DNA from: Pantoea rwandensis
GTDB lineage: Bacteria > Pseudomonadota > Gammaproteobacteria > Enterobacterales > Enterobacteriaceae
Direction: 5' to 3'
Assembly: GCF_000759475.1 (NCBI RefSeq)
Contig: NZ_CP009454.1
Span: 2,790,001 to 2,854,000 of the forward strand
Length of the DNA stretch: 64,000 nt
Of the stretch, positions 1-64,000 are shown piece after piece; positions within the stretch are counted from its first letter, which is position 1; each line of letters starts with the position of its first letter. The notes under the pieces are model-generated. The model did not search any database, had not been told where the DNA came from, and was given only the letters and a program-made list of their open reading frames with translations. A program made the position numbers and the translations under genes.

Positions 1-1643
1 TCAAACGGCGTGATGCCCCACATTGATTTCTCAGTCAGCGGGTCTGGAATGAAGTTCAGGCTCGACACCGGCTGCGTCGCGGCAAACTTCTCACCCGGCA
101 CACCACCTTCAGTGGATACCTTCACCTGATTAACCGGATACACCGGCTGACCAGTCAGACGATTCAGCACAAACAAGTTGCCGGTCTTGGTCGGCAGAAT
201 GACGACCGGCTGTTTCTGACCCTGATAATCGATATCCAGCAATGACGGCTGCGATGGGTTATCGCGGTCCCACAGATCGTGGTTCGAACTCTGATAACGC
301 CATTTGAACGCACCGGTCTGCAGATCCAGCGCCACCAGTGCATCACGGAATTTCTCCGTGTTGCTGTTGGCATCACGTTCGATACCCACTTCATCCGGAG
401 ACGCGTTACCAAACGGCACATACACCAGACCATTTTTCAGGTCAGCGCTCAGCGTGCCCCAGGCGACGGGCGTATCCTGCGGATAATTTTGTCCCGCAGC
501 GATTGGCGCAGTATTTTCTGGGTTCGACGGATCGAAATTCCATACCAGACGACCGGTTTCGGCGTCATAGGCACGAATCACGCCAGACGGGTTACCGCTG
601 TTGAAGCCGTTGTCCATGACTGAACCACCGACAATCACCAGCTTGCCGGCCACCAGCGGTGCGGCAGTTTGCATCAACGCATGTGGGCGCACTTCGCCCA
701 TGTTGGCATGCAGATCCACCACGCCGTTAGTGCCGAAATCAGCACAAGGTTTGCCGGTATCGGCATCCAGAGCAATCAGCTGTGCATCGGTGGTGGCGTT
801 GAAGATACGCTTACGGCAGATGGCTGGAGCCGCAGCTGAATCTTGCGCAGCAACCGGGCTTTGCTCGTAATAGCTCACACCACGACAGGTCTGGTGCTGC
901 TGCAGGTAAGAACGATCTTTATTTGGTGTGTACTTCCACTTCACCGCACCGGTTTCCGGATCGAGTGCGTGCACTTCGTTATGAGGCGTACAGAAATACA
1001 GCATACCGTTGGCTTTCACCGGCGTAGCTTCGAAAGTGTACTCGCTGGCATCCGCATCCTGACGCAAATCGCCAGTGTGATAAGTCCAGGCCACTTCGAG
1101 GTTTTGTACGTTCTCATTGGTGATTTGATTCAGTGAAGAGAAGCGTTGACCGTCAGTGGTCCCGCCGTATGCGGTCCAGTCGTTAGCGGCACCCTGCTCG
1201 CTGGCTTGTTCACGCGCATTGCTGATCGTACCCGCCTGTGGCAGTGGATCGTAAAAGCACAGCCCGATCACCACCACAATCATCACGATGACGGTGCCAC
1301 CCAGGAAGGTGTGGAAGCAGCGTTCGCCCTGATACAGCGGTTTGACCACCCACGGCATCGCCAGCCACAGGCCGATCACGCCAAACAGATCGCCACGAGG
1401 GATCCATTGCCATTTATCAAAGCCCACTTCCCAGATAATCCAGGCCAGGGTAATCCACATCAGAACCGCATACAGCGTCAACGCACTACGCTGGTTTCTG
1501 AACAGTAAAATAGCGGTAATCAGCAAGCCCACCGCCATCAGTGCATAGAACGCGCTGCCGCCCAGCATCAGCAATTTTCCGCCCATATAGAGCAGCGCTA
1601 ATGCCAGAATCGCCAGCACGATACTGGTTAATTTGTTAACCAT
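1..1643 (-). CDS. gcd: Quinoprotein (PQQ) glucose dehydrogenase, membrane-bound, 3' end outside window
   Basis: This gene oxidises D-glucose (and other aldoses) to gluconate in the periplasm and passes electrons to ubiquinone. About 547 codons are visible; the family is about 796 residues, so the C-terminal third lies beyond base 1. The ATG is at 1643-1641. The first 140 or so residues hold five hydrophobic segments, the usual Gcd membrane anchor. They are followed by a PQQ beta-propeller region with DWTAYGGTTDGQRFSSL, the N-LEVAWTYHTGD stretch and the HQTCRGVSYY segment typical of quinoprotein dehydrogenases. It is truncated only by the window edge, not broken. The same window carries pqqABCDEF and a PqqU-type receptor, so cofactor supply is local. 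A CRP-like site lies upstream at 1814-1829. Confidence 0.96.
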   Translation of the reverse strand, partial: MVNKLTSIVLAILALALLYMGGKLLMLGGSAFYALMAVGLLITAILLFRNQRSALTLYAVLMWITLAWIIWEVGFDKWQWIPRGDLFGVIGLWLAMPWVVKPLYQGERCFHTFLGGTVIVMIVVVIGLCFYDPLPQAGTISNAREQASEQGAANDWTAYGGTTDGQRFSSLNQITNENVQNLEVAWTYHTGDLRQDADASEYTFEATPVKANGMLYFCTPHNEVHALDPETGAVKWKYTPNKDRSYLQQHQTCRGVSYYEQSPVAAQDSAAAPAICRKRIFNATTDAQLIALDADTGKPCADFGTNGVVDLHANMGEVRPHALMQTAAPLVAGKLVIVGGSVMDNGFNSGNPSGVIRAYDAETGRLVWNFDPSNPENTAPIAAGQNYPQDTPVAWGTLSADLKNGLVYVPFGNASPDEVGIERDANSNTEKFRDALVALDLQTGAFKWRYQSSNHDLWDRDNPSQPSLLDIDYQGQKQPVVILPTKTGNLFVLNRLTGQPVYPVNQVKVSTEGGVPGEKFAATQPVSSLNFIPDPLTEKSMWGITPF

Positions 1644-1813
1644 GCCAATCCCTCAACGTTTTTCATCAATTACCACCCAAAATAAACCTACATAAACTCA
1701 ACAGAATTTTAACGTACGTTATCGAACAGTAAAAACCCGTTGCTGAGTGTGTCGTTAGCTCCGCTTATGAATGTAGCCGGGCTAATGACTGATGAATCCC
1801 GCCGAGTTCAATG

Positions 1814-1829
1814 TGTGACTGAAATCACG
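1814..1829. promoter_or_regulatory. CRP-like site in the gcd / binding-protein intergenic region
   Basis: The sequence TGTGACTGAAATCACG matches the CRP half-sites TGTGA-N6-TCACA except for the last base. It lies in the 1644-2012 gap between divergent gcd and the sulfonate-type binding protein. cAMP-CRP control of gcd is known in E. coli; assignment here is by motif only. Nothing else distinct is seen in this 369-base gap. Confidence 0.5.
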
Positions 1830-2012
1830 TTTTATTTTTCGTCGTGAGAATTAATCATTAGTGGGGATAAATCGCATTTTTTGATAACGCCCGATGCGTG
1901 ATCTTTTACCCGTTGCGGCTTTTGCGCTCACTGCATAACGTTGCGCGGATTTGTTACTACGCCTGCTGTAGCGGAAAACTTACGCTGTTTTCTTTTTTCT
2001 CAGGGAAACACG

Positions 2013-2942
2013 ATGAAAGTTACGCTTATCGCCAGCGCATTGCTGGCCATCACCTTCAACGCTTTTGCTGCCAAAACCGAACTCGTGGTGGGCGATCAAA
2101 AAGGCAACGCCCGAGCGGTGATGTCCGCCGCCGGTGAACTCAACAATCTGCCTTATGAGATCAAATGGTACGAGTTTCCTAACGCCGCTCCCTTGCTTGA
2201 ATCACTCAATTCTCAGCATCTGGATGCGGGATTAGTCGGTGATGGTCCGCTGGCTTTTGCGGTAGCGGCAGGCGCTAAAATTCGCGCCATTCAGGCCTCG
2301 CAATATCTGGGCAACGGATTGCTGGTCAAAAAGGACAGCGCTGTTCGTAGCATTGCCGATCTCAGAGGTAAAAAAGTGGCCACGGTGAAAGGCTCATCAG
2401 GCCAAAACATGGTGCTCAACGCACTTCACCAAGCCGGATTACCTGATGACAGCGTTAACTTTGTTTTCACCACGCCTGCTGAAGCGACATTAGCACTGGA
2501 TAACGGCGCAGTGGATGCCGTGGCGACATGGGAACCCTATGTCTCCTTTGCGGTAGCTCAGTCAGGTGATCGCATCGCTATCGACGGTAAGGAGGCCCCC
2601 GTCTCCAACTATCTGGTGGCCACCGATAGTGCGATCAGCAGTAAACGTACGGAGCTGAGTGATTTTCGGCAACGCCTGATACGCGCTCGCGCATGGGGCG
2701 TGGCTCACCCGCAGGAGTATGCCAATGGCATCGCATCGTTGTTGCGCCTGCCTGATAACGTCGCTCTGAGTAAAGTTCAGCGTGAAAACAATGCCCCGGT
2801 TGAAGACTATGCGCTGGTGGCACAGCGCCAGCAGGCCGCCATAGATACCTTCGCGCGCAGCGGATTAATCAAACCCGGCCTGCAAGCAAGCAGCCTGGTT
2901 GATGCATCATTTTTTGAAAAACAGGGAGCGTCTAAACCATGA
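2013..2942 (+). CDS. Periplasmic substrate-binding protein, aliphatic sulfonate (SsuA/TauA) type
   Basis: This is a predicted periplasmic receptor for an organosulfur compound of the alkanesulfonate/nitrate/taurine ABC class. The ATG at 2013 follows AGGGA by 7 bases and opens a clear signal peptide (MKVTLIASALLAITFNAFAA). The mature part has the class pattern: DQKGN near the N-terminus, AAPLLESLNSQHLDAGLVGDGP for the ligand-site loop, and ATWEPY in the second lobe. Length is 309 residues. Its stop overlaps the start of the next monooxygenase gene (ATGA), so the two are translated together. No permease or ATPase gene is adjacent, so it must borrow membrane components encoded elsewhere. It is related to the binding protein at 54170-55102. 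The exact ligand is unknown. Confidence 0.88.
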   Translation: MKVTLIASALLAITFNAFAAKTELVVGDQKGNARAVMSAAGELNNLPYEIKWYEFPNAAPLLESLNSQHLDAGLVGDGPLAFAVAAGAKIRAIQASQYLGNGLLVKKDSAVRSIADLRGKKVATVKGSSGQNMVLNALHQAGLPDDSVNFVFTTPAEATLALDNGAVDAVATWEPYVSFAVAQSGDRIAIDGKEAPVSNYLVATDSAISSKRTELSDFRQRLIRARAWGVAHPQEYANGIASLLRLPDNVALSKVQRENNAPVEDYALVAQRQQAAIDTFARSGLIKPGLQASSLVDASFFEKQGASKP

Positions 2943-4258
2943 TGAATCTGGCGTTGTATCTCGACTCAGGCATCCATCAGGGGGGCTGGCGTCATCCGCA
3001 GGCCGCCACAACCGGCGGCCGTAACTGGCCGCTGTACCGTAAAATTGCCCAACGCGCTGAAGCGGCAAAGCTCGATATGATTTTTGTGGCGGACAAGTTA
3101 GCGATTGATGATGTGTATGGTGGACATCTGGCACATACCGTGCAGCATCGTCAGGTGGGTTGGTCTGAGCCGCTCACCTTACTGGCCGCACTGGCAGCGG
3201 TCACCGATCGTATTGGCTTAGGCGGTACGGTCTCCTCCTCCTATTCCGAACCCTATACCACCGCGCGGCAGTTGGCCAACATCGATCATATCAGCAATGG
3301 GCGCGCGGCATGGAACGTGGTGACCTCACTGACTCATGCCGAAGCACGTAATTTCGGCCGCAGCCAGCACTTCAGCCATGAGGATCGCTATCGCCGAGCG
3401 GCAGAGTTCATCGATGTGATGAAAACCCTCTGGGACAGCTTTGAAGAGGATGCGTTGGTGGTAGATAAAAGCCGCGCACGCTTTGCCGACCCGGCGCGTT
3501 TTCATCGCTTCGACCATCAGGGTGAATCGTTTGAGGTGCAGGGTCCCCTAAACCTGCCCCGTCCGCCGCAAGGGCATCCGGTGGTGATTCAGGCCGGTGT
3601 TTCTGATGCTTTTATCGATTTGGCCGCCCAACACGCAGAGATGCTGTTTGTGGTGCAACCTAACCGGGAACGCGCGCAGCAATTTTATCAAACCCTTAAA
3701 GAACGTGCGCAACACTACCATCGCCAACCCGATCAACTCCGTGTCATGCCGGGTTTAGTGCCCATTGTTGGCCACAGCGAACGGGATGCCAGCGATCGTG
3801 CTGAATATCTCAAATCACTGATCACCGTGGAATCCGGCCTTAGTTTTGTCTCTGCCAGCATGAATATCGACCTGTCACAGTATCCGGTGGATGGACCGGT
3901 GCCCGATTTGCGTGAACAGATCACCGGCAGTAAAGGCCGATTCCAATATGTCATTGCCAACGCGATCGAGCAAAATCTGACGCTTGGCGAGATGGCGAAA
4001 CGTTATGCGGAGAGCCTGTCGTTCCCTTCACCCACTGGCACGGCGGATCATATCGCGCAGCAGATGATCGATTGGTACCAACATCAGGCTTGTGATGGGT
4101 TTGTCATTCTCCCCACCTATATTGATGAAAATGAAGATCTGTTCCTCAGCCAGGTGGTACCGCGCTTGCAAGATGCAGGGGTGTTTCATCAGGATTATGC
4201 TGCGGGCACACTGCGCGAACGTTTAGGCCTTGCTAAGCCGGCTAATCGCTTTCATTGA
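2939..4258 (+). CDS. FMN-dependent monooxygenase, NtaA/SnaA/DszA (bacterial luciferase-like) family
   Basis: This 439-residue enzyme belongs to the two-component flavin monooxygenases that use FMNH2 and O2 to cleave organosulfur or N-substituted substrates. Family marks are the N-terminal SGIHQGGWRHP strand, FVADKLAIDD, GGTVSSSYSEPYTTARQLANIDH followed by SNGRAAWNVVTS, and PVVIQAGVSD. The start overlaps the stop of the sulfonate-type binding protein by four bases. That pairing suggests import of a sulfur compound followed by desulfonation for sulfur supply, by analogy with ssuA/ssuD. No flavin reductase gene is adjacent. The substrate cannot be told from sequence. Confidence 0.9.
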   Translation: MMNLALYLDSGIHQGGWRHPQAATTGGRNWPLYRKIAQRAEAAKLDMIFVADKLAIDDVYGGHLAHTVQHRQVGWSEPLTLLAALAAVTDRIGLGGTVSSSYSEPYTTARQLANIDHISNGRAAWNVVTSLTHAEARNFGRSQHFSHEDRYRRAAEFIDVMKTLWDSFEEDALVVDKSRARFADPARFHRFDHQGESFEVQGPLNLPRPPQGHPVVIQAGVSDAFIDLAAQHAEMLFVVQPNRERAQQFYQTLKERAQHYHRQPDQLRVMPGLVPIVGHSERDASDRAEYLKSLITVESGLSFVSASMNIDLSQYPVDGPVPDLREQITGSKGRFQYVIANAIEQNLTLGEMAKRYAESLSFPSPTGTADHIAQQMIDWYQHQACDGFVILPTYIDENEDLFLSQVVPRLQDAGVFHQDYAAGTLRERLGLAKPANRFH

Positions 4259-4272
4259 TACGTTCGCTGATG

Positions 4273-4318
4273 ATCGCAAGCAATCGCAAAAATTATGCTT
4301 TTTGCGATTACTTGCGAT
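4273..4318. repeat. Palindrome downstream of fic (20-bp arms), related to the one at its start
   Basis: Left arm 4273-4292 and right arm 4299-4318 pair over 20 bases with one mismatch around a 6-base loop. It lies between the stops of the convergent monooxygenase and Fic genes, so it could act as a two-way terminator (the inner arms contain A5/T5 tracts). Its arms share AAGCAATC-N-CAAAAA with the palindrome at 5614-5657, which terminator function alone does not explain. Confidence 0.8.
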
Positions 4319-4321
4319 ATC

Positions 4322-5614
4322 TCAACGTTTTTTTAGCCACTCTTTGAGTTTCCATAAGGAGACCGGCGCTTGATACACCGTGCCCTTACCCTCTTTGATC
4401 GGTCTCAATAAGCCTTGATCGGCCAGGTTTTTTAACCGACTGCGCGCGGTATTATCTGCGATACCGAGTCTTGCCTTCACCCCTGCGGCGCTCAACAGCG
4501 AACCCGGCGCATGCAGCGCAATCGCCATGATATCCAGCTCACCTTTCGCCAACGACATATTCTCTTCGACCCAATGCACCAGGCGCGCCCGTTCCTGATG
4601 CAGCGTGGTAATTTGCTCTGTGAAAGCGTGCACGGCGCGCATGACGACTTCACATTGGAATTGGACAAAATAGGTAAGATCAAGCTCGTCCGTTTCGCTG
4701 TAGAGGTAAGACATTCCGTATTTAACGGCGGCAGCCTTGAGGAGTTTACTGATCGAAATATAGCGAAAGGCGTGATAGCCACGACGGATCAAATGATGAT
4801 AGAACAAGCCACGAGCCGTACGTCCATTGCCATCATTGAAGGGATGAATGTAACCAATGGCAAAATGCAGAATACACGCGACCAGCAACGGGTGTGTACC
4901 CTGCTGTTCAAGAAACTCAACTTCAGCGCATAACGCATCCAGCATGCCATTCAGTGCGGCATAATCAGGCGGTTGATGAATGATTTCGCCATCTCGCCCG
5001 GCGACAAATACGTCATTGTTGCTGCGCACTTCCCCGGGCCGATATTTTTCGTCATTGATGCCGGAACAGGCGATGTGATGCATATGCAGGATATCGGCGC
5101 GGGTCAGCGGCCCCTCGCCCATTGCGGCAATATGCTGCATCAGCCGCCAATTCCCCATGATCATGCTCTCATCTTCGTTGCGGGGCTCCCTTCCTACCGC
5201 CAGTAATTCCATGGCCACCCGCGAGGTGGTTGCGGCCCCTTCAAGCTGGCTGGAAGAAATCGCCTCTTCCATGATCAATTGGGACATCAGGTAGGAAGCC
5301 GCGTCTTCATCAGTCGGTTCACCGTTACGCGCAAAGGTCATGCGGTCCACCAGGGAGATGGCCGCGTTAATTTTGGCGGTAAAGTTGCAACTCACTTCCT
5401 GTGACGCAATCACGAAGTGCTGAGCACTACTCTGCCGTTTAAATTTTAACGCGCTCCACACGGCCAACCGTTCATCAGCATCCCGGATACGACGGCTAAG
5501 CTCGTCGAAATGCAGATAACGCATATCCCACTCAGCATAGCGGCTTAGCAGCTCCACTGTCTCAGCGTGGGTCTGGGTATCAAGCAGTTGTTTAGGGGGA
5601 CGGCGTAATCTCAT
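4322..5614 (-). CDS. Fic-domain protein (AMPylator family) with winged-helix C-terminus
   Basis: Fic enzymes transfer AMP (or another nucleotide moiety) from a nucleotide to a target hydroxyl. Around residue 257 is the full active-site motif HPFNDGNGRTAR with catalytic His. Near residues 120-126 lies SSSQLEG, which fits the inhibitory-helix motif (S/T)xxxE(G/N), so the protein is probably self-inhibited (class II, N-terminal). The last ~60 residues read as a winged helix-turn-helix (LLSAAGVKARLGIADNTARSRLKNL), suggesting DNA binding. The ATG at 5614 is used here; an in-frame TTG at 5629 would add five residues. No partner antitoxin gene is present. A palindrome overlaps its start, so self-regulation is plausible. 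The target is unknown. Confidence 0.92.
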   Translation of the reverse strand: MRLRRPPKQLLDTQTHAETVELLSRYAEWDMRYLHFDELSRRIRDADERLAVWSALKFKRQSSAQHFVIASQEVSCNFTAKINAAISLVDRMTFARNGEPTDEDAASYLMSQLIMEEAISSSQLEGAATTSRVAMELLAVGREPRNEDESMIMGNWRLMQHIAAMGEGPLTRADILHMHHIACSGINDEKYRPGEVRSNNDVFVAGRDGEIIHQPPDYAALNGMLDALCAEVEFLEQQGTHPLLVACILHFAIGYIHPFNDGNGRTARGLFYHHLIRRGYHAFRYISISKLLKAAAVKYGMSYLYSETDELDLTYFVQFQCEVVMRAVHAFTEQITTLHQERARLVHWVEENMSLAKGELDIMAIALHAPGSLLSAAGVKARLGIADNTARSRLKNLADQGLLRPIKEGKGTVYQAPVSLWKLKEWLKKR

Positions 5615-5657
5615 CTCAAGCAATCTCAAAAATAGTCACTTTTGAGTTTACTTGAGA
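5614..5657. promoter_or_regulatory. Palindrome overlapping the fic translation start, candidate operator
   Basis: Arms 5614-5631 and 5640-5657 pair over 18 bases with two mismatches around an 8-base centre. The left arm touches the ATG at 5614 and covers the region where the ribosome site should be. The arm sequence closely resembles the palindrome beyond the 3' end of fic. Position and form suit an operator, possibly for the Fic protein's own winged helix; this is inference. Confidence 0.6.
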
Positions 5658-5765
5658 GAGTGCGCGGTTACCAATATTGCATTCATTTTAAAAAATAAAA
5701 AATTGATGACTCCCCGCACTATAAAAGAACGCTTATGTGATCATGCTGGTGCAAAGAGTCTAACC

Positions 5766-5825
5766 ATGAGCAACCTGTTGATCACCCTTATTACATTTGG
5801 GGCTTTCCTTGCAGACTCTCACTAG
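5766..5825 (+). CDS. Possible 19-residue leader peptide upstream of the MFS gene
   Basis: A short reading frame (ATG 5766, TAG 5823-5825) encodes a hydrophobic peptide beginning MSNLLITLITFGAF. It follows AAAGAG by nine bases and ends 72 bases before the MFS start. The AGAGTCT upstream of the frame and AGACTCT at its end form 7-base complementary arms, so the frame could sit within an mRNA hairpin. It is too short to judge by composition and may be chance. Confidence 0.25.
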   Translation: MSNLLITLITFGAFLADSH

Positions 5826-5897
5826 TTGTTAGCAGCCTTACCATTTTGGCATCAGCTTTGCTTAATGATTTCTGTGTTCTTTTTCAGGAGTCGCGCT

Positions 5898-7217
5898 ATG
5901 CAAGCATCCTCTACTCGCTACACAATTTTTTCACTGCTGTTTTTGATCGCGCTGATTAACTACGTTGATCGCGGCGCGCTCTCTTTTGCTGCTAACGCCA
6001 TCTCCCAAGAGTTTCATTTCAGCAAAGTCCAACTGGGCGCGGTGCTGAGTTATTTCGGTTTCGGTTATCTGTTTGGCTCGCTGTGTGGTGGTTTTCTTGC
6101 CGACCGACTTGGTACTAAAAAGGTGTGGCTGATGGCGGGCATCCTGTGGTCGTTGCTGGAAATGGCTACTGCATGGGCCGGAGAAGTCGGCATGGCCATA
6201 TTTGGTGGTTCAGCCATTATGGGGTTTGCCGCGTTACGAATCCTGTTTGGTTTTTCCGAAGGTCCAGCCTATGCGCTGATGAACAAAACCATTGCTCACT
6301 GGGCGCCAGATAATGAACGCGGTTTTGCCTTGAGCATCGGTTTGCTGAGCACTCAGGTCGGTTCGCTGTTAACGGCCCCGATTGCCGTAGGACTGCTGCT
6401 GTTAACCAACGACTGGCGGATGATGTTTATTCTGCTGGGTGCTTTCTCTCTGCTGGCCATGCTGTTGTTTGCGCGTAACTTTACTGACACGCCGCTGTTG
6501 CACCCGCGCGCCAACGTGGCTGAACGGCAGCTGATTATCAATGGACAAAAGCGTGAAAACCGACATGACGGCGCGCTGCCATGGTGGCGCTTCTTCACCA
6601 GCCGTACCCTGGTGTGCAACGCGCTCGGTTATTTCAGCTTCCTCTATATCACCTTCACCCTGGTGACCTGGTTGCCTAAATATCTGCAGGATAACTTCCA
6701 CTACGATCTGCATTCGTTATGGTACGTGGCAATGATTCCGTGGAGCGGTGCCTGCTTCACTGTCCTGCTCGGCGGGCGTATTGCCGATCGACTGCTGGCA
6801 CGCTTTAACAATCTTCGCCTCGCAAGGAACGTCTTTGCGGCCATCACGCTCTGCGCGACCGCCTGTTGTTTTATGGCGATTCCATGGATGAGTTCAGCGA
6901 CAGGTATCATCGCACTGATGACGCTGGGTAACGCGCTCAATGCGCTGGTGAATAACGTGTATTGGTCTGTAGTGATTGATGTGACGCCGAAGGCCTCAGT
7001 AGGTGCTTATAGCGGCATGACGCTGGCGATTGCCAATCTCGCCTCGATCATCTCTCCAATGTTGTGCGGTTGGTTAGCGGAATATTACGGTTACAACGCG
7101 ATGTTCACCGTCACCGCCTGCATAGCTTTTGGCAGTATGCTGGCGATGACGCTGTTGCAACCCGAGAAACGCCTGCAGTCCGATGCACCGGCAGTAGCAG
7201 CACAGCAGGCGCTGTAA
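5898..7217 (+). CDS. MFS transporter, anion:cation symporter (acid-sugar) type
   Basis: A 439-residue twelve-helix permease of the major facilitator superfamily. ATG 5898 follows AGGAG by seven bases; an upstream in-frame start at 5826 lacks a ribosome site. The first helix contains LINYVDRGALSFAANAI, the signature of the anion:cation symporter branch (glucarate, hexuronate, tartrate carriers). The loop between helices 2 and 3 has the MFS motif as GGFLADRLGTKK. It stands alone, ending two bases before the convergent acyltransferase stop. The substrate is probably an organic or sugar acid but is not determined. Confidence 0.9.
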   Translation: MQASSTRYTIFSLLFLIALINYVDRGALSFAANAISQEFHFSKVQLGAVLSYFGFGYLFGSLCGGFLADRLGTKKVWLMAGILWSLLEMATAWAGEVGMAIFGGSAIMGFAALRILFGFSEGPAYALMNKTIAHWAPDNERGFALSIGLLSTQVGSLLTAPIAVGLLLLTNDWRMMFILLGAFSLLAMLLFARNFTDTPLLHPRANVAERQLIINGQKRENRHDGALPWWRFFTSRTLVCNALGYFSFLYITFTLVTWLPKYLQDNFHYDLHSLWYVAMIPWSGACFTVLLGGRIADRLLARFNNLRLARNVFAAITLCATACCFMAIPWMSSATGIIALMTLGNALNALVNNVYWSVVIDVTPKASVGAYSGMTLAIANLASIISPMLCGWLAEYYGYNAMFTVTACIAFGSMLAMTLLQPEKRLQSDAPAVAAQQAL

Positions 7218-7219
7218 TT

Positions 7220-7852
7220 TTACACCGCGTGCCGCTGGCAGAACGCAGCAATGTCTGGCGACTGGAAGTCCGCCAGATGTGCCATCAGCTTCTCCAGCGG
7301 CCAATTCCACCACGCAATCGCCTGCAACTGTGTCGCGATGTCTGGCGTGAACCGGCCACGAATGGGTTTCGCAGGCACGCCGCCAACAATGGTGTAAGGT
7401 GCCACATCTTTAGTGACGACCGCGCCAGCAGCCAATACCGCACCATCGCCGACGGTCACGCCCGGCAACACTATCACGCCATGACCGATCCACACATCGT
7501 TGCCGATGATGACGCGGTCCTCTCGACGGTTGGCAAAAAAACCCGCATCACGCTGTGCCTGAGGGTCATAATATTCCGGGCAGTAGGTAAAACGATGCTG
7601 GGAAGCGCGATCCATCGGATGATTCGGTGCCCCAATACGCACCTGATTGGCAATCGCGGTGAAACGTCCAATCTGCGCATCAGCGACACAACAGTGCTCG
7701 CCCAGGTAAGAAAAATCACCCAACTCGCTATATTCAAGATAACTTTCGGCGAGAATCTCACATTGCTGACCAATGTGGGTTTCGCGCATACGCACGCCAG
7801 GATCGATGACGGTGTGTTGCAGTTTAGCCGGTTGGACAGCGGCAAGGGCCAT
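7220..7852 (-). CDS. Hexapeptide-repeat (xenobiotic-type) acyltransferase, phosphonate-cluster-like family
   Basis: This is a left-handed beta-helix acyltransferase of 210 residues. Imperfect hexapeptides run through the middle ([24 protein letters not shown]), then [36 protein letters not shown] with the catalytic His in WIGHG, and the closing [13 protein letters not shown]. The insert [13 protein letters not shown] and the following FFANRRED resemble the family commonly found in phosphonate (phn) clusters. No phn genes are nearby, so it may act on another small molecule. ATG 7852 has GGAG six bases upstream; a TTG at 7864 is the other option. It converges on the MFS gene with a two-base gap. 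Confidence 0.82.
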
Positions 7853-7984
7853 AGCAAGCTCCAATGTGGTCAGAGGTCTGGATAACGGGATGTATCAGGT
7901 CAACGGCGAAGCACAACACTAAAGCGGCAAGATGACAGAAATGCTATCGTAGCGGCTTCGTTATCGGCCATTTAAGGAAAGGGA

Positions 7985-8887
7985 ATGAGAACACCGTGGT
8001 CACTGTTAGCACTATTGTGGTCTTCTGGTCAGGCGTCAGCGGCACTGCCCGCTGATATCAAAGCGGGTGATATCGTGCAGGTGCAGTTATCACAATTGCA
8101 TCCCACGCAAGCCGCGATTGGGTACCGCCAGTTGGATTACAAACTGCACCGTTACCAGGCCGATCCCAAAAAGCTGTTCGATGATTTTTGTGAAAGCATG
8201 GGACAGAAAGGCGTAGACAAGTTCAACAGCAAATCACGCATCTCAGATCCAGACAGCTTCACCTGTAAAGCCCCGGTGGGTGCGCAGCCAGGACCGATGA
8301 AAACCGCCGTCATCGCCCCGGATAATGCACTCTACCTCACGGATGGTCACCACACTTTCAGTAACTTTGCTGACATTGGTGGCTTGAAAACACGCGTGCA
8401 GGTGCGCATCACCAATGATTTCCGCAATCTGAAAACCATGAGTGCTTTCTGGCAGCAAATGGAGGCCGCGCATCTGGTCTGGCTGGATACGCCCAAAGGC
8501 AAAATCACCCCGCATGACCTGCCGAAAGAACTCGGCCGTAAATACATGCAGGATGACGAATATCGTTCGCTGGTCTATTTCGTGCGCGATATCGGCTTCG
8601 AGAAAGAGGACAATCCCCCGCCGTTCCTTGAATTCTATTGGGGTAAATGGCTGGAGACTGAACTGCCGCTGAAATCATTCGATCTGCACGATCGCAAAGG
8701 CTATGGCAAAGCAGTGAGTGCTATTGCCGAAAAAATCACGGATATTCCCAAAGACACGGTAATTGCGCAAAGCGATAGCGGTGCGCTGACCGCTGAAAAG
8801 CTCGGCGCAATGAAAAAGGTGAACGAGAAGAAATTGGACAAGCTGATTTCTGAAGATGGCAAATTGGGTTGGGCGTTCAAACAGTAA
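7985..8887 (+). CDS. Exported ParB-like (ParBc_2) protein
   Basis: A 300-residue protein with an N-terminal signal peptide ending near ASA-ALP. The body has the ParBc_2 pattern: an early VQLSQLHPTQAAIGYRQ strand like a ParB box I, then LYLTDGHHTFSNF with paired histidines. Despite the ParB name, a secreted location argues against chromosome partitioning. Members are described as putative nucleases but the activity is not proven. It stands alone, with a hairpin terminator at 8892-8920 between it and the convergent oxidoreductase. No partner gene is evident. Confidence 0.75.
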   Translation: MRTPWSLLALLWSSGQASAALPADIKAGDIVQVQLSQLHPTQAAIGYRQLDYKLHRYQADPKKLFDDFCESMGQKGVDKFNSKSRISDPDSFTCKAPVGAQPGPMKTAVIAPDNALYLTDGHHTFSNFADIGGLKTRVQVRITNDFRNLKTMSAFWQQMEAAHLVWLDTPKGKITPHDLPKELGRKYMQDDEYRSLVYFVRDIGFEKEDNPPPFLEFYWGKWLETELPLKSFDLHDRKGYGKAVSAIAEKITDIPKDTVIAQSDSGALTAEKLGAMKKVNEKKLDKLISEDGKLGWAFKQ

Positions 8888-8891
8888 TGGC

Positions 8892-8920
8892 AAGCACGGG
8901 GTGTGCATTACACCCGTGCT
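8892..8920. terminator. Hairpin between convergent ParB-like and OYE genes
   Basis: AGCACGGG on the left pairs with CCCGTGCT on the right, with a GTGT/ACAC extension and one bulge, around a short loop. The position between two gene ends fits a shared terminator, although no long T tract follows. Confidence 0.55.
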
Positions 8921-8949
8921 TATCACCCTCTTTTAGCGCGGTTAAATAA

Positions 8950-10044
8950 TTACACCAACTCGCAATCCTTCACATCTGCTGAAGGAGCTAATAGATTTTT
9001 ATCGAACTCACGCAATGGCGCTGTATCACGGATACGCATCGGCCAGTCAGGATTGGCCAGCGCGCTTTTGCCCAGCGCCACAAAATCAGCCCCCTGTTCC
9101 AGTGCCTGTGAGGCACGATGGCAGTCTGACAGCGAGCCATTTGCCACAATGGTCAGACTGGGTGCCACCTCGCGAGCAAGCTGCACCAGCGAGCGTGCAT
9201 TGTCAGTAAACGCGGGTTGTAGCGCGTCATATTCGGTGAGGTGCAGGTAATCAATGCCCGACTCCGCTAACAGGCGGAACACCTGCTTTGCGCCCGCTTC
9301 CCCTTCCCGCCACTTATGGTGGAAATCATTCACTTTACCCTGTGAAATACGCACACCTAAGGTGACATCCTGGCCAATGCGCTGGCGTACCGCTCGGATC
9401 ACCGCCAGGGTCAGCGACAAGCGTGCTGTGATATCGCCACCCCAGCGATCGTGGCGCTGATTGGTGTAATCCGTGAAGAACTGGTCGAGCAGGTAGCCAT
9501 TCGCACCATGAATTTCGATGCCATCAAATCCGGCTATACCAATCGCGCGCGCGGCAGTCTCGGCAAAACTGTCAATTGCCTGCTGAATCTGCTCCTCGCT
9601 CATTTCTGTCGGCAACGCATAGTCGCCATGACCATGGTAAAAGCCCAGCTGTTCTCCGCGCGGTTGCACGGCTGAGGGGGCAAGGGTATCGCGTCGGTAG
9701 ATATTGCCCTGGGAAATCGCGCCTGCATGCATCAGTTGCGCGATGATTTTGCCGCCATGCTGATGCACAGCATCCGTAATGGCACGCCAGCCCGCGACCT
9801 GTCGGCTATTCACTAAACCGGCCTGGAACGCGTAAGTCTGCGACCAGGCTTCATCGATATACAATCCTTCCGTAATGATGGTGCCAAAACCGCCGCGCGC
9901 GAAACGGGTGTAATAGTGCTTCATACGGTCGCCTGGCACGCCATCCACCGTGGCAGAGATGCGTGTCATGGGCGCAACCATGATGCGATTCTTCAATGCG
10001 AGGCGATTTAACGTGCCGCTCTGAAATAAGTGTTTATCGGCCAT
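8950..10044 (-). CDS. NADH:flavin oxidoreductase, old yellow enzyme family
   Basis: A 364-residue FMN-dependent TIM-barrel reductase of alpha,beta-unsaturated carbonyls or related electrophiles. It has LKNRIMVAPMTRIS at the first barrel strand, FGTIITEGLYID, GGKIIAQLMHAG, a FDGIEIHGANGYLLDQFF segment with the usual active-site HGAN, and DFVALGKSALANPDW at the phosphate-binding end. ATG 10044 follows AAGG by seven bases; the longer frame to 10302 runs into the LysR gene and lacks a matching protein start. It is divergent from the LysR-type regulator at 10148, which probably controls it. The physiological substrate is unknown. Confidence 0.88.
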   Translation of the reverse strand: MADKHLFQSGTLNRLALKNRIMVAPMTRISATVDGVPGDRMKHYYTRFARGGFGTIITEGLYIDEAWSQTYAFQAGLVNSRQVAGWRAITDAVHQHGGKIIAQLMHAGAISQGNIYRRDTLAPSAVQPRGEQLGFYHGHGDYALPTEMSEEQIQQAIDSFAETAARAIGIAGFDGIEIHGANGYLLDQFFTDYTNQRHDRWGGDITARLSLTLAVIRAVRQRIGQDVTLGVRISQGKVNDFHHKWREGEAGAKQVFRLLAESGIDYLHLTEYDALQPAFTDNARSLVQLAREVAPSLTIVANGSLSDCHRASQALEQGADFVALGKSALANPDWPMRIRDTAPLREFDKNLLAPSADVKDCELV

Positions 10045-10147
10045 TTTGCCTTGTGCTTCCTGATTATCATCAGTGCGCAGTATAGTGTGTCGCATTAAGC
10101 GCAAAAATGGCCAAAGATGATACGTCTGTATAACGGAAATCGTTAAA

Positions 10148-11029
10148 ATGAACTCCAAAGATATTGAGGTTTTCCTGATGGTGTCGCAAACCCGTAGCCT
10201 GACGCAGGCGGCACGTCGGCTAAATACCACGCCGATGACAGTGTCGCGGCGGCTGGCCTCGCTGGAGGAAGATCTCGGCGTGCGGCTGCTGCACCGCACC
10301 ACCCGCGCTATCGCGCTAACGGTAGAGGGGGAAGAGTTTCTGCCCTACGCTAAATCACTGGCGGAAACCGAGCAGAGCGCACGCAATCTGTTTTCCCCAC
10401 ACCAGCAAGGTGCGACCGGGCAACTGCGTATTACGGCACCTTCAGGATTTGGCCGTCGCACCATCATCCCTTTGTTACCTGCTTTAATGGAGGCGAACCC
10501 CGAACTGCGCATTGAATTTCAGCTCAGTGATGATGTGACCGATCTCGTGGGATTGGGCTACGATGTCGCCATTCGCATTGCACCGCTGCGTGACTCCCGT
10601 CTGGTTGCTCATCGTCTTGCTGACAACCCGCGTATGCTGTGCGCCTCCCCCGATTATCTGCAACGCTTTGGTACGCCTCAGACATTGAATGATCTTCACA
10701 GACATAACTGCCTGCGACTTTCCGGTGTGGTGCAGTGGAGCTTCATCATTGATGGACATATTTCAAGCTTAAGCGTGGAGGGGCGTTTTAGTGGCAGTAA
10801 TGTAGAGGGTGTGCGTACACTCTGTGTGGCCGGCAGCGGCATTGCGCAGTTATCCGAGTGGGACATAAGGGAAGAACTGGCGGCAGGCACACTGGTTGCC
10901 ATCGATCTACTCGATGCCCAACCACAGATGCTCGGTGTTTGGGCGCTGTTTCCCACCACGCGACAATTACCCGCACGCGTGACGGTATTTCTTAATGCGC
11001 TGAAACAAGCAATGGACAAAAACAGATAA
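10148..11029 (+). CDS. LysR-family transcriptional regulator
   Basis: A 293-residue regulator with an N-terminal winged helix-turn-helix (SLTQAARRLNTTPMTVSRRLASLEEDLGVRLLHRTTR, residues ~17-49) and a periplasmic-binding-protein-like effector domain (GQLRITAPSGFGRRTIIPLLP onward). It belongs to the subgroup with a TTRAIALTVEGEEF tail after the helix-turn-helix. It is transcribed away from the flavin oxidoreductase gene across a 103-base gap, the usual arrangement for a LysR activator/repressor and its target. The inducer is unknown. Confidence 0.93.
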   Translation: MNSKDIEVFLMVSQTRSLTQAARRLNTTPMTVSRRLASLEEDLGVRLLHRTTRAIALTVEGEEFLPYAKSLAETEQSARNLFSPHQQGATGQLRITAPSGFGRRTIIPLLPALMEANPELRIEFQLSDDVTDLVGLGYDVAIRIAPLRDSRLVAHRLADNPRMLCASPDYLQRFGTPQTLNDLHRHNCLRLSGVVQWSFIIDGHISSLSVEGRFSGSNVEGVRTLCVAGSGIAQLSEWDIREELAAGTLVAIDLLDAQPQMLGVWALFPTTRQLPARVTVFLNALKQAMDKNR

Positions 11030-11062
11030 ATACCCTGTTCTCGCACCGCCGTTATAAGCTTA

Positions 11063-11081
11063 AATCATTGATTCAATGATT
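11063..11081. promoter_or_regulatory. Perfect 19-base palindrome upstream of the Nudix gene
   Basis: AATCATTGA and TCAATGATT are exact inverted complements around a single T, ending 19 bases before the TTG start and 8 bases before the GGAGG. It may be an operator or an mRNA hairpin affecting the ribosome site. No known regulator consensus is recognised. Confidence 0.5.
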
Positions 11082-11100
11082 CACTTCATGGAGGCCCATC

Positions 11101-11646
11101 TTGAAACCTGAAATTCACACCCTCGCATCGACAGAAATCTATCGCAATCGCTGGATGACGCTTAAAGAAGATAAAATTCAACGGGCGGATGGCAGTGAAG
11201 GCATCTACTCAGTGATTGAAAAGAACGATTTTGTAGTGATTCTTCCAGTAGAGCAGGACAGTATTTTCGTGGTGGAGCAGTACCGTTATCCCATCAGTGA
11301 ACGCACCATTGAGCTTCCCCAGGGCAGTTGGGAACTCGACCCTGGCGCCACACCCGAAGCGCTGGCCGCTGGCGAGTTGCAAGAAGAGACCGGGTTAATT
11401 GCCGATCGCTGGCAGTATATTGGCTATCAAAAACTGGCACAGGGATATTCAGCGCAGGGATACCACATCTACCTTGCCAGCGAGTTGCGCTATCAGGGAC
11501 AAAGCCTGGATGCGGAAGAAGTTGGGCTGACCGCGCGAAAAATGAAGATCAGCGAGTTTCTGCAACTGGTGTTGGCAGGGAAAGTCACCGATGCCACCTC
11601 CGTGACCGCGTTTTTGCTGGCGCGGGCGAAAGGGTTGATAGATTAA
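11101..11646 (+). CDS. Nudix hydrolase, ADP-ribose-pyrophosphatase-like
   Basis: This 181-residue protein probably hydrolyses a nucleoside diphosphate linked to another group, such as ADP-ribose or a nucleotide sugar. It has the family lead-in FVVEQYRYPISERTIELPQGSWE and the Nudix helix GELQEETGL, where the canonical Arg before Glu is Gly and the loop between the first Gly and the helix is two residues longer than the standard box. This variant recurs in a LPQGSWE subfamily and keeps the metal-binding EExG core. The start is TTG at 11101, supported by a strong GGAGG six bases upstream and no better ATG. It appears to be a single-gene unit. Confidence 0.87.
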   Translation: MKPEIHTLASTEIYRNRWMTLKEDKIQRADGSEGIYSVIEKNDFVVILPVEQDSIFVVEQYRYPISERTIELPQGSWELDPGATPEALAAGELQEETGLIADRWQYIGYQKLAQGYSAQGYHIYLASELRYQGQSLDAEEVGLTARKMKISEFLQLVLAGKVTDATSVTAFLLARAKGLID

Positions 11647-11788
11647 TTAAAAGTTAAGTTTGAGGCGTCGTTCATGAATAATGAACTGATGAAGTTATTG
11701 CGTGTTATTCCCAGGGCGCACTGCCAAGGCCGGACGCCGTGAGTTTGAGGAGTACGCATTGCTGCACACTCCTCCTTAAGGCTGACGA

Positions 11789-14182
11789 TTAGTGACTCGC
11801 GATGTCCGCCAGCACCTTTTGCGCATCCGCTTTTTCAACCGCTACGCCATCAATATAAAGCTGGCGCCGTTCTCCGGCTGGCAAGGCGATCTGCAGCGTT
11901 TTCCAGGCAGGCTGGTAATCGCCTTTACGTTGGAAACTCAGGTGAATCGCTTCGGCATCGCTGCGCATTTCCCAGCTTAACCACAAGGCGTTGCCCTGCT
12001 GATAACCCCAGGACTCACCGTCATCTTCAAATACCAGGCCTTTGCTCTCGCCTTTACCCTGTAATGGATAAAGTTGCAGCGTGCGACGGTCATCCGCTTG
12101 CGCATCCACATGACGCAAACGCTGACTGAGCGGCAATGCAGCGCCGGCTCGCACCAACATCGGCTGGGTTTCCAGCGGTGCTGGCAGGGTGATCCACTGA
12201 CCGCCGCTGTACCACTGTTGCGTCGCAAAGTCATACCAGCCTGTTTGGTTATCTGGCAGCCACAAACGGCGTTCACGCTGTCCTGCTTCCACCACGCTGG
12301 CCACCAACAGATCGCGACCCAGCATAAACTCATCGCACTCAGCGAAGGTCTGTTTATCCTGCTCATGATCGAGGAACGTTGGGCGCAGCATCGGCTCATC
12401 ATCAGCATGTGCTTGCCACAGCAAAGTATAGAGGTAGGGCAGCAGGCGATAACGCAGTTCAATCGCAGCACGAATCGCAGGGGTGACTGTCGGATACATC
12501 CAGGGTTCATTCACCGTGTGATCGTCATTCCACGAGTGAATGGTGAAACGCGGATGCATCACGCCGTTTTGCACCCAACGCACGAACAATTCTGCATCCG
12601 GCTTATCACCCGAGAAACCACCCACGTCATGACCCACGTTGTACAGTCCCGACAAACTCATCCCCAAGCCCATGCGGATGTTGTAACGCAGTGACGTCCA
12701 GTTTGTACGGTTATCACCACTCCAGGTTTGCACATAGCGTTGCATGCCGGCGCAGCCAGAACGCGAGATCAGGAAAGGACGCTTCTCTGGGGCAAAACGC
12801 TGCTGCGCTTCCATTGACGCACGCATCATCAGTAATGGCATCACCGGGCGAATATGCTTGATGGCAATGGGTGTGCCGAAACCGTGGCAGCGCGCTTCAC
12901 CATCCCACACTTCATATTCGTTGTTGTCGTTCCAGGTAGAGTCAATGCCCTTCTCCAGCAGTTGTTGGGTGACATTTTCCTGCCACCAGGCCACCGCCTG
13001 CGGATGGGTAAAATCGAGATGTGAACCTTCATCGTCCCAGAACACCGAGCGCTCTGGCGCATCCTGTTCCGAATCACGGATAAACAAACCTTGCGCCGCA
13101 ACTTCTTCGTAGCGCGGATGGTCCTGCAATAAGCAAGGCTTGATGTTGGCTGCCAAGCGCAAACCGGCATCGTGAAACGCCTGGCTCATCACTTCCGGTT
13201 GCGGCACCTTGTCGTAGTTCCAGTTGAACACATAACGTTTGTTATTAATCGAGGTGTAACCCGATGACAGCTGGAAGGAGTCGCATGGAATGTCGTGCTG
13301 TTCGCACAACCGGATGAATTTCATCAGCTGATTCTGCGCGTCCGGTGCATCGGTGTAGTGCATGGTGGAGCCGCTGTAACCCAGGCTCCATTTCGGGCCA
13401 AACAGCGTTTTACCGGTCAGACGCACAAAGGCTTTGGTGACATCCAGCACTTTGCTGCCAACAAACAGATAGTAATCAATATCGCCACTTTCAGCCTGCC
13501 AGCGGCGATAAGGCTGATGGTAGTTATCTAACTCATTACCGAGATCGAACCAGCTGCTGCTGAGGTTATCGTAGTAAAGGCCAAAGCTCACTTCGCTGCG
13601 GCGCGTAATGGTAAAGGGTACATGTTTGTACAGCGGATCGGTTGAAGAGGCGTTATAACCCATCGCATCAAGGTTACGCATTTCATAACGCTTGCCATTG
13701 CGCTGCAGGTCACCGGCTTTCTCGCCCAGGCCGTAATAGGCATCGTCATTCATACGACGCTGGTAGTGCGCCACGCCATCGCCGTGCGCGTTAATCAGGT
13801 AGGCACTGGTTGGGCGGTCGCAGGTCAGCAGTTGCCAGGCGCCAGCGCTATCACGATGTTGCCACTCCAGCGCCAACGGCTGATGGACAATCACGCGCAG
13901 CACATCGGTGGAGACCACCAGCGTATCGCCCTCTTCTTCCAGCGTGAATCCTGGCAGGGTAAAGCCTGCCAGACTGTCACGCGGACGCCCTTCCCACGGC
14001 ACATCGCTGTCTGGCGCAATGCTCCAGGTGCGGTCCAGCGCATAGCCGCTTTGGCGTTTAATCGAGACACGGAACATGCCAGATTCCAGCACATACAGGT
14101 TCAGCGTGTATTTTCCATCGACGGTTAACGCAACATGGTGTTGATCAGAATGTGTGAGTGACCAATTCTTTAAGGTTTTCAT
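11789..14182 (-). CDS. Glycoside hydrolase family 31 (alpha-glycosidase)
   Basis: A 797-residue GH31 enzyme, cytoplasmic (no signal peptide), cleaving a terminal alpha-linked sugar. N-terminal beta domains lead to a TIM barrel. The nucleophile region, about residue 417, reads DSTWNDNNEYEVWDG with Asp in WND. The acid/base region reads RSGCAGMQRYVQTWSGDNRTNWTSLRYNI, and YNVGHDVGGFSGDKPDAELFVRWVQNGVMHPRFTIHS is strongly GH31. It lies 15 bases after the MFS transporter gene, forming a two-gene operon divergent from uxuA. That context suggests it frees a hexuronate or another sugar from an imported alpha-glycoside, but the GH31 family is mainly known for alpha-glucosidases and alpha-xylosidases. 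The true substrate is open. Confidence 0.9.
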   Translation of the reverse strand: MKTLKNWSLTHSDQHHVALTVDGKYTLNLYVLESGMFRVSIKRQSGYALDRTWSIAPDSDVPWEGRPRDSLAGFTLPGFTLEEEGDTLVVSTDVLRVIVHQPLALEWQHRDSAGAWQLLTCDRPTSAYLINAHGDGVAHYQRRMNDDAYYGLGEKAGDLQRNGKRYEMRNLDAMGYNASSTDPLYKHVPFTITRRSEVSFGLYYDNLSSSWFDLGNELDNYHQPYRRWQAESGDIDYYLFVGSKVLDVTKAFVRLTGKTLFGPKWSLGYSGSTMHYTDAPDAQNQLMKFIRLCEQHDIPCDSFQLSSGYTSINNKRYVFNWNYDKVPQPEVMSQAFHDAGLRLAANIKPCLLQDHPRYEEVAAQGLFIRDSEQDAPERSVFWDDEGSHLDFTHPQAVAWWQENVTQQLLEKGIDSTWNDNNEYEVWDGEARCHGFGTPIAIKHIRPVMPLLMMRASMEAQQRFAPEKRPFLISRSGCAGMQRYVQTWSGDNRTNWTSLRYNIRMGLGMSLSGLYNVGHDVGGFSGDKPDAELFVRWVQNGVMHPRFTIHSWNDDHTVNEPWMYPTVTPAIRAAIELRYRLLPYLYTLLWQAHADDEPMLRPTFLDHEQDKQTFAECDEFMLGRDLLVASVVEAGQRERRLWLPDNQTGWYDFATQQWYSGGQWITLPAPLETQPMLVRAGAALPLSQRLRHVDAQADDRRTLQLYPLQGKGESKGLVFEDDGESWGYQQGNALWLSWEMRSDAEAIHLSFQRKGDYQPAWKTLQIALPAGERRQLYIDGVAVEKADAQKVLADIASH

Positions 14183-14197
14183 TGTTACCTACTTTAT

Positions 14198-15499
14198 TCA
14201 GGCGCGCTGCGCGCGACGTTCAGCAATAAATGCAATCAGGAAGACCGCGCCAATCAGGTCGAAGAAGCCCATGGCGACAAACAGCGGGTTAAAGCCAATC
14301 TTGTCGGCGGTGACGCCGATCACCAGTGAGAACAGGAAGCTGGAGATCCACGCGAAGGAACCGCGCATACCGTTGACGGTGGCCATCTGGCCCTTATCGA
14401 ATTTCTCCACTACCAGCGCGCTGAGCATGCAGGAGATGATCTGGTGACCGAAACCGCCAATCGAGATCAGCGCAATTGCGACGTAGGGATCTTTAGTCAT
14501 CGCCACCAGCGCGAGGGAGAGCATCAGGAAAGCGCCGGTGACCGAGCTGGCGACCACGGAGTTGACCAGTCCAAAACCAAACAGACGGGTGTAGAGACGC
14601 GTCAGATAGCCACTGGCCACACTGCCGAGGTCCGCAGCGAGGAACGGCATCCAGGCAAACATGGCGATCTGCTTGAGATCCATCCCGAGATCTTTCGCCA
14701 GATAGAGCGGCACCCAAAAACTCAGTACGCCCCACGCCGGTTCAGCCATAAAAGCGGGAATGGCGATACCGTAAAAACGTTTATTCTTTGAAACGCTTTT
14801 CAGTGCCTTGAAGAAAGGGAGTTTGACGGCGGGAGGTTCATTATCCTGACGAATGAATTCGAGTTCCGATGTAGACAGATTGGGATGAATTTCCGGATCG
14901 CGATACAGCAACCACCAGAGCACCACCCACGCCAGCGCCAGGCAACCGGTGAACAGGAAAGCGCCCTGCCAGCCGAAAGAGGCGTGCGCGAAGTAGATGA
15001 TGGGCGGTGCCAGCATCGCACCAATTGAGAAGCCCACACCCGCCCAACCCGCTGCAACCGGACGCTCTTTTTTCGGGAACCATTCGCCTAACACTTTGGC
15101 GTTGGCAGGTGTTGCCGCAGCTTCCGCGCCACCCATGACAAAGCGCAGAATAGCAAGATGCACCCAGCTCGCTGCCCCGGCATGGAACAGACAGGCAACC
15201 GCCCAGACCGAAGCACAAATCAGGAAGCCGACTTTGAGGCCGATGACATCAATCAGCCAGCCGCAAATCGGTTGAAAGAAGGTATACGCCAGCTGAAACG
15301 CACCGACGATCCATGAATATTGTTCAGTGGTGATGCCCAGGCTGGTTTTCAGCTCAGGTGCCAGAATGCCCAATGAGTTACGCGTGATGTAGTTGACGGT
15401 AACGCCCGCTAAGAACAACACCAATACCCACCAGCGCAAATTGCGGAAGGTGCGTTTGCTGCCAGCGGCAGCGATCCCTGGATTCAAACTGCGGTTCAT
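14198..15499 (-). CDS. MFS transporter, hexuronate (ExuT-like) anion:cation symporter branch
   Basis: This 433-residue permease has twelve hydrophobic segments. The first carries VTVNYITRNSLGILAPELK, the anion:cation symporter signature seen in ExuT and GudP. The GGAEAAATPANAKVLGEWFPKKER stretch is also typical. ATG 15499 has GGAG six bases upstream; a TTG at 15511 precedes it. It is the first gene of an operon with GH31 and faces uxuA across a 373-base promoter region containing UxuR-like operators, so it is likely a hexuronate or uronate-glycoside carrier. Confidence 0.88.
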   Translation of the reverse strand: MNRSLNPGIAAAGSKRTFRNLRWWVLVLFLAGVTVNYITRNSLGILAPELKTSLGITTEQYSWIVGAFQLAYTFFQPICGWLIDVIGLKVGFLICASVWAVACLFHAGAASWVHLAILRFVMGGAEAAATPANAKVLGEWFPKKERPVAAGWAGVGFSIGAMLAPPIIYFAHASFGWQGAFLFTGCLALAWVVLWWLLYRDPEIHPNLSTSELEFIRQDNEPPAVKLPFFKALKSVSKNKRFYGIAIPAFMAEPAWGVLSFWVPLYLAKDLGMDLKQIAMFAWMPFLAADLGSVASGYLTRLYTRLFGFGLVNSVVASSVTGAFLMLSLALVAMTKDPYVAIALISIGGFGHQIISCMLSALVVEKFDKGQMATVNGMRGSFAWISSFLFSLVIGVTADKIGFNPLFVAMGFFDLIGAVFLIAFIAERRAQRA

Positions 15500-15707
15500 C
15501 TGGTTCTCCAATCTTTATTAACATCATGAGCTTACAAATCCTGTGATCTTTGCGCGGGCATCGATAAACCGGAAATATCGCTGGCTGCCGCACAGGAATT
15601 GCTGCTTGTTGTTGAGGAGCGACTTCAGTGAGTCATCTCTAACCATCCGCCAGGAGTGAACCACAGATGCTGAATCTGGTCGCCAGTAAGATGCCGCATT
15701 TGTGATC

Positions 15708-15730
15708 TGGTTAACCAAAATGGCTAACCA
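15708..15730. promoter_or_regulatory. Paired UxuR/ExuR-like operators between the MFS-GH31 and uxuA promoters
   Basis: TGGTTAACCA (15708-15717, a perfect palindrome) and TGGCTAACCA (15721-15730) sit 13 bases apart centre to centre. Both carry the TGG-N4-CCA core of the enterobacterial UxuR/ExuR operator. A third partial copy, AGGTCAACCA, is at 15813-15822. The uxuR gene is in the same cluster. Nothing else definite is seen in the 15500-15872 gap. Confidence 0.6.
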
Positions 15731-15872
15731 GGTTGACATCCGCTGTCAAAGAGTCGAATTTTAGGGCCTGAAAGCGCAATTCATGTCATAAACAGTGCGC
15801 TAACTGATAAATAGGTCAACCAATATAAGAATCGTCTTGAGTTTCATCTCAGGGCCGAGAAGAGGTAACAAC

Positions 15873-17051
15873 ATGAAGCAGACCTGGCGCTGGTATGGCC
15901 CAAATGATCCCGTTTCTCTTGCCGATGCACGACAGGCTGGCGCGACCGGCATCGTCACCGCCCTGCACCACATCCCTAACGGCGAAGTGTGGTCGGTGGA
16001 CGAAATTATGCAGCGTAAAGCCATCGTGGAAGCCGCTGGTCTGGTGTGGTCAGTGGTGGAAAGCGTGCCGATTCACGAAGAGATCAAAACCGGCAGCGGT
16101 GAGTGTCAGAAGTGGATCAGTCATTATCAGCAGTCTCTGCGAAATCTGGCGCAATGCGGTATCAAAACAGTCTGCTACAACTTCATGCCGATCCTCGACT
16201 GGACGCGCACGGACCTTGAATATCTGTTACCCGATGGCGCGAAAGCGCTGCGCTTTGATCAGATCGAATTTGCCGTGTTTGAACTGCACATTTTGCAACG
16301 TCCCGGTGCGGAGAAGGATTACAGCGCCACTGAAATAGCGCAGGCAGCTGAGCGTTTCGCCACCATGAGCGAAGCGCATAAAACCCGCCTGACGCGCAAT
16401 ATCATCGCGGGTTTACCGGGTGCAGAAGAAGGTTACACGCTGGACCAGTTCCGTGCGCAATTAGCCCGTTATGACGGTATCGGCAAAGCTGAGTTACGTG
16501 AAAACTTCGCTACCTTCCTGCGCGCCATTATTCCGGTAGCAGAAGAAGTCGGCATTCGTATGGCTGTTCACCCGGATGATCCACCTCGTCCGATTCTTGG
16601 TTTACCGCGTATTGTCTCCCATGCAGAAGACTTGCAGTGGATGATCGATACCGTACCCAGTCCGGCGAATGGGTTCACCATGTGCACCGGTTCTTATGGC
16701 GTCTTAGCTGAAAACGATCTCGCCGGCATGGTGAAGCGTTTTGGTCCGCGTATCTACTTCGCGCACTTGCGGTCAACCAAACGCGAAGAGAATCCAAACA
16801 CCTTCCACGAGGCGGCGCATTTGGGCGGCGATGTCGACATGTTCGCCGTGATCAAAGCGATTGCTGAAGAAGAACATCGCCGTAAAGCGGCCGGTCAGGA
16901 GGATTTGATTCCGATGCGCCCTGATCATGGTCACCAGATGCTCGACGATTTAAGAAAGAAAACCAACCCCGGCTATTCCGCCATTGGTCGTCTGAAAGGG
17001 TTGGCGGAAATTCGCGGTGTGGAGCTGGCGATCCATCGCGCTTATTTCTGA
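15873..17051 (+). CDS. uxuA: Mannonate dehydratase
   Basis: UxuA dehydrates D-mannonate to 2-keto-3-deoxygluconate in the glucuronate branch. The 392-residue product is close to the usual 394. It starts [37 protein letters not shown], the characteristic UxuA opening, and has the metal-site strands [15 protein letters not shown] and [13 protein letters not shown] 15873 is preceded by AGAGGT; the frame open from 15837 has no equivalent. It leads the run uxuA-uxuB-uxaC-uxuR and is followed by a hairpin-rich repeat region before uxuB. Confidence 0.97.
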
Positions 17052-17068
17052 AAGCTTAGCGCCGTTGT

Positions 17069-17202
17069 GGTCGCCATAAATGGCGACCCTATAATCCATC
17101 GGTAGGCTGTAGGGGACATCCCCCCAAAATCCACCGGTAGGCCATATGGGGCCTCTCCCTAACATGCATCGGTCCGATGTAGGGTGCGCATTTATGCGCA
17201 TC
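17069..17202. repeat. Array of short hairpin repeats between uxuA and uxuB
   Basis: Four or so hairpins follow each other: GGTCGCCA-taaa-TGGCGACC (17069-17088, perfect), a GGGGACATCCCC-type stem (about 17112-17123), AGGCC...GGCCT (17139-17154) and GGTGCGCATTTATGCGCATC (17183-17202). They are joined by related units ATCCATCGGTAGG, ATCCACCGGTAGG and GCATCGGTCCGATGTAGG. This resembles REP/BIME-type intergenic repeats. The array sits inside an operon, so it may affect mRNA processing or stability between uxuA and uxuB. Confidence 0.75.
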
Positions 17203-17220
17203 GGGTCGAATGGAGTTTAC

Positions 17221-18702
17221 ATGGAACACAACCTTGCCAATGGCGAGCTAAACGTCACCCGCCCCGCCTGGAATCATCAGCGGCTGGTGCCGCGTATTGT
17301 GCATATCGGCTGTGGCGCCTTTCATCGCGCGCATCAGGCGTTGTATCTGCATCATCTGCTTGAAATCAGCGACACTGACTGGGGCATTTGTGAGGTCAAC
17401 CTGATGTCGGCGAGCGGCAAACTGTTGGTCGAACAACTGCGCCAGCAAGACCTGCTCTACAGCGTGACGGAAAAAGGTGCCAAGCAAAACGACGTTCACC
17501 TCGTTGCGGCCATCAAAGAAGCCTTGCACCCTGCACTGGATGGACACGACGGCATTATCGACGCGCTGGCTCGTCCGGAAACCGCTATCGTTTCATTGAC
17601 GGTGACGGAAAAAGGCTATTGCACTCAAGGTGCCAACGGTGAGTTGGATGCTGACAATACGTTGATAAAACATGATATTGCGCACCCCACGACGCCGAAA
17701 TCTGCCATTGGTTTCATCGTCGAAGCATTACGTGTTCGTCGTGAACGCGGTGTTGGGCCGTTTACGGTGCTCTCCTGCGACAACCTGCGCGATAACGGCC
17801 ATGTGGCGCGCGCCGCTGTGGTAGGCCTGGCGCAGTTGCGCGATGCGGCACTGGCGCATTGGATTGATAAGAACGTGACATTCCCCAGCAGCATGGTTGA
17901 CCGCATCGTTCCCGCGGTGACAGATGAAACCCAACAGGAAATTCGTGCGCTACTGGGCGTAGACGATCCCTGCGGCGTGGCCTGTGAGCCGTTTCGCCAA
18001 TGGGTGATCGAAGATAAGTTTGTCAACGGTCGCCCAGAATGGGATCGCGTTGGCGCGCAGTTTGTGACCGACGTTGCGCCATTTGAAATGATGAAACTGC
18101 GTATGCTCAACGGCAGTCACTCATTTCTTGCCTACCTCGGGTATTTGGGCGGCTGTGAAACCATCGCTGACACCATGCAACTCCCGACCTATCGCCAGGC
18201 GGCATTGGCACTGATGATGCAGGAGCAGGCACCTACGCTGTCGATGCCTGAGGGGATCGATCTGCAAGCCTATGCCAGCCAGTTGATTGAGCGTTTTAGC
18301 AACCCTTCCCTGCGCCATCGAACGCAACAGATTGCGATGGATGGAAGTCAGAAGCTGCCACAGCGCTGGCTCGATTCCGTGCGCTATCACTTGCTGCAGG
18401 GCAGTGACTATCGCCACTTGATACTGGGCATTGCTGGCTGGATGCATTACGTACTCGGACAAAATGAACGAGGTGAAGCGTTTGATGTGGTTGACCCATT
18501 AATTGCCACGCTAAAAGACATCAACCAGCACACGCCAGAAGGCGACGCGCGTATTCGCGCCCTGCTCGCCGTGAGAACCATTTTTGGAGACGATTTGCCC
18601 GCCAATCCGGGCTTCGTCAGCCATCTTCAACAGGTGTACGCGCAACTTTGCCAGCATGGTGCCCGCGCCGCCGTTGCATCCCTGAATCAGGAGCCGAAAT
18701 GA
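17221..18702 (+). CDS. uxuB: Fructuronate reductase (mannitol dehydrogenase family)
   Basis: This enzyme reduces D-fructuronate to D-mannonate with NADH. The product has 493 residues (family about 486). The opening [23 protein letters not shown] is the nucleotide-binding region typical of UxuB. The centre has [23 protein letters not shown], and the catalytic block [20 protein letters not shown] carries the Lys and Asn-Gly-x-His of the polyol dehydrogenase family. ATG 17221 has GGAG in the right place. Its stop overlaps the uxaC start (ATGA). It could in principle act on tagaturonate (UxaB role), but the neighbours favour UxuB. Confidence 0.93.
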
Positions 18703-20117
18703 AGCACTTTATGGATGACGATTTCCTGCTGCAAAGCGACGTTGCGCGTCGTTTGTACCATGACTTTGCCGCCGATATGCCGATCTACGATTATCACTGT
18801 CATCTCAACCCGCAGGAGATCGCCGAGGATCGTCAGTTCGCAAACCTCGGTCAGATTTGGCTGGAAGGTGACCATTACAAATGGCGCGCCTTGCGTGCTG
18901 CAGGCGTGGATGAATCGCTGATCACCGGTAAATCTACGAGCGATTACGATAAATATCTCGCGTGGGCCCACACCGTGCCCAAAACGCTGGGCAATCCGCT
19001 CTACCATTGGACGCATCTGGAGCTGCGTCGCCCATTCGGCATCACCAAGACGTTATTTGGGCCGGACACCGCACAACGCGTATGGGACGAATGCGCCGAG
19101 AAACTGGCAACCCCGGCATTTTCTGCACGCGGCATTATGCGTCAAATGAATGTACGTATGGTTGGCACCACCGATGATCCGGTTGATTCGCTGCAATATC
19201 ATCGTCAGATTGCTGAAGACAGCAGCTTTGATATTGATGTCGCCCCAAGCTGGCGCCCGGATAAGGTGTTCAAGATTGAGCTTGAAGGCTTTGTTGAATA
19301 CCTGGGACGGCTGGAGGCATCAGCGGATGTGGCGATCACCGACTTTGATGCGTTGCGCACCGCGCTGTTGCGCCGTTTAGATCACTTCTCTGCCCATGGC
19401 TGTCGTGCAGCGGATCACGGGATTGAAGTGCTGCGCTTTGCACCTGTTCCCGACGATAGCGTGTTGAACGCCATTCTGGCGAAACGTCGCAACGGCGACA
19501 CGCTAAGCGATCTGGAAATCGCGCAGTTTAGCAGCGCGGTGCTGGTCTGGCTGGGTTCCGAGTATGCACGACGTGATTGGGTGATGCAGTTGCACATCGG
19601 TGCCATTCGCAATAACAGCACTCGCCTGTTCCGTTTGCTCGGTGCCGACAGCGGTTTTGACTCCATTGGCGATAACAATATTGCTTTGCCGCTCTCGCGC
19701 CTGCTGAATGCGATGGATGTTAATGATCAACTGCCAAAGACCATTCTGTACTGCCTCAATCCGCGTGACAACGAAGTGCTGGCGACAATGGCAGGTAACT
19801 TCCAGGGTGCGGGCATCGCCGGAAAAGTGCAGTTTGGTTCCGGCTGGTGGTTCAACGATCAGCGCGATGGCATGCTGCGCCAGTTGGAGCAACTGTCTCA
19901 AATCGGTTTGCTCAGCCAGTTTGTCGGGATGCTGACCGATTCACGCAGCTTCCTCTCTTACACACGTCACGAATACTTCCGCCGTATTCTGTGCAACCTG
20001 CTCGGTCAATGGGTGCAGGATGGCATTGTGCCGCACGATGAAGCCGTACTTGGCAGCATGCTGCAAGATATTTGCTTTAACAACGCACAGCGCTACTTTG
20101 CCCTCAATCCACGTTGA
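18699..20117 (+). CDS. uxaC: Glucuronate (uronate) isomerase
   Basis: UxaC isomerises D-glucuronate to D-fructuronate and D-galacturonate to D-tagaturonate, the first step of hexuronate breakdown. It has 472 residues (family about 470). The N-terminal [17 protein letters not shown] holds the HxH metal site. [27 protein letters not shown] and [15 protein letters not shown] segments ([13 protein letters not shown]) are family marks. AGGAG lies just upstream, and the start overlaps the uxuB stop. Placing uxaC with uxuAB gives a complete glucuronate-to-KDG route in one operon. Confidence 0.97.
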
Positions 20118-20118
20118 A

Positions 20119-20152
20119 AATTGCGCCCTGTGCTATAGTGCAGGGCGCAATT
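20119..20152 (+). terminator. Perfect 12-base hairpin after uxaC
   Basis: AATTGCGCCCTG (20119-20130) and CAGGGCGCAATT (20141-20152) pair perfectly around a 10-base loop, starting right after the uxaC stop. No T tract follows, so it may be a processing or stability element between uxaC and uxuR rather than a true terminator. Confidence 0.55.
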
Positions 20153-20201
20153 GATGGCAGCGTCAGTGGTCGTAAACTTCTTAATCAGCAGAAAAGAGCT
20201 C

Positions 20202-20969
20202 ATGAAAACACAAGCATCAGCACAGCGCCCTTATCAGGAAGTGGGGGAAATGTTGCGTAACATGATTACGCAAAAGCAGTATGCCGTGGGCGAACGGTTG
20301 CCGCCTGAGCGTGAACTGGCTGCGCTGCTGGATGTCACGCGTACGCTGGTGCGTGAGGCTCTGATTATGCTGGAACTGGAAGGCTTGATTGAGGTGCGCC
20401 GGGGTGCAGGCATTTATGTTGTAAATGACAGTCCTACACCGCGAGCAGCAGCGCAGGCGGCCTGCAATGATGCCGGTCCGTTTGAGATGCTGCAGGCACG
20501 TCAGCTTCTGGAGAGCAATATTGCTGAGTTTGCCGCGCTGCAGGCAACCCGTGAAGACATCATTAAGATGCGACAGGCGCTGGAACTGGAAGAGAAAGAA
20601 CTCGCTTCTGGCGCGGTCAACGAAAGCGAGAACGGCGATCGTAATTTCCACTTAGCGATTGCCGAAGCCACCCACAACAGCATGTTGGTCGAACTGTTTA
20701 AGCAGTCCTGGCAGTGGCGTGAAGACAATGTGATGTGGAGCCAGCTGCATCGTCATCTGGTCAACACTCATTACCGCAAACAGTGGCTGGACGACCACAA
20801 GAAGATCCTCGCCACGCTGATTAAGAAAGATGCACGCGCCGCCAAGCAGGCTATGTGGCAGCATCTGGAGAATGTAAAACAGCGCTTGCTGGAATTTTCA
20901 GACGTCGATGACATCTATTTTGATGGTTACCTGTTTGAATCCTGGCCGCTGGACAGCGCCAACGGCTAG
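20202..20969 (+). CDS. uxuR: GntR-family hexuronate repressor
   Basis: A 255-residue FadR-subfamily GntR regulator. The N-terminal winged helix includes GERLPPERELAALLDVTRTLVREALIMLELEGLIEVRRGAGIYV. The C-terminal all-helical FCD domain includes GPFEMLQARQLLESNIAEFAALQATRED, FHLAIAEATHNSMLVELF and ends SDVDDIYFDGYLFESWPLD, which matches E. coli UxuR closely. UxuR represses uxuAB and releases DNA on binding fructuronate. It lies directly after uxaC. ATG 20202 has a GAAAAGAG ribosome site. UxuR-like operators are seen upstream of uxuA. Confidence 0.95.
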   Translation: MKTQASAQRPYQEVGEMLRNMITQKQYAVGERLPPERELAALLDVTRTLVREALIMLELEGLIEVRRGAGIYVVNDSPTPRAAAQAACNDAGPFEMLQARQLLESNIAEFAALQATREDIIKMRQALELEEKELASGAVNESENGDRNFHLAIAEATHNSMLVELFKQSWQWREDNVMWSQLHRHLVNTHYRKQWLDDHKKILATLIKKDARAAKQAMWQHLENVKQRLLEFSDVDDIYFDGYLFESWPLDSANG

Positions 20970-21002
20970 CATGAGCCCTTGTCACCAAGGGCTTTCAGGT
21001 GA

Positions 21003-22190
21003 TTACTGCGGTAACGAAGCTTTTAAACGCTGTGCTGCGAGAGCTAAATTGGTTTCCGATACTGAGGCATACGAAATACGCAGCGTAGAAGTATCCGGAT
21101 TATCACAGTAGAAAAACTCACCGGGAACATACACTACACCATTGCTCAGCGTGGTTTTCAGCCATTCGGTGGTGTTGAAGGCTTCTTTGAACGTTGCCCA
21201 CAGGAACATGCCACCCAGCGGGCGATAGAAGTGCAGCTTATCCCCCAATTCCGTCTCCAGTACTGCACACAGTGCATCGCACTTCTGCTTATAGGCCGCG
21301 CGAATTAAGCGAATCTGCTCCGGCAAGCGACCGGTTTCCAGATAATGACGCGTCAGGGATTGTGACAAGGCACTGGTGTGCAGATCCGTCGCCTGCTTCA
21401 GGTTCACCACCGATGATTTCAACCAACCCGGCATGGTAATCCAGCCAACACGTGCACCCGGTGCCAGAATTTTGGAGAAGGTCGAGGTATAAATGACATT
21501 CTCACTGGCACCCATGGCTTGCGCATGGGATTTCAATGGGCGGAATGTCTGGTCGGTGAAGTTAATCTCGCTGTAGGGATCGTCTTCAAAAATCAGGAAA
21601 TCATACTGTTTCGCCAGTGCAACCAGCTGCTGACGGCGCGCTTCTGATAAGGTCACACCGCTTGGGTTGCCAAAGGTCGGAACGATATACACGGCTTTGA
21701 TTGACGTCTGTTTGACCAGTTCTGCCAGCTCGTCAACGATCATGCCTTCGCCATCGGTGCCCACAGACTTAAATTGCGCATCAGCTAACTGGAAGACCTG
21801 TAACGCGGCGAGATAAGTCGGACGCTCCACCACCACCACGTCGCCTGGGTTAATCAGCGCGCGCGCAAGGATATCCAGTGATTGCTGTGACCCGGAAGTG
21901 ACCACAACGTCGTCCGGTGTGCAATCAATACCACGATCGGCTGAAATGCGGCAGATCGCTTCACGTAACAGCGGATCCCCTTCACTCAAGCCATACTGAA
22001 ACGCGTTGTGGCCATCCTGTGATAACGCACGATCCATCGCGATCTGCAGGCCTTCGGTATCAAACAGATCGGGATTCGGGATACCACCACCGAGTGAAAT
22101 CACCCCTTCCATTTTGCTGTGTTTCAATAAATCGCGAATGGCTGATGAATGAATGCGTTTAACGTTATGGGATAACTTTTGCGACGACAT
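21003..22190 (-). CDS. PLP-dependent aminotransferase (class I/II, 2-aminoadipate-transaminase-like)
   Basis: This is a 395-residue fold-type I aminotransferase. It shows ISLGGGIPNPDLF, the QYGLSEGDPLLREAI strand, TSGSQQSLD, PTFGNPSGVTLS, DDPYSEINF, and STFSKILAPGARVGW with the PLP-binding Lys in SK. This set is typical of the LysN/MocR-like aminotransferases acting on branched, aromatic or aminoadipate substrates. There is no GntR domain, so it is a free enzyme and not a MocR regulator. It is a single gene, with the toxin-antitoxin region upstream of it. Substrate unknown. Confidence 0.92.
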   Translation of the reverse strand: MSSQKLSHNVKRIHSSAIRDLLKHSKMEGVISLGGGIPNPDLFDTEGLQIAMDRALSQDGHNAFQYGLSEGDPLLREAICRISADRGIDCTPDDVVVTSGSQQSLDILARALINPGDVVVVERPTYLAALQVFQLADAQFKSVGTDGEGMIVDELAELVKQTSIKAVYIVPTFGNPSGVTLSEARRQQLVALAKQYDFLIFEDDPYSEINFTDQTFRPLKSHAQAMGASENVIYTSTFSKILAPGARVGWITMPGWLKSSVVNLKQATDLHTSALSQSLTRHYLETGRLPEQIRLIRAAYKQKCDALCAVLETELGDKLHFYRPLGGMFLWATFKEAFNTTEWLKTTLSNGVVYVPGEFFYCDNPDTSTLRISYASVSETNLALAAQRLKASLPQ

Positions 22191-22340
22191 AAAACCTTTA
22201 CCTGATTATATTTTTCTAAGGCTAAATTCATAACATAAGTTAGCTATGCTGATAATCACATTTTCACGGTTTGGCAAATAGAATTTAGTACCGGAAGGAA
22301 ACGACGGATATGGCGAAATTATCACTGTTGGCAAAGAACG

Positions 22341-22369
22341 AAAAAAGGCGGAGGGGTGAGCTCCGCCTT
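22341..22369 (-). terminator. Rho-independent terminator of the tisB-like transcript
   Basis: Read on the minus strand, AAGGCGGAG pairs with CTCCGCCTT (arms 22361-22369 and 22345-22353) around a short loop and is followed by a run of T (22346-22341). It lies 15 bases past the toxin stop codon, as expected for the end of a short mRNA. Confidence 0.9.
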
Positions 22370-22383
22370 GCTTCAAGTTCCGG

Positions 22384-22473
22384 TCAATGTGCCTGACCGG
22401 TCAGTTGCAAAAGGGCAACGATGATTTGCAGGATCACCCGGACCAGGTCCAGGAGTAACCGAACAAGTTCCAT
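22384..22473 (-). CDS. tisB: TisB-like SOS-induced type I toxin, 29-residue hydrophobic peptide
   Basis: A 29-residue peptide starting MELVRLLLDLVRVILQIIVA and ending LLQLTGQAH. E. coli TisB is also 29 residues, and its core ILKLIVAALQL aligns with ILQIIVALLQL here (8 of 11 identical, from memory of the E. coli sequence). The peptide forms one amphipathic membrane helix with spaced Arg/Asp. TisB inserts in the inner membrane, collapses the proton-motive force and promotes persistence after DNA damage. ATG 22473 follows the strong site GGAGAAGGAAAGTG. A LexA box lies about 211 bases upstream, a terminator directly downstream, and an antisense RNA gene beyond the promoter, the whole istR-tisB plan. 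The C-terminus differs from TisB, lacking its Lys-rich tail. Confidence 0.87.
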   Translation of the reverse strand: MELVRLLLDLVRVILQIIVALLQLTGQAH

Positions 22474-22552
22474 CACTTTCCTTCTCCTCTGACAGGAGCG
22501 CGCCTTTCAGCCGTCAGGGCTTTGACTCCACCCGCCGATGGCCTGAGCACAA

Positions 22553-22570
22553 TTGTGAGGAGTGCTGAGC
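22553..22570 (-). promoter_or_regulatory. Antitoxin RNA target (standby-type site) in the tisB-like mRNA leader
   Basis: The 18-base + strand sequence TTGTGAGGAGTGCTGAGC here is identical to 22748-22765, the 5' end of the predicted antitoxin RNA. The toxin mRNA therefore carries its exact complement, 80-97 bases ahead of the toxin ATG. In E. coli, IstR-1 pairs with the ribosome standby site about 100 bases ahead of tisB, so position and length both agree. Confidence 0.85.
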
Positions 22571-22681
22571 GCCACTCATTGTGGAAGCCACAGGCCAGCA
22601 CCACCTGAAACCTGCCGGGATTTGACTATCCGCGCCCCTGGGAGTCATCAGAAAACAATGAGACTGCGCTCGCCACTCAAC

Positions 22682-22701
22682 ACCTGTATAACCATACAGT
22701 A
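22682..22701. promoter_or_regulatory. LexA (SOS) box
   Basis: On the minus strand the sequence is TACTGTATGGTTATACAGGT, against the consensus TACTGTATATATATACAGTA. Both CTGT/ACAG half-sites are intact with correct spacing. It lies between the toxin leader and the divergent antitoxin RNA gene, where the E. coli istR-tisB locus also has its LexA site. SOS derepression of the toxin is the expected result. Confidence 0.9.
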
Positions 22702-22713
22702 TTTTAGCGAAAC

Positions 22714-22742
22714 TTGAAATATTTCCCCGCACATTTTATGAT
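22714..22742 (+). promoter_or_regulatory. Sigma-70 promoter of the antitoxin RNA
   Basis: TTGAAA (22714-22719), a 17-base spacer and TATGAT (22737-22742) make a near-consensus promoter with predicted start at about 22749. It lies outside the LexA box, so it should be constitutive, as the IstR-1 promoter is. Confidence 0.85.
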
Positions 22743-22748
22743 TTGCTT

Positions 22749-22843
22749 TGTGAGGAGTGCTGAGCACCCCGTTCGCAGCGCGGTTACCAGCCAGTTCGCG
22801 AACATAAAAAAAAGGATTTGGCGTGATAGCCAAATCCTTTTTT
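22749..22843 (+). ncRNA. istR: IstR-like antitoxin small RNA
   Basis: A predicted RNA of about 95 nucleotides starts 7 bases after the -10 box and ends at a perfect terminator (22811-22843). Its first 17 or so nucleotides (UGUGAGGAGUGCUGAGC) are an exact complement of the toxin mRNA leader at 22553-22570, so it acts in trans on a divergent transcript. E. coli IstR-1 has the same design: an unstructured 5' pairing tail and a 3' terminator. A longer SOS-controlled form starting near the LexA box (IstR-2-like) is possible. No protein frame is evident in it. Confidence 0.85.
22811..22843 (+). terminator. Terminator of the IstR-like RNA
   Basis: AAAGGATTTGGC (22811-22822) and GCCAAATCCTTT (22829-22840) pair perfectly around a 6-base loop, with T tract to 22843. 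A-rich sequence on the other side lets it also serve the opposite strand. Confidence 0.93.
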
Positions 22844-22857
22844 ATTGCCTGCGATAA

Positions 22858-24150
22858 TCAGTTTGCCGAACTGACACGCCAGATAGCATTACCGGCATCA
22901 TCCGCGATCAGCACACCGCCCCGCTGGTCTGAAGCCAGGCCGACCGGCAAACCTCGTACCTGTTTTTGGTCATCGGTCAGGAATCCCGTGACGACTGGCT
23001 GCGGCTGTCCAACCGGTTTTCCGTTTTCGAATTTCACCCACACCACCTGGTACCCATTCAACGGCGTACGATTCCAACTGCCGTGCTCACTGATAAATGC
23101 CCCTCCGCGATACTGCGGCATGTTATCTGCGCCATAGAACAGCAAGCCAAGCGGTGCCACATGCGAGCTGAGCGCGTAATCCGGCTTGATGGCCTTCTCG
23201 ACTAAATCGGGACGCTGTGGCTGCGCTCGCACATCGATATGTTGGCCATAATAGCTGTAAGGCCAGCCGTAAAAGCCTTTCTCCTGCACTGATGTCATGT
23301 AATCTGGCACCAGGTCTGAGCCGATTTCGTCTCGCTCGTTGACAATCGCCCATAGCTTGCCGCTTTGCGGTTCCCATTGCAGACCTGTTGGATTGCGCAG
23401 ACCGCTGGCATAAATGCGACTGGCTCCGCTGGCTGCATCGACCTCTAATACCGCAGCACGGCGGTACTCTGCACCAATGCCGTTTTCCGTAATGTTACTG
23501 TTGGAACCAACGCCGACATAAAGCTTAGTCCCGTCCGGACTGGCGACCAGTGATTTAGTCCAGTGGTGGTTAATCGGCCCACCGGGCAACTCGGTTACCA
23601 CCACGGGCGGTGTGCGAATCTCGGTTTGGCCGCTCTCATACGGGAACTTCACCAGACTATCGGCATTGGCAACATACAGCGTGTTGCCCACCAGTTGCAT
23701 GCCAAACGGCGCGGTGAGGTTGTCGATAAAACGATGTTGCTCCCATTTGCCGTTCACGTTACGTAGAAGCGTAATTCGGTTTCCGCCAGCCCCGCCTTTA
23801 CCTGAGGCATTTTTCACCATACCGGTGATGAGATCTTTAGGTGCCGTGGTCGGCTTCGGCGTACCGTTGGATTCGGCGACCAGCACATCATTATTAGGAA
23901 GGACCAGCACCTGGCGGGGATGCTGCAAATTGTCGGCGATCTTTTCAATTTTCAGCCCCTGCGCGACCTTCGGCATTTCACCCGCTTTCCACGGTATGGC
24001 TTCTGGCACCTGCATCGGCGGCATAAAGAAGTTTTGTGCTTGCGGCAACTCAGGATTGGGACCAATTTGCTTTTGCGGATCGATCAACGCACCATCGTCA
24101 CAAGCACTCAGAACCATTGTCAGGGTCACTGCACCAAGAATCTTCTTCAT
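22858..24150 (-). CDS. Sorbosone-dehydrogenase-like (PQQ-type beta-propeller) lipoprotein
   Basis: This 430-residue protein has a lipoprotein signal with lipobox LSAC (Cys 17), so it is anchored in the periplasm. The body is a six-bladed propeller of the sorbosone/soluble aldose dehydrogenase group: ADNLQHPRQVLVLPNNDVLVAES, LTAPFGMQL, NHHWTKSLVASPDG-KLYVGVGSN, YASGLRNPTGLQWEP and NERDEIGSDLVPDY. Such enzymes often use PQQ to oxidise aldoses or aldonic aldehydes; PQQ dependence here is inferred. Its start overlaps the stop of the DUF2231 membrane gene, a pairing that suggests the membrane protein accepts electrons or assists assembly. Confidence 0.85.
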   Translation of the reverse strand: MKKILGAVTLTMVLSACDDGALIDPQKQIGPNPELPQAQNFFMPPMQVPEAIPWKAGEMPKVAQGLKIEKIADNLQHPRQVLVLPNNDVLVAESNGTPKPTTAPKDLITGMVKNASGKGGAGGNRITLLRNVNGKWEQHRFIDNLTAPFGMQLVGNTLYVANADSLVKFPYESGQTEIRTPPVVVTELPGGPINHHWTKSLVASPDGTKLYVGVGSNSNITENGIGAEYRRAAVLEVDAASGASRIYASGLRNPTGLQWEPQSGKLWAIVNERDEIGSDLVPDYMTSVQEKGFYGWPYSYYGQHIDVRAQPQRPDLVEKAIKPDYALSSHVAPLGLLFYGADNMPQYRGGAFISEHGSWNRTPLNGYQVVWVKFENGKPVGQPQPVVTGFLTDDQKQVRGLPVGLASDQRGGVLIADDAGNAIWRVSSAN

Positions 24151-24569
24151 TCGCGACCTCCTGACGTGCTGCGTCCGCGCAGCGCGAGTTGCAGATTAGC
24201 GACCAGCAGTAAGGCCACCACCACCGTAGAGAGTGTGACGCCAAGTGGCACCACCGCGTAAGCATCGCGACTGTGAATAAAGGCATTCGCGATAGCCACG
24301 AGGATAGCCAGCAGTGACAGCCAGAAATGAAGCTTCTCACTGGGATAAGGGCCGCGAAATAAGTAAACAAGAGTGATTAATCTTGGCAGGATCGCCAGCA
24401 CCAGACCCATCGCAATCAACCAACTGGCTGATTTGGTCCACATGATGACGAAGGTTTGCAGATAGATGATATCGAACAGCCAGGCGGCGACAAAAAAGCC
24501 CAGCGGCAGCGGCTCCAGCAGAGCGTAAAGCCCTACAGCAAACGCTGAACGTCCCGAGGTATACAACAT
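24147..24569 (-). CDS. DUF2231-type inner-membrane protein
   Basis: A 140-residue protein with four predicted hydrophobic segments, starting SGRSAFAVGLYALLEPLPLGFFVAAWLFDIIY, which fits the DUF2231 family. It ends in an ATGA overlap with the sorbosone-dehydrogenase-like gene, so the two are translationally coupled. The function is unknown; a role in the redox chain of the neighbour is a guess from context. Confidence 0.7.
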   Translation of the reverse strand: MLYTSGRSAFAVGLYALLEPLPLGFFVAAWLFDIIYLQTFVIMWTKSASWLIAMGLVLAILPRLITLVYLFRGPYPSEKLHFWLSLLAILVAIANAFIHSRDAYAVVPLGVTLSTVVVALLLVANLQLALRGRSTSGGRE

Positions 24570-24604
24570 TTCACTCTCCCTATTACGTTTATTATTCAGG
24601 CGAT

Positions 24605-24636
24605 GGCGGCGATTTCGCTTCCCCGAAATCGCCGCC
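24605..24636. terminator. GC-rich hairpin between DUF2231 and the iron-binding protein gene
   Basis: GGCGGCGATTTCG (24605-24617) and CGAAATCGCCGCC (24624-24636) pair perfectly over 13 bases with a 6-base loop. It is downstream of the minus-strand binding-protein gene and probably ends its transcript, though the T tract is missing. Confidence 0.55.
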
Positions 24637-24700
24637 AGGCGCCTGTAAAATATTAGTAAAGATGAAGAGTAATGCGCGTTATTGCCGCAAATAGCCTAAA

Positions 24701-25816
24701 TTATGATTTCTCAGCCGGCAGTGTCACCCAGTAACCTGGCTGATATGGCAGAGGCAAAAACTTCTCATGGAACTCACGGAATGTCGCGTCAGGATCGAGA
24801 TCCTTGAACAAATCCGGATGCAGCCATTTCGCTAAGGCCTGAATCGCGACAAACTGATACGGGCTGTCGTAGAACTGATGCCAGATGGCGTGCGCATTAC
24901 CGTTATGCGCTACTGGCAAAGTTTTAAACGCATCGCGCATCATCAGCAACTTCAGACGTGCCGTGGCTTCTTGTGTATCAGCGCCAGGACCCACGCCCAC
25001 CCATTTACCCACGGTGTTGTAGTTCTTCCAGTTTGCGCCCGTCACCACCACTACATCCGGGCGGCTGGCAATGATTTGCTCTGGGTTGAGAGTACCGAAC
25101 GTACCTGGAATCAGATCTTTAGCGATATTGCTGCCGCCAGAGAGTTCCACCATCTGACCAAAGTTCTCGTTTCCAAACGACATGCAGCATTCGTCGGTAT
25201 ACCCGCCCGCACGGTCGATCATCACTTTCGGACGCGGACCCGCGAAGTTTTTCAGGCGATCGGTCACCTTTTCGATCTGCGTACGGCGGAAAGCCACGAT
25301 CTCTTCAGCACGCTGCGGGTTATTGACCAGTTCGCCCATGATGCGGATGCTCTTCTCGGCGTGCTCCATCGGTTTCTCACGGAAGTCGATAAACACCACC
25401 GGTACGCCAACCGCCTGCAACTTCTCAATCAACTTGCCTTCATCCGTCGCCGCTTTGGATTCCAGATTCATCAGCACCAGATCCGGTTTTAACGTCAGGG
25501 CTTGCTCAACGTTAAAGGTGCCGTCTTTTGCGCCACCGAAGGTCGGCAGCTTTTTAATTTCCGGATACTTTTTCTCATAGGCCATATAACCGTCATAGTC
25601 GGCCTTATGGAAGTCATCACGCCAGCCCACCACGCGATGGAACGGTGCAGCAGTATCGAAAGCCGCCAACAGATACATCTGGCGCCCTTCGCCCAAAATA
25701 ATGCGTTTCGATTCCTCTTTAACTTCAACCTGACGTCCTGCAATGTCAGTGATGATTTTTGCCGAAGCGGAATCCGCCACAGCCAGTAACCCCAGCGCTA
25801 ACAGCCATTTTTTCAT
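24701..25816 (-). CDS. Periplasmic iron/siderophore-type ABC binding protein
   Basis: A 371-residue receptor with a signal peptide (MKKWLLALGLLAVADSASA) and the class III (FecB/BtuF) fold: ITDIAGRQVEVKEESKRIILGEGR, then LKPDLVLMNLES, VPVVFIDFREKP, and NPEQIIASRPDVVVVTG. The EGRQMYL variation and DECCMSFGNENFG segment mark a subfamily found beside siderophore or heme permeases, but none is adjacent here. A Fur box directly upstream supports iron control. Ligand uncertain. Confidence 0.86.
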   Translation of the reverse strand: MKKWLLALGLLAVADSASAKIITDIAGRQVEVKEESKRIILGEGRQMYLLAAFDTAAPFHRVVGWRDDFHKADYDGYMAYEKKYPEIKKLPTFGGAKDGTFNVEQALTLKPDLVLMNLESKAATDEGKLIEKLQAVGVPVVFIDFREKPMEHAEKSIRIMGELVNNPQRAEEIVAFRRTQIEKVTDRLKNFAGPRPKVMIDRAGGYTDECCMSFGNENFGQMVELSGGSNIAKDLIPGTFGTLNPEQIIASRPDVVVVTGANWKNYNTVGKWVGVGPGADTQEATARLKLLMMRDAFKTLPVAHNGNAHAIWHQFYDSPYQFVAIQALAKWLHPDLFKDLDPDATFREFHEKFLPLPYQPGYWVTLPAEKS

Positions 25817-25834
25817 TGAATCTACCCATACAAA

Positions 25835-25853
25835 TGATAATGATTATTATTAA
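25835..25853. promoter_or_regulatory. Fur box
   Basis: The sequence GATAATGATTATTATTAAA matches the 19-base Fur consensus at 15 positions, with GATAATGAT intact, starting 18 bases upstream of the binding-protein ATG. Iron repression of that gene is expected. Confidence 0.78.
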
Positions 25854-25941
25854 AATTTCGCGGCGTCACTATTACCTGGCAGACGCGAAATGAAAAGCCC
25901 CTGAGACACATTTTTTTACATCCGTTAACGCATCACATCAC

Positions 25942-25987
25942 TGTGCCATCGCTCACAAAACGTCCCGCATCCGTGAATATGCTCACA
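25942..25987. promoter_or_regulatory. Two CRP-like sites upstream of the acid-sugar operon
   Basis: TGTGCCATCGCTCACA (25942-25957) and CGTGAATATGCTCACA (25972-25987) each differ from the CRP half-site pattern TGTGA-N6-TCACA by one base. They are 30 bases apart, about three helical turns, so both would face the same side of the DNA. They sit 155-200 bases before the enolase-superfamily gene. Confidence 0.5.
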
Positions 25988-26072
25988 GCAAGCCATGCAA
26001 CTGCCCAATTAATCGGCTGCTCTTCCCGCATTTTGGCTAATGCGTAAACAAAATGTGAAGGCTAAATTACGA

Positions 26073-26091
26073 AATGAAACGCCGTTTTAAT
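26073..26091. promoter_or_regulatory. KdgR-like operator upstream of the acid-sugar operon
   Basis: AATGAAACGCCGTTTTAAT fits the KdgR box consensus AATRAAAYRNYRTTTYATT at all but one informative position. It lies 51 bases before the GTG start. KdgR represses pectin/uronate genes until 2-keto-3-deoxygluconate binds. Position downstream of the CRP-like pair is typical of a repressed, CRP-activated promoter. Confidence 0.6.
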
Positions 26092-26141
26092 TTTTAGATA
26101 ACGCTCAGCCTGAGCATGGAAATCGTTCTGGAGGCCATACC

Positions 26142-27296
26142 GTGAAGATCAGCGCCATTGATGTCACTCTTTTTACCTACCCAACGCGCCGTGTTTCCGA
26201 CAGCGCCGGGCACTCCCATCCCGGTGCAGAAACCGATGCACAAATGGCGCTGCTCACCCTGACCAGCGAAGACGGCGATTGTGGTTACGCCTTTGCGCCA
26301 GCAGAAGTCATACGGCCGCATGTGGTCAACGCCTTCTTCCGTAAGGTGCTGATTGGGCAAAACGCCTTTGATCGTGAACGTCTTTGGCAGGATCTGGTGC
26401 ACTGGCAGCGCGGCAGCGCACATCAGCTCACCGAACGAGCGCTCTCCGCCGTGGAACAAGCCCTGTGGGATTTGATTGGCCGCAAACTTAAACAGCCGGT
26501 GCATAAGCTGCTGGGCGGCTATCGCGAGAAAATTCCCGCTTACGGCAGCACCATGTGTGGCGATGAGCTTGAAGGTGGCCTCTCAACGCCGGACGAGTAC
26601 GCCCAGTTTGCCGAGAAGTTGGTAGCTCGCGGTTATCAAGCCATCAAACTGCATACCTGGATGCCGCCGGTTTCGTTTGCCCCCAGCACCGCGATGGATA
26701 TCAAAGCCTGTGCCGCGGTACGCGAAGCGGTAGGTCCGGATATCGCCCTGATGCTGGACGGCTACCACTGGTACAGTCGCAGCGAGGCCCTCACCATCGG
26801 TAAAGCACTGGAGAAGCTCAATTTCGCCTGGTTTGAAGAGCCGATGGAAGAGGAAAGCATGGCCTCCTATGCCTGGCTGGCGGAAAACCTCAGCATTGAC
26901 GTCCTTGGGCCGGAGAGTCTCGGCGGCAAACACCACAGCCGTGCCGATTGGGTGCGTGCAGGAGCCTGTGACATCCTGCGGGCCGGGGCCAACGGTGTCG
27001 GTGGCATCTCTGCCACCCTGAAAGTGGCCAGCCTGGCCGAAGCCTTCGGTATGGATTGTGAAGTCCATGGCAACGGTGCGGCCAGCATCGCGGTGGTGGG
27101 TGCGATTCGTAACTGCCGCTGGTATGAGCGCGGACTGCTGCACCCTTTCCTCGATTACGAACAACCGCCCACCTATCTCAACAGCCTGGTCGATCCGATG
27201 GATGACCAGGGCTTTGTGCATCTACCCACGCGGCCTGGACTCGGGGAGGACATCAATTTCAGCTGGATTGAAACGCATACGGTGAATCGCTGGTAA
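26142..27296 (+). CDS. Enolase-superfamily sugar-acid dehydratase (mandelate racemase/muconate lactonizing type)
   Basis: This 384-residue enzyme abstracts a proton next to a carboxylate, and probably dehydrates a sugar acid. Metal ligands are visible as LMLDGYHW (Asp), WFEEPM (Glu) and LGPESLGG (Glu). The second-strand base motif is KLHTW (Lys-x-His), and a later His is in DCEVHGNG. A KxH base pattern is seen in several acid-sugar dehydratases. The GTG at 26142 follows GGAGG by seven bases. It is followed by a five-gene oligopeptide-type importer on the same strand and preceded by CRP- and KdgR-like sites. Substrate unknown; a uronate-derived acid is the best guess. Confidence 0.85.
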   Translation: MKISAIDVTLFTYPTRRVSDSAGHSHPGAETDAQMALLTLTSEDGDCGYAFAPAEVIRPHVVNAFFRKVLIGQNAFDRERLWQDLVHWQRGSAHQLTERALSAVEQALWDLIGRKLKQPVHKLLGGYREKIPAYGSTMCGDELEGGLSTPDEYAQFAEKLVARGYQAIKLHTWMPPVSFAPSTAMDIKACAAVREAVGPDIALMLDGYHWYSRSEALTIGKALEKLNFAWFEEPMEEESMASYAWLAENLSIDVLGPESLGGKHHSRADWVRAGACDILRAGANGVGGISATLKVASLAEAFGMDCEVHGNGAASIAVVGAIRNCRWYERGLLHPFLDYEQPPTYLNSLVDPMDDQGFVHLPTRPGLGEDINFSWIETHTVNRW

Positions 27297-27356
27297 GCGT
27301 CGAACACAAGCAGTACGGCAAACAACTATAAACCTCTGACCTGCTGGACTTTGCTT

Positions 27357-28988
27357 ATGAATATTTCTCGTTATTGCAGAGCGTGGTGCGCCACGCTGCT
27401 GCTGCTCACGGGTAGCCCGTCGCTGCTGGCCGCCACGCCAGACGACCAGCTGATCGTGGGCATGAACATGAACAACCTATTGACGCTCGATCCCGCTGCC
27501 ATGACCGGCAATGAAGTGATGGGCATTGTGGTCAATCTCTATGATGGGCTCGTCGAGTTGGACCCGCGCCAGCTCACCCACGTGCGCCCTGCTCTGGCGG
27601 AACGTTGGGAGATCAGCGCCGATCATCGCCAACTCACTTTCCATCTGCGAGATGGCGTGCATTTCCATTCCGGTCACCCGCTGACGAGCGAGGACGTGAT
27701 TTGGTCAATGCGTCGGGTGCTGCATCTTAATCTGGCACAAGCTTCAGTGTGGAAATCGTACGGCTTTAGCAAAGACAATGTGGATCAGATGATCACTGCC
27801 CCCGATGCCCACACGGTGGTGATCCAGTTGCCTAAGCCTAACGATCCGCAGCTGGTGCTCTATTCCCTGGCCGCACTCGGCAGCATGGTGGTGCTGGACA
27901 GCAAAACGGTGCAGGCACATGCGGTCAATAATGACTGGGGCAACCGCTGGTTAACCACGCACGAAGCCGGTTCAGGCCCGTTTAGTCTTGATGTGTGGCA
28001 GGCCAAAGATGTATTACGCATGAGCAGGGATGCAAATTACTGGCGTGGCGCTGCCAGATTAACCCGCGTGGTGTTCCGCCATTTGCAGGAGTCACAAACC
28101 CTGCGTTTGATGATGCAAAAAGGGGATATCGACATTGCCAGCAATATGGCGATCCCGGATGTGCAGGCATTGCGTCACGATCCCGATCTGACCATTGATG
28201 CGGTGCAAAAAGGCACGCTCTATTACCTGGCAATGAGCATGAAGGATGACCACTTCGCCAACCCGCAAGTGCGCGAAGCCGTGCGCTACTTAGTCGATTA
28301 TCAGGGCATCAATAAAACCCTGATGGCCGGTTATGGCACCTTGCATCAGCGTCCGATCCAGTCTGGTATGCCTGAAACACTGCCCGATCCCGGCTATCGA
28401 CTCGATGTGCCACGCGCCAAAGCGTTGCTGGCGGCTGCGGGTTATCCCAACGGTTTCGACACCACCTTGCGCGTGTTAGCCGACCAACCCTTCCTGAACA
28501 TCGCCATCGCCATTCAATCGACACTGATGCAGGCAGGCATTCGCGCCAAAATCATCACCGGCACCGGTAACCAGATTTATGGCGCAATGCGCGAACGCCA
28601 GTTCAATTTACTGGTCGGTCGTGGTGGCAGCGGTGTAGAACCGCACCCGCACTCTAGTCTGCGTTCGCTGGTGTACAACCCGAATAATGCTGACAGTGCC
28701 CGGCTGACGAATTTTCAAGGCTGGCGCACCGGTTTCTACGATGCCCAGCTCAACAAGATGATCGATCAGGCGCTACTGGAACGAGATACACAAAAGCAGC
28801 AGCAGGATTATTTTGCCATTCAACGACGTTATGACCAGTTGATTCCGGCTCTGATGCCGATTTCTCAAATGACCGATTCGGTGGTGGTGAACAATCGCGT
28901 GCAGGATTATGTGCCGCACCCTTCCGCCACCACCTTCCTGCGCGATGTGTGGAAAACGCCAGACAGCCTGGCTGGAGGTGCCCAATGA
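27357..28988 (+). CDS. ABC importer substrate-binding protein, DppA/OppA family
   Basis: A 543-residue family 5 extracellular binding protein with a signal peptide ending LLAA. The family pattern is present: NNLLTLDPAAMTGNEVMGIVVNLYDGLVELD, LAERWEISADHRQLTFHLRDGVHFHSGHPLTSEDV, and VREAVRYLVDYQGI. ATG 27357 is chosen over the TTG at 27351. It is the first transport gene of a complete Dpp-type system and overlaps the permease start (ATGA). Several members of this family carry sugar acids or oligosaccharides instead of peptides, which the upstream dehydratase favours here. Confidence 0.9.
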   Translation: MNISRYCRAWCATLLLLTGSPSLLAATPDDQLIVGMNMNNLLTLDPAAMTGNEVMGIVVNLYDGLVELDPRQLTHVRPALAERWEISADHRQLTFHLRDGVHFHSGHPLTSEDVIWSMRRVLHLNLAQASVWKSYGFSKDNVDQMITAPDAHTVVIQLPKPNDPQLVLYSLAALGSMVVLDSKTVQAHAVNNDWGNRWLTTHEAGSGPFSLDVWQAKDVLRMSRDANYWRGAARLTRVVFRHLQESQTLRLMMQKGDIDIASNMAIPDVQALRHDPDLTIDAVQKGTLYYLAMSMKDDHFANPQVREAVRYLVDYQGINKTLMAGYGTLHQRPIQSGMPETLPDPGYRLDVPRAKALLAAAGYPNGFDTTLRVLADQPFLNIAIAIQSTLMQAGIRAKIITGTGNQIYGAMRERQFNLLVGRGGSGVEPHPHSSLRSLVYNPNNADSARLTNFQGWRTGFYDAQLNKMIDQALLERDTQKQQQDYFAIQRRYDQLIPALMPISQMTDSVVVNNRVQDYVPHPSATTFLRDVWKTPDSLAGGAQ

Positions 28989-30010
28989 CCTTAACCAAAC
29001 GTCACTGGCGGCGAGCGCGTAGCCGTGTATTGCAGGTCGCAATCACGCTGTTCGGCCTGTTGCTACTCACTTTCTTTATTGGCCGCGTGATGCCGCTGGA
29101 TCCGGTGCTGGCGATTGTCGGACCGGATGCCGATCACGCCACCTATCAGCAGGTTTACCACCAGCTGGGTTTTGATAAACCGTTGTGGGTGCAGTTCTGG
29201 ATTTATCTGCAAGGCTTGCTGCACGGCAATCTTGGGCTGGCGCTGCTCACCGGACAGCCGGTGATCAACGATATTCTGCGAGTGTTCCCAGCCACCGTTG
29301 AACTGGCCACACTCGCCATTCTGCTCGGCACCGGTCTGGGCGTGCCGCTGGGCGTGTGGGCTGCTGCACGGCGCAACAGCGTGGTGGATTATCTGGTGCG
29401 CATCATCAGTCTGGCCGGCTACTCCACGCCAATTTTCTGGGTCGGTATGATCGGTTTACTGCTGTTCTACGCGCATCTGGGTTGGGTCGGCGGTGCCGGT
29501 CGGGTTGATTTCAGTCTCGATGGCATTGTGCCGCGTCGCACTGGATTATTGCTGATCGATGCGCTGCTGGCAGGCAATCTCACGGTGTTTAACAATGCGC
29601 TCAATCATCTGATCCTGCCCGCTTCTTTGTTGGGCTTCCATTCACTGGCCTACATTAGCCGCATGACGCGCAGCTTTATGCTGGCGCAGCTGTCGCAGGA
29701 ATTCATTTTGACCGCGCGGGTGAAAGGCCTGACGGAGTGGCAGGTGATTTGGCAACACGCCTTCCGCAATATTCTGGTGCAGCTGCTGACGGTGGTGGCG
29801 CTGGCGTATGGATCGTTGCTCGAAGGCGCGGTGCTGATTGAAACCGTGTTTTCCTGGCCCGGTTTTGGCTCTTATCTCACGGGCAGCCTGATGCTCGGCG
29901 ATATGAATGCGGTGATGGGCTGCGTATTGGTGGTCGGCCTGATTTTCGTGCTGCTTAACCTGCTCTCTGACCTGCTTTATCAGGTATTCGATCCGAGGAC
30001 CAAAGTATGA
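28985..30010 (+). CDS. ABC permease, DppB type
   Basis: A 341-residue inner-membrane permease. It has the N-terminal LLTFFIGRVMPLDPVLAIVG segment, six hydrophobic spans and the cytoplasmic EAA loop FILTARVKGLTEWQVIWQHAFRNILVQLLT, which couples to the ATPases. It overlaps its upstream neighbour's stop and its downstream neighbour's start by four bases each, so the importer genes are tightly coupled. Confidence 0.93.
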   Translation: MTLTKRHWRRARSRVLQVAITLFGLLLLTFFIGRVMPLDPVLAIVGPDADHATYQQVYHQLGFDKPLWVQFWIYLQGLLHGNLGLALLTGQPVINDILRVFPATVELATLAILLGTGLGVPLGVWAAARRNSVVDYLVRIISLAGYSTPIFWVGMIGLLLFYAHLGWVGGAGRVDFSLDGIVPRRTGLLLIDALLAGNLTVFNNALNHLILPASLLGFHSLAYISRMTRSFMLAQLSQEFILTARVKGLTEWQVIWQHAFRNILVQLLTVVALAYGSLLEGAVLIETVFSWPGFGSYLTGSLMLGDMNAVMGCVLVVGLIFVLLNLLSDLLYQVFDPRTKV

Positions 30011-30912
30011 CTGCCTCTCTCGATCTGCTTCATGCCAGCACCACGCGTGAACGCGTGGCACGCTGTCGCCGTACTCTCTCGCGTATCGGCCATTTCCTGT
30101 GGCAAATGGCCTGCAATCCCCTCACGGCCATCGGCGGGGGCATCATTTTACTGCTGCTGATAGTGGCACTGTTTGCACCGTGGATCGCCCCCTACCACCC
30201 ACTGATTCAGGATTTGAATAACGCACTCACGCCGCCAAACGCACAGCACTGGTTTGGCACCGATGAGTTTGGACGCGACATCTTCAGTCGTCTGGTGTGG
30301 GGGGCGCGCATTACTTTGTACATCGTCATGCTGGTGTCGATCACCGTCGGGCCATTAGGCCTGCTGTTGGGTGTGACTGCGGGCTACTTCGGCGGCAAAG
30401 TGGACAGCGTATTAATGCGCGTCACCGATATCTTCATCTCGTTCCCGAGTCTGGTGCTGGCGTTGGCGTTTGTCGCGGCGCTGGGTCCCGGCCTGGAACA
30501 TGTGGTGATGGCCATCACCCTCACCGCCTGGCCGCCGATTGCTCGCCTGGCTCGCGCGGAAGCGCTGTCGCTGCGTCAGGCGGACTTTGTCTCTGCCGTG
30601 CGCCTGCAAGGTGCCTCTTCTCTGCGCATTTTGTGGAAACACATCGTGCCGCTGTGTCTGCCCTCGGTGATCATCCGCATCACCATGAACATGGCCGGCA
30701 TTATTCTCACCGCCGCCGGACTCGGTTTTCTTGGCTTGGGTGCGCAGCCGCCCGATCCTGAATGGGGCGCGATGATCGCCAGTGGCCGCACTTACATGCT
30801 GGAGTGCTGGTGGGTAGTGACCGTGCCGGGATTAGCGATTTTGATCAACAGTCTGGCGTTTAATTTCTTAGGAGATGGCTTACGTGACATCCTCGATCCC
30901 CGTAGCGAATAG
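30007..30912 (+). CDS. ABC permease, DppC type
   Basis: A 301-residue second permease of the importer. Marks are LIVALFAPWIAPYHPLIQDLNNALTPPNAQHWFGTDEFGRDIFSRLVWGARI, the classic DppC stretch, and the EAA loop DFVSAVRLQGASSLRILWKHIVPLCLPSVI. It forms the membrane channel with the DppB-type protein. Its 3' end overlaps the first ATPase gene by about 29 bases. Confidence 0.93.
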   Translation: MTASLDLLHASTTRERVARCRRTLSRIGHFLWQMACNPLTAIGGGIILLLLIVALFAPWIAPYHPLIQDLNNALTPPNAQHWFGTDEFGRDIFSRLVWGARITLYIVMLVSITVGPLGLLLGVTAGYFGGKVDSVLMRVTDIFISFPSLVLALAFVAALGPGLEHVVMAITLTAWPPIARLARAEALSLRQADFVSAVRLQGASSLRILWKHIVPLCLPSVIIRITMNMAGIILTAAGLGFLGLGAQPPDPEWGAMIASGRTYMLECWWVVTVPGLAILINSLAFNFLGDGLRDILDPRSE

Positions 30913-31750
30913 CGCTGTTCCCCTGCTCGATGTGCAGGACCTTCAGGTTAATTTCGTCAATGGCCGCCAGATGACGCCAGCGGTGCGTGGCATCTCCTTC
31001 CAGTTAGGCAAAGAGAAGCTGGCAATTGTCGGTGAGTCAGGCTCAGGCAAATCCACGGTCGGCCGGGCGCTGTTGCAACTGCACCCGCGCAGCGCGCAAG
31101 TGACCGCACAGCGCATGCAGTTTGCCGATGTCGATCTGCTACGCGCTTCGCCTGCACAAATGCGTGCCGTGCGCGGCAAACGTATTTCGATGATCATGCA
31201 AGACCCTAAATACTCACTGAATCCTGTGGTACGCGTGGGTGAGCAAATTGCCGAAGCCTGGCGCAGTCACCATCCGGGGCAGCGCGAGGTGGCACGCCAG
31301 CGGGCGCTGGAGATGCTGGAGGTGGTACAGATTCGCGATCCACTGCGTGTGTACCAATGTTATCCGCACGAGATCTCAGGCGGTCAAGGCCAGCGCGTGA
31401 TGATCGCCATGATGCTGATCACCGACCCCGAGTTGCTGATCGCCGATGAGCCGACCTCGGCGCTGGATGTGTCGGTCCGGTTGCAGGTGTTGACGCTGCT
31501 GGATGAGTTGGTGCAGCAGCGCGGGCTGGGCCTGATCTTTATCAGTCACGACCTCAATCTGGTGCGACGTTTTTGCGATCGCGTGTTGGTGATGTATGCC
31601 GGCCGCGTGGTCGAATCGCTGGCCGCCGATCAGCTCGTTCATGCCCGGCATCCTTATACCCAGGGATTACTGGCCTCGCTGCCGGATATGGACGCACGCC
31701 GCTCGCGATTACCGGTGCTGCAGCGCCAGTCCAGCTGGTTACAACCTTAA
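30884..31750 (+). CDS. ABC ATPase, DppD type
   Basis: The first of two ATPases of the importer. Walker A is GESGSGKSTVGRA, the signature is ISGGQGQRVMIAMML, and Walker B is LLIADEPTSALDVS. The C-terminal oligopeptide-ATPase extension is shortened. GTG 30884 is preferred because AGGAG (30870-30874) is nine bases away; the ATG at 30875 abuts that site. Product about 288 residues. Confidence 0.9.
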   Translation: MTSSIPVANSAVPLLDVQDLQVNFVNGRQMTPAVRGISFQLGKEKLAIVGESGSGKSTVGRALLQLHPRSAQVTAQRMQFADVDLLRASPAQMRAVRGKRISMIMQDPKYSLNPVVRVGEQIAEAWRSHHPGQREVARQRALEMLEVVQIRDPLRVYQCYPHEISGGQGQRVMIAMMLITDPELLIADEPTSALDVSVRLQVLTLLDELVQQRGLGLIFISHDLNLVRRFCDRVLVMYAGRVVESLAADQLVHARHPYTQGLLASLPDMDARRSRLPVLQRQSSWLQP

Positions 31751-31759
31751 GGAGAGAGC

Positions 31760-32506
31760 ATGAACGAGATGATCCGTGTGAGTCACCTTAACCTTAGCTT
31801 TGGCGAGGACGAGCAGCGCAACCAGGTGCTGTATGACGTCAATTTGTCGGTGCGTGAAGGAGAAATTTTTGGCCTGGTCGGCGAGTCTGGATCGGGGAAA
31901 ACCACGGTGCTGAAATGTCTTGCCGGGCTGTTTACCCATTGGGACGGCGAGCTCGCGATTGCAGGGCGAAAACGGGAGCATCGCATCGACCGTGCCCTCT
32001 GCCGCCAGGTGCAGATGGTGTTCCAGGATCCCTATGGCTCGTTGCATCCGCGCCACACCATTGGCGACATCCTGGAAGAGCCTTTGCACATTCACAGTAT
32101 CGGACAACGTTCGCAACGCGTGATTGCCATGTTGGAAAAGGTAGGACTCAATCGTGCCTGGCAAACCCGCTATCCGCATCAGCTCTCTGGCGGTCAGCGC
32201 CAGCGTGTGGCCATAGCCCGTGCGTTGATTCTCGAACCACGTGTGCTATTGCTGGATGAGCCCACCTCCGCGCTCGATGTCTCCGTGCAGGCAGAGATTC
32301 TCAACTTGTTAAGCGACTTGCAGCAGCAGGAGAACTTGACCTACATGATGGTGACGCACGATCTGGGCGTCGTGGCGCATCTGTGCCATCGAGTGGCGGT
32401 GATGCAGCATGGCAAGCTGTTAGAAACATTAGATGTGGAAACCCTGGTGGGTAATGGTGCGCAGATGCCCTATACGCGAATGCTGGTGGAATCGAGCCGG
32501 GCTTAA
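31760..32506 (+). CDS. ABC ATPase, DppF type
   Basis: A 248-residue second ATPase, with Walker A GESGSGKTTVLKC, signature LSGGQRQRVAIARAL and Walker B LLLDEPTSALDVS. AAGGAG lies seven bases before ATG 31760. It closes the importer operon. The 32507-32770 gap after it has no convincing gene; it contains a GCCGCAGC/GCTGCGGC hairpin near 32562-32583 that may stop transcription. Confidence 0.92.
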   Translation: MNEMIRVSHLNLSFGEDEQRNQVLYDVNLSVREGEIFGLVGESGSGKTTVLKCLAGLFTHWDGELAIAGRKREHRIDRALCRQVQMVFQDPYGSLHPRHTIGDILEEPLHIHSIGQRSQRVIAMLEKVGLNRAWQTRYPHQLSGGQRQRVAIARALILEPRVLLLDEPTSALDVSVQAEILNLLSDLQQQENLTYMMVTHDLGVVAHLCHRVAVMQHGKLLETLDVETLVGNGAQMPYTRMLVESSRA

Positions 32507-32770
32507 ATAATGGGGCCTGTTAAAGCATCAATTAAGCATGGGGTGATAACGCAGTCTGGTGCCGCAGCAGAGGCGCTGCGGCCCGTACCCTTGCAGATGA
32601 AAGAAAACGGCCTTTTTGAAAAAGTCAGTCTGGCCAGATCATAGGCTTAACTCATCGATCTTAAGAACCAAAACACATCCGTAAGATGGCTTGGTTCGAT
32701 TCTGCAAGGCGCGCATTCAGGCGCACCTTCATACCGATACAAAATTTTCTCGGCTGAACGCAACCCATCG

Positions 32771-33406
32771 TTACAGCAGATCACGAACAAAGCGCACGAT
32801 GTCCTGATTCTGTCCGTGTTCGAACAGACACGCCTGGAAGCGAGCACCGCCAACGGCGGCTTTCACCAGTTCAGGATCCAGTGCGCGCAGTGAATCAAGG
32901 TAATCTTCTTTCAGCAACGTGGCTTTCACCTGATTGAGAATGCCCGTATTACGCACCTGCGGTTCTTTACGCTCTGGCGGATAGCCTAAGCCTTTTTCGC
33001 CGGTGAAGGCTTTCTCGAAGATAAACCGTAGATTCAACTCGGCTCCCCAACCAAAACCCTTGGCGAAAGGCAGCGACAGCGCATTGCCGTTGTTAATTTG
33101 CGCGAACAGATAAGCATCGGCGGGATCGATACAGTAGCCGCACACGACACCGGGATGCAGGTTGAGCGACACCAATGCTCCTTGCCCGGTCCCACAACCT
33201 GCGACCACAAAGTCAGCCGCTTTACTGTTCAGCAACAGTCCAGCCATGATGCCGAGGTGAATATAAGTCAGATGATGATCCTGCTCGTCGCTCATGCCGA
33301 CGTTAAACACCTGATGGCCGAGCGGTTGCGCGACAGTTTGCAGTTCTTTCCATACGGTTGCGTTCTTAGCGGCCTGGCTATTTTCCATCATCAAAGCGAT
33401 TTTCAT
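32771..33406 (-). CDS. RpiB/LacAB-family sugar isomerase, DhuI-like (unsaturated-uronate pathway)
   Basis: A 211-residue isomerase of the RpiB/LacAB fold. The signature loop reads ADFVVAGCGTGQGALVSLN, and CGYCIDPADAYLFAQINNGNALSLPFAKGFGWGAELNLR follows. This pattern is close to streptococcal DhuI, which converts 4-deoxy-5-keto-hexuronate to the 2,5-diketo form, the same step as KduI. It is longer than RpiB (about 150) because of the C-terminal extension. It is divergent from kdgF, with a KdgR-like box and a CRP site between them. Both proteins would act in succession on unsaturated uronates. Function is inferred from family and context. Confidence 0.72.
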   Translation of the reverse strand: MKIALMMENSQAAKNATVWKELQTVAQPLGHQVFNVGMSDEQDHHLTYIHLGIMAGLLLNSKAADFVVAGCGTGQGALVSLNLHPGVVCGYCIDPADAYLFAQINNGNALSLPFAKGFGWGAELNLRFIFEKAFTGEKGLGYPPERKEPQVRNTGILNQVKATLLKEDYLDSLRALDPELVKAAVGGARFQACLFEHGQNQDIVRFVRDLL

Positions 33407-33424
33407 GATCCATCCTCAGATTAA

Positions 33425-33443
33425 TTTGAAACACCGTTTCATT
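33425..33443. promoter_or_regulatory. KdgR box between the DhuI-like gene and kdgF
   Basis: TTTGAAACACCGTTTCATT fits AATRAAAYRNYRTTTYATT at all informative positions but the first two. The core TGAAAC-N3-GTTTCA is a perfect inverted repeat. It lies 19 bases upstream of the isomerase start. Confidence 0.75.
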
Positions 33444-33488
33444 TTAATCGAGGTGCGCTAAAATGCAGCCCTGAAATGTCCCTTTCGA

Positions 33489-33504
33489 TGTGAGATCTGT
33501 CACA
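33489..33504. promoter_or_regulatory. CRP site upstream of kdgF
   Basis: TGTGAGATCTGTCACA is an exact TGTGA-N6-TCACA match. It lies 31 bases before the kdgF ATG and 83 bases from the isomerase start, so it may activate the isomerase gene while overlapping the kdgF promoter. Confidence 0.72.
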
Positions 33505-33534
33505 CATTGATGAAGTCACTGGTGAGGAAAAACG

Positions 33535-33864
33535 ATGTTTATTTATAAAAGCGCGACGACTAAAGAAGACCTCGGCAACGGCGTGACGCGGCGCGTCATG
33601 GCCCACGGGGGGCGGATGATGGCGGTCGAAGTGACCTTTGAAAAGGATGCGGTGGGGCCATTGCATCATCACCCCCATGAGCAACTGACCTATGTGTTGG
33701 CCGGCCGTTTTGCTTTTACGATTGATGGGGTTACGCAGGAAGTCGGCGCGGGAGACACATTATATAAAGCGCCTAATGTGGTGCACGGTTGCGTCTGTCT
33801 GGAGGCGGGGACGCTGCTGGATACCTTCACGCCACAGCGCGAGGATTTTCTCGGATCGCGGTAG
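33535..33864 (+). CDS. kdgF: Cupin protein KdgF (linearises unsaturated uronates)
   Basis: A 109-residue single-domain cupin. KdgF opens the ring of 4,5-unsaturated uronates from pectin or alginate to the linear ketone. It begins with the LGNGVTRRVMAHGGRMMAVEVTFEKDA pattern of KdgF, has metal ligands in LHHHPHEQ and a later His in APNVVHGC, and ends TLLDTFTPQREDFL, as in the Yersinia protein. GAGGA lies upstream of ATG 33535. The neighbouring isomerase should accept its product. Confidence 0.9.
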   Translation: MFIYKSATTKEDLGNGVTRRVMAHGGRMMAVEVTFEKDAVGPLHHHPHEQLTYVLAGRFAFTIDGVTQEVGAGDTLYKAPNVVHGCVCLEAGTLLDTFTPQREDFLGSR

Positions 33865-34051
33865 ATAGCGGATACACATGCAGGTGCATCCCTGGAGAGT
33901 GCATGCGTTCCTGCTGGATTGCCGCTTGCCCGTTAAACGATCAGCGTTAGCGCCGTCTGGGGCCGCTCATTAACTTCTGTACGTGATGTCAAAAGGCTAC
34001 AAATATGGCGGGTAGCTCAGGATGGACGTGATGGCAGCCGCCCCAGTGCGC

Positions 34052-34084
34052 AAAAAAAGCTGCCACTTCGAGAAGTGACAGCTT
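34052..34084 (-). terminator. Rho-independent terminator of the scs operon
   Basis: On the minus strand AAGCTGTCACTT pairs with AAGTGGCAGCTT around CTCG, followed by seven T (34058-34052). It lies about 65 bases past the scsD stop. The rest of the 33865-34149 gap shows no gene. Confidence 0.9.
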
Positions 34085-34149
34085 ACTAAGCTAAAGCCTT
34101 ATTTGTCCGTCAATACGCTTCTTAGCGCGATCTGACACTCACTGGCGCG

Positions 34150-34653
34150 TTAGTGAAATTTTTCCGCCCACCATAGCCGCAATTTCAGTCCCCAGGTGCT
34201 GCTCCAACCGGTGGTGGTGCTGACCACTTTGCCGCGCTGTAGCACGATAAATGTTGGCGTCACGTTGATATCCCAGCGTTGGCTCACTGCACCGTTTTCA
34301 TCGTTCACCGCCGGGCCCTGCAGGCCTTTTTTGTCCAGCCAGGTGGCGACACGCTGGTCATCACCCGACCGTAGTGCCACGGTCACCACCGGCGTACCGT
34401 TCTGGCTGAGCGCAGCCACCGTTGGCGTGGTGAGTTTGCACACCCCGCACCAGGTGGCCCACACATACACCAGCACCGGCTTATCCTGACTTAACGTGGC
34501 CAGGTTAACTTCGCTATTGATCGTCGTCAGCGGCTGTTGTGCCAGATCGGCTGGCAGCTGCGGGGCGCGCAGCCAATCCATGCCCCAAATTATCGCCGCG
34601 GCAATCAGCACCAGCACTGCTGCTTCACGCAGCCAGCGCTTGAGACGCATCAT
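34150..34653 (-). CDS. scsD: ScsD, membrane-tethered thioredoxin-like protein
   Basis: A 167-residue protein anchored by one N-terminal membrane segment, with a periplasmic thioredoxin fold. The active site is ATWCGVCKLT (CGVC), with cis-Pro in NVTPTFIV. In Salmonella, ScsD works with ScsB and ScsC in thiol chemistry and copper tolerance. Its start overlaps the scsC stop. Confidence 0.92.
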   Translation of the reverse strand: MMRLKRWLREAAVLVLIAAAIIWGMDWLRAPQLPADLAQQPLTTINSEVNLATLSQDKPVLVYVWATWCGVCKLTTPTVAALSQNGTPVVTVALRSGDDQRVATWLDKKGLQGPAVNDENGAVSQRWDINVTPTFIVLQRGKVVSTTTGWSSTWGLKLRLWWAEKFH

Positions 34654-35375
34654 GGTTTCGCCTGCAACGCGCCCTTCACTGCGGCTTCCAGTTGCGCATA
34701 AGGCACCGCGCCGCTGATCAGCTCATTGCCCACCAGCGTAGCAGGCGTGCCCTGTACACCTAACTGCTGCGCCAGCGTCAGATTCTCATTGATGGTGTCG
34801 AGGCTGGCTTTACTGGGTTCTTTCAGCTTGATACCGGTTTTATCCAGCGCCGCGGCAATGCTCGCTTCGTCGTGGTTGCCCTTTTTCGCCATTAAGCGCT
34901 CGTGGAGTTTCAGGAAGTTTTTAGGTTGCTGTTCCCAAACCGTCAATGCCAAACGCGCGGATGTCAAAGAGGTTTCGGCACGATACGGCAGCGGTTTTAA
35001 TACTACCGCCACCTGTGGATAGGTTTTCAGCAGCTTCTCAATATCCGCATCGAATTTCTTGCAGAACACGCAGTTGTAGTCAGTGAAATACACCAGCGTC
35101 AGCGCCGGTTTTTCTGCCCCGATGCGCGGCGAGCCGGCATCATTGAACAGGGCATCGTGGTTTTTCTTTACCATCTGCGCGACAACGCTCTGCTGCTGTT
35201 TCGCCGCTTCTTTATCAAACGCATCAGCTGCTTCGGCCAGAATCGCCGGATTCTGCACCAGCGTTTCACGAATCAGCTGTTTGATGCGTGCCTCTTGTTC
35301 AGGTGTAAACGGTGCCGCCGCCAGTGCAGGCAGGCTCAGAAACATCAGGGACAGTAACAGGGATTTTTTCATCAT
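34650..35375 (-). CDS. scsC: ScsC, periplasmic DsbA/DsbG-like oxidoreductase
   Basis: A 241-residue exported thioredoxin-fold protein with a signal peptide ending LAAA. An N-terminal helix (residues ~25-80) of the oligomerisation type precedes the catalytic domain with FTDYNCVFCKKF (CVFC) and cis-Pro GTPATLV. ScsC is kept reduced by ScsB and protects cysteines during copper stress. The signal start is at the first or second Met. Confidence 0.92.
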   Translation of the reverse strand: MMKKSLLLSLMFLSLPALAAAPFTPEQEARIKQLIRETLVQNPAILAEAADAFDKEAAKQQQSVVAQMVKKNHDALFNDAGSPRIGAEKPALTLVYFTDYNCVFCKKFDADIEKLLKTYPQVAVVLKPLPYRAETSLTSARLALTVWEQQPKNFLKLHERLMAKKGNHDEASIAAALDKTGIKLKEPSKASLDTINENLTLAQQLGVQGTPATLVGNELISGAVPYAQLEAAVKGALQAKP

Positions 35376-37372
35376 TTTTTGGCCTCAGAGAGAGTAGAAA
35401 TCACCGCTTCACGACTCAGCAGCGGTGACAAAATGTGGCCATGCGGCAGTGCCGGGCCATAAATTTGGTTAAAAGGGATGGCAACGCGGTCGCGCTTGCG
35501 CAGGAATTCACCAATCGCGGGGTCCGGCTGAGTCCAGTCACCGCGCAGCAGCACCACATCATCGGCTTTCAGCGCGGCGCGCACGTCAGGTTGATTCAGC
35601 ACCCGGGATTTATTCACCTTGCAGGTAATGCACCAGTCGGCGGTGACATCGACAAACACGCGCTTATCTTGCTCCAGTGCCTGATTGATCGCCGCTTCGG
35701 TCAGCGGCTGCCAGTAGAGCGTTTCCTCCTCTGGCTCAATGCGCGTCATCAGGAATACCGCCCCAACCAACGTCAGGGTGATAAACACCACTCCGGCTTG
35801 CTGCAGCGCCCGACGCTGAATTAACCAGCCACACAGCACCAGCAGCAATACACCACCCAGCACCATGGCAAAAGATTCACCCCAGTGTGGGATCAGCAGT
35901 GTGACCAGCCAGAAAGTGGCGAGCAGCATCAACAGACCAAGCAGGGTACGCAGATGAACCATCCAACGCCCCGGACGAGGCAGGCAGCGCGCCAAACCTG
36001 GCAACGCCGCGACCAACAGCCATGGCAGGCTCATGCCGATACCTAATGCGGCAAACAGCAACCACAACTGCGGCAAGGGTGCGGTAAGCGCATAGGCCAC
36101 TGCGGTTCCAAGAAACGGTGCGCTGCACGGCGTCGCCAGTAACGTGGCAAAAGCCCCCTGACCAAAATGCCCCAGCAGCCCGCTACCGCCCTGCGTTGCC
36201 AGTCGGGTGTTAAGACCTGAAGGTAAACGGAAATGCAGCAAATCAAACAGACTGGCAGTGAAGAAGAACATCACCAGCACCATAACCAACAGGAAACCAC
36301 TGCTCTGGAACTGGATGCCCCAGCCCAACGCCTGGCCACTCAGCCGCAGGCCGGTCATCAACGCCGCGAGCAGCAGGAACGAGAACAGGATTCCGGCGCT
36401 GGAGGCAAGAAACTGCTGCCGGGTCTGACGCCGCGATTGGCCTTGTTGCTGCACCAGACCGCTGAGTTTTATTGCCAGCACCGGCAGCACACATGGCATC
36501 AGGTTGAGGATCAATCCCCCCAACAGCGCCACCCATATCACTGACCATAGGGTTTGTGATGTGCTATCGGAAACAAGGGGCTGAGCGCCGATGATCACCG
36601 AAGTTTGCTGGGCGATACCCGCGTCAACCACCACCAGCGACAACGTTTTACCGCGCAAGTCGGGTGCCGCTTCGCCCCACTCATCGGTGATCGCAACCCG
36701 CGCGCTGAGGATGTCGCCTTTCACCGTGATCTGCGGTGCAGCCAGCATGCTGCCTTGCGGATAGTCGAAGAACAGCTCAGGTTTAGTCCATCCACCCTGA
36801 CGCTGAGCGCGGATTTGGAGTTCGCCATTGACGTTGCTGACGTCGAGTTGATCGGTCAAACCGCTTTCAGCGGGGATCTGCCCCATCGCCTGGGCGTAAT
36901 CGCGGGCAAAATCGGGGGCAGCTTGCTGGTCGAGATCCAGAGTGAAGGGGAAATCGGTCAGAATGCAGACATCGCTACAGGTCGAGAGTGTGAGCGTGCC
37001 GGCCAGTTTTTTATCTGACACCTCTTCAAGCTCAATCGGCAGCGTGATATTGCCTTTGTAGCCTTGGGTGGTGAGCCCGCTCACGTCAAAGCGAGCAGGC
37101 GCAGGCCAATACCATGTAGCGTTGCTGGCGGGCGTTTGCCAGCGAATTTCCGGGGCCACGCCGCCCTCGCCCGGCGAACGCCAGTACGTTTTCCAACCGT
37201 TTTCCAGTCGGATATCCAGTAATATTTGCGCATCAGCGCCATGACTCGCGCTGCGTAAGCGTACTTCTGCATGGCTGTTTTGTGCATTACGCAGCCAGCC
37301 TGTGTCGGCAGCGTGCACAATACTCGTGCAACTGACCAACAGGAGCAGCAGGCTCCTGATAAAGAGATTCAT
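35372..37372 (-). CDS. scsB: ScsB, DsbD-like thiol reductant conduit
   Basis: A 666-residue inner-membrane protein that carries electrons from cytoplasmic thioredoxin to ScsC. The order is signal peptide, a long periplasmic domain (~260 residues), eight membrane spans including LIFNLMPCVLP-like LILNLMPCVLPVLAIKL and ATLLATPCSAPFLGTAV with the two transport cysteines, then a C-terminal thioredoxin domain with TADWCITCKVNKSRV (CITC). ATG 37372 has GGAG eight bases upstream. Its stop overlaps scsC. Confidence 0.94.
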   Translation of the reverse strand: MNLFIRSLLLLLVSCTSIVHAADTGWLRNAQNSHAEVRLRSASHGADAQILLDIRLENGWKTYWRSPGEGGVAPEIRWQTPASNATWYWPAPARFDVSGLTTQGYKGNITLPIELEEVSDKKLAGTLTLSTCSDVCILTDFPFTLDLDQQAAPDFARDYAQAMGQIPAESGLTDQLDVSNVNGELQIRAQRQGGWTKPELFFDYPQGSMLAAPQITVKGDILSARVAITDEWGEAAPDLRGKTLSLVVVDAGIAQQTSVIIGAQPLVSDSTSQTLWSVIWVALLGGLILNLMPCVLPVLAIKLSGLVQQQGQSRRQTRQQFLASSAGILFSFLLLAALMTGLRLSGQALGWGIQFQSSGFLLVMVLVMFFFTASLFDLLHFRLPSGLNTRLATQGGSGLLGHFGQGAFATLLATPCSAPFLGTAVAYALTAPLPQLWLLFAALGIGMSLPWLLVAALPGLARCLPRPGRWMVHLRTLLGLLMLLATFWLVTLLIPHWGESFAMVLGGVLLLVLCGWLIQRRALQQAGVVFITLTLVGAVFLMTRIEPEEETLYWQPLTEAAINQALEQDKRVFVDVTADWCITCKVNKSRVLNQPDVRAALKADDVVLLRGDWTQPDPAIGEFLRKRDRVAIPFNQIYGPALPHGHILSPLLSREAVISTLSEAKK

Positions 37373-37421
37373 TAATTTTTCTCCGGTGAATAACAAGGTT
37401 TACGCGATGGACAGCGTGGTG

Positions 37422-37772
37422 TTATTCCCGGAAGACACAGAAGGTCAGATGCCGCCGCTGTACGGGCGGAAAGAGAGGCTCACGACGATAACCTGATGTG
37501 GGTTTAGACGAGAAGAGCGTGGTCAGTAAGGCGATGACCATCAACAGAAACGGCATGACGCTGTCGATAATCGGGGCAGCAGCGTGGAGTGATTTTGCGC
37601 TGATGGAACAGATTTTTTCGCCACCGATTTGGCCGTGATCGCTGAACGACGAGGCGCTGATCTGCGCCTGAGAAGCATTGGGCAGATTAAAACTACGCTG
37701 GGCGAGACAAAATGCCAGCACCAGACAAAGCAGTGCCAGAATCCATTTTGCGCGTTGTGCTGATTTGGTCAT
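37422..37772 (-). CDS. scsA: ScsA-like copper-sensitivity suppressor protein
   Basis: A 116-residue protein with an N-terminal membrane segment (residues ~9-25), a periplasmic middle with a single Cys in GGEKICSISAKS, and a second hydrophobic stretch (SVMPFLLMVIALLTTLF). Size, topology and its place just ahead of scsBCD fit ScsA, whose activity is not well understood. It ends 49 bases before scsB. Confidence 0.72.
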   Translation of the reverse strand: MTKSAQRAKWILALLCLVLAFCLAQRSFNLPNASQAQISASSFSDHGQIGGEKICSISAKSLHAAAPIIDSVMPFLLMVIALLTTLFSSKPTSGYRREPLFPPVQRRHLTFCVFRE

Positions 37773-37970
37773 GCCATTGCCCCAGAGTAAAGTGCGGGCA
37801 TTTTAAGCACATGCAGCAGAAACACCAAGCGTTGCTGTGTAAACTTTTGTCTGGCTCAGGTTCTTCGTGGCGTTGTCGCAGCGAAGTCTATGCGCACCAC
37901 TCGGCCATCATGGGGCTTAAGAAGCACGTAATACGTTACGCTGCGACACGGACTGGCAATTTACTGTGGA

Positions 37971-38765
37971 TTAAACAATATCATCCACCACTCCGCCATC
38001 GACGCGCAGTGCCGCGCCAGAGGTGGCCGAAGCTTGTTGCGAGCACACGTATACCACCATATTTGCCACCTCTTCCACCGTGGCTGCACGCTGAATCACC
38101 GAACTCGGACGCTGCGCCATGACAAACTCTTTCGCCAGTACTTCTAGCGTTTTTCCGGTTCGTTTGACTTCGTCTTCCATCATTGCTGCAAAACCATCTG
38201 AGATGGTGGGGCCAGGCAGCACGCTGTTAACCGTCACGCCGCTCCCTGCTGCGACTTTCGCCAGCCCACGCGCCAGCGAGAGTTGTGCGGTTTTGGTCAC
38301 ACCGTAATGCACCATATCCGCGGGGATGTTGCGCGCCGATTCAGAAGAGATAAACACCACGCGCCCCCAACCGCGTTTCACCATCTCCGGCAGCAAAGCG
38401 CGGGATAGTCGCACACCCGACATCACGTTGGTCTGCCAGTAAGCTTCCCAGGTGTCGTCATCGGTGGCGTAGAAGTCTTGCGGGCCGTAAATTCCGGCGT
38501 TGTTGACCAGAATATCAATGGGCGGCAATCCGTTCAGCAATTGCTTTACGCCCTGTGCGCTGCCGAGATCGGCAATAAAAGTATGAATTTTGGCGCCAAC
38601 CACCAATCCATTCAGCTTCTCACGTGCCCGGCTCACCGAGTCTTCACTGCGCCCATTAAGCACCACTTCGGCACCGCTCTCAGCCAATCCCTGCGCGATC
38701 GCAAAACCAATGCCGCCCGTTGATGCCGTCACTAACGCGGTTTTACCGTGCAAATCAATGTTCAT
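37971..38765 (-). CDS. Short-chain dehydrogenase/reductase
   Basis: A 264-residue classical SDR. It has the nucleotide loop TASTGGIGFAIA, DILVNNAG, and the catalytic Ser-Tyr-Lys as FISSESA then HYGVTKTA. The end GAALRVDGGVVDDIV is typical of FabG-like enzymes. AAGGAG lies upstream of ATG 38765. It is a single gene; the substrate is unknown. A role with the uronate genes (KduD/DhuD-like) is possible but unsupported. Confidence 0.88.
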   Translation of the reverse strand: MNIDLHGKTALVTASTGGIGFAIAQGLAESGAEVVLNGRSEDSVSRAREKLNGLVVGAKIHTFIADLGSAQGVKQLLNGLPPIDILVNNAGIYGPQDFYATDDDTWEAYWQTNVMSGVRLSRALLPEMVKRGWGRVVFISSESARNIPADMVHYGVTKTAQLSLARGLAKVAAGSGVTVNSVLPGPTISDGFAAMMEDEVKRTGKTLEVLAKEFVMAQRPSSVIQRAATVEEVANMVVYVCSQQASATSGAALRVDGGVVDDIV

Positions 38766-39057
38766 AGAGTCTCCTTGATGGGTGGGCAATAACATGCAAA
38801 ACATCCAACAAGCCTGGTTGAGCGTGTGAAATATGCCTTGTCAAATCATGCGGTTATTATCACGACTGTGAATTAGCACAAGCGTGTCTGGCCTGCTTTC
38901 TGCCCCGCCAAATCACCCGCTGCGCCACCGCCAGCAGCAATAACCGTGCCGGACAAAACCGCTGCAGGTGGACGGTTGTATTTGCTTGCACTTCCCTAAG
39001 CACAATCTCTTCAGCGCGATCCATACTGACAACTTGATGCCTAAAGGAGTGACCGTA

Positions 39058-39915
39058 ATGAAGACGATTGCTATCGCCGCACCGGGCGCTATGGGCGCAG
39101 CCATCGGTGCTGTACTTGCCCGGCATGGGGCGCGGGTGATTGCTCCGCTGAGCGAACGCTCAGCCCAGTCACAACAGCGTGCCCAACAGGCCAATATCAC
39201 CAACTGCAGCGCACAGGCGCTTTGTGAGGCCGATATGATTCTGTCGATTCTGCCGCCCGAATCGGCACTCAGCTGGGCACAACAGATGGCTCCGCTTTTA
39301 CAAGCCGCCGCGCACAAACCGTTGTATGTGGATTGCAACGCCATCAGTCCGGAGACGCTCAAACGAGTGGCTCAGGTGATTGAAAGCACCGGTACCCCTT
39401 TTGCCGATGCGGCGATAATTGGCTTGCCGCCAGGCGAGCAGAATCCTTCCGGACCGCGTTTCTGGTTTGCAGGGCCACATGCCGGCAAACTGGCTCAGTT
39501 AAGTGATTATGGGTTGCGGGTGCGGGTGATGGGCGCTGAGAACGGCGCCGCCTCAGCATTGAAGATGGCTTATGCCGGGATTAATAAAGGCATCACTCTG
39601 CTGACCTCAGCGATGCTGATCAATGCCAGCCGAGTGGGTGCCGCCGATGCACTGCGTGAAGAGATGCAGGAGAGCCAGCAGGCGTTACTGAAGCGAATGG
39701 AAAAAGCCGCCCCGGATATGCTGCCAAAAGCCTGGCGCTGGGCGGCGGAGATGGATGAGATTGCTACACTCAATCAGGGCGAACTCGCCACCGACCAACT
39801 TTACCAGGCATTAGGGGAAATCTGCCGCCAGCTGGCTGACGATCGCCAACACGATCAACAGTTCAGCGCCTTACTGGCGGACTTCTTTCAACCTGATGCA
39901 GACAAAGCGGGCTGA
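39058..39915 (+). CDS. NAD(P)-dependent 6PGDH-like dehydrogenase, DUF1932 type
   Basis: A 285-residue beta-hydroxyacid dehydrogenase relative. It opens with IAIAAPGAMGAAIGAVLARHGARV, an N-terminal Rossmann fold, and has a helical DUF1932 C-terminus with KMAYAGINKGITLLTSAML (catalytic Lys region). ATG 39058 follows AAAGGAG by eight bases; upstream Met codons lack a site. It overlaps the convergent P-loop kinase gene by 28 bases. Substrate unknown. Confidence 0.82.
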   Translation: MKTIAIAAPGAMGAAIGAVLARHGARVIAPLSERSAQSQQRAQQANITNCSAQALCEADMILSILPPESALSWAQQMAPLLQAAAHKPLYVDCNAISPETLKRVAQVIESTGTPFADAAIIGLPPGEQNPSGPRFWFAGPHAGKLAQLSDYGLRVRVMGAENGAASALKMAYAGINKGITLLTSAMLINASRVGAADALREEMQESQQALLKRMEKAAPDMLPKAWRWAAEMDEIATLNQGELATDQLYQALGEICRQLADDRQHDQQFSALLADFFQPDADKAG

Positions 39916-40472
39916 GCACTCACCGGCAGCCGCAGCTGACGCTGCAACCAGGCACTCGCCGCCGCTTCATCCAGATCGGCGGCATTGAGTTGCAACACCG
40001 GCCCGAGCGCCATTGGCTGCGCCGTTTCCGCCAGCTTACGTAGCTCAGGCAGATATTCGGCACCTGGATGACCCGGCATGCGATCGGTCAGTCGTGACTG
40101 ATAACGCGCTACCGCTTCGTCAGGGGTGATCGCCAGCCACAGCTCCAGCACCCGAGTGATACCCGCCTGCTCTAATCCTTGCTGCAAGACTTCTTTTGGC
40201 TGGAAGCCGAACCAGGCGTCAATCAGGTATACGCAGCAGGTGGGAGCTTGCCCGACCACCTTCCAGATTGCCTGATAAGCCGCACAACCCAACTGACGGT
40301 TACGCAGGCGATCCACCGGCGCGAAACTGGCCATAAAAGGTTCTTTGAGGCTGTCCAGCGTCAGTACCGGAAAACCAAACCGTTCCGCCATAGCCCGTGT
40401 CAGGGTGCTTTTCCCCGACGCGGGAATGCCGTTGACCAGCACCACCATCTTTTCTTCAGTGTGAGAAGTCAT
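39888..40472 (-). CDS. P-loop small-molecule kinase, last gene of PTS operon
   Basis: A 194-residue ATP-binding protein with Walker A GIPASGKSTLTRA near the N-terminus, a LTLDSLKEP lid-side acidic motif and a TDRMPGHPG loop. It resembles gluconate- or zeta-toxin-like kinases without exact assignment. Its start overlaps the EIIA stop (ATGA), so it belongs to the PTS operon. It may phosphorylate an intracellular sugar derivative, but this is unproven. Confidence 0.7.
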   Translation of the reverse strand: MTSHTEEKMVVLVNGIPASGKSTLTRAMAERFGFPVLTLDSLKEPFMASFAPVDRLRNRQLGCAAYQAIWKVVGQAPTCCVYLIDAWFGFQPKEVLQQGLEQAGITRVLELWLAITPDEAVARYQSRLTDRMPGHPGAEYLPELRKLAETAQPMALGPVLQLNAADLDEAAASAWLQRQLRLPVSAQPALSASG

Positions 40473-40906
40473 AGGATTTCTATCACCTCCGCCACACTGC
40501 TGGCCTGACGTAACCGCACCAGCGTCTCTTCATCTTCCAATAGTGAGACAATCGCGCGAATGCCCTCTTCGATGTGCGCATTGCTGTCGCGCGCGCCGAA
40601 CATGATGACGATATCGGCTTTGTCACTCCCCTCAAAAGAGATCGGCTCATCCAGCACAATCATGCTGAAGCAATCTTTCAGCACGCCCGTTTCCGGACGC
40701 GCATGCGGAATGGCTATCCCTTCCTCAAACACGTAATAAGCGCCGTGCGTCAGGGTATTGGCTATCACCGCCTCCGGATAGGAATCCTTCACATATCCAC
40801 CGCTAACCAACGGTTGTGCAGCCAGCGCGATCACTTCGCGCCAGTCCGTGGCGCTGATCCCCACCTGAATCGCATTCGCTTCTTGCAGCAGTCGCTTAAT
40901 ACTCAT
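40469..40906 (-). CDS. PTS EIIA, fructose/mannitol/ascorbate type
   Basis: A 145-residue phosphocarrier that receives phosphate from HPr and gives it to EIIB. The phospho-His is 68 in GIAIPHARPE. AAGGAGGCAGT precedes ATG 40906. It lies after a small coiled-coil gene and before the kinase in the PTS operon. Confidence 0.9.
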   Translation of the reverse strand: MSIKRLLQEANAIQVGISATDWREVIALAAQPLVSGGYVKDSYPEAVIANTLTHGAYYVFEEGIAIPHARPETGVLKDCFSMIVLDEPISFEGSDKADIVIMFGARDSNAHIEEGIRAIVSLLEDEETLVRLRQASSVAEVIEIL

Positions 40907-40915
40907 ACTGCCTCC

Positions 40916-41185
40916 TTAAATTGATTTGCGGATGGTATTACGCAGTTCATCAATTTTAACGAACAGCGGATCAATTTCCTGACGAAAACGGCGGCTTTTC
41001 GCAAAGATATTTAATGCACGATTATATTCCAGCATTAATTGTTTCTGCGCATCGACCGCTTGCGGATTAATAGCGAGCTGTTGTTCCAGCTCGCTAATTT
41101 TTCCACTGATGGTTTCTGCCTGAAGATCTATTTCTTGTGAATCCTGACTCTTATTATCCGAGCCCTTTTTCAAGAATCCAAACAT
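40916..41185 (-). CDS. Small charged helical protein of unknown function in PTS operon
   Basis: An 89-residue protein starting MFGFLKKGSDNKSQDSQEID, then almost all helical with heptad-like ISELEQQLAINPQAV and MLEYNRALNIFAKSRRFRQEID, so probably a coiled coil. It has a good ribosome site (CAGGAG, five bases). It lies between aldolase and EIIA genes, with a nine-base gap to EIIA. I do not recognise the family. Position suggests it assists or regulates the PTS proteins. Confidence 0.75.
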   Translation of the reverse strand: MFGFLKKGSDNKSQDSQEIDLQAETISGKISELEQQLAINPQAVDAQKQLMLEYNRALNIFAKSRRFRQEIDPLFVKIDELRNTIRKSI

Positions 41186-41249
41186 AGCGTCTCCTGCCCC
41201 GAATGGCGCCAGGGCACCTCAGGTTTATTACGTCATGAGTGAGTCGTAC

Positions 41250-42092
41250 TTAACGGAACAGTGAAATCTTTTCTACCAGCACATTGGTGACGGCATCATT
41301 AGCGGGCACCAGGAAGTTGCGTACGCTGTCATTCACTTTACCTTTTTCAAACGTCTGCTTGCAGTTTGCCACCCACTGCACATTCATTTCCGTGCCGACG
41401 TTCACTTTTTCGATACCGCTGCGCACGGCCAGACGCATATCGTCATCGCTTACGCCGGTGCCGCCATGCAGTACCAGAGGCGTTTTGGTGGCATCCGTGA
41501 TATCCGCCAGACGCTGATGCTGAATGTGTGCCTTACCGGTATACAATCCGTGTACGGTGCCGATGGAGATGGCCAGCATATCCACGCCGGTTTCTTCGAC
41601 GAAGCGTTTGGCATCATCTACGGTGGTGAAGGAAGCATCGTTCATTTCGACTTCTTTACCGTCTTCTGAGCCGCCAATCGCACCCAGTTCCGCTTCTACT
41701 GAGACGTGCAACGGGCGCGCCATATCAATCACGCGACGCGTATTGGCAATATTCTCTTCAATCGATAAATGCGAGCCGTCATACATAATGGAACTGAATC
41801 CTGCATCCAGTGCCGTTTGAATCGCATCGAGATCTGAACAGTGATCGAGATGCAGGCACGTTGGCACATTACGGCTTTCAGATAACGAGCGAATCGCATC
41901 CACTAATAATTTATGTCCCAGATATTTCGCCGTGCCGGTTGAGATCTGAATCATTAATGGACTGTTGGTTTTCTCTGCTGCTTTAAAAAAGGCCGGTAAC
42001 ATTTCCAGGCAGTGCAAATTAAAGGAACCAAGCGCTTTAAATTCACGTTGTTTAGCCACCTGTAACAGATCGGTAAAGTTATAAAGTTTCAT
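41250..42092 (-). CDS. Class II ketose-1,6-bisphosphate aldolase (GatY/KbaY/FbaA type)
   Basis: A 280-residue zinc aldolase cleaving a ketose 1,6-bisphosphate to glyceraldehyde-3-P and dihydroxyacetone-P. Zinc ligands appear in CLHLDHCSD, EAELGAIGG, GTVHGLY and LVLHGGTGV; GIEKVNVGTEMN is the phosphate site. ATG 42092 overlaps the EIIC gene by 14 bases. With the phosphofructokinase at the start of the operon it would complete a tagatose-type route. Confidence 0.92.
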   Translation of the reverse strand: MKLYNFTDLLQVAKQREFKALGSFNLHCLEMLPAFFKAAEKTNSPLMIQISTGTAKYLGHKLLVDAIRSLSESRNVPTCLHLDHCSDLDAIQTALDAGFSSIMYDGSHLSIEENIANTRRVIDMARPLHVSVEAELGAIGGSEDGKEVEMNDASFTTVDDAKRFVEETGVDMLAISIGTVHGLYTGKAHIQHQRLADITDATKTPLVLHGGTGVSDDDMRLAVRSGIEKVNVGTEMNVQWVANCKQTFEKGKVNDSVRNFLVPANDAVTNVLVEKISLFR

Positions 42093-43446
42093 GAAGCTTT
42101 TCCTCGTGGGATTTAGGGGATTTTCCGTTAACAAACCAGGCGATCAGAGTGATAAAGACAATAAAGAGTGCGACGAACAACCAGTTGCCCTGGAACGCAT
42201 GGCCCAATATCAATCCGGTACTGATGACGTCAGAGTCACTGAATGTCACACCGGTGAAGCCGTAGCTTTCGAGCATTGGCACCAATATGGCCGGCAGGAA
42301 AGTGATGAACAGGCCATGTACAAAACCGCCAATCATCGCTCCACGACGTCCACCCAGCGCATTACCGAATACACCTGCGGTGCCACCGGCAAAGAAGTTG
42401 GTGAGCAGGCCAGGCAGAATCATCGCCAGACCGAACATGGGGAACACCAGCATACCGACCACGGAACCCAGAGTTGTCGCCAGGAAGCCGACGATCACGG
42501 CATTCGGTGCGTAAGGGAACATCACCGGACAGTCGAGCGCGGGTTTTGCATCTGGCACCAGGCGCATCGCAATGCCACGGAACGCTGGCACCAACTCGTT
42601 GAGCAGTAAACGCACGCCGCTATACAGCACGAACACGCCGGCGACGAACTGAATCGACTGCATGAAGGCATACATCAGATAGTTCATGCCGTTGCTGTAC
42701 TGGCCGATAAATTCTGGTCCTGCTGCCACTGCCGGGATCAGGTACATCGGTACCATCACCACTGCCATCGACAGATAGGTGTCCTGCAGGAACTTGAAGT
42801 TGTCTGGCAGCTTGAGATCTTCCGTTGAGCGCGAGCCTTTACCGACCACCTTCGCCACTGCCGCCGTCAGCAGATAGCCGATGGTGCAGAAGTGTCCCAG
42901 TGCCACGTCATCAGAGTCTGTGATTCGGCGCACCACCGGCTGAGCCAGCGCTGGCATCACGACCGCCATAATGCCGCCGAAGATGCCGCCTGTTAGGATC
43001 AGCGGTAAACCCGTCAGCCCGGCTTTATAGCCGATCACCGCTCCGATGGTTGCCATCCACAGCAGCGCCTGGCCGGTGAGGAAGATGTATTTGAACGGCG
43101 TCAGACGCGCGATGATGATGTTGACGATAAAGATCACCAACAATGTCAGCGCTACTTCTGATCCCAACTCGCGGCTTGCTAATCCGGCAATGGCGGCCAC
43201 ATCGGTGATATAGCCCTTCATACCAAAACCGTGGGTGAAGATGGTATTCAGGAAGGTCAGCGTACCGACTATGATATTGATACCCGCCATCATGATTAAA
43301 AAGCCCAGCAGGGTTTTAAAGGTGCCTTCCACCACCTTACCTGCGGATTTTTTCTGCAGTAGCAGACCAATCAGAGCAATAAAGGCGATCAGAATTGATG
43401 CCTGCCCTAATAAGTCTTTTACCAGGAAGTTGATCACACTATTCAT
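42079..43446 (-). CDS. PTS EIIC, ascorbate/galactitol (UlaA/SgaT) type
   Basis: A 455-residue membrane transporter that moves and presents the sugar for phosphorylation. It starts LGQASILIAFIALIGLLLQKKSAGKVVEGTFKTLLGFLI, which matches the UlaA/SgaT group, and has about eleven hydrophobic spans. It overlaps the EIIB stop by eight bases. The transported sugar is not L-ascorbate by necessity: the downstream kinase/aldolase pair suggests a ketohexose. Confidence 0.92.
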   Translation of the reverse strand: MNSVINFLVKDLLGQASILIAFIALIGLLLQKKSAGKVVEGTFKTLLGFLIMMAGINIIVGTLTFLNTIFTHGFGMKGYITDVAAIAGLASRELGSEVALTLLVIFIVNIIIARLTPFKYIFLTGQALLWMATIGAVIGYKAGLTGLPLILTGGIFGGIMAVVMPALAQPVVRRITDSDDVALGHFCTIGYLLTAAVAKVVGKGSRSTEDLKLPDNFKFLQDTYLSMAVVMVPMYLIPAVAAGPEFIGQYSNGMNYLMYAFMQSIQFVAGVFVLYSGVRLLLNELVPAFRGIAMRLVPDAKPALDCPVMFPYAPNAVIVGFLATTLGSVVGMLVFPMFGLAMILPGLLTNFFAGGTAGVFGNALGGRRGAMIGGFVHGLFITFLPAILVPMLESYGFTGVTFSDSDVISTGLILGHAFQGNWLFVALFIVFITLIAWFVNGKSPKSHEEKLHETL

Positions 43447-43753
43447 GGTTAGCAGCCTTCAGATTACGCTCTTTCATAAACGCCACGATTTTTTCCTCAA
43501 TTTCAGCTTTATCGGTCAGCTTGTTGAGAATAATCACCCGTTTAATTTGTTCCGGGCTGGCATCCGCGTTAAGGACATCCGCAAATGCTTTTTGAGTGAG
43601 AATCATGTCGGATTTAAAAGCATTGGCTTCTGAAATAGTGGTGTGATCAATATCCGCTTCAATTTCGAGTTTCTTTAATACGGATTTGGCACTCATTTCG
43701 ATGGCGAAACTAGAACCCAGACCACATCCACAGACACATAATATTTTCAGCAT
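43439..43753 (-). CDS. PTS EIIB, UlaB/SgaB type
   Basis: A 104-residue phosphotransfer protein with active-site Cys 8 in CVCGCGLGSSFAIEM. ATG 43753 has AGGA in position. It overlaps EIIC and follows the phosphofructokinase gene by ten bases. Confidence 0.9.
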   Translation of the reverse strand: MLKILCVCGCGLGSSFAIEMSAKSVLKKLEIEADIDHTTISEANAFKSDMILTQKAFADVLNADASPEQIKRVIILNKLTDKAEIEEKIVAFMKERNLKAANHE

Positions 43754-43763
43754 GGCGTTTTCC

Positions 43764-44744
43764 TCACAGAATATGCAGTTGTTTAGCGAGTTTGTAATGA
43801 TGCCCTTCGGTATCAACCAGGCGTTTTTTCATGCTTATAAGATCAATCGGTATCGGTCGATTACTGCCATTAATAATCACCGCTTTGTTGCGCATCCCCG
43901 ACTGAATACAGCGCGCAACTTCACTGGCCATAATGGTGCCTTGATAAATCTCTTCACAGGTCGGGTCACCACTACGCAAGCCGTAACCGATAATAGTTTT
44001 ACGAATTCGTACCCCTATCAGCGGCTCAATCTGTTTAATTAAGGTATCAATCGCGCCCTGAAAGCCCGGCGAGTATTCGCGGGTGTAACCTTCAGAGCAG
44101 AGAATCACCACGCTGTTCTGCGCGGCAAGCCGCTGCGTGATGCGTTCTGCCAGTTCTTGCGCCGGGATCTGGCACTCCGGAATCAGCGCGAAATCAGCAT
44201 TGGATTTGATCGCCGATTGCAGCGTCAGTTCGCCACAATAGCCGCCGAGCAACTCAACCATAAATACACGACCGGTTAACGCGCGGCCGGTATTTCTTAA
44301 TTTCGATACTTCTTTTAAGACTTGCTCACAAGCGGTAGAGAAACCAATGGTGTAGTCACTGCCAAACACATCATTATCAATGGTCATGCCTACACCAAAG
44401 CAATTCACGCCGAATTCGCTTAATGTATGTAAAAACTGTAATGAGCCATCACCCCCGGCCATAATTAATACATCGATGCGTAGCGATTTGAGTTGTTTGG
44501 CGATCACCTCATACTCAGGGCGAATTAATTTTCGCGTGGTTCGTCCCGATTGCATCACGGGAATTGAAGTGATGGCATAATCCACCAGATCGCGCTGCGA
44601 CATTTCCTGATGGCGATTTTCTAATAAACCGGGAATGCCGCCATTAAATAACACCATATCCGCCTGCGTCATACGTGATATCTGAAACACAAAGTTATTT
44701 ATTCCGGTAACATCGCCACCGCTTATCACTATGCCAATTCTCAT
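43764..44744 (-). CDS. 6-phosphofructokinase family (ketose-6-phosphate kinase)
   Basis: A 326-residue PfkA-type kinase. It has VISGGDVTGINNF for the nucleotide loop, AGGDGS (97-101, with Gly as in ATP-dependent enzymes), the catalytic TIDND (about 121-125) and FMVELLGGYCGELTL. Since it heads a PTS operon with a ketose-bisphosphate aldolase, it likely phosphorylates the incoming sugar-6-phosphate (tagatose-, psicose- or sorbose-type). GGAG is eight bases before ATG 44744; ATG 44750 is the alternative. Confidence 0.88.
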   Translation of the reverse strand: MRIGIVISGGDVTGINNFVFQISRMTQADMVLFNGGIPGLLENRHQEMSQRDLVDYAITSIPVMQSGRTTRKLIRPEYEVIAKQLKSLRIDVLIMAGGDGSLQFLHTLSEFGVNCFGVGMTIDNDVFGSDYTIGFSTACEQVLKEVSKLRNTGRALTGRVFMVELLGGYCGELTLQSAIKSNADFALIPECQIPAQELAERITQRLAAQNSVVILCSEGYTREYSPGFQGAIDTLIKQIEPLIGVRIRKTIIGYGLRSGDPTCEEIYQGTIMASEVARCIQSGMRNKAVIINGSNRPIPIDLISMKKRLVDTEGHHYKLAKQLHIL

Positions 44745-44879
44745 TGTCATCACTCCGTATGCTGCGCGTCTGACATTCATTCTTCCGGTGAACGGCTTTT
44801 CTATTTGCAACGAAGATCACATTTTTGCCATGAATTTCATTCCTCGTAACGTTGACAAGCATGAATAAGCGCTGTTTTT

Positions 44880-44895
44880 TGTGATATTAATCACA
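44880..44895. promoter_or_regulatory. CRP site upstream of the PTS operon
   Basis: TGTGATATTAATCACA is a perfect TGTGA-N6-TCACA match, about 136 bases from the phosphofructokinase start and 285 from dld. The 44745-45179 gap otherwise shows AT-rich promoter sequence without a gene. It likely gives glucose repression to the PTS operon. Confidence 0.75.
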
Positions 44896-45179
44896 TTGCG
44901 AATTTTGGCTGTTATTTAATAAAACCAATAAAATCCTTGGTTTATATTTATTTAATCGTAGAATACGCACCGAACCTGCCATCGCCTTTTCATCTGAATT
45001 TCTTTCGATCTGAATTGTGATTTCCCACGCATTTTTATCAGTTCGCCGACTTTTCTCCATGAAGGATAAAGGGATAATGATTCAGTGCGTTATTTGTTGA
45101 TCAGTACCGATGAATGATTGACGTCACGTTTATCTGGCTGTCCAATATCGCAGCAAATAAATGACGAAGAAGAGAAAAC

Positions 45180-46874
45180 ATGACCAACTCGCAGGAGATG
45201 TTGCGTCAGCTCGCTGGCATAGTGGGCGGCAAACAGGTATTGACCCATGCCGATGATAAAGCCTGGTACACCAAGGGATTTCGTGTCGGTCGCGGTGAGG
45301 CACTGGCAGTGATATTGCCGCAAAACTTGCTGCAACTGTGGCAAAGCCTAAAGGTATGCGTGGCACAGGACGTCATTATTTTGATGCAAGCCTCGAATAC
45401 CGGCGTGACCGGCGGGTCAACCCCGGATGGCAATGATTATGACCGCGACGTGGTGATCATCAGCACCCGCCAGCTCAAGGGCGTACAGGTCATCGATCAA
45501 GCGCGACAGGTCATCGCCTTCCCCGGTACCACCCTGACCGAACTGGAGCACACGCTGCAACCGTTGGGACGCGAACCGCACTCGGTGATTGGTTCCAGCT
45601 GCATTGGCGCTTCTGTCGTGGGAGGCATCTGTAACAACTCGGGCGGTTCACTGATTCGCCGGGGCCCCGCCTTTACAGAAAAATCACTGTTTGCCCGTAT
45701 CCATGATGATGGGCGCTTAGAAATGATCAATCACCTTGGTATCGATTTGGGTGATACGCCGGAGGCGATGCTGAAGAGTCTGACTGAGCAACAGTATCAG
45801 ACCGGCGACCAGGCCGATTGGGACGGCAAAATCTGGGCTGATGATTACGCCGACCGTCTGCGGGATGTCCGCGCTGATTCCCCTGCTCGCTTCAATGGCG
45901 ACCTACGTTATCTGCACGACAGTTCCGGCAGTGCAGGAAAAGTGGTGGTGTTTGCTGTGCGGCTGCCCACCTTTGAAGCGAGCGCGGGGAGCGACACCTT
46001 TTATGTCGGCACCCATGATGAGAGTGTTTTGGTGGCGTTACGCCGTTTTCTCCTCACCGAAATGAGCGAACTGCCCCTGCAGGCAGAGTACATTCATCGC
46101 AACGCGTTCGATTTAACCGTGCGATACGCCAAACATATGTATCTGGCGATCCGTAAATTCGGTCCCCAGGCCATTCCTAAGATGATGGGCAATAAAGCGA
46201 AATGGGATGTCCGTGTCAGTCATCTGCCTTTCCTGCCACGCAATTTTGTTGATCGGGCGCTGCAATGCTTTAACCAGCTCACGCCCAGCTTTATTGCCCC
46301 GCGCATCATGGCTTATCGCGACGAATATCAACATCATCTGATGATCAAAGTCGATGCGCAGCAGACCAACGAATTGCAGACGTTGTTGCAGCAATTTTTT
46401 GCCGAACATCCCGGCGGCTTTTTCCATTGTGATGCCCGCGAAGGCGCAGATGCATTTCTGGTACGTTTTGGCGTAGGCGGGTGCACCATCTCTTATTGTG
46501 ATGCGCTGGGTTATAACCCGAACGAAAGGCTGGTGGCCTTCGACGTGGCGTTGCGCCGCAATGACGATGCCTGGCGCTTAACCTTGCCGGATCACTTAGC
46601 GGCACAGGTGCAGGTCGATTCCTGCTGCGGGCACTTTTTCTGTTATGTGAATCATCAGGATTATGTGCTGAAGGAAGGGGTGGATGCGAAGGCGTTTAAA
46701 GAAGCGGTCAAAGTCTATCTTGAACAGCGTGGTGCGAAGTACCCGGCTGAGCATAATGTGGGACATCTCTATCAGGCATCGTGCGAGCATGTGGCGCACT
46801 GGAAGCAACTGGATCCGACTAACAGCTGCAACCCTGGCGTGGGAAAAACCAGTAAGAAGAAGTATTGGGCGTAA
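45180..46874 (+). CDS. dld: D-lactate dehydrogenase, quinone-dependent
   Basis: A 564-residue FAD peripheral membrane enzyme oxidising D-lactate to pyruvate (E. coli Dld is 571). The FAD site contains ILMQASNTGVTGGSTPDG and VIGSSCIGASVVGGICNNSGGSLIRRGPA. The membrane-binding segment has DLTVRYAKHMYLAIRKFG. The C-terminal part has EHNVGHLYQA and DPTNSCNPGVGKTSKKKYW. It starts at 45180 and appears to be a single gene, with a hairpin after it. Confidence 0.96.
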   Translation: MTNSQEMLRQLAGIVGGKQVLTHADDKAWYTKGFRVGRGEALAVILPQNLLQLWQSLKVCVAQDVIILMQASNTGVTGGSTPDGNDYDRDVVIISTRQLKGVQVIDQARQVIAFPGTTLTELEHTLQPLGREPHSVIGSSCIGASVVGGICNNSGGSLIRRGPAFTEKSLFARIHDDGRLEMINHLGIDLGDTPEAMLKSLTEQQYQTGDQADWDGKIWADDYADRLRDVRADSPARFNGDLRYLHDSSGSAGKVVVFAVRLPTFEASAGSDTFYVGTHDESVLVALRRFLLTEMSELPLQAEYIHRNAFDLTVRYAKHMYLAIRKFGPQAIPKMMGNKAKWDVRVSHLPFLPRNFVDRALQCFNQLTPSFIAPRIMAYRDEYQHHLMIKVDAQQTNELQTLLQQFFAEHPGGFFHCDAREGADAFLVRFGVGGCTISYCDALGYNPNERLVAFDVALRRNDDAWRLTLPDHLAAQVQVDSCCGHFFCYVNHQDYVLKEGVDAKAFKEAVKVYLEQRGAKYPAEHNVGHLYQASCEHVAHWKQLDPTNSCNPGVGKTSKKKYWA

Positions 46875-46909
46875 AGGCAGATCCAAAGAGCGCCTCATTT
46901 TTAGCTGAA

Positions 46910-46944
46910 ACGCATCCTGACGCTGGTGCAGGGTCAGGATGCGT
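46910..46944 (+). terminator. Hairpin after dld
   Basis: ACGCATCCTGAC (46910-46921) and GTCAGGATGCGT (46933-46944) pair perfectly around an 11-base loop, 36 bases after the dld stop. No T tract follows. Confidence 0.55.
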
Positions 46945-47101
46945 CACCTTGCTTGGCTGGTACGCCGTGCGAATTACTTCGCGTATGCCTCTATAGTGGA
47001 ACCGATTCTTGGTCATATTATTAAGGATTCAGTTTCCGACGAAAATACAGTAATTAAAAACATAAAACATTTACTAGCCATATCAGGAAACATGTAACCC
47101 T

Positions 47102-47296
47102 ATGAAAACCCTAAAAAGCTTACTTATGGATTTCCTTTGGGTGCAAGTGTTTACTGTTATACCCATTATATTTCTGGTCATCATCACATCATTTACATAT
47201 GACAGATGGCCTGAGAAAACCTGGGCAACCTTAGCAATAAGTACATTTATACTGTATGGAATATTGCTTTTTCTTGCTAAGAAATTTTGGAAGTAA
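47102..47296 (+). CDS. Small two-span membrane protein, unknown
   Basis: A 64-residue frame with two hydrophobic segments (VQVFTVIPIIFLVIITSFTY and LAISTFILYGILLFLAKKFW) joined by a polar DRWPEKTW turn. It is AT-rich compared with its neighbours, which suggests acquisition or relaxed constraint. The ribosome site is weak. It lies alone between dld and pqqF. I do not recognise it; it could be a real small membrane protein. Confidence 0.5.
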   Translation: MKTLKSLLMDFLWVQVFTVIPIIFLVIITSFTYDRWPEKTWATLAISTFILYGILLFLAKKFWK

Positions 47297-47381
47297 CTTT
47301 GGACTATAAGTCGTTATGTGGCTGCATTGGGTGGGGGAAATACGTATTGATGTGACTTTGCCGAATGGTAAACATCGCTTT

Positions 47382-49700
47382 TCAACTTTGATTAATCAGT
47401 ATTCGCCAGCGGCGGCGTTCGCGTAATAAGCGGTGATAAAGCTGCTGGATAAGGGGCAGCGTCAGGGATGCAATCGCATCAGGCGTAAGATTCGGCAATG
47501 CCTGCTGTTGTCGTAACCCCTGCAGTGCGGCTTCCGCATTATCGCGGATATCGCACTGCTCGCGCAGTGTGGCTTGCCAGGCCGCGAAAGTTGCCGGCGC
47601 GATAGCGTCCAGATCAGCCACGGTCTCACGTAAAAAGCGTTTGCAGTGCCCAAGCAGCGTTTGCCATGGAATCTGTGGCGACTGGAGTGCCAGCATTAGC
47701 CCATCGACATCCGCCACGCGCTGGTAGCGCGCCGACACCACATAGCCAATTTGCTGATCGACCCGCAGTCGCTGGAAAAAGCGCGGTTCCAGAAACAATG
47801 AGAGCGCGCGCAGTGCCGCTAAATTCCGTTCATCAGCAATCGGCAGCGGAATAAACAGCAGCAGCGCCTGATCGCCTCCGGTACAAGGGATCGGCTTAAT
47901 ACCTCTTTGCAAACGCGGCGGCTGTGCACTGCTTACCAAATCGGGCGCGAAGTTGCTCAGCAGATGGGACACACGCTGATGTAATAGCCTGTGTTTGCCA
48001 CACCACGCCGCCAGCCATGGGGTATCACTGGTGGGAGCAATCAATTGAACGGGCAAGGCTGAGAGCAACTGTCGAATCACGATCGTTTGCGCAGGCGCCA
48101 GCGGTTTTGCATCGGGAGCCAGATTCAATGCCTCAAGTGCATGATGCACGGCCAGCAAAGCTGGTGACTCAGAGACTGGCAAATTCAGCACCAACTGCCA
48201 GCCCCCCTGCTTCTGCTGCCAACTGCCACTTCCTCCGGCATGACGCAACGCCGCCAGCACCGGACGCAGTCGGGTTTGCCGTGCCTGCGCATCCTCGTCA
48301 CTCAGCGTGTGATAAAAAGCCGGCCGCAACAGCAAGGTCTCAACCTGTTGTTGTGGCGCGATACGCGGCAGGGGCATCGCTATCGGCGACAACGTGGGCA
48401 ATACGGCCTGGTGCGCAGCGGGATAGAAAGAAAATGCGGGCGTTGAGGATGTACTCAGGCTGCGCGGCAGCCCTTTTTTGCGCCGCAGCGTGAAACCTTG
48501 CGTCTGTGCGCTTTCTGGCGAGTCCAGTTGCTGCTGAGTGAGCAAGCGTGAACAAGGCTTCTGCGCCAGCGCAGCGATAAAAGCGCTGAAACCCTGCGGC
48601 ACAGAATCGGCAGGCGCAAAACCTAACGCCCGACCACGCAACTGTTCCAGTGGCGTTAGACAGGCAAAATCGTGCTGCGCCAGCTGAGAATAATGCTGGA
48701 GATGCTCAGGGGTGCAAAGTTTGATGGCGGCTAAATGCTGCCAGAAGCAGTGCTCAATGCGTTGCGCCTGCTCCGCGCTGATTTTAGGCCCACTGAAGCG
48801 CAGCGCTAACCATCCGTGCTGCTTATCCTGCCACAGCCATTGTCCCTGCAGCGTATCGCACAATTCAGCCTCTCTGAGTGCGGCCAACAGGCTGCCCGGC
48901 GCTTCATCTTGCCAGAACACACTGAGCAAGGTGACATTGTCACGTAAAACAGGTTCCTCACCCGATAACATCAGCGTCAGCCAGAAACTCTCATTATCTG
49001 ATAGCTGCAACATCACGTCACCCGAAGGCAATGTGGATGCGGCATATGAAGGGGTGTTTTTTGTTGAATTGACCGCCGAAAAGTGCTGCGCAAGATGCGC
49101 CAACTCATCCAGCGATTGCGGGCCCTGTAACCACAGTTCCAGCGTATTTGCGTGATAATAACGCTGATGGAAGTCGCGCAACGCGGTCTGCAACAAAGTG
49201 ACATTGTCACCAAACGACTGTTGATTACCGATGCGAAAACGCTGAAAAGCCCCACCCAGCGTATCCACCAGCGCGGCTTCGCTGAGCGTTTCAGCATGAT
49301 GTTGCAGAAGTTGACACTCTGCATCGATCACCGCGACTTCCTGCCGAATCGCCTGCTGGCCGAGCAACGGAGAGGCGATCATGTCGCTTAACCGCTGCAC
49401 ACCTTCAGCTAAATCCGCTGCTGGCAGCTGGAAGAAAAAGGCGCTGTGGCTGAGTTGCGTGGTGGCGTTGACCTGCCCACCCCGCTGTTGCACCCACGGC
49501 ATCAGGCGCTCGCTATCTTTAAAACGCTCGCTGCCGCAGAACAACAGGTGCTCCAGCAAGTGCGCCAGACCCGGCCAGCGATCGGGTTCATCCAGACTGC
49601 CCGCTTGCACGCGGATCAGTGCGGCGGCATCACGCGCACCAGCCTGATGATGCAGGTGGCAACGCAAGCCATTGGCTAACACCAGCTGGCGCGAGGTCAT
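47382..49700 (-). CDS. pqqF: PqqF, zinc protease for PQQ biosynthesis
   Basis: A 772-residue M16-family peptidase that trims processed PqqA to release the cross-linked Glu-Tyr. The inverted zinc motif is HLLEH (His 47, Glu 50, His 51). Two M16 halves are present; the second lacks a motif, as usual. It is the last gene of pqqABCDEF. Its ATG shares a base with the pqqE stop (TGATG). Confidence 0.94.
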   Translation of the reverse strand: MTSRQLVLANGLRCHLHHQAGARDAAALIRVQAGSLDEPDRWPGLAHLLEHLLFCGSERFKDSERLMPWVQQRGGQVNATTQLSHSAFFFQLPAADLAEGVQRLSDMIASPLLGQQAIRQEVAVIDAECQLLQHHAETLSEAALVDTLGGAFQRFRIGNQQSFGDNVTLLQTALRDFHQRYYHANTLELWLQGPQSLDELAHLAQHFSAVNSTKNTPSYAASTLPSGDVMLQLSDNESFWLTLMLSGEEPVLRDNVTLLSVFWQDEAPGSLLAALREAELCDTLQGQWLWQDKQHGWLALRFSGPKISAEQAQRIEHCFWQHLAAIKLCTPEHLQHYSQLAQHDFACLTPLEQLRGRALGFAPADSVPQGFSAFIAALAQKPCSRLLTQQQLDSPESAQTQGFTLRRKKGLPRSLSTSSTPAFSFYPAAHQAVLPTLSPIAMPLPRIAPQQQVETLLLRPAFYHTLSDEDAQARQTRLRPVLAALRHAGGSGSWQQKQGGWQLVLNLPVSESPALLAVHHALEALNLAPDAKPLAPAQTIVIRQLLSALPVQLIAPTSDTPWLAAWCGKHRLLHQRVSHLLSNFAPDLVSSAQPPRLQRGIKPIPCTGGDQALLLFIPLPIADERNLAALRALSLFLEPRFFQRLRVDQQIGYVVSARYQRVADVDGLMLALQSPQIPWQTLLGHCKRFLRETVADLDAIAPATFAAWQATLREQCDIRDNAEAALQGLRQQQALPNLTPDAIASLTLPLIQQLYHRLLRERRRWRILINQS

Positions 49701-50839
49701 CAGGTCACTCGCTGCTTGAAGATCAGCTCAGAGTTGGAGCGATTGCGGAACTGAAGCTGTGCGATTTTGATATCGCTGCAGGTGGCTTCGCGGCGCGCTT
49801 CCAGGATCTTACCGTGATGCGGTGACTTACTGCACACCGGATCGGTATTATCCGCATTGCCGGTCAGCATGTAAGCCTGGCAACGGCAACCACCGAAGTC
49901 TTTTTCTTTCTCATCACACGAACGGCACGGTTCCGGCATCCAGTCGTAACCACGATAGCGGTTAAAACCAAAGGAGTTATACCAGATGTCTTCCAGGCTA
50001 TGCTCCAGTACCGACGGGAACTCCACCGGCAACTGACGCGCGCTGTGGCATGGCAGTGCCGTGCCTTCTGGCGTGACACTCAGGAAGATCGAGCCCCAGC
50101 CGCCCATACAGGGCTTGGGCCGTTCTTCGTAATAATCCGGCGTGACGAACAGCAAATTAGTGAGGTTACCGGACTCGCTCATACGTTCGCGGTATTCGGC
50201 CACCACCGCTTCTGCATGGGCAATCTGTTCCCGCGTGGGTAACAAACCCTGCCGGTTAAGATGCGCCCAGCCGTAAAACTGACAGGTTGCCAGTTCAACG
50301 TCGTCCGCTTCCAGTTCGATGCACAGGTCGATGATCTTATCGATTTGGTCGATATTGTGTCGATGCAGCACGAAGTTCAGCACCATCGGATAGCCGTGCG
50401 CTTTCACCGCTTTCGCCATCTCCAGCTTCTGCTGGAACGCTTTTTTCGAACCGGCCAGCGCGGCGTTGAGGGTTTCATCACTCGCCTGAAAGCTGATCTG
50501 AATATGATCCAGACCCGCATCGGCGAAGGCGTCGAGTTTCTTCGCCGTCAGACCGATACCGGAAGTAATTAGGTTGGTGTAGAAACCGAGATCGCGCGCC
50601 GCTTTGATCAACTCGGGCAGATCTTTCCGCGTCAGCGGTTCGCCGCCCGAAAAGCCCATCTGCACACTGCCCATGGCGCGCGCCTGACTGAACACGTCGA
50701 TCCACTGCTCAGTCGTCAGCTCTTTCTCCTGTTGCGAGAAGTCGAGCGGATTCGAGCAGTATGGGCACTGCAGCGGGCAGCGATAAGTCAGCTCAGCCAG
50801 TAGCCACAGCGGCGGCGTGGCGCTTTTATTCAGGTTCAC
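49700..50839 (-). CDS. pqqE: PqqE, radical SAM enzyme for PQQ biosynthesis
   Basis: A 379-residue radical SAM protein that forms the Glu-Tyr carbon-carbon bond in PqqA. The SAM cluster motif is CPLQCPYC (Cys 21, 25, 28), followed by GFSGGEPL. The C-terminal SPASM region has many cysteines: [24 protein letters not shown] and [10 protein letters not shown]. It overlaps pqqD by 14 bases. Confidence 0.97.
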
Positions 50840-51107
50840 GACACTGGATCCATTTCTGTTCTACGGCGGATTGCAGGAATTCCTTTACATCATCATCCAC
50901 GCCGCCCGCTTCCGGGAAACGGCTGTTGAGAATGGCGATGATGGCGGCCACATCCTGTTTGCCGGTGACCAGTTCAAGGATTGCCGTTGCGGTTTCATTC
51001 AGCTTGGCCATGCCTTCGGGATACAGCACCACATGGCTATCCTGCGCCGGTTCCCACTGCATGCGATAGCCACGACGGAAAGCCGGAATCAGATTATCTT
51101 TCATCAT
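50826..51107 (-). CDS. pqqD: PqqD, PqqA-binding chaperone
   Basis: A 93-residue peptide chaperone that binds PqqA and presents it to PqqE. It reads [38 protein letters not shown], the characteristic PqqD fold sequence. Two adjacent Met codons (51107, 51104) follow the pqqC stop directly, without a strong ribosome site, so it is probably translated by coupling. Confidence 0.96.
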
Positions 51108-51108
51108 G

Positions 51109-51864
51109 TTATACCAGTCTTGTGCTGTGCCAGGACACCTGATCGGTGACCGTGTGATAAGGCGGGCGTTGCAAAGAATACGCCATGGTCATGGCATCCA
51201 GCAGCGTCCAGAGAATATCGAGTTTAAACTGCAAAATCTCCAGCATGCGGTTCTGCTGCTCAGCAGTGGTGAACACTTCCAGCGCCAGCGCCAGCCCGTG
51301 CTCCACATCGCGGTTTGCCTGGCTCAGGCGGCTGCGGAAATAGAAGTAACCCTCTTCTTTGATCCACGGATAGTGCTGCGGCCAACTGTCGAGGCGCGAC
51401 TGGTGGATTTGCGGTGCAAACAGCTCGGTTAATGAGCTACAGGCCGCTTCCTGCCAGTTGGCGCGACGGGCGAAGTTAACGTAGGCATCCACAGCAAAAC
51501 GCACACCCGGCAGCACCAGTTTTTCTGACAGCAGGACTTCACGATCCAATCCCACTGCTTCACCGAGTTGCAGCCAGGCTTCAATACCGCCTTCCTGACC
51601 GTTGCTGCCGTCATGGTCGAGGATGCGCTGTACCCACTTACGACGGGTTGCAGGATCCGGGCAGTTCGCCATAATCGCCGCGTCTTTCAGGGGAATATTG
51701 GTCTGGTAATAGAAGCGGTTCGCGACCCAGCCCTGAATCTGTTCACGGGTCGCTTCACCATTATGCATCGCGATATGGTAGGGATGATGAATGTGGTAAA
51801 ACGCGCCTTTGGCACGCAGCGCCTGCTCAAACTCTTGCGGCGATAAGGCTTCGGTAATGATCAC
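51109..51864 (-). CDS. pqqC: PqqC, pyrroloquinoline-quinone synthase
   Basis: A 251-residue cofactorless oxidase of the TenA/heme-oxygenase fold that performs the final ring closure and eight-electron oxidation. Family segments are [36 protein letters not shown] and RILDHDG. Its start overlaps the pqqB stop (ATGA). Confidence 0.97.
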
Positions 51865-52787
51865 GATGCGTTCTCCTGCAGATGAATCGCCATCCCGTCC
51901 CAGCTCACTTCAATGCCCTGCTGCGTCAGATACTGACGCTGCGGCGACTGCTCGTTAAGGATCGGATTGGTGTTATTAATGTGAATCAGAATTTTGCGTT
52001 GTGCGGGCAGTGACGCCAGCAGCGCCATCAGGCCGTGCTCCTCTGCCAGCGCGAGATGGCCCATCGCTTTGCCGGTGTTTTTACCGACGCCGGTGGCAAG
52101 CAGCTCATCGTCCTGCCAGACGGTGCCGTCAATTAACAGGCAATCGGCTTTTTCCAGGCACGGCATGATCACCGCATCGGGCTCGCCCAGACCTGGCGCA
52201 TACAGCAGTGTCTGGCCATTGGCGGTATTTTCGATAAACAGCGCGACGTTATGCCCCGGCAGCGGACGATCGCGATACGGCGAATACGGTGGCGCATTGC
52301 TGAGAATCGGGATAGCAGTGAACTGCAGGTTACGACACACATCAACACGAAACGGTTCAAGGGGCGTAAGACCATGGTGCTGCAAACCGCCGTTCCAGTG
52401 CTGCAACATGGTGAAAATCGGGAAACCGCTGGTGAGATCGGCATGCACCTCGGGCGTACACCACACCTGATGCGGGCAGCCTTCGCGCAGACTGAGTAAA
52501 CCGGTGGTGTGATCGATCTGACTGTCGGTAAGAATGATGCTGCCAATCGCGGTGCCGCGCAGGACCCCTTTTTTATTCAGTTCGGGTGTGTGGGCGATCT
52601 GTTGGCTGATATCTGGCGATGCGTTACACAGCACCCAATCTTCGCCGTTGTCACTGACAATGATCGAGGATTGCGTCCGCGCCTGAGCCTGGATCGTACC
52701 GTTGCGCAGGCCGCTGCAATTGGCGCAGTTACAGTTCCACTGCGGAAAGCCGCCGCCTGCCGCTGAACCGAGCACTTTAATAAACAT
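51861..52787 (-). CDS. pqqB: PqqB, metallo-beta-lactamase-fold protein
   Basis: A 308-residue protein starting [21 protein letters not shown], the PqqB opening. It has [17 protein letters not shown] for the metal site. PqqB is proposed to hydroxylate the Glu-Tyr intermediate. ATG 52787 lies 55 bases past pqqA, beyond an attenuator hairpin; upstream Met codons lie within that hairpin. The ribosome site is weak. Confidence 0.96.
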
Positions 52788-52810
52788 GAGAGATAACCAG
52801 AATGAAAAAT

Positions 52811-52834
52811 AAAATGCCCGCACGAGTGGCGGGC
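52811..52834 (-). terminator. Attenuator-type hairpin between pqqA and pqqB
   Basis: On the minus strand GCCCGC (complement of 52829-52834) and GCGGGC (complement of 52816-52821) form a GC stem with a seven-base loop, followed by ATTTTAT. It would stop most transcripts after pqqA, giving more PqqA substrate than enzymes. Confidence 0.8.
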
Positions 52835-52842
52835 AGAGAGTC

Positions 52843-52914
52843 TTAGCGGTTGGAGATGTACAGAGTCACTTCCAGGCCCAGACGCAGGTCAACAAATTCA
52901 GGTTTTTTCCACAT
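52843..52914 (-). CDS. pqqA: PqqA, precursor peptide of PQQ
   Basis: A 23-residue peptide starting [20 protein letters not shown]. Glu 15 and Tyr 19 are the residues joined to become PQQ. It was too short for routine gene calling and was located by sequence. GAGGAAG precedes the ATG at 52914. A GCAGAG/CTCTGC hairpin lies just upstream (52940-52955). Confidence 0.98.
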
Positions 52915-53064
52915 AACTTTCTTCCTCAAAACAAATAACGCAGAGCAGGCTCTGCTGGAAATGCTTGCACCAGGAAACGAATTTTCTGGCAACAAGGCAC
53001 GACGCGGGCTGATGTTGCGCCAATGTAACGGTCAGATCAACCCCGATTCGGTAAGGGAATGGTG

Positions 53065-54090
53065 CTAATCCTGCCAAATCTGTTGCAGGACTCGCTGCCA
53101 GTTACCCCAGGCAAACTGCTCAATCATGGTTTGATCATAGCTGAGCGAAGTGAGCAACGCATACAGACGCGGCAGCCCAGACACATCTTTCAATTCATCT
53201 GGCACACTGATGCCATCAAAATCCGAACCAAATGCTACGTTTTCTGGCCCCATTATTTCAACTAAATGATCCAGATGTTTAACAATTTCGATCAATGGCG
53301 TATCACTATCGCGTTTGCCATCCGGCCGTAAGAAAGCGTTACCAAAATTAATCCCTACCACTCCGCCGCTGTCGCGAATGGCACGCAGTTGCTCGTCGGT
53401 AAGATTGCGCGGCTGCGCGCAACGCGCGTGTGCATTAGAATGGCTGGCCACCAGCGGCGCGTTTGAGAGCCGTGCGGTATCCCAAAATGCTTTCTCATTC
53501 ATATGCGACACGTCAATCATCATGCGATGGCGATTAGCGGCAGCGATCAACTGCTCACCTGCCGTGGTGAGGCCCGCTCCGGTATCTGGCGAATGCGGGA
53601 AAGCGCCGTTTACCCCTTCACCGAAACGGTTAGGTAAATTCCAGAAAGGCCCGATACTGCGCACCCCAGCCTGATAGAAAGCATGCAAATCTTCGCCATC
53701 AGCATCGAATCCATCTGCCCCTTCAATGTGCGCGACCATCGCCAGCACACCCTCGTGGCGACAGGCTGCAATATCCGCCGTCGTCAGGCATAAACGGGCG
53801 CGCCCGGCGGACTGTGCCGCCAGCGTTTTGAGGATATCGAGTTGTTGCCAGAGAATATCGAGCGGCTGCCACTGCTCGTTTGCACGTTGCGGCGCGACCT
53901 CATTGATGTAGCGCTGCGGCGGAACAAAGAGCGCAAAGAGTCCACCGGCAAAACCGCCTTGCTGCATACGCGGAAAATCCAGATGCCCTTTCTCAATACC
54001 GGCAAAAAAAGCATTAGCGGGATCATCAGGATGATGCAGCCACAGGTTAAGCAGCAGGTCGTTATGACCATCGAAGGTTTTAAATAACAT
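53065..54090 (-). CDS. Membrane (renal-type) dipeptidase, peptidase M19
   Basis: A 341-residue zinc dipeptidase. Metal-site segments are DGHNDLL at the N-terminus, IDVSHMNEKAFWD, ASHSNAHARCAQPRNLTDEQL and FGSDFDGI. No signal peptide is seen. It lies 150 bases ahead of pqqA on the same strand; M19 genes are found beside pqq genes in several enterobacteria, and a role in degrading leftover PqqA fragments is conceivable. Confidence 0.92.
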   Translation of the reverse strand: MLFKTFDGHNDLLLNLWLHHPDDPANAFFAGIEKGHLDFPRMQQGGFAGGLFALFVPPQRYINEVAPQRANEQWQPLDILWQQLDILKTLAAQSAGRARLCLTTADIAACRHEGVLAMVAHIEGADGFDADGEDLHAFYQAGVRSIGPFWNLPNRFGEGVNGAFPHSPDTGAGLTTAGEQLIAAANRHRMMIDVSHMNEKAFWDTARLSNAPLVASHSNAHARCAQPRNLTDEQLRAIRDSGGVVGINFGNAFLRPDGKRDSDTPLIEIVKHLDHLVEIMGPENVAFGSDFDGISVPDELKDVSGLPRLYALLTSLSYDQTMIEQFAWGNWQRVLQQIWQD

Positions 54091-54169
54091 AGGGGGTCAC
54101 ACAGCGAGACAACATGGGCGCTATGCTACTCGCCCCCTGCTGATTCGCCAAACACAGGGGCACAAAGCG

Positions 54170-55102
54170 TTAGTTCTGTGCAACCTTTAAGCCATTATAA
54201 AAGGTAGGTTTGACGTCGAGGCGCTGCTTGATCAGCCCATATTTTTGATAAAAGTCGGCGGTGTCCTGCTGCTGCGCAATCGTGGCTTCATCGATAGCTT
54301 GCCAATGCGAATTGCGCCGCGCAAAGGACTTGGCCGCGGCTTCTTTTGGGAAGCCGATAATTTTCGCCAGCGTGGTGGAGTACGCATCAACATGGCTGTT
54401 CGCCCAGCGATCCGCCGCCGCAAGGCGATTAACGTAATCCTGCAGCGCCACGCGTTTGGCCTCGTCATTAAGGGCTGCATCGGTTGCCGCCAGGAAACTG
54501 TTACCGCTGGAAAGGCCCACGCCGTTGATCAAAACGCGGCCCGTGTGTGTGACTTCCGCCAGTGCGGTGTAAGGATCCCAGGTTGACCAGGCATCGACCG
54601 ATCCGTTTGCCAGTGCAATGCGCGCATCGGCGGGTGTCAGGAAACGAAAGTTGACGTCCTTATCCGTCAAACCGGCCTTTTCCAGTGCTTTCAGCGCTTC
54701 AAAATGGCCGATAGAGCCGCGCCCGGTGGCAATATTTTTTCCTTTCAGATCGGCCACGGTTTTAATTTTTGAATCCGGGCTCACCAATACCGCTAAGCCT
54801 TCAGGCACCGATTTACTTACCGCCACCGCTTTCACCTGCGAACCCGCCGCCAGCGAGAACAGCAGCGGCGCGTCACCGATAATACCCGCATCGACGGCGC
54901 CCGCATTCAGTGCCTCCGCCAGCGGTGCCGCTGCCGGGAACTCCGCCCATTCGATTTTATAATGGAGATTATTGAGCTGCTGCGCCGCTTCCATCTCGGC
55001 GTGCATATTGCCCTTCTGGTCGGCAATGCGCAGTGTGACGGTTTCCGCCGCAGCGGTTCCACTGGTAAGCATCACAAACAGGGCTAAAGCTGTTCTTTTC
55101 AT
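54170..55102 (-). CDS. Second periplasmic sulfonate-type binding protein (SsuA/TauA type)
   Basis: A 310-residue exported binding protein with signal peptide MKRTALALFVMLTSGTAAAE. It aligns with the protein at 2013-2942 (ADQKGN..., then AAPLAEALNAGAVDAGIIGDAPLLFSLAAGSQVKAV, and STWDPYTALAE). No permease or ATPase genes are adjacent. ATG 55102 follows AGAAGAG; the longer frame to 55273 lacks a signal at its start. Confidence 0.88.
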   Translation of the reverse strand: MKRTALALFVMLTSGTAAAETVTLRIADQKGNMHAEMEAAQQLNNLHYKIEWAEFPAAAPLAEALNAGAVDAGIIGDAPLLFSLAAGSQVKAVAVSKSVPEGLAVLVSPDSKIKTVADLKGKNIATGRGSIGHFEALKALEKAGLTDKDVNFRFLTPADARIALANGSVDAWSTWDPYTALAEVTHTGRVLINGVGLSSGNSFLAATDAALNDEAKRVALQDYVNRLAAADRWANSHVDAYSTTLAKIIGFPKEAAAKSFARRNSHWQAIDEATIAQQQDTADFYQKYGLIKQRLDVKPTFYNGLKVAQN

Positions 55103-55404
55103 TCTATTTTCTCTTCTGGCGCAAAACCCCAGACTACCCTGTTGTGCTAAAAGCCCAGATGCCGATTTCATCTGAGGAATATCATCCTGCGCATAAGCAG
55201 CACAACGCTTTTGGCCGTCGATTCTCATCACCCTCCACATTTGTTGTGAACGGTTTGGACAGAGAGGGTTCACAGAATGTGGGACCCGGCTGTTGCGACA
55301 ACTTCACAACGATATGTCAGTTATGCAACGCGAGTTGTCAGTTATGCGTGAGCAGCGTGCGGCGATGTGGTCCAGACTGAGTACAGACCCATAAGGAGAA
55401 CCTC

Positions 55405-57090
55405 ATGCTCAACCACCCTGCAGAAAAATACCGCCCCTTCCCGGTGATCGATTTGCCCGACCGCCAGTGGCCATCGCGCCAGCTCACCCAGGCACCGCGC
55501 TGGCTTTCCACCGATCTGCGCGACGGTAACCAGGCGCTGGCGACGCCAATGGATAGCGCACGCAAGCTGGAATTCTGGCAGCTGCTACTGCGTTGCGGCT
55601 TCAAAGAGATTGAGGTGGCGTTTCCTGCTGCCTCGCAAACCGATTTCGACTTTGTACGGCTGCTGATTGAACAGCATCATATTCCGCAAGGCGTGGCGAT
55701 TCAGGTGCTGACACAAGCACGCAGCGATTTAATCGATCGTACCTTTGAAGCGCTGCGCGGTGCGCCGCAGGCGATTATTCACCTGTACAACGCCACTGCG
55801 CCGTTGTTCCGCGAGCGCGTATTCCGCCAGAGCAAGGCGGAGATCATTGAGCTGGCCTGCGCCGGTGCCCGGCAAATCCGCGCCCAATGTGAAGTACAAA
55901 GTGATACGGCCTGGACCTTCCAGTATTCACCAGAAACGTTCTGCTTTACTGAACCGGAATTTGCACTGGAGATCTGTGAAGCGGTATCGGCGATCTGGCA
56001 ACCGGGTCCGGACCGCCCGATGATTATCAACCTGCCCGCTACGGTGGAAGTGAATACCCCGAACGTCTATGCGGATCAGATCGAGTATTTCTGCCGTCAC
56101 TTTAGCCAGCGTTCACAGGTAGCGATTTGCGTGCATCCGCATAACGATCGCGGCACGGGCGTGGCCTGTGCCGAGCTGGCGATGCTGGCCGGCGCCGATC
56201 GCGTAGAAGGTTGCTTGTTTGGTAATGGTGAGCGTACCGGCAATGTCGATATTGTGACGCTGGCGCTGAATTTATATACCCAGGGCGTGGCCCCGGAACT
56301 CGATTTCAGCGATATCCAGCAGGTGCTGGAAGTGGTGACCCGTTGTAACCAATTGCCGGTTCATCCACGCCATCCGTATGCCGGTGAGTTGGTGTTTACC
56401 GCATTTTCGGGTTCGCATCAGGACGCGATTCGTAAAGGCTTTGCCGAGCGTAATGCGCGTCAGGAAGCCATCTGGCAAATGCCGTATTTGCCGCTCGATC
56501 CGGTCGATATCGGTTGCAGTTATGAAGCGGTGATTCGCGTCAACAGTCAGTCGGGTAAAGGCGGAGCTGCCTGGCTGCTGGAGCAAAACCATGGGCTGCA
56601 GTTACCGCGTGGGCTGCAGCAAGACTTCAGCCGTATTGTGCAGCAGCAGACGGATGATCACGGCCAGGAAATGACGCATCACGCACTGTGGCAACTGTTC
56701 TGCCAGCATTACGGCTTAACGCAGCCTTCGCGTCGGTTACTGGACGCGGAAAGCCACAGCGATGAGAAAGGTGAAACGCGATTTAAAGCGCGGCTGCAGG
56801 ATGGCGGACAAACGCTGACGCTGGAAGGCAAAGGCAACGGGCTGCTGTCGGCAGCGGTAGCGGCACTGCGTCAGCGCTATGATCTGGCCATCAGCATTGA
56901 GGATTACCACGAGCATACGCTGGGTAAACGCAGTGACAGCCGCTCTGTCACCTACATTAGCTGTACCAATGCACGCGGCGAACGTGCCTGGGGTGTGGGC
57001 ATCGATAATGATGTGACACGCGCCTCATTGCAGGCGTTACTCAACGCAGCCCACGCTTTTCTGCCGCAGGAAAGTAGTTCGCCGGCGTAA
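55405..57090 (+). CDS. leuA: 2-isopropylmalate synthase, long-form (LeuA2-type)
   Basis: A 561-residue enzyme condensing acetyl-CoA with 2-ketoisovalerate. It has RWLSTDLRDGNQALATPM (metal and acceptor site), VHPHNDRGTGVACAELAMLAGADRVEGCLFGNGERTGNVD, and a C-terminal allosteric leucine-binding-like domain. Length and sequence fit the 550-600-residue class, distinct from the ~520-residue E. coli LeuA. It is not with leuBCD and shows no leader peptide. AAGGAG precedes ATG 55405. Its 3' end overlaps the convergent AraC gene by 50 bases. Confidence 0.9.
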   Translation: MLNHPAEKYRPFPVIDLPDRQWPSRQLTQAPRWLSTDLRDGNQALATPMDSARKLEFWQLLLRCGFKEIEVAFPAASQTDFDFVRLLIEQHHIPQGVAIQVLTQARSDLIDRTFEALRGAPQAIIHLYNATAPLFRERVFRQSKAEIIELACAGARQIRAQCEVQSDTAWTFQYSPETFCFTEPEFALEICEAVSAIWQPGPDRPMIINLPATVEVNTPNVYADQIEYFCRHFSQRSQVAICVHPHNDRGTGVACAELAMLAGADRVEGCLFGNGERTGNVDIVTLALNLYTQGVAPELDFSDIQQVLEVVTRCNQLPVHPRHPYAGELVFTAFSGSHQDAIRKGFAERNARQEAIWQMPYLPLDPVDIGCSYEAVIRVNSQSGKGGAAWLLEQNHGLQLPRGLQQDFSRIVQQQTDDHGQEMTHHALWQLFCQHYGLTQPSRRLLDAESHSDEKGETRFKARLQDGGQTLTLEGKGNGLLSAAVAALRQRYDLAISIEDYHEHTLGKRSDSRSVTYISCTNARGERAWGVGIDNDVTRASLQALLNAAHAFLPQESSSPA

Positions 57091-57823
57091 CGCCAAGCAC
57101 GCGTCGGAACATCGCACTGAAGGCACTCGGGCTGTCATAGCCCAGTTCGAGCGCCACCGTTAACACCGTTTCACCCTGCGCCAGCCGCGCCAACGCCACG
57201 CTGAGGCGTGCGCGACGCACCCAGTCGCTGAACTGCAAGCCGGTTTCGCGGTTGAAATGGCGCGCCAGCGTGCGTTCAGCGACACAGAGTTCGCTGGCTG
57301 CTCTCGCAAGTGTCCAGCTTTCGCCCGGGCGCTGGTGAATTTGCTGGCACAGTGCGCGCAGCCTTTCACTCTCCGGCCACGGCAGGCCAAACGGCAGCAC
57401 ATCCATTACGCGAATTTCATCGAGGATCAATTCATAAATGCGTTCAGCACGGCTGCCAGAGGCGTAAGCGTCCGGCAATGCCAGTGCACTGACGATCAGC
57501 TCACGTAGCAGTGGGGAAATCTGCACCACCTGACAGCTGGCAGGCAGATCCGCTCGTGCGAGCGGATCGACAAACAGCGTGCGTGCCGCCACTGCTCCGA
57601 CTATGTGCAGTGCATGCCCGGTGCCCGCCGGTAACCACACGCCACGACTCGGCGGCACAATCCAGCTGCCCTGCCGGGTTTCGACTTTCACTACGCCGCT
57701 TAAGGTATGGATTAACTGTGCACAATCGTGGTGATGCCACGACTCAGCATCACCGTGCGCATAATCGTGCGCATAAGGCACCAGCGGACGCTGGCTAAAA
57801 TCGAAGTTGAGGCGCTGGCTCAT
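57041..57823 (-). CDS. AraC-family transcriptional regulator
   Basis: A 260-residue regulator with an N-terminal cupin (HHHDCAQLIHTLSGVVKVETRQG) and a C-terminal pair of helix-turn-helices (ARAASELCVAERTLARHFNRETGLQFSDWVRRARL and VALELGYDSPSAFSAMFRRVLGVTPANYF). It starts immediately after the 3-hydroxyisobutyrate-dehydrogenase-like stop, so the two share a transcript. Its last 50 bases overlap leuA. Confidence 0.93.
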   Translation of the reverse strand: MSQRLNFDFSQRPLVPYAHDYAHGDAESWHHHDCAQLIHTLSGVVKVETRQGSWIVPPSRGVWLPAGTGHALHIVGAVAARTLFVDPLARADLPASCQVVQISPLLRELIVSALALPDAYASGSRAERIYELILDEIRVMDVLPFGLPWPESERLRALCQQIHQRPGESWTLARAASELCVAERTLARHFNRETGLQFSDWVRRARLSVALARLAQGETVLTVALELGYDSPSAFSAMFRRVLGVTPANYFPAAEKRGLR

Positions 57824-58687
57824 TTAGCGCTTCAGGTATTGGTAAACCGCCGCCAGGTCTTGCTCGCCGTAACCGGCATCGACCGCCTGCTGCCAGACAT
57901 CGACGATGTTCTCCAGCGCAGGCAGTTTGCTCTCACCCGCCGCATCCAGTGCCAGTTTGGCATCTTTCAATGCCCATACCAGGTGCATCTGCGGGGTGAA
58001 ATCACCACTGGCGATCATACCCAGTTTCATTTTGGCATACGGTGCCGCCAGCGGGCCGCCATCCAGCACTTTCCACAGATCGTCGGTGCTGAATCCAAAC
58101 TGCTCCGCCAGGCGTGTACTCTCCGCCAGACTTTGCATCAGGCCAATCAGCCAGCTGTTGACCACCAGTTTCATACGCGAGCTGGCACCCGCCTCACCCA
58201 GCCACTGTGTGCCTTTACCAATTGCAGCAAACACCTGCTCAGCGGCCTGCGCTTTGCTTTGATCGCCGCTGGCCATCACCAGAATCTGCGCATTTTCGGC
58301 AGGCGCTTTGGTACCGGAAACCGGGGCATCGATAAAGAGCACATCCGGACGTGCGTGTTGCAAATCGGCGATCAGCGCATCAGTGGCTTCCACGCCAATG
58401 GTGCCCATCTGGCAGACGGTCGCGCCCTGCTTCAATGCGCTGCTTGCTTCGGTCAGGGTCTGACGCGTGGTGTCGCCGTCAGACAGCATCGCGATCACCA
58501 CATCGGCACCCTCTACGGCCTGCGCTGCGCTGTCGCTGAGTTGCAAACCGGCATCCAGCAAGTCTTCACCTTTGGCACGCGTGCGGTTCCAGCCGCGCAC
58601 CACAAAATCTTTTTTCAGTAAGTTTGCGGCAAACGCATGCCCCATTGCACCCAAACCTAATACCGCCACGACGGGTTGCTGACTCAT
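57824..58687 (-). CDS. NAD(P)-dependent 3-hydroxyisobutyrate-dehydrogenase-like protein
   Basis: A 287-residue beta-hydroxyacid dehydrogenase. It opens VAVLGLGAMGHAFAANLLKKDFVVRGWNRT, has DAPVSGTKAPAENAQILVMASGD, and the catalytic-Lys region RMKLVVNSWLIGLMQSLAES. It probably reduces or oxidises a short hydroxy acid or an aldehyde. It forms an operon with AraC and faces a TetR gene across a 300-base gap. Confidence 0.88.
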   Translation of the reverse strand: MSQQPVVAVLGLGAMGHAFAANLLKKDFVVRGWNRTRAKGEDLLDAGLQLSDSAAQAVEGADVVIAMLSDGDTTRQTLTEASSALKQGATVCQMGTIGVEATDALIADLQHARPDVLFIDAPVSGTKAPAENAQILVMASGDQSKAQAAEQVFAAIGKGTQWLGEAGASSRMKLVVNSWLIGLMQSLAESTRLAEQFGFSTDDLWKVLDGGPLAAPYAKMKLGMIASGDFTPQMHLVWALKDAKLALDAAGESKLPALENIVDVWQQAVDAGYGEQDLAAVYQYLKR

Positions 58688-58987
58688 CTTGATTCCCTTT
58701 TATGCATTCAGACAAAACAGTGAGACTGACAGAAATTTCTGCGCGCAGCCAGGCGAGAGGTGCGCCGAAAGGCATTTTTAATCACACCCCCGACAAGATA
58801 CAGGGTTAATCAGCATGCTTTTTAAACAGCGCTGGGCGCTTCCTGGCAAAGAGGATCGGATAACAATTTACCGGGTTAATTTTATCATTGCGGCAAAGGC
58901 ACCAGCATTCGTATTCATCGCTATTCGATTATTGGAAAAAGTTCGCATATGATAAATGGGAAACTAACACTCTATAAATAATTACCG
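58688..58987. other. Divergent promoter region, no gene seen
   Basis: The 300 bases between the dehydrogenase and TetR starts become strongly AT-rich toward the TetR gene. No operator, hairpin or reading frame stands out. Confidence 0.6.
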
Positions 58988-59605
58988 ATGACATCAGAAA
59001 ACCAAAGCTTAAAAGTCGCTCGAGAACGTGGAAGACCCCGCGTCTTCGATATGGACGACGTTTTAGATAAAGCAATGATAGTATTCAGAAAGAAAGGTTA
59101 TCACGCGTCCTCAATAGTCGACCTGGGCGAAGCCATGAGTTTAACGGCTGGCAGTATATATAAGGCGTTTACTGATAAGCGCACCCTCTTTTTGCGGGTA
59201 TTTGAACGCTACATTGCCCTGCGTAATGCCGATTTACGTCAGCGGTTGCAACATTTCCCGGATGGCAGATCGCGGATTGAGGAATTACTGCAATTTTATT
59301 TAGACTCAGCGGTTGAGATTGAAGGGCGTAGAGGTTGTTTGGTTGTTGGGAGTACGGTTGAACTGCAAACGCTGGATGAAGAACTGTCAGAGTTAGTCAG
59401 GCAGGCCGTGATGCGCAATCAAAACTTTCTCGTTTCGCTTATTATTGAAGGCCAGAAGGACGGATCTATTTCCTCTCAACTGGATGCTGAAACTGCGGCA
59501 GGCATACTGCTGTGCGTAGCATTCGGCATGCGTGTGGTGGGTAAAGTTCAGGATGTGACTAATGGGAAAAAAACCATTACTATGGTGATGAAGGTTCTGG
59601 ACTAA
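58988..59605 (+). CDS. TetR/AcrR-family regulator
   Basis: A 205-residue repressor with N-terminal helix-turn-helix ERGRPRVFDMDDVLDKAMIVFRKKGYHASSIVDLGEAMSLTAGSIYKAFTDKRTLFLRVFERY and a helical ligand domain containing GRRGCLVVGSTVEL. It is divergent from the 3-hydroxyisobutyrate-dehydrogenase-like gene, a likely target. Base composition is lower in GC than most of the window. Confidence 0.93.
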   Translation: MTSENQSLKVARERGRPRVFDMDDVLDKAMIVFRKKGYHASSIVDLGEAMSLTAGSIYKAFTDKRTLFLRVFERYIALRNADLRQRLQHFPDGRSRIEELLQFYLDSAVEIEGRRGCLVVGSTVELQTLDEELSELVRQAVMRNQNFLVSLIIEGQKDGSISSQLDAETAAGILLCVAFGMRVVGKVQDVTNGKKTITMVMKVLD

Positions 59606-59695
59606 TTTATTTGCCATATTAGGAAATAATCATTTCCTAATTAAATTTAATCATAGCGCTCTCCTGAACGCCTGTGATCCCTAAGAGGAATTGAT

Positions 59696-59935
59696 ATGTG
59701 CATCAATGACGCAACGAAGAGTCACAGAAAAGTTAAGGCGGAGGATGTGGCAACTCCGAAAGATATTTCAGAAGAGGAAGCCCTGGGACGCGTTGTGGGC
59801 GAAATTTTAAGCGCGGGAAAAACGCTCAGTCGCAAAACACTGTGTTTTGAATTGCTCAAAAAACTGGATGAGACTAAAGAATCATCAGTTAAAAAGCACT
59901 ATTCAAATATTTTTAAAAAATTATTGTCTTGTTAG
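59696..59935 (+). CDS. YmgB/AriR-like biofilm and acid-resistance small protein
   Basis: A 79-residue protein whose C-terminal 50 residues, EEEALGRVVGEILSAGKTLSRKTLCFELLKKLDETKESSVKKHYSNIFKKLL, fit the YmgB/AriR helical dimer family. E. coli AriR represses biofilm genes and aids acid survival. GAGGAA precedes ATG 59696. The 59936-60226 gap after it holds a weak 8-base inverted repeat (59961-59994) and no gene. Confidence 0.7.
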   Translation: MCINDATKSHRKVKAEDVATPKDISEEEALGRVVGEILSAGKTLSRKTLCFELLKKLDETKESSVKKHYSNIFKKLLSC

Positions 59936-60226
59936 CCTATAAATGAAAATCGCATCTGTTTGATTGCTTTAAATATCTCTATTTTGAGCAATCATCTGTT
60001 TTGTGTCGCCGACATCCTGCTTGTATTCGATAAAACCCTGCGCCAATGCTTGCCGTTACGCTTATTTTTCTCGTTTCTGTATAAGAAACATCCCAATAAT
60101 GGCTAAAACCAGGTATTAGGGAATAATCTGCTTTCCCCGGCGCAGAAAAAAAACAAAATCACATCCTCATCAGATAAGAATTAATTATGTGTTTAATCCA
60201 TGATTAAGGCATGAGGATAATAAAAA

Positions 60227-60433
60227 ATGAAAGACCCTATACAGCGCCGCATCCCGTCAAATTTGTCGCGAATTGAATTATCTGAACAGTGGCAAATCAC
60301 TTACTGGACGCTCACTCTGCATACGACCCAGGAAAGACTTACCCGGGCGGTGCGAGAAGCAGGATCAGAGACCGAAGCGGTTCGCCGATGGCTCAATGAC
60401 CATCCTCCTGTCCGACAACCCAAGTCTCTATAA
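60227..60433 (+). CDS. DUF3606 small protein
   Basis: A 68-residue protein reading SRIELSEQWQITYWTLTLHTTQERLTRAVREAGSETEAVRRWL, the DUF3606 pattern. Function is unknown; members are often stress-induced. It sits in the AT-rich patch after the YmgB-like gene. The 60434-60769 gap to pqqU shows no clear gene. Confidence 0.75.
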   Translation: MKDPIQRRIPSNLSRIELSEQWQITYWTLTLHTTQERLTRAVREAGSETEAVRRWLNDHPPVRQPKSL

Positions 60434-60769
60434 GAAGACCGACTATCGCCATGACACTGACGGGATAGACGCGTAAGGACAACGTGATCGCAGTTTCGCC
60501 AACGTTATGGCTAATGAATCTACCAGGCGGCCGCTCAGTCGTTTATGTTGACCTTGTTCAGCCCATTGCCAGGAAAACAGCCGTGAGCCAACCGCCTATA
60601 CGCTCCCAACGTCACAGCAACCTCCCCGCCCGAAGGATGTCAGTCAAATAACAGCATTTATTTAATATAAAGCGTGAAAATGTAATACCATTTATCGACA
60701 AAACTATTAACATATGCGCGATTAATGTTCCACTTGGTTCATTCCACGTCTTTTATACGGTCTTTCATA

Positions 60770-62893
60770 ATGAAAATTGCTTTACTGCGACAGGCACCGT
60801 TGCTGATGCTGCCTGCATTATTCCCTTTGCAGCTGATGGCGGCGGATAATGCCAGCAATACCATGGTCGTCAGTGCCGCGCCTGCGGGCACCGGTTTGTC
60901 AGAGCTGGATACGCCCGCAGCGGTGAGTGTGGTGTCCGGTGACGATATGCGTCATGCGGCACCACGCGTCAACCTCTCGGAAAATCTCGCCAGCGTGCCG
61001 GGCATGCAGATTCAGAACCGCCAGAACTATGCTCAGGATTTACAAATTTCCGTGCGCGGATTTGGCTCGCGATCGACCTTTGGCCTGCGCGGTATCCGCC
61101 TGTATGTAGACGGCATTCCCGCCACGATGCCGGATGGTCAGGGACAAACCTCAAATATCGACATTGGTTCGATTGATCACGTTGAAGTACTGCGCGGCCC
61201 CTTCTCAGCCCTGTACGGCAACTCGTCGGGTGGTGTGATTAATGTCGAAACCCAAACCGGTCAGCAACCCACCACGCTGGAAGCCAGCACCTGGTACGGT
61301 AGCTATGGCAGCTGGCGCAACAGCGTCAAAGCCAGCGGGGCCACCGGCGATGGTACCCAGGCAGGCGATGTGAATTACACCGTGTCGGCTTCGCGCTTTA
61401 CCACCCATGGCTATCGCGATCACAGCTCGGCACAGAAAAACCTCGGTAACGCCAAACTCGGGGTGCGCATTGATGATGTCAGCACCCTGACACTGCTGTT
61501 TAACAGCGTTCACGTGGATGCACAGGATCCCGGCGGTTTGACCGAGGCGCAGTGGAAAGATAACCCGCGTCAGGTTGCCAGCAACGTGACGCTCTACAAC
61601 GCGCGCAAAACCGTCGACCAAACGCAGGCTGGGCTGCACTATCAGCGCCAGATGAGCGAGAACGACGATCTCAGCGTGATGATGTACGCCGGTGAGCGTG
61701 AAACCACACAGTATCAATCGATCCCCATGGCTACCCAGCAGAAAGCGGGCTATCCTGGCGGCGTGATCTCGCTGGCACGCCACTACCAGGGCATTGATAC
61801 GCGCTGGACGCATCGCGATACGGTGTTCACCCTTCCTGTGACGCTGACTGCCGGCCTCGACTATGAAACCATGACCGAAAAGCGTAAAGGCTATCAGAAC
61901 TTTACCACCAGCAACGGCGTGACGGATTACGGCGTACAGGGTGATATGCGCCGCAATGAACGCAACCTGATGTGGAACCTCGATCCTTATCTGCAAACAG
62001 CGTGGCAGTTCACCGATAAGTGGTCACTGGATGCTGGGGTACGTTTGAGTACGGTGAATTTCGACTCCAACGACTATTACGTCACCTCAAGCGATCCCGA
62101 TGACAGCGGTAATCGCAGTTATCATCGCTGGCTGCCAGCTGCCTCACTGAAATATGCGATTGATAATAGCTGGAATGCCTATGTGTCTGCGGGCCGTGGT
62201 TTTGAAACGCCTACGCTAAATGAGTTGTCCTATCGTTCTCTGAGCCAGTCTGGGCTTAATTTAGATCTCAAACCTGCAACGAGTGACACGGTTGAATTAG
62301 GCACTAAAAAAAGAATAGGCAACGGACTTATCACTGCTGCAATATTCCAGACTGATACGTCCAACGAGATTGTTTCAGCGGGAAGTTCTGAAGGGCGTTC
62401 AATTTACAAAAATGCCGGTGAAACCCGTCGTCGCGGATTGGAGTTGGGTCTGGATCAGGAGTTTGGCTATGACTGGCACCTGAAAGCGGCGTGGACTCTG
62501 CTGGATGCGCGCTATCGTTCCAACGCCTTCGGCACGGACAGCTGTGACGGCAACCGTATTCCAGGCATCGCACGTAATATGGCCTATGCCGGATTAGCCT
62601 ATGCGCCGGATCAAGGCTGGTATGCCGGCGGTGATGTGCGCTACATGAGCGACATTGCAGCGGACGATGAAAATGATGTCAAAGCACCCTCTTATACCGT
62701 ATTTGGCCTGAACTCGGGTTATAAGTGGCTGGTACAGAACTGGACACTGGACTTGTTTGGTCGCGTAGATAACCTGTTCGACCGTACTTATGTGGGTTCT
62801 GTGATCGTCAATGAGAGCAACGGTCGCTATTACGAACCGGCGCCAGGGCGCAACTACAGCGTTGGCCTGACGGTGAGTTATGCGTTTCAGTAA
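60770..62893 (+). CDS. pqqU: TonB-dependent outer-membrane receptor PqqU (YncD)
   Basis: A 707-residue receptor with signal peptide, a TonB box-like TMVVSAAP, an N-terminal plug with LSENLASVPGMQIQNRQNYAQDLQISVRGFGSRSTFGLRGIRLYVDGIPATMPDGQGQTS, and a beta barrel ending in Phe-Gln. The sequence follows E. coli YncD throughout, including FDRTYVGSVIVNESNGRYYEPAPGRNYSVG. YncD is reported to import PQQ and was renamed PqqU. ATG 60770 is chosen as the signal-peptide start. A strong terminator follows. Confidence 0.93.
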   Translation: MKIALLRQAPLLMLPALFPLQLMAADNASNTMVVSAAPAGTGLSELDTPAAVSVVSGDDMRHAAPRVNLSENLASVPGMQIQNRQNYAQDLQISVRGFGSRSTFGLRGIRLYVDGIPATMPDGQGQTSNIDIGSIDHVEVLRGPFSALYGNSSGGVINVETQTGQQPTTLEASTWYGSYGSWRNSVKASGATGDGTQAGDVNYTVSASRFTTHGYRDHSSAQKNLGNAKLGVRIDDVSTLTLLFNSVHVDAQDPGGLTEAQWKDNPRQVASNVTLYNARKTVDQTQAGLHYQRQMSENDDLSVMMYAGERETTQYQSIPMATQQKAGYPGGVISLARHYQGIDTRWTHRDTVFTLPVTLTAGLDYETMTEKRKGYQNFTTSNGVTDYGVQGDMRRNERNLMWNLDPYLQTAWQFTDKWSLDAGVRLSTVNFDSNDYYVTSSDPDDSGNRSYHRWLPAASLKYAIDNSWNAYVSAGRGFETPTLNELSYRSLSQSGLNLDLKPATSDTVELGTKKRIGNGLITAAIFQTDTSNEIVSAGSSEGRSIYKNAGETRRRGLELGLDQEFGYDWHLKAAWTLLDARYRSNAFGTDSCDGNRIPGIARNMAYAGLAYAPDQGWYAGGDVRYMSDIAADDENDVKAPSYTVFGLNSGYKWLVQNWTLDLFGRVDNLFDRTYVGSVIVNESNGRYYEPAPGRNYSVGLTVSYAFQ

Positions 62894-62912
62894 CTGATAC
62901 CGCGCGCCTGTG

Positions 62913-62953
62913 AAAAAGCCCTGCAAGCATCTTCGGATCGCAGGGCTTTTTTT
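62913..62953. terminator. Rho-independent terminator after pqqU
   Basis: AAAAAGCCCTGC (62913-62924) and GCAGGGCTTTTT pair around a 15-base loop, with a T tract to 62953. The A tract on the left lets it also work for the convergent isochorismatase-like gene. Confidence 0.93.
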
Positions 62954-63005
62954 ATGCCATTGAGACAATACGGGCGCGGTCAATGCAGGCCCATGGCAAT
63001 GAAGA

Positions 63006-63560
63006 TTACTTCAGCAGAGCCAGCACATCGGCCGTTGAACCCGTTTCGCCCAGACGCGGGAAGATACGCTCAACGCTGTTTTGGTGGGTATCAGCGTTCA
63101 GACAGGTCATCGCATCTGTTGCCAGCGTGACGTTGTAACCCAGCTCGTAAGCCTGACGCGCAGTGGATTCCACGCCAATGCTGGTGGCGATACCGCACAC
63201 CACCACCTGAGTGATACCACGCTGCTGCAACTGATCGTGCAGATCCGTGTTGTGGAAACCACCCCAGGTCTTTTTCGTCACGGCAATTTCATCGGCCTTC
63301 AGCGCCATTTCCGGCACCAGCACAGCCCAGTCGGCTGGCAGTTCGCCACTGTGGCGTGCCTGCTCGTTACGGCCTGGTGCGCCACCGGCGACATTCACTT
63401 TCACCACCGGCAGGTTTTTGCCATGAAACGCCTTAACCAGCTGTGCACAACGCTCAACCACAACATCGGCTGACAAAGGCGCAACAGGAAGACGGACAAT
63501 GCCGTGCTGCAGATCAATCACAATCAGGGCGGTTTTTGCGTCTAAGGTTGTTAAAGCCAT
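63006..63560 (-). CDS. Isochorismatase-family cysteine hydrolase
   Basis: A 184-residue hydrolase. The catalytic triad appears as Asp in LIVIDLQHG, Lys in TKKTWGGFH and Cys in VVCGIATSIGVESTARQAYELGY. Members cleave amides, ureido compounds or isochorismate; substrate unknown. It lies 17 bases after the MarR gene, which probably regulates it. Confidence 0.92.
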   Translation of the reverse strand: MALTTLDAKTALIVIDLQHGIVRLPVAPLSADVVVERCAQLVKAFHGKNLPVVKVNVAGGAPGRNEQARHSGELPADWAVLVPEMALKADEIAVTKKTWGGFHNTDLHDQLQQRGITQVVVCGIATSIGVESTARQAYELGYNVTLATDAMTCLNADTHQNSVERIFPRLGETGSTADVLALLK

Positions 63561-63577
63561 GGGAATTCCTCTCAGGA

Positions 63578-64000
63578 TTATTGGTCGGCGATACGTTGCA
63601 GTAAGGGGATAGCGGCCAGTAAAATTTGCTGTTCCGCACTATTGAGCGTGGTTGCCATGCTCTGGAGTAGCCAGTCATCACGCTTTGCACGATTGGCGGC
63701 GATCAGCGTCAGGCAGCTTTCCGTCGGCAGATAGCGGGTTTTACGGCCGTCCAGCGGATCGGCTTCCCCTTTCACTAATCCCTGCGCCTGCAAGCTGGCC
63801 ACGGTCGCGCCCATCGACTGACTGCGCACGCCTTCTAACCCGGCCAGTTCTGTTACCGTCATCGCGCCATCGCGCACCAGATAACCCAACACAGAAACCT
63901 GTGGCCAGGTGAGATCGCCCGGTGGGGCCGATTCGCGCAGACGTCGCGCCAGTTTGCCATTCACGCTGCGTAGAGTTGCAGCCGCGCTATTCAGGTCGCT
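63578..64000 (-). CDS. MarR-family regulator, 5' end outside window
   Basis: About 141 codons of a MarR-type winged-helix regulator (DLTWPQVSVLGYLVRDGAMTVTELAGLEGVRSQSMGATVASLQAQGLVKGEADPLDGRKTRYLPT). The frame stays open to base 64000 with residues SDLNSAAATLRSVNGKLARR, so the start codon is probably just beyond the edge. It heads an operon with the isochorismatase-like hydrolase. Confidence 0.92.
   Translation of the reverse strand, partial: SDLNSAAATLRSVNGKLARRLRESAPPGDLTWPQVSVLGYLVRDGAMTVTELAGLEGVRSQSMGATVASLQAQGLVKGEADPLDGRKTRYLPTESCLTLIAANRAKRDDWLLQSMATTLNSAEQQILLAAIPLLQRIADQ

Follow-up and report, generated by a model that had tools for sequence, protein, structure and literature searches.

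According to one paper (PMC11449926), the toxin TisB of the E. coli tisB/istR-1 system is confined to the family Enterobacteriaceae, and the sequences aligned there come from bacteria closely related to E. coli. In the same work not even Arg could take the place of Lys12, Gln19 was also important, with Leu and Lys failing and Asp working at this position, and either Lys26 or Lys29 was needed. Mutation and compensation experiments demonstrated that E. coli tisB needs a pseudoknot in its leader, formed by loop nucleotides 53-57 with nucleotides 73-77 (Romilly 2020, PMC7708055). The dinQ gene is SOS-controlled and starts at GTG (PMC3567139), and according to another paper it does not depend on standby (PMC5668327). 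Regarding descent, tisB, zor and shoB have been called non-homologous (Romilly 2020, PMC7708055), and such systems are presented either as non-homologous or as alike in layout and control (PMC7708055, PMC3567139, PMC4147584, PMC5668327).

The locus described here was found in a window of 64,000 nt, which is the whole stretch of DNA that was analysed, from a Pantoea genome of 4.33 Mb. It shares with tisB/istR-1 a LexA-type box located between a divergent toxin mRNA and small RNA (both predicted here), a pairing element of about 21 nt in the leader some 100 nt before the start, a predicted leader pseudoknot, a 13-mer of IstR and an amphipathic peptide of 29-30 residues with the core IL-x-x-IVA-x-LQL. 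It differs from it in position, the K-12 system lying between ilvB and emrD, in the letters of the pairing element, in the GTG start, in a core shifted by four residues and in having Gln for Lys12 and no Lys tail. The shoB/ohsC system has the same divergent layout, the leader element and a peptide core with a similar profile score, whereas its antitoxin RNA differs and no LexA core was found upstream of shoB, unlike in Pantoea, where the box is present. Both dinQ/agrB and dqlB/agrB show the leader element and a divergent antisense RNA, but the pseudoknot arms of dinQ are in another register and its peptide profile is weakly similar. The Salmonella timP/timR system, compared by description only, likewise combines a divergent antitoxin RNA with a pseudoknot in the toxin leader, which shows covariation (PMC11228461). 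The main text of a paper on P. ananatis Hfq contains none of the terms istR, tisB and sorbosone.

The locus and its conservation across Pantoea

The module occupies an intergenic gap of 667 nt (22191-22857) between a class I/II aminotransferase gene (21003..22190, minus strand) and a glucose/sorbosone dehydrogenase-like gene (22858..24150, minus strand, assigned by Pfam). An earlier note on this DNA had proposed a TisB/IstR-type module in a gene desert; the module does lie outside annotated genes, but the desert amounts to this intergenic gap. All the elements that the note had listed, namely the frame, the Shine-Dalgarno sequence, the terminators, the LexA box and the divergent promoter, were present, and so were the two neighbouring genes, which are unlike the E. 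coli neighbourhood.

A DNA search (E <= 1e-5) recovered the 467-nt module in 55 of the 61 genomes of the genus, with the dehydrogenase gene flanking it in 48 and the aminotransferase gene beside it in 7 of the 55 loci. The nearest module DNA among named relatives was a Candidatus Pantoea formicae record (97.6%). The genomes lacking the module are the full-size G317 and G319 and the small G322, G333, G335 and G343, the last being 74% complete. A search of these six with the leader model R1, described below, returned only weak and chance-like matches, in three of them. The absence from G317 and G319 is an observation in its own right, these being genomes of the same genus that are not reduced.

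An automatic test for box, leader and repeat was positive in 30 of 34 named loci; among the other four, one showed GTACA in the box, one had an exact repeat of 8 nt, and the remaining two passed once the register was corrected. LexA box, peptide and pairing element are kept together as a unit across Pantoea, which is the check that the earlier note had proposed, and the evidence rests on this unit and not on single elements.

When the module DNA was searched against 295 genomes of the family, 285 gave some match at E <= 10, nearly all of them chance-like; strong matches came from three sampled Pantoea only, and G103 showed a short core match (E 2.6e-8). The plasmid DNA search gave no match. 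The peptide profile, searched against 392 family genomes, returned 20 matches at E <= 0.1, five of which were Pantoea. By inspection, three of the 15 non-Pantoea matches (G103, G362 and G421) have leader, peptide and repeat, the longest exact repeat of G362 being merely 10 nt. The G119 match shows no leader, one match lies in G286, and the other ten non-Pantoea matches were weak and without support or were left aside.

The toxin-like peptide

The toxin-like frame (22384..22476, minus strand) consists of 30 codons and a stop. It had been read in the earlier note as 29 codons running from 22473 to 22384 on the minus strand (MELVRLLLDLVRVILQIIVALLQLTGQAH); the frame itself was right, but the start is probably the GTG at 22476, since this GTG is invariant in 55/55 relatives and the following ATG at 22473, the alternative start, is ATT in one. 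The Shine-Dalgarno sequence AGGAGAAGGAAA (22477..22488, minus strand) precedes the frame, with GGAGAAGGAAAGTGAT identical in 55/55 loci. An intrinsic terminator of the toxin mRNA (22345..22369, minus strand) was detected by a terminator scan and is kept in the locus alignment; the scan is not strong alone (3 against 1.6 +/- 1.2). For the toxin promoter, no site could be pinned down at the locus.

The frame is open in all 55 Pantoea loci, where 34 distinct DNA forms encode 23 peptides (pN/pS 0.30) and the variable columns are distributed 15/4/20 over codon positions 1/2/3. The encoded peptide is hydrophobic and amphipathic. Its polar residues 6, 10, 13, 17 and 24 fall within a 60-degree arc (P 0.00045, over the residue range 5-25 picked by the analyst), compared with 120 degrees (P 0.014) for TisB in the same test. 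All 23 peptide forms have Arg13 (of 30), Arg or Lys at position 6 and Asp or Glu at position 10, which together with both Gln residues make up the arc.

The site corresponding to TisB Lys12 is Gln in 55/55 loci, the Gln19 site is also Gln in 55/55, and a Lys follows the core in 2/55. The predicted Pantoea peptide is thus without residues reported as needed in TisB, and the combination of Gln at the Lys12 site with an almost invariable lack of a C-terminal Lys is a new finding. The earlier note had correctly pointed to the missing Lys-rich tail, to which the Gln at the Lys12 site is now added. As the equivalents of Lys12 and of the Lys tail are missing and the polar arc is another one, the peptide would either form its pore in another way or have a milder effect.

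Two further observations concern the frame. In locus L064 (G341) the stop codon is lost and the frame extends to 39 codons, with a tail containing Arg. In loci L054 and L055 (G323 and G324) the 3' half of the toxin frame is duplicated together with its terminator; the extra copy lies about 620-715 nt from the module start and adjoins REP-like GCGCGATTTATCGCGC palindromes.

The curated models PF13939, NCBIfam TisB and RF01400 gave no match to the Pantoea module, while K-12 TisB, used as positive control, matched PF13939, NF011340 and TIGR04459. Similarly, the NCBIfam DinQ and DqlB models matched neither the host peptide nor the second Pantoea form, and K-12 DinQ was matched. The module is therefore missed by the Pfam, NCBIfam and Rfam models. 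RF01400 was above its cut-off in 47/295 family genomes, the host genome not being among the 47; the best of the six RF01400 matches in the host genome (E 0.0013) lies elsewhere than the module, and Rfam at lax thresholds returned eight unconvincing matches, istR not being among them.

The LexA-type box, the predicted divergent small RNA and the pairing element

The LexA-type box is located at 22682..22701, its core CTGTATAACCATACAG (22684-22699) reading CTGT-N8-ACAG. This core is perfect in 44/55 loci and ends in ACAT in 11/55. The bare core alone is not significant, as one was found in the window against 0.79 expected. The pattern CTGTAT-N5-TACAG occurs at six places in the host genome, and the reversed-pattern control at none. 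It precedes the RecA, UmuD/UmuC and SulA genes (Pfam); a fourth box stands in front of a small frame that has a DinI-family gene behind it, next to a prophage gene of GPA type, and the sixth place is the module itself. The fifth box, CTGTATTTACATACAG at C1:2602523 of the host genome (L228:1501-1771), lies directly before a 77-aa frame without Pfam match, which may possibly represent an unknown SOS gene.

On the opposite strand, a sigma-70-like promoter TTGAAA-17-TATGAT (22714..22742, plus strand, 10/12 match) would drive the transcription of a predicted antitoxin small RNA (22748..22843, plus strand), with a 5' end at about 22748 deduced from the promoter and a terminator at its end. The promoter scan is not strong alone (4 found against 1.3 +/- 1.0). 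The probable terminator is a 15-bp inverted repeat (22808..22843), which the earlier note had listed as a second terminator. The repeat is symmetric and lies 14 nt past the stop of the dehydrogenase gene, so that it could serve both strands, ending the antitoxin RNA and the dehydrogenase gene alike.

The main addition to the earlier note, which had left it unstated, is a direct repeat of 21 nt. The pairing element with which the predicted antitoxin RNA would begin (22748..22768, plus strand) repeats the antitoxin-pairing element of the toxin leader (22553..22573, minus strand) at 20 of 21 nucleotides, and because the two transcripts would be divergent, the direct repeat implies antisense complementarity. 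Within the 16-nt core, positions 22753, 22754 and 22757 vary jointly in both copies, all 55 loci being concordant. Two positions vary in the leader copy alone: 22563 departs from its partner in 29/55 loci and 22567 in 1/55; the other core positions are invariant. When own and swapped repeat partners were compared over 29 distinct pairs, the values were 504 and 467 +/- 5.7, respectively (0/10,000 as high). The haplotypes with joint changes need two changes on a tree of 48 loci, thus indicating few independent events within the genus; this tree omits the seven loci without the dehydrogenase flank, three of which have a further pairing haplotype. In other lineages the letters of the repeat are unrelated, yet the repeat is present (18 nt in G103, 21/22 in K-12 tisB).

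RNA folding returned no clear single-stranded standby site, with the pairing element 0.53 unpaired, and the duplex energy was not decisive (-78.3 against -62.7 +/- 4.1 for shuffled sequences, the lowest of 200 being -80.0). The longest word shared by the predicted small RNA and E. coli K-12 IstR-1 is the 13-mer GCGGTTACCAGCC (22780..22792, plus strand). None of 5000 mononucleotide shuffles reached 13, the maximum being 11. GGTTACC is kept in 49/55 Pantoea loci, and the corresponding CTGGTAACCG form occurs in 6/13 E. coli-type loci.

The predicted leader pseudoknot and related leaders

A leader element of the standby pseudoknot type was located at 22585..22623 (minus strand), with the S2 arms at 22610-22615 and 22590-22595 and the core GGTGGTG at 22599-22605. 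Fifteen leader sequences chosen by the analyst, from Pantoea, G103, G362/G421, G230 and K-12 tisB, dinQ and shoB, were aligned on a structure taken from Romilly 2020 (PMC7708055) and from inspection. For the eight pairs of this predicted structure, 91.7% of the cells were paired and the covariation was 0.608, compared with 0.189 +/- 0.040 for shuffled alignments (0/500 as high); the best slid register gave 62.5% paired and a covariation of 0.311. In S2, 90% of the cells were paired and 5/6 pairs had changed on both sides; the count of pairs changed on both sides was not above shuffles (142/500). The dinQ leader fits in another register only. According to this alignment, the predicted Pantoea pseudoknot is homologous in position to the tisB pseudoknot, with compensatory changes between lineages.

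A model of the leader element that includes the pairs, R1, matched the host leader with E 4.2e-9, the host sequence being among the 15 used to build it. R1 matched 164/295 family genomes at E <= 1; at E <= 0.001 a hand count gave about 77 places, spread over 69 genomes. We inspected 70 of these loci, consisting of the 30 best and of 40 chosen by the analyst, mostly places without an RF01400 match. The leader core was at the expected position in 64/70, a hydrophobic frame preceded by a Shine-Dalgarno sequence followed 90-240 nt downstream in 57/70, and a LexA core occurred in 31/70, all within the 57 with a frame. The hydropathy cut-off of 2.2 excludes G103 (2.08), though its peptide is plain by inspection. 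Of the 40 chosen loci, 37 have the core under a looser pattern, and 27 of these 37 showed such a frame at 130-160 nt; the same test on random placements gave 0/927. At the Pantoea module the flanks of the leader core C[AG]GGTGGTGC[CT]G are complementary and a short hydrophobic frame follows, a combination by which we propose to group the divergent type I systems that share this leader. In 29 other leaders, own pseudoknot arms scored 5.19 and swapped arms 4.60 +/- 0.15 (0/1000), a test that is partly circular because R1, which found those leaders, scores these pairs.

The frames behind the leader look TisB-, ShoB-, DinQ- and DqlB-like; NCBIfam confirmed the DinQ and DqlB examples, and the ShoB-like frames were named by no model. 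Profile comparison by hhalign returned probabilities of 86.1 for Pantoea-TisB, 88.7 for Pantoea-ShoB, 88.8 for TisB-DinQ, 78.9 for TisB-ShoB and 39.4 for DinQ-ShoB, each with 0/60 column shuffles as high, and of 26.1 for Pantoea-DinQ (1/60). On these comparisons, one leader motif common to the Pantoea module and to the tisB, dinQ, dqlB and shoB loci appears as a new finding; among the titles and abstracts found by a literature search, none claimed a common origin or a covariance model for these systems.

In three loci (L136, L139 and L170, from genera g142 and g131) the peptides end in ...QLTGRP and the shared leader is present, with no LexA core upstream; these relatives apparently lie outside SOS control. 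Separately, a genome of the same family carries a CRISPR-like array (L191:604-635, G061:C10) in which a 29-32-nt repeat recurs 20 times, spaced 61 nt apart, and for which no plasmid match was obtained at E <= 0.01. One of its spacers equals the leader element of a type I toxin (TTTCCCCGTTGAAACGGGTGGTGCCGTCAAAG), as if aimed at such a module.

Mechanism, alternatives and significance

The locus is likely an SOS-induced type I toxin-antitoxin module working like E. coli tisB/istR-1. LexA, by binding to the box, would restrict the toxin mRNA to a low level. The small RNA would be transcribed constitutively and would pair in the cell with the leader at 22553-22573, so blocking translation. The pseudoknot at 22585-22623, which adjoins the pairing site, would recruit ribosomes to a standby site. 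Upon DNA damage LexA would be cleaved, and the toxin mRNA, transcribed from a putative promoter, would exceed the small RNA. The presumably toxic peptide would then insert into the inner membrane and reduce the proton-motive force, and growth would slow down or cease, a state that may correspond to dormancy.

As to mechanism, the identification as a diverged TisB/IstR-type module made in the earlier note is supported, as the unit is conserved and both the leader pseudoknot and the IstR 13-mer tie it to E. coli tisB/istR. The description as a diverged TisB relative holds less well for the peptide, whose profile is as near to ShoB as to TisB and which the curated models do not match. Because the sequence models and the key residues fail, formal TisB membership is not claimed; the module is TisB/IstR-like in design, not formal TisB.

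With the same mechanism, the module might instead stem from a sister branch of the leader superfamily, ShoB-like or other, the LexA box having been gained independently and the likeness to TisB/IstR being partly convergent. The hhalign values, which place the peptide as near to ShoB as to TisB, and the G103, G362 and G421 relatives, which have the leader and no LexA core, would fit such a history, which we nevertheless regard as doubtful given the 13-mer in common with IstR-1 and the occurrence of the LexA box elsewhere only with TisB-like frames among the 70 inspected loci. It is also conceivable, though unlikely, that the peptide is made under SOS and is no toxin at natural levels, exerting instead a mild membrane tuning during repair, as proposed for DinQ. 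DinQ is thought not to act mainly via depolarization (PMC5668327), and the absence of the equivalents of Lys12 and of the C-terminal Lys would agree with such a role; tight antisense control and leader gating are, however, kept genus-wide, as would be expected if a leaky peptide were harmful.

The likeness of the two repeats might be ascribed to gene conversion and not to selection for RNA pairing, since they are direct repeats 195 bp apart with haplotypes common to both and few independent changes. We consider this very improbable: identity ends at the pairing core and the flanks differ, one leader position drifts alone, and other lineages keep the layout with unrelated letters. That the short frame, the LexA-like site and the repeat came together by chance has a negligible probability in our judgement, because all parts are conserved genus-wide and no random placement gave the frame at the observed distance behind the leader element, even though a bare LexA core, like a short hydrophobic frame, is nothing rare.

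Returning to the tisB/istR-1-like module, we lean towards a single ancestral RNA module, comprising the leader pseudoknot, a near-fixed distance, a membrane-peptide frame and a divergent antisense gene, as the source of the Pantoea toxin and of TisB, ShoB, DinQ and DqlB. Its conserved heart would be the leader RNA, and the letters of the pairing element, the residues of the toxin and the promoter control, whether by SOS or otherwise, would have been exchanged around it. If this is true, the Pantoea toxin indicates that an SOS toxin of this kind is possible without the Lys12 and the Lys tail of TisB.

A 2024 commentary stated that such pseudoknots still have to be identified on a genome-wide scale (PMC11295053), and the shared leader would allow unannotated type I toxins to be searched for by sequence. 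The compensatory changes of the Pantoea leaders would support the tisB pseudoknot with evidence from nature, and the peptide would be a natural counter-example to pore models built on Lys12 and the C-terminal lysines. With this module, the range of SOS-type membrane toxins would be widened to the genus Pantoea.
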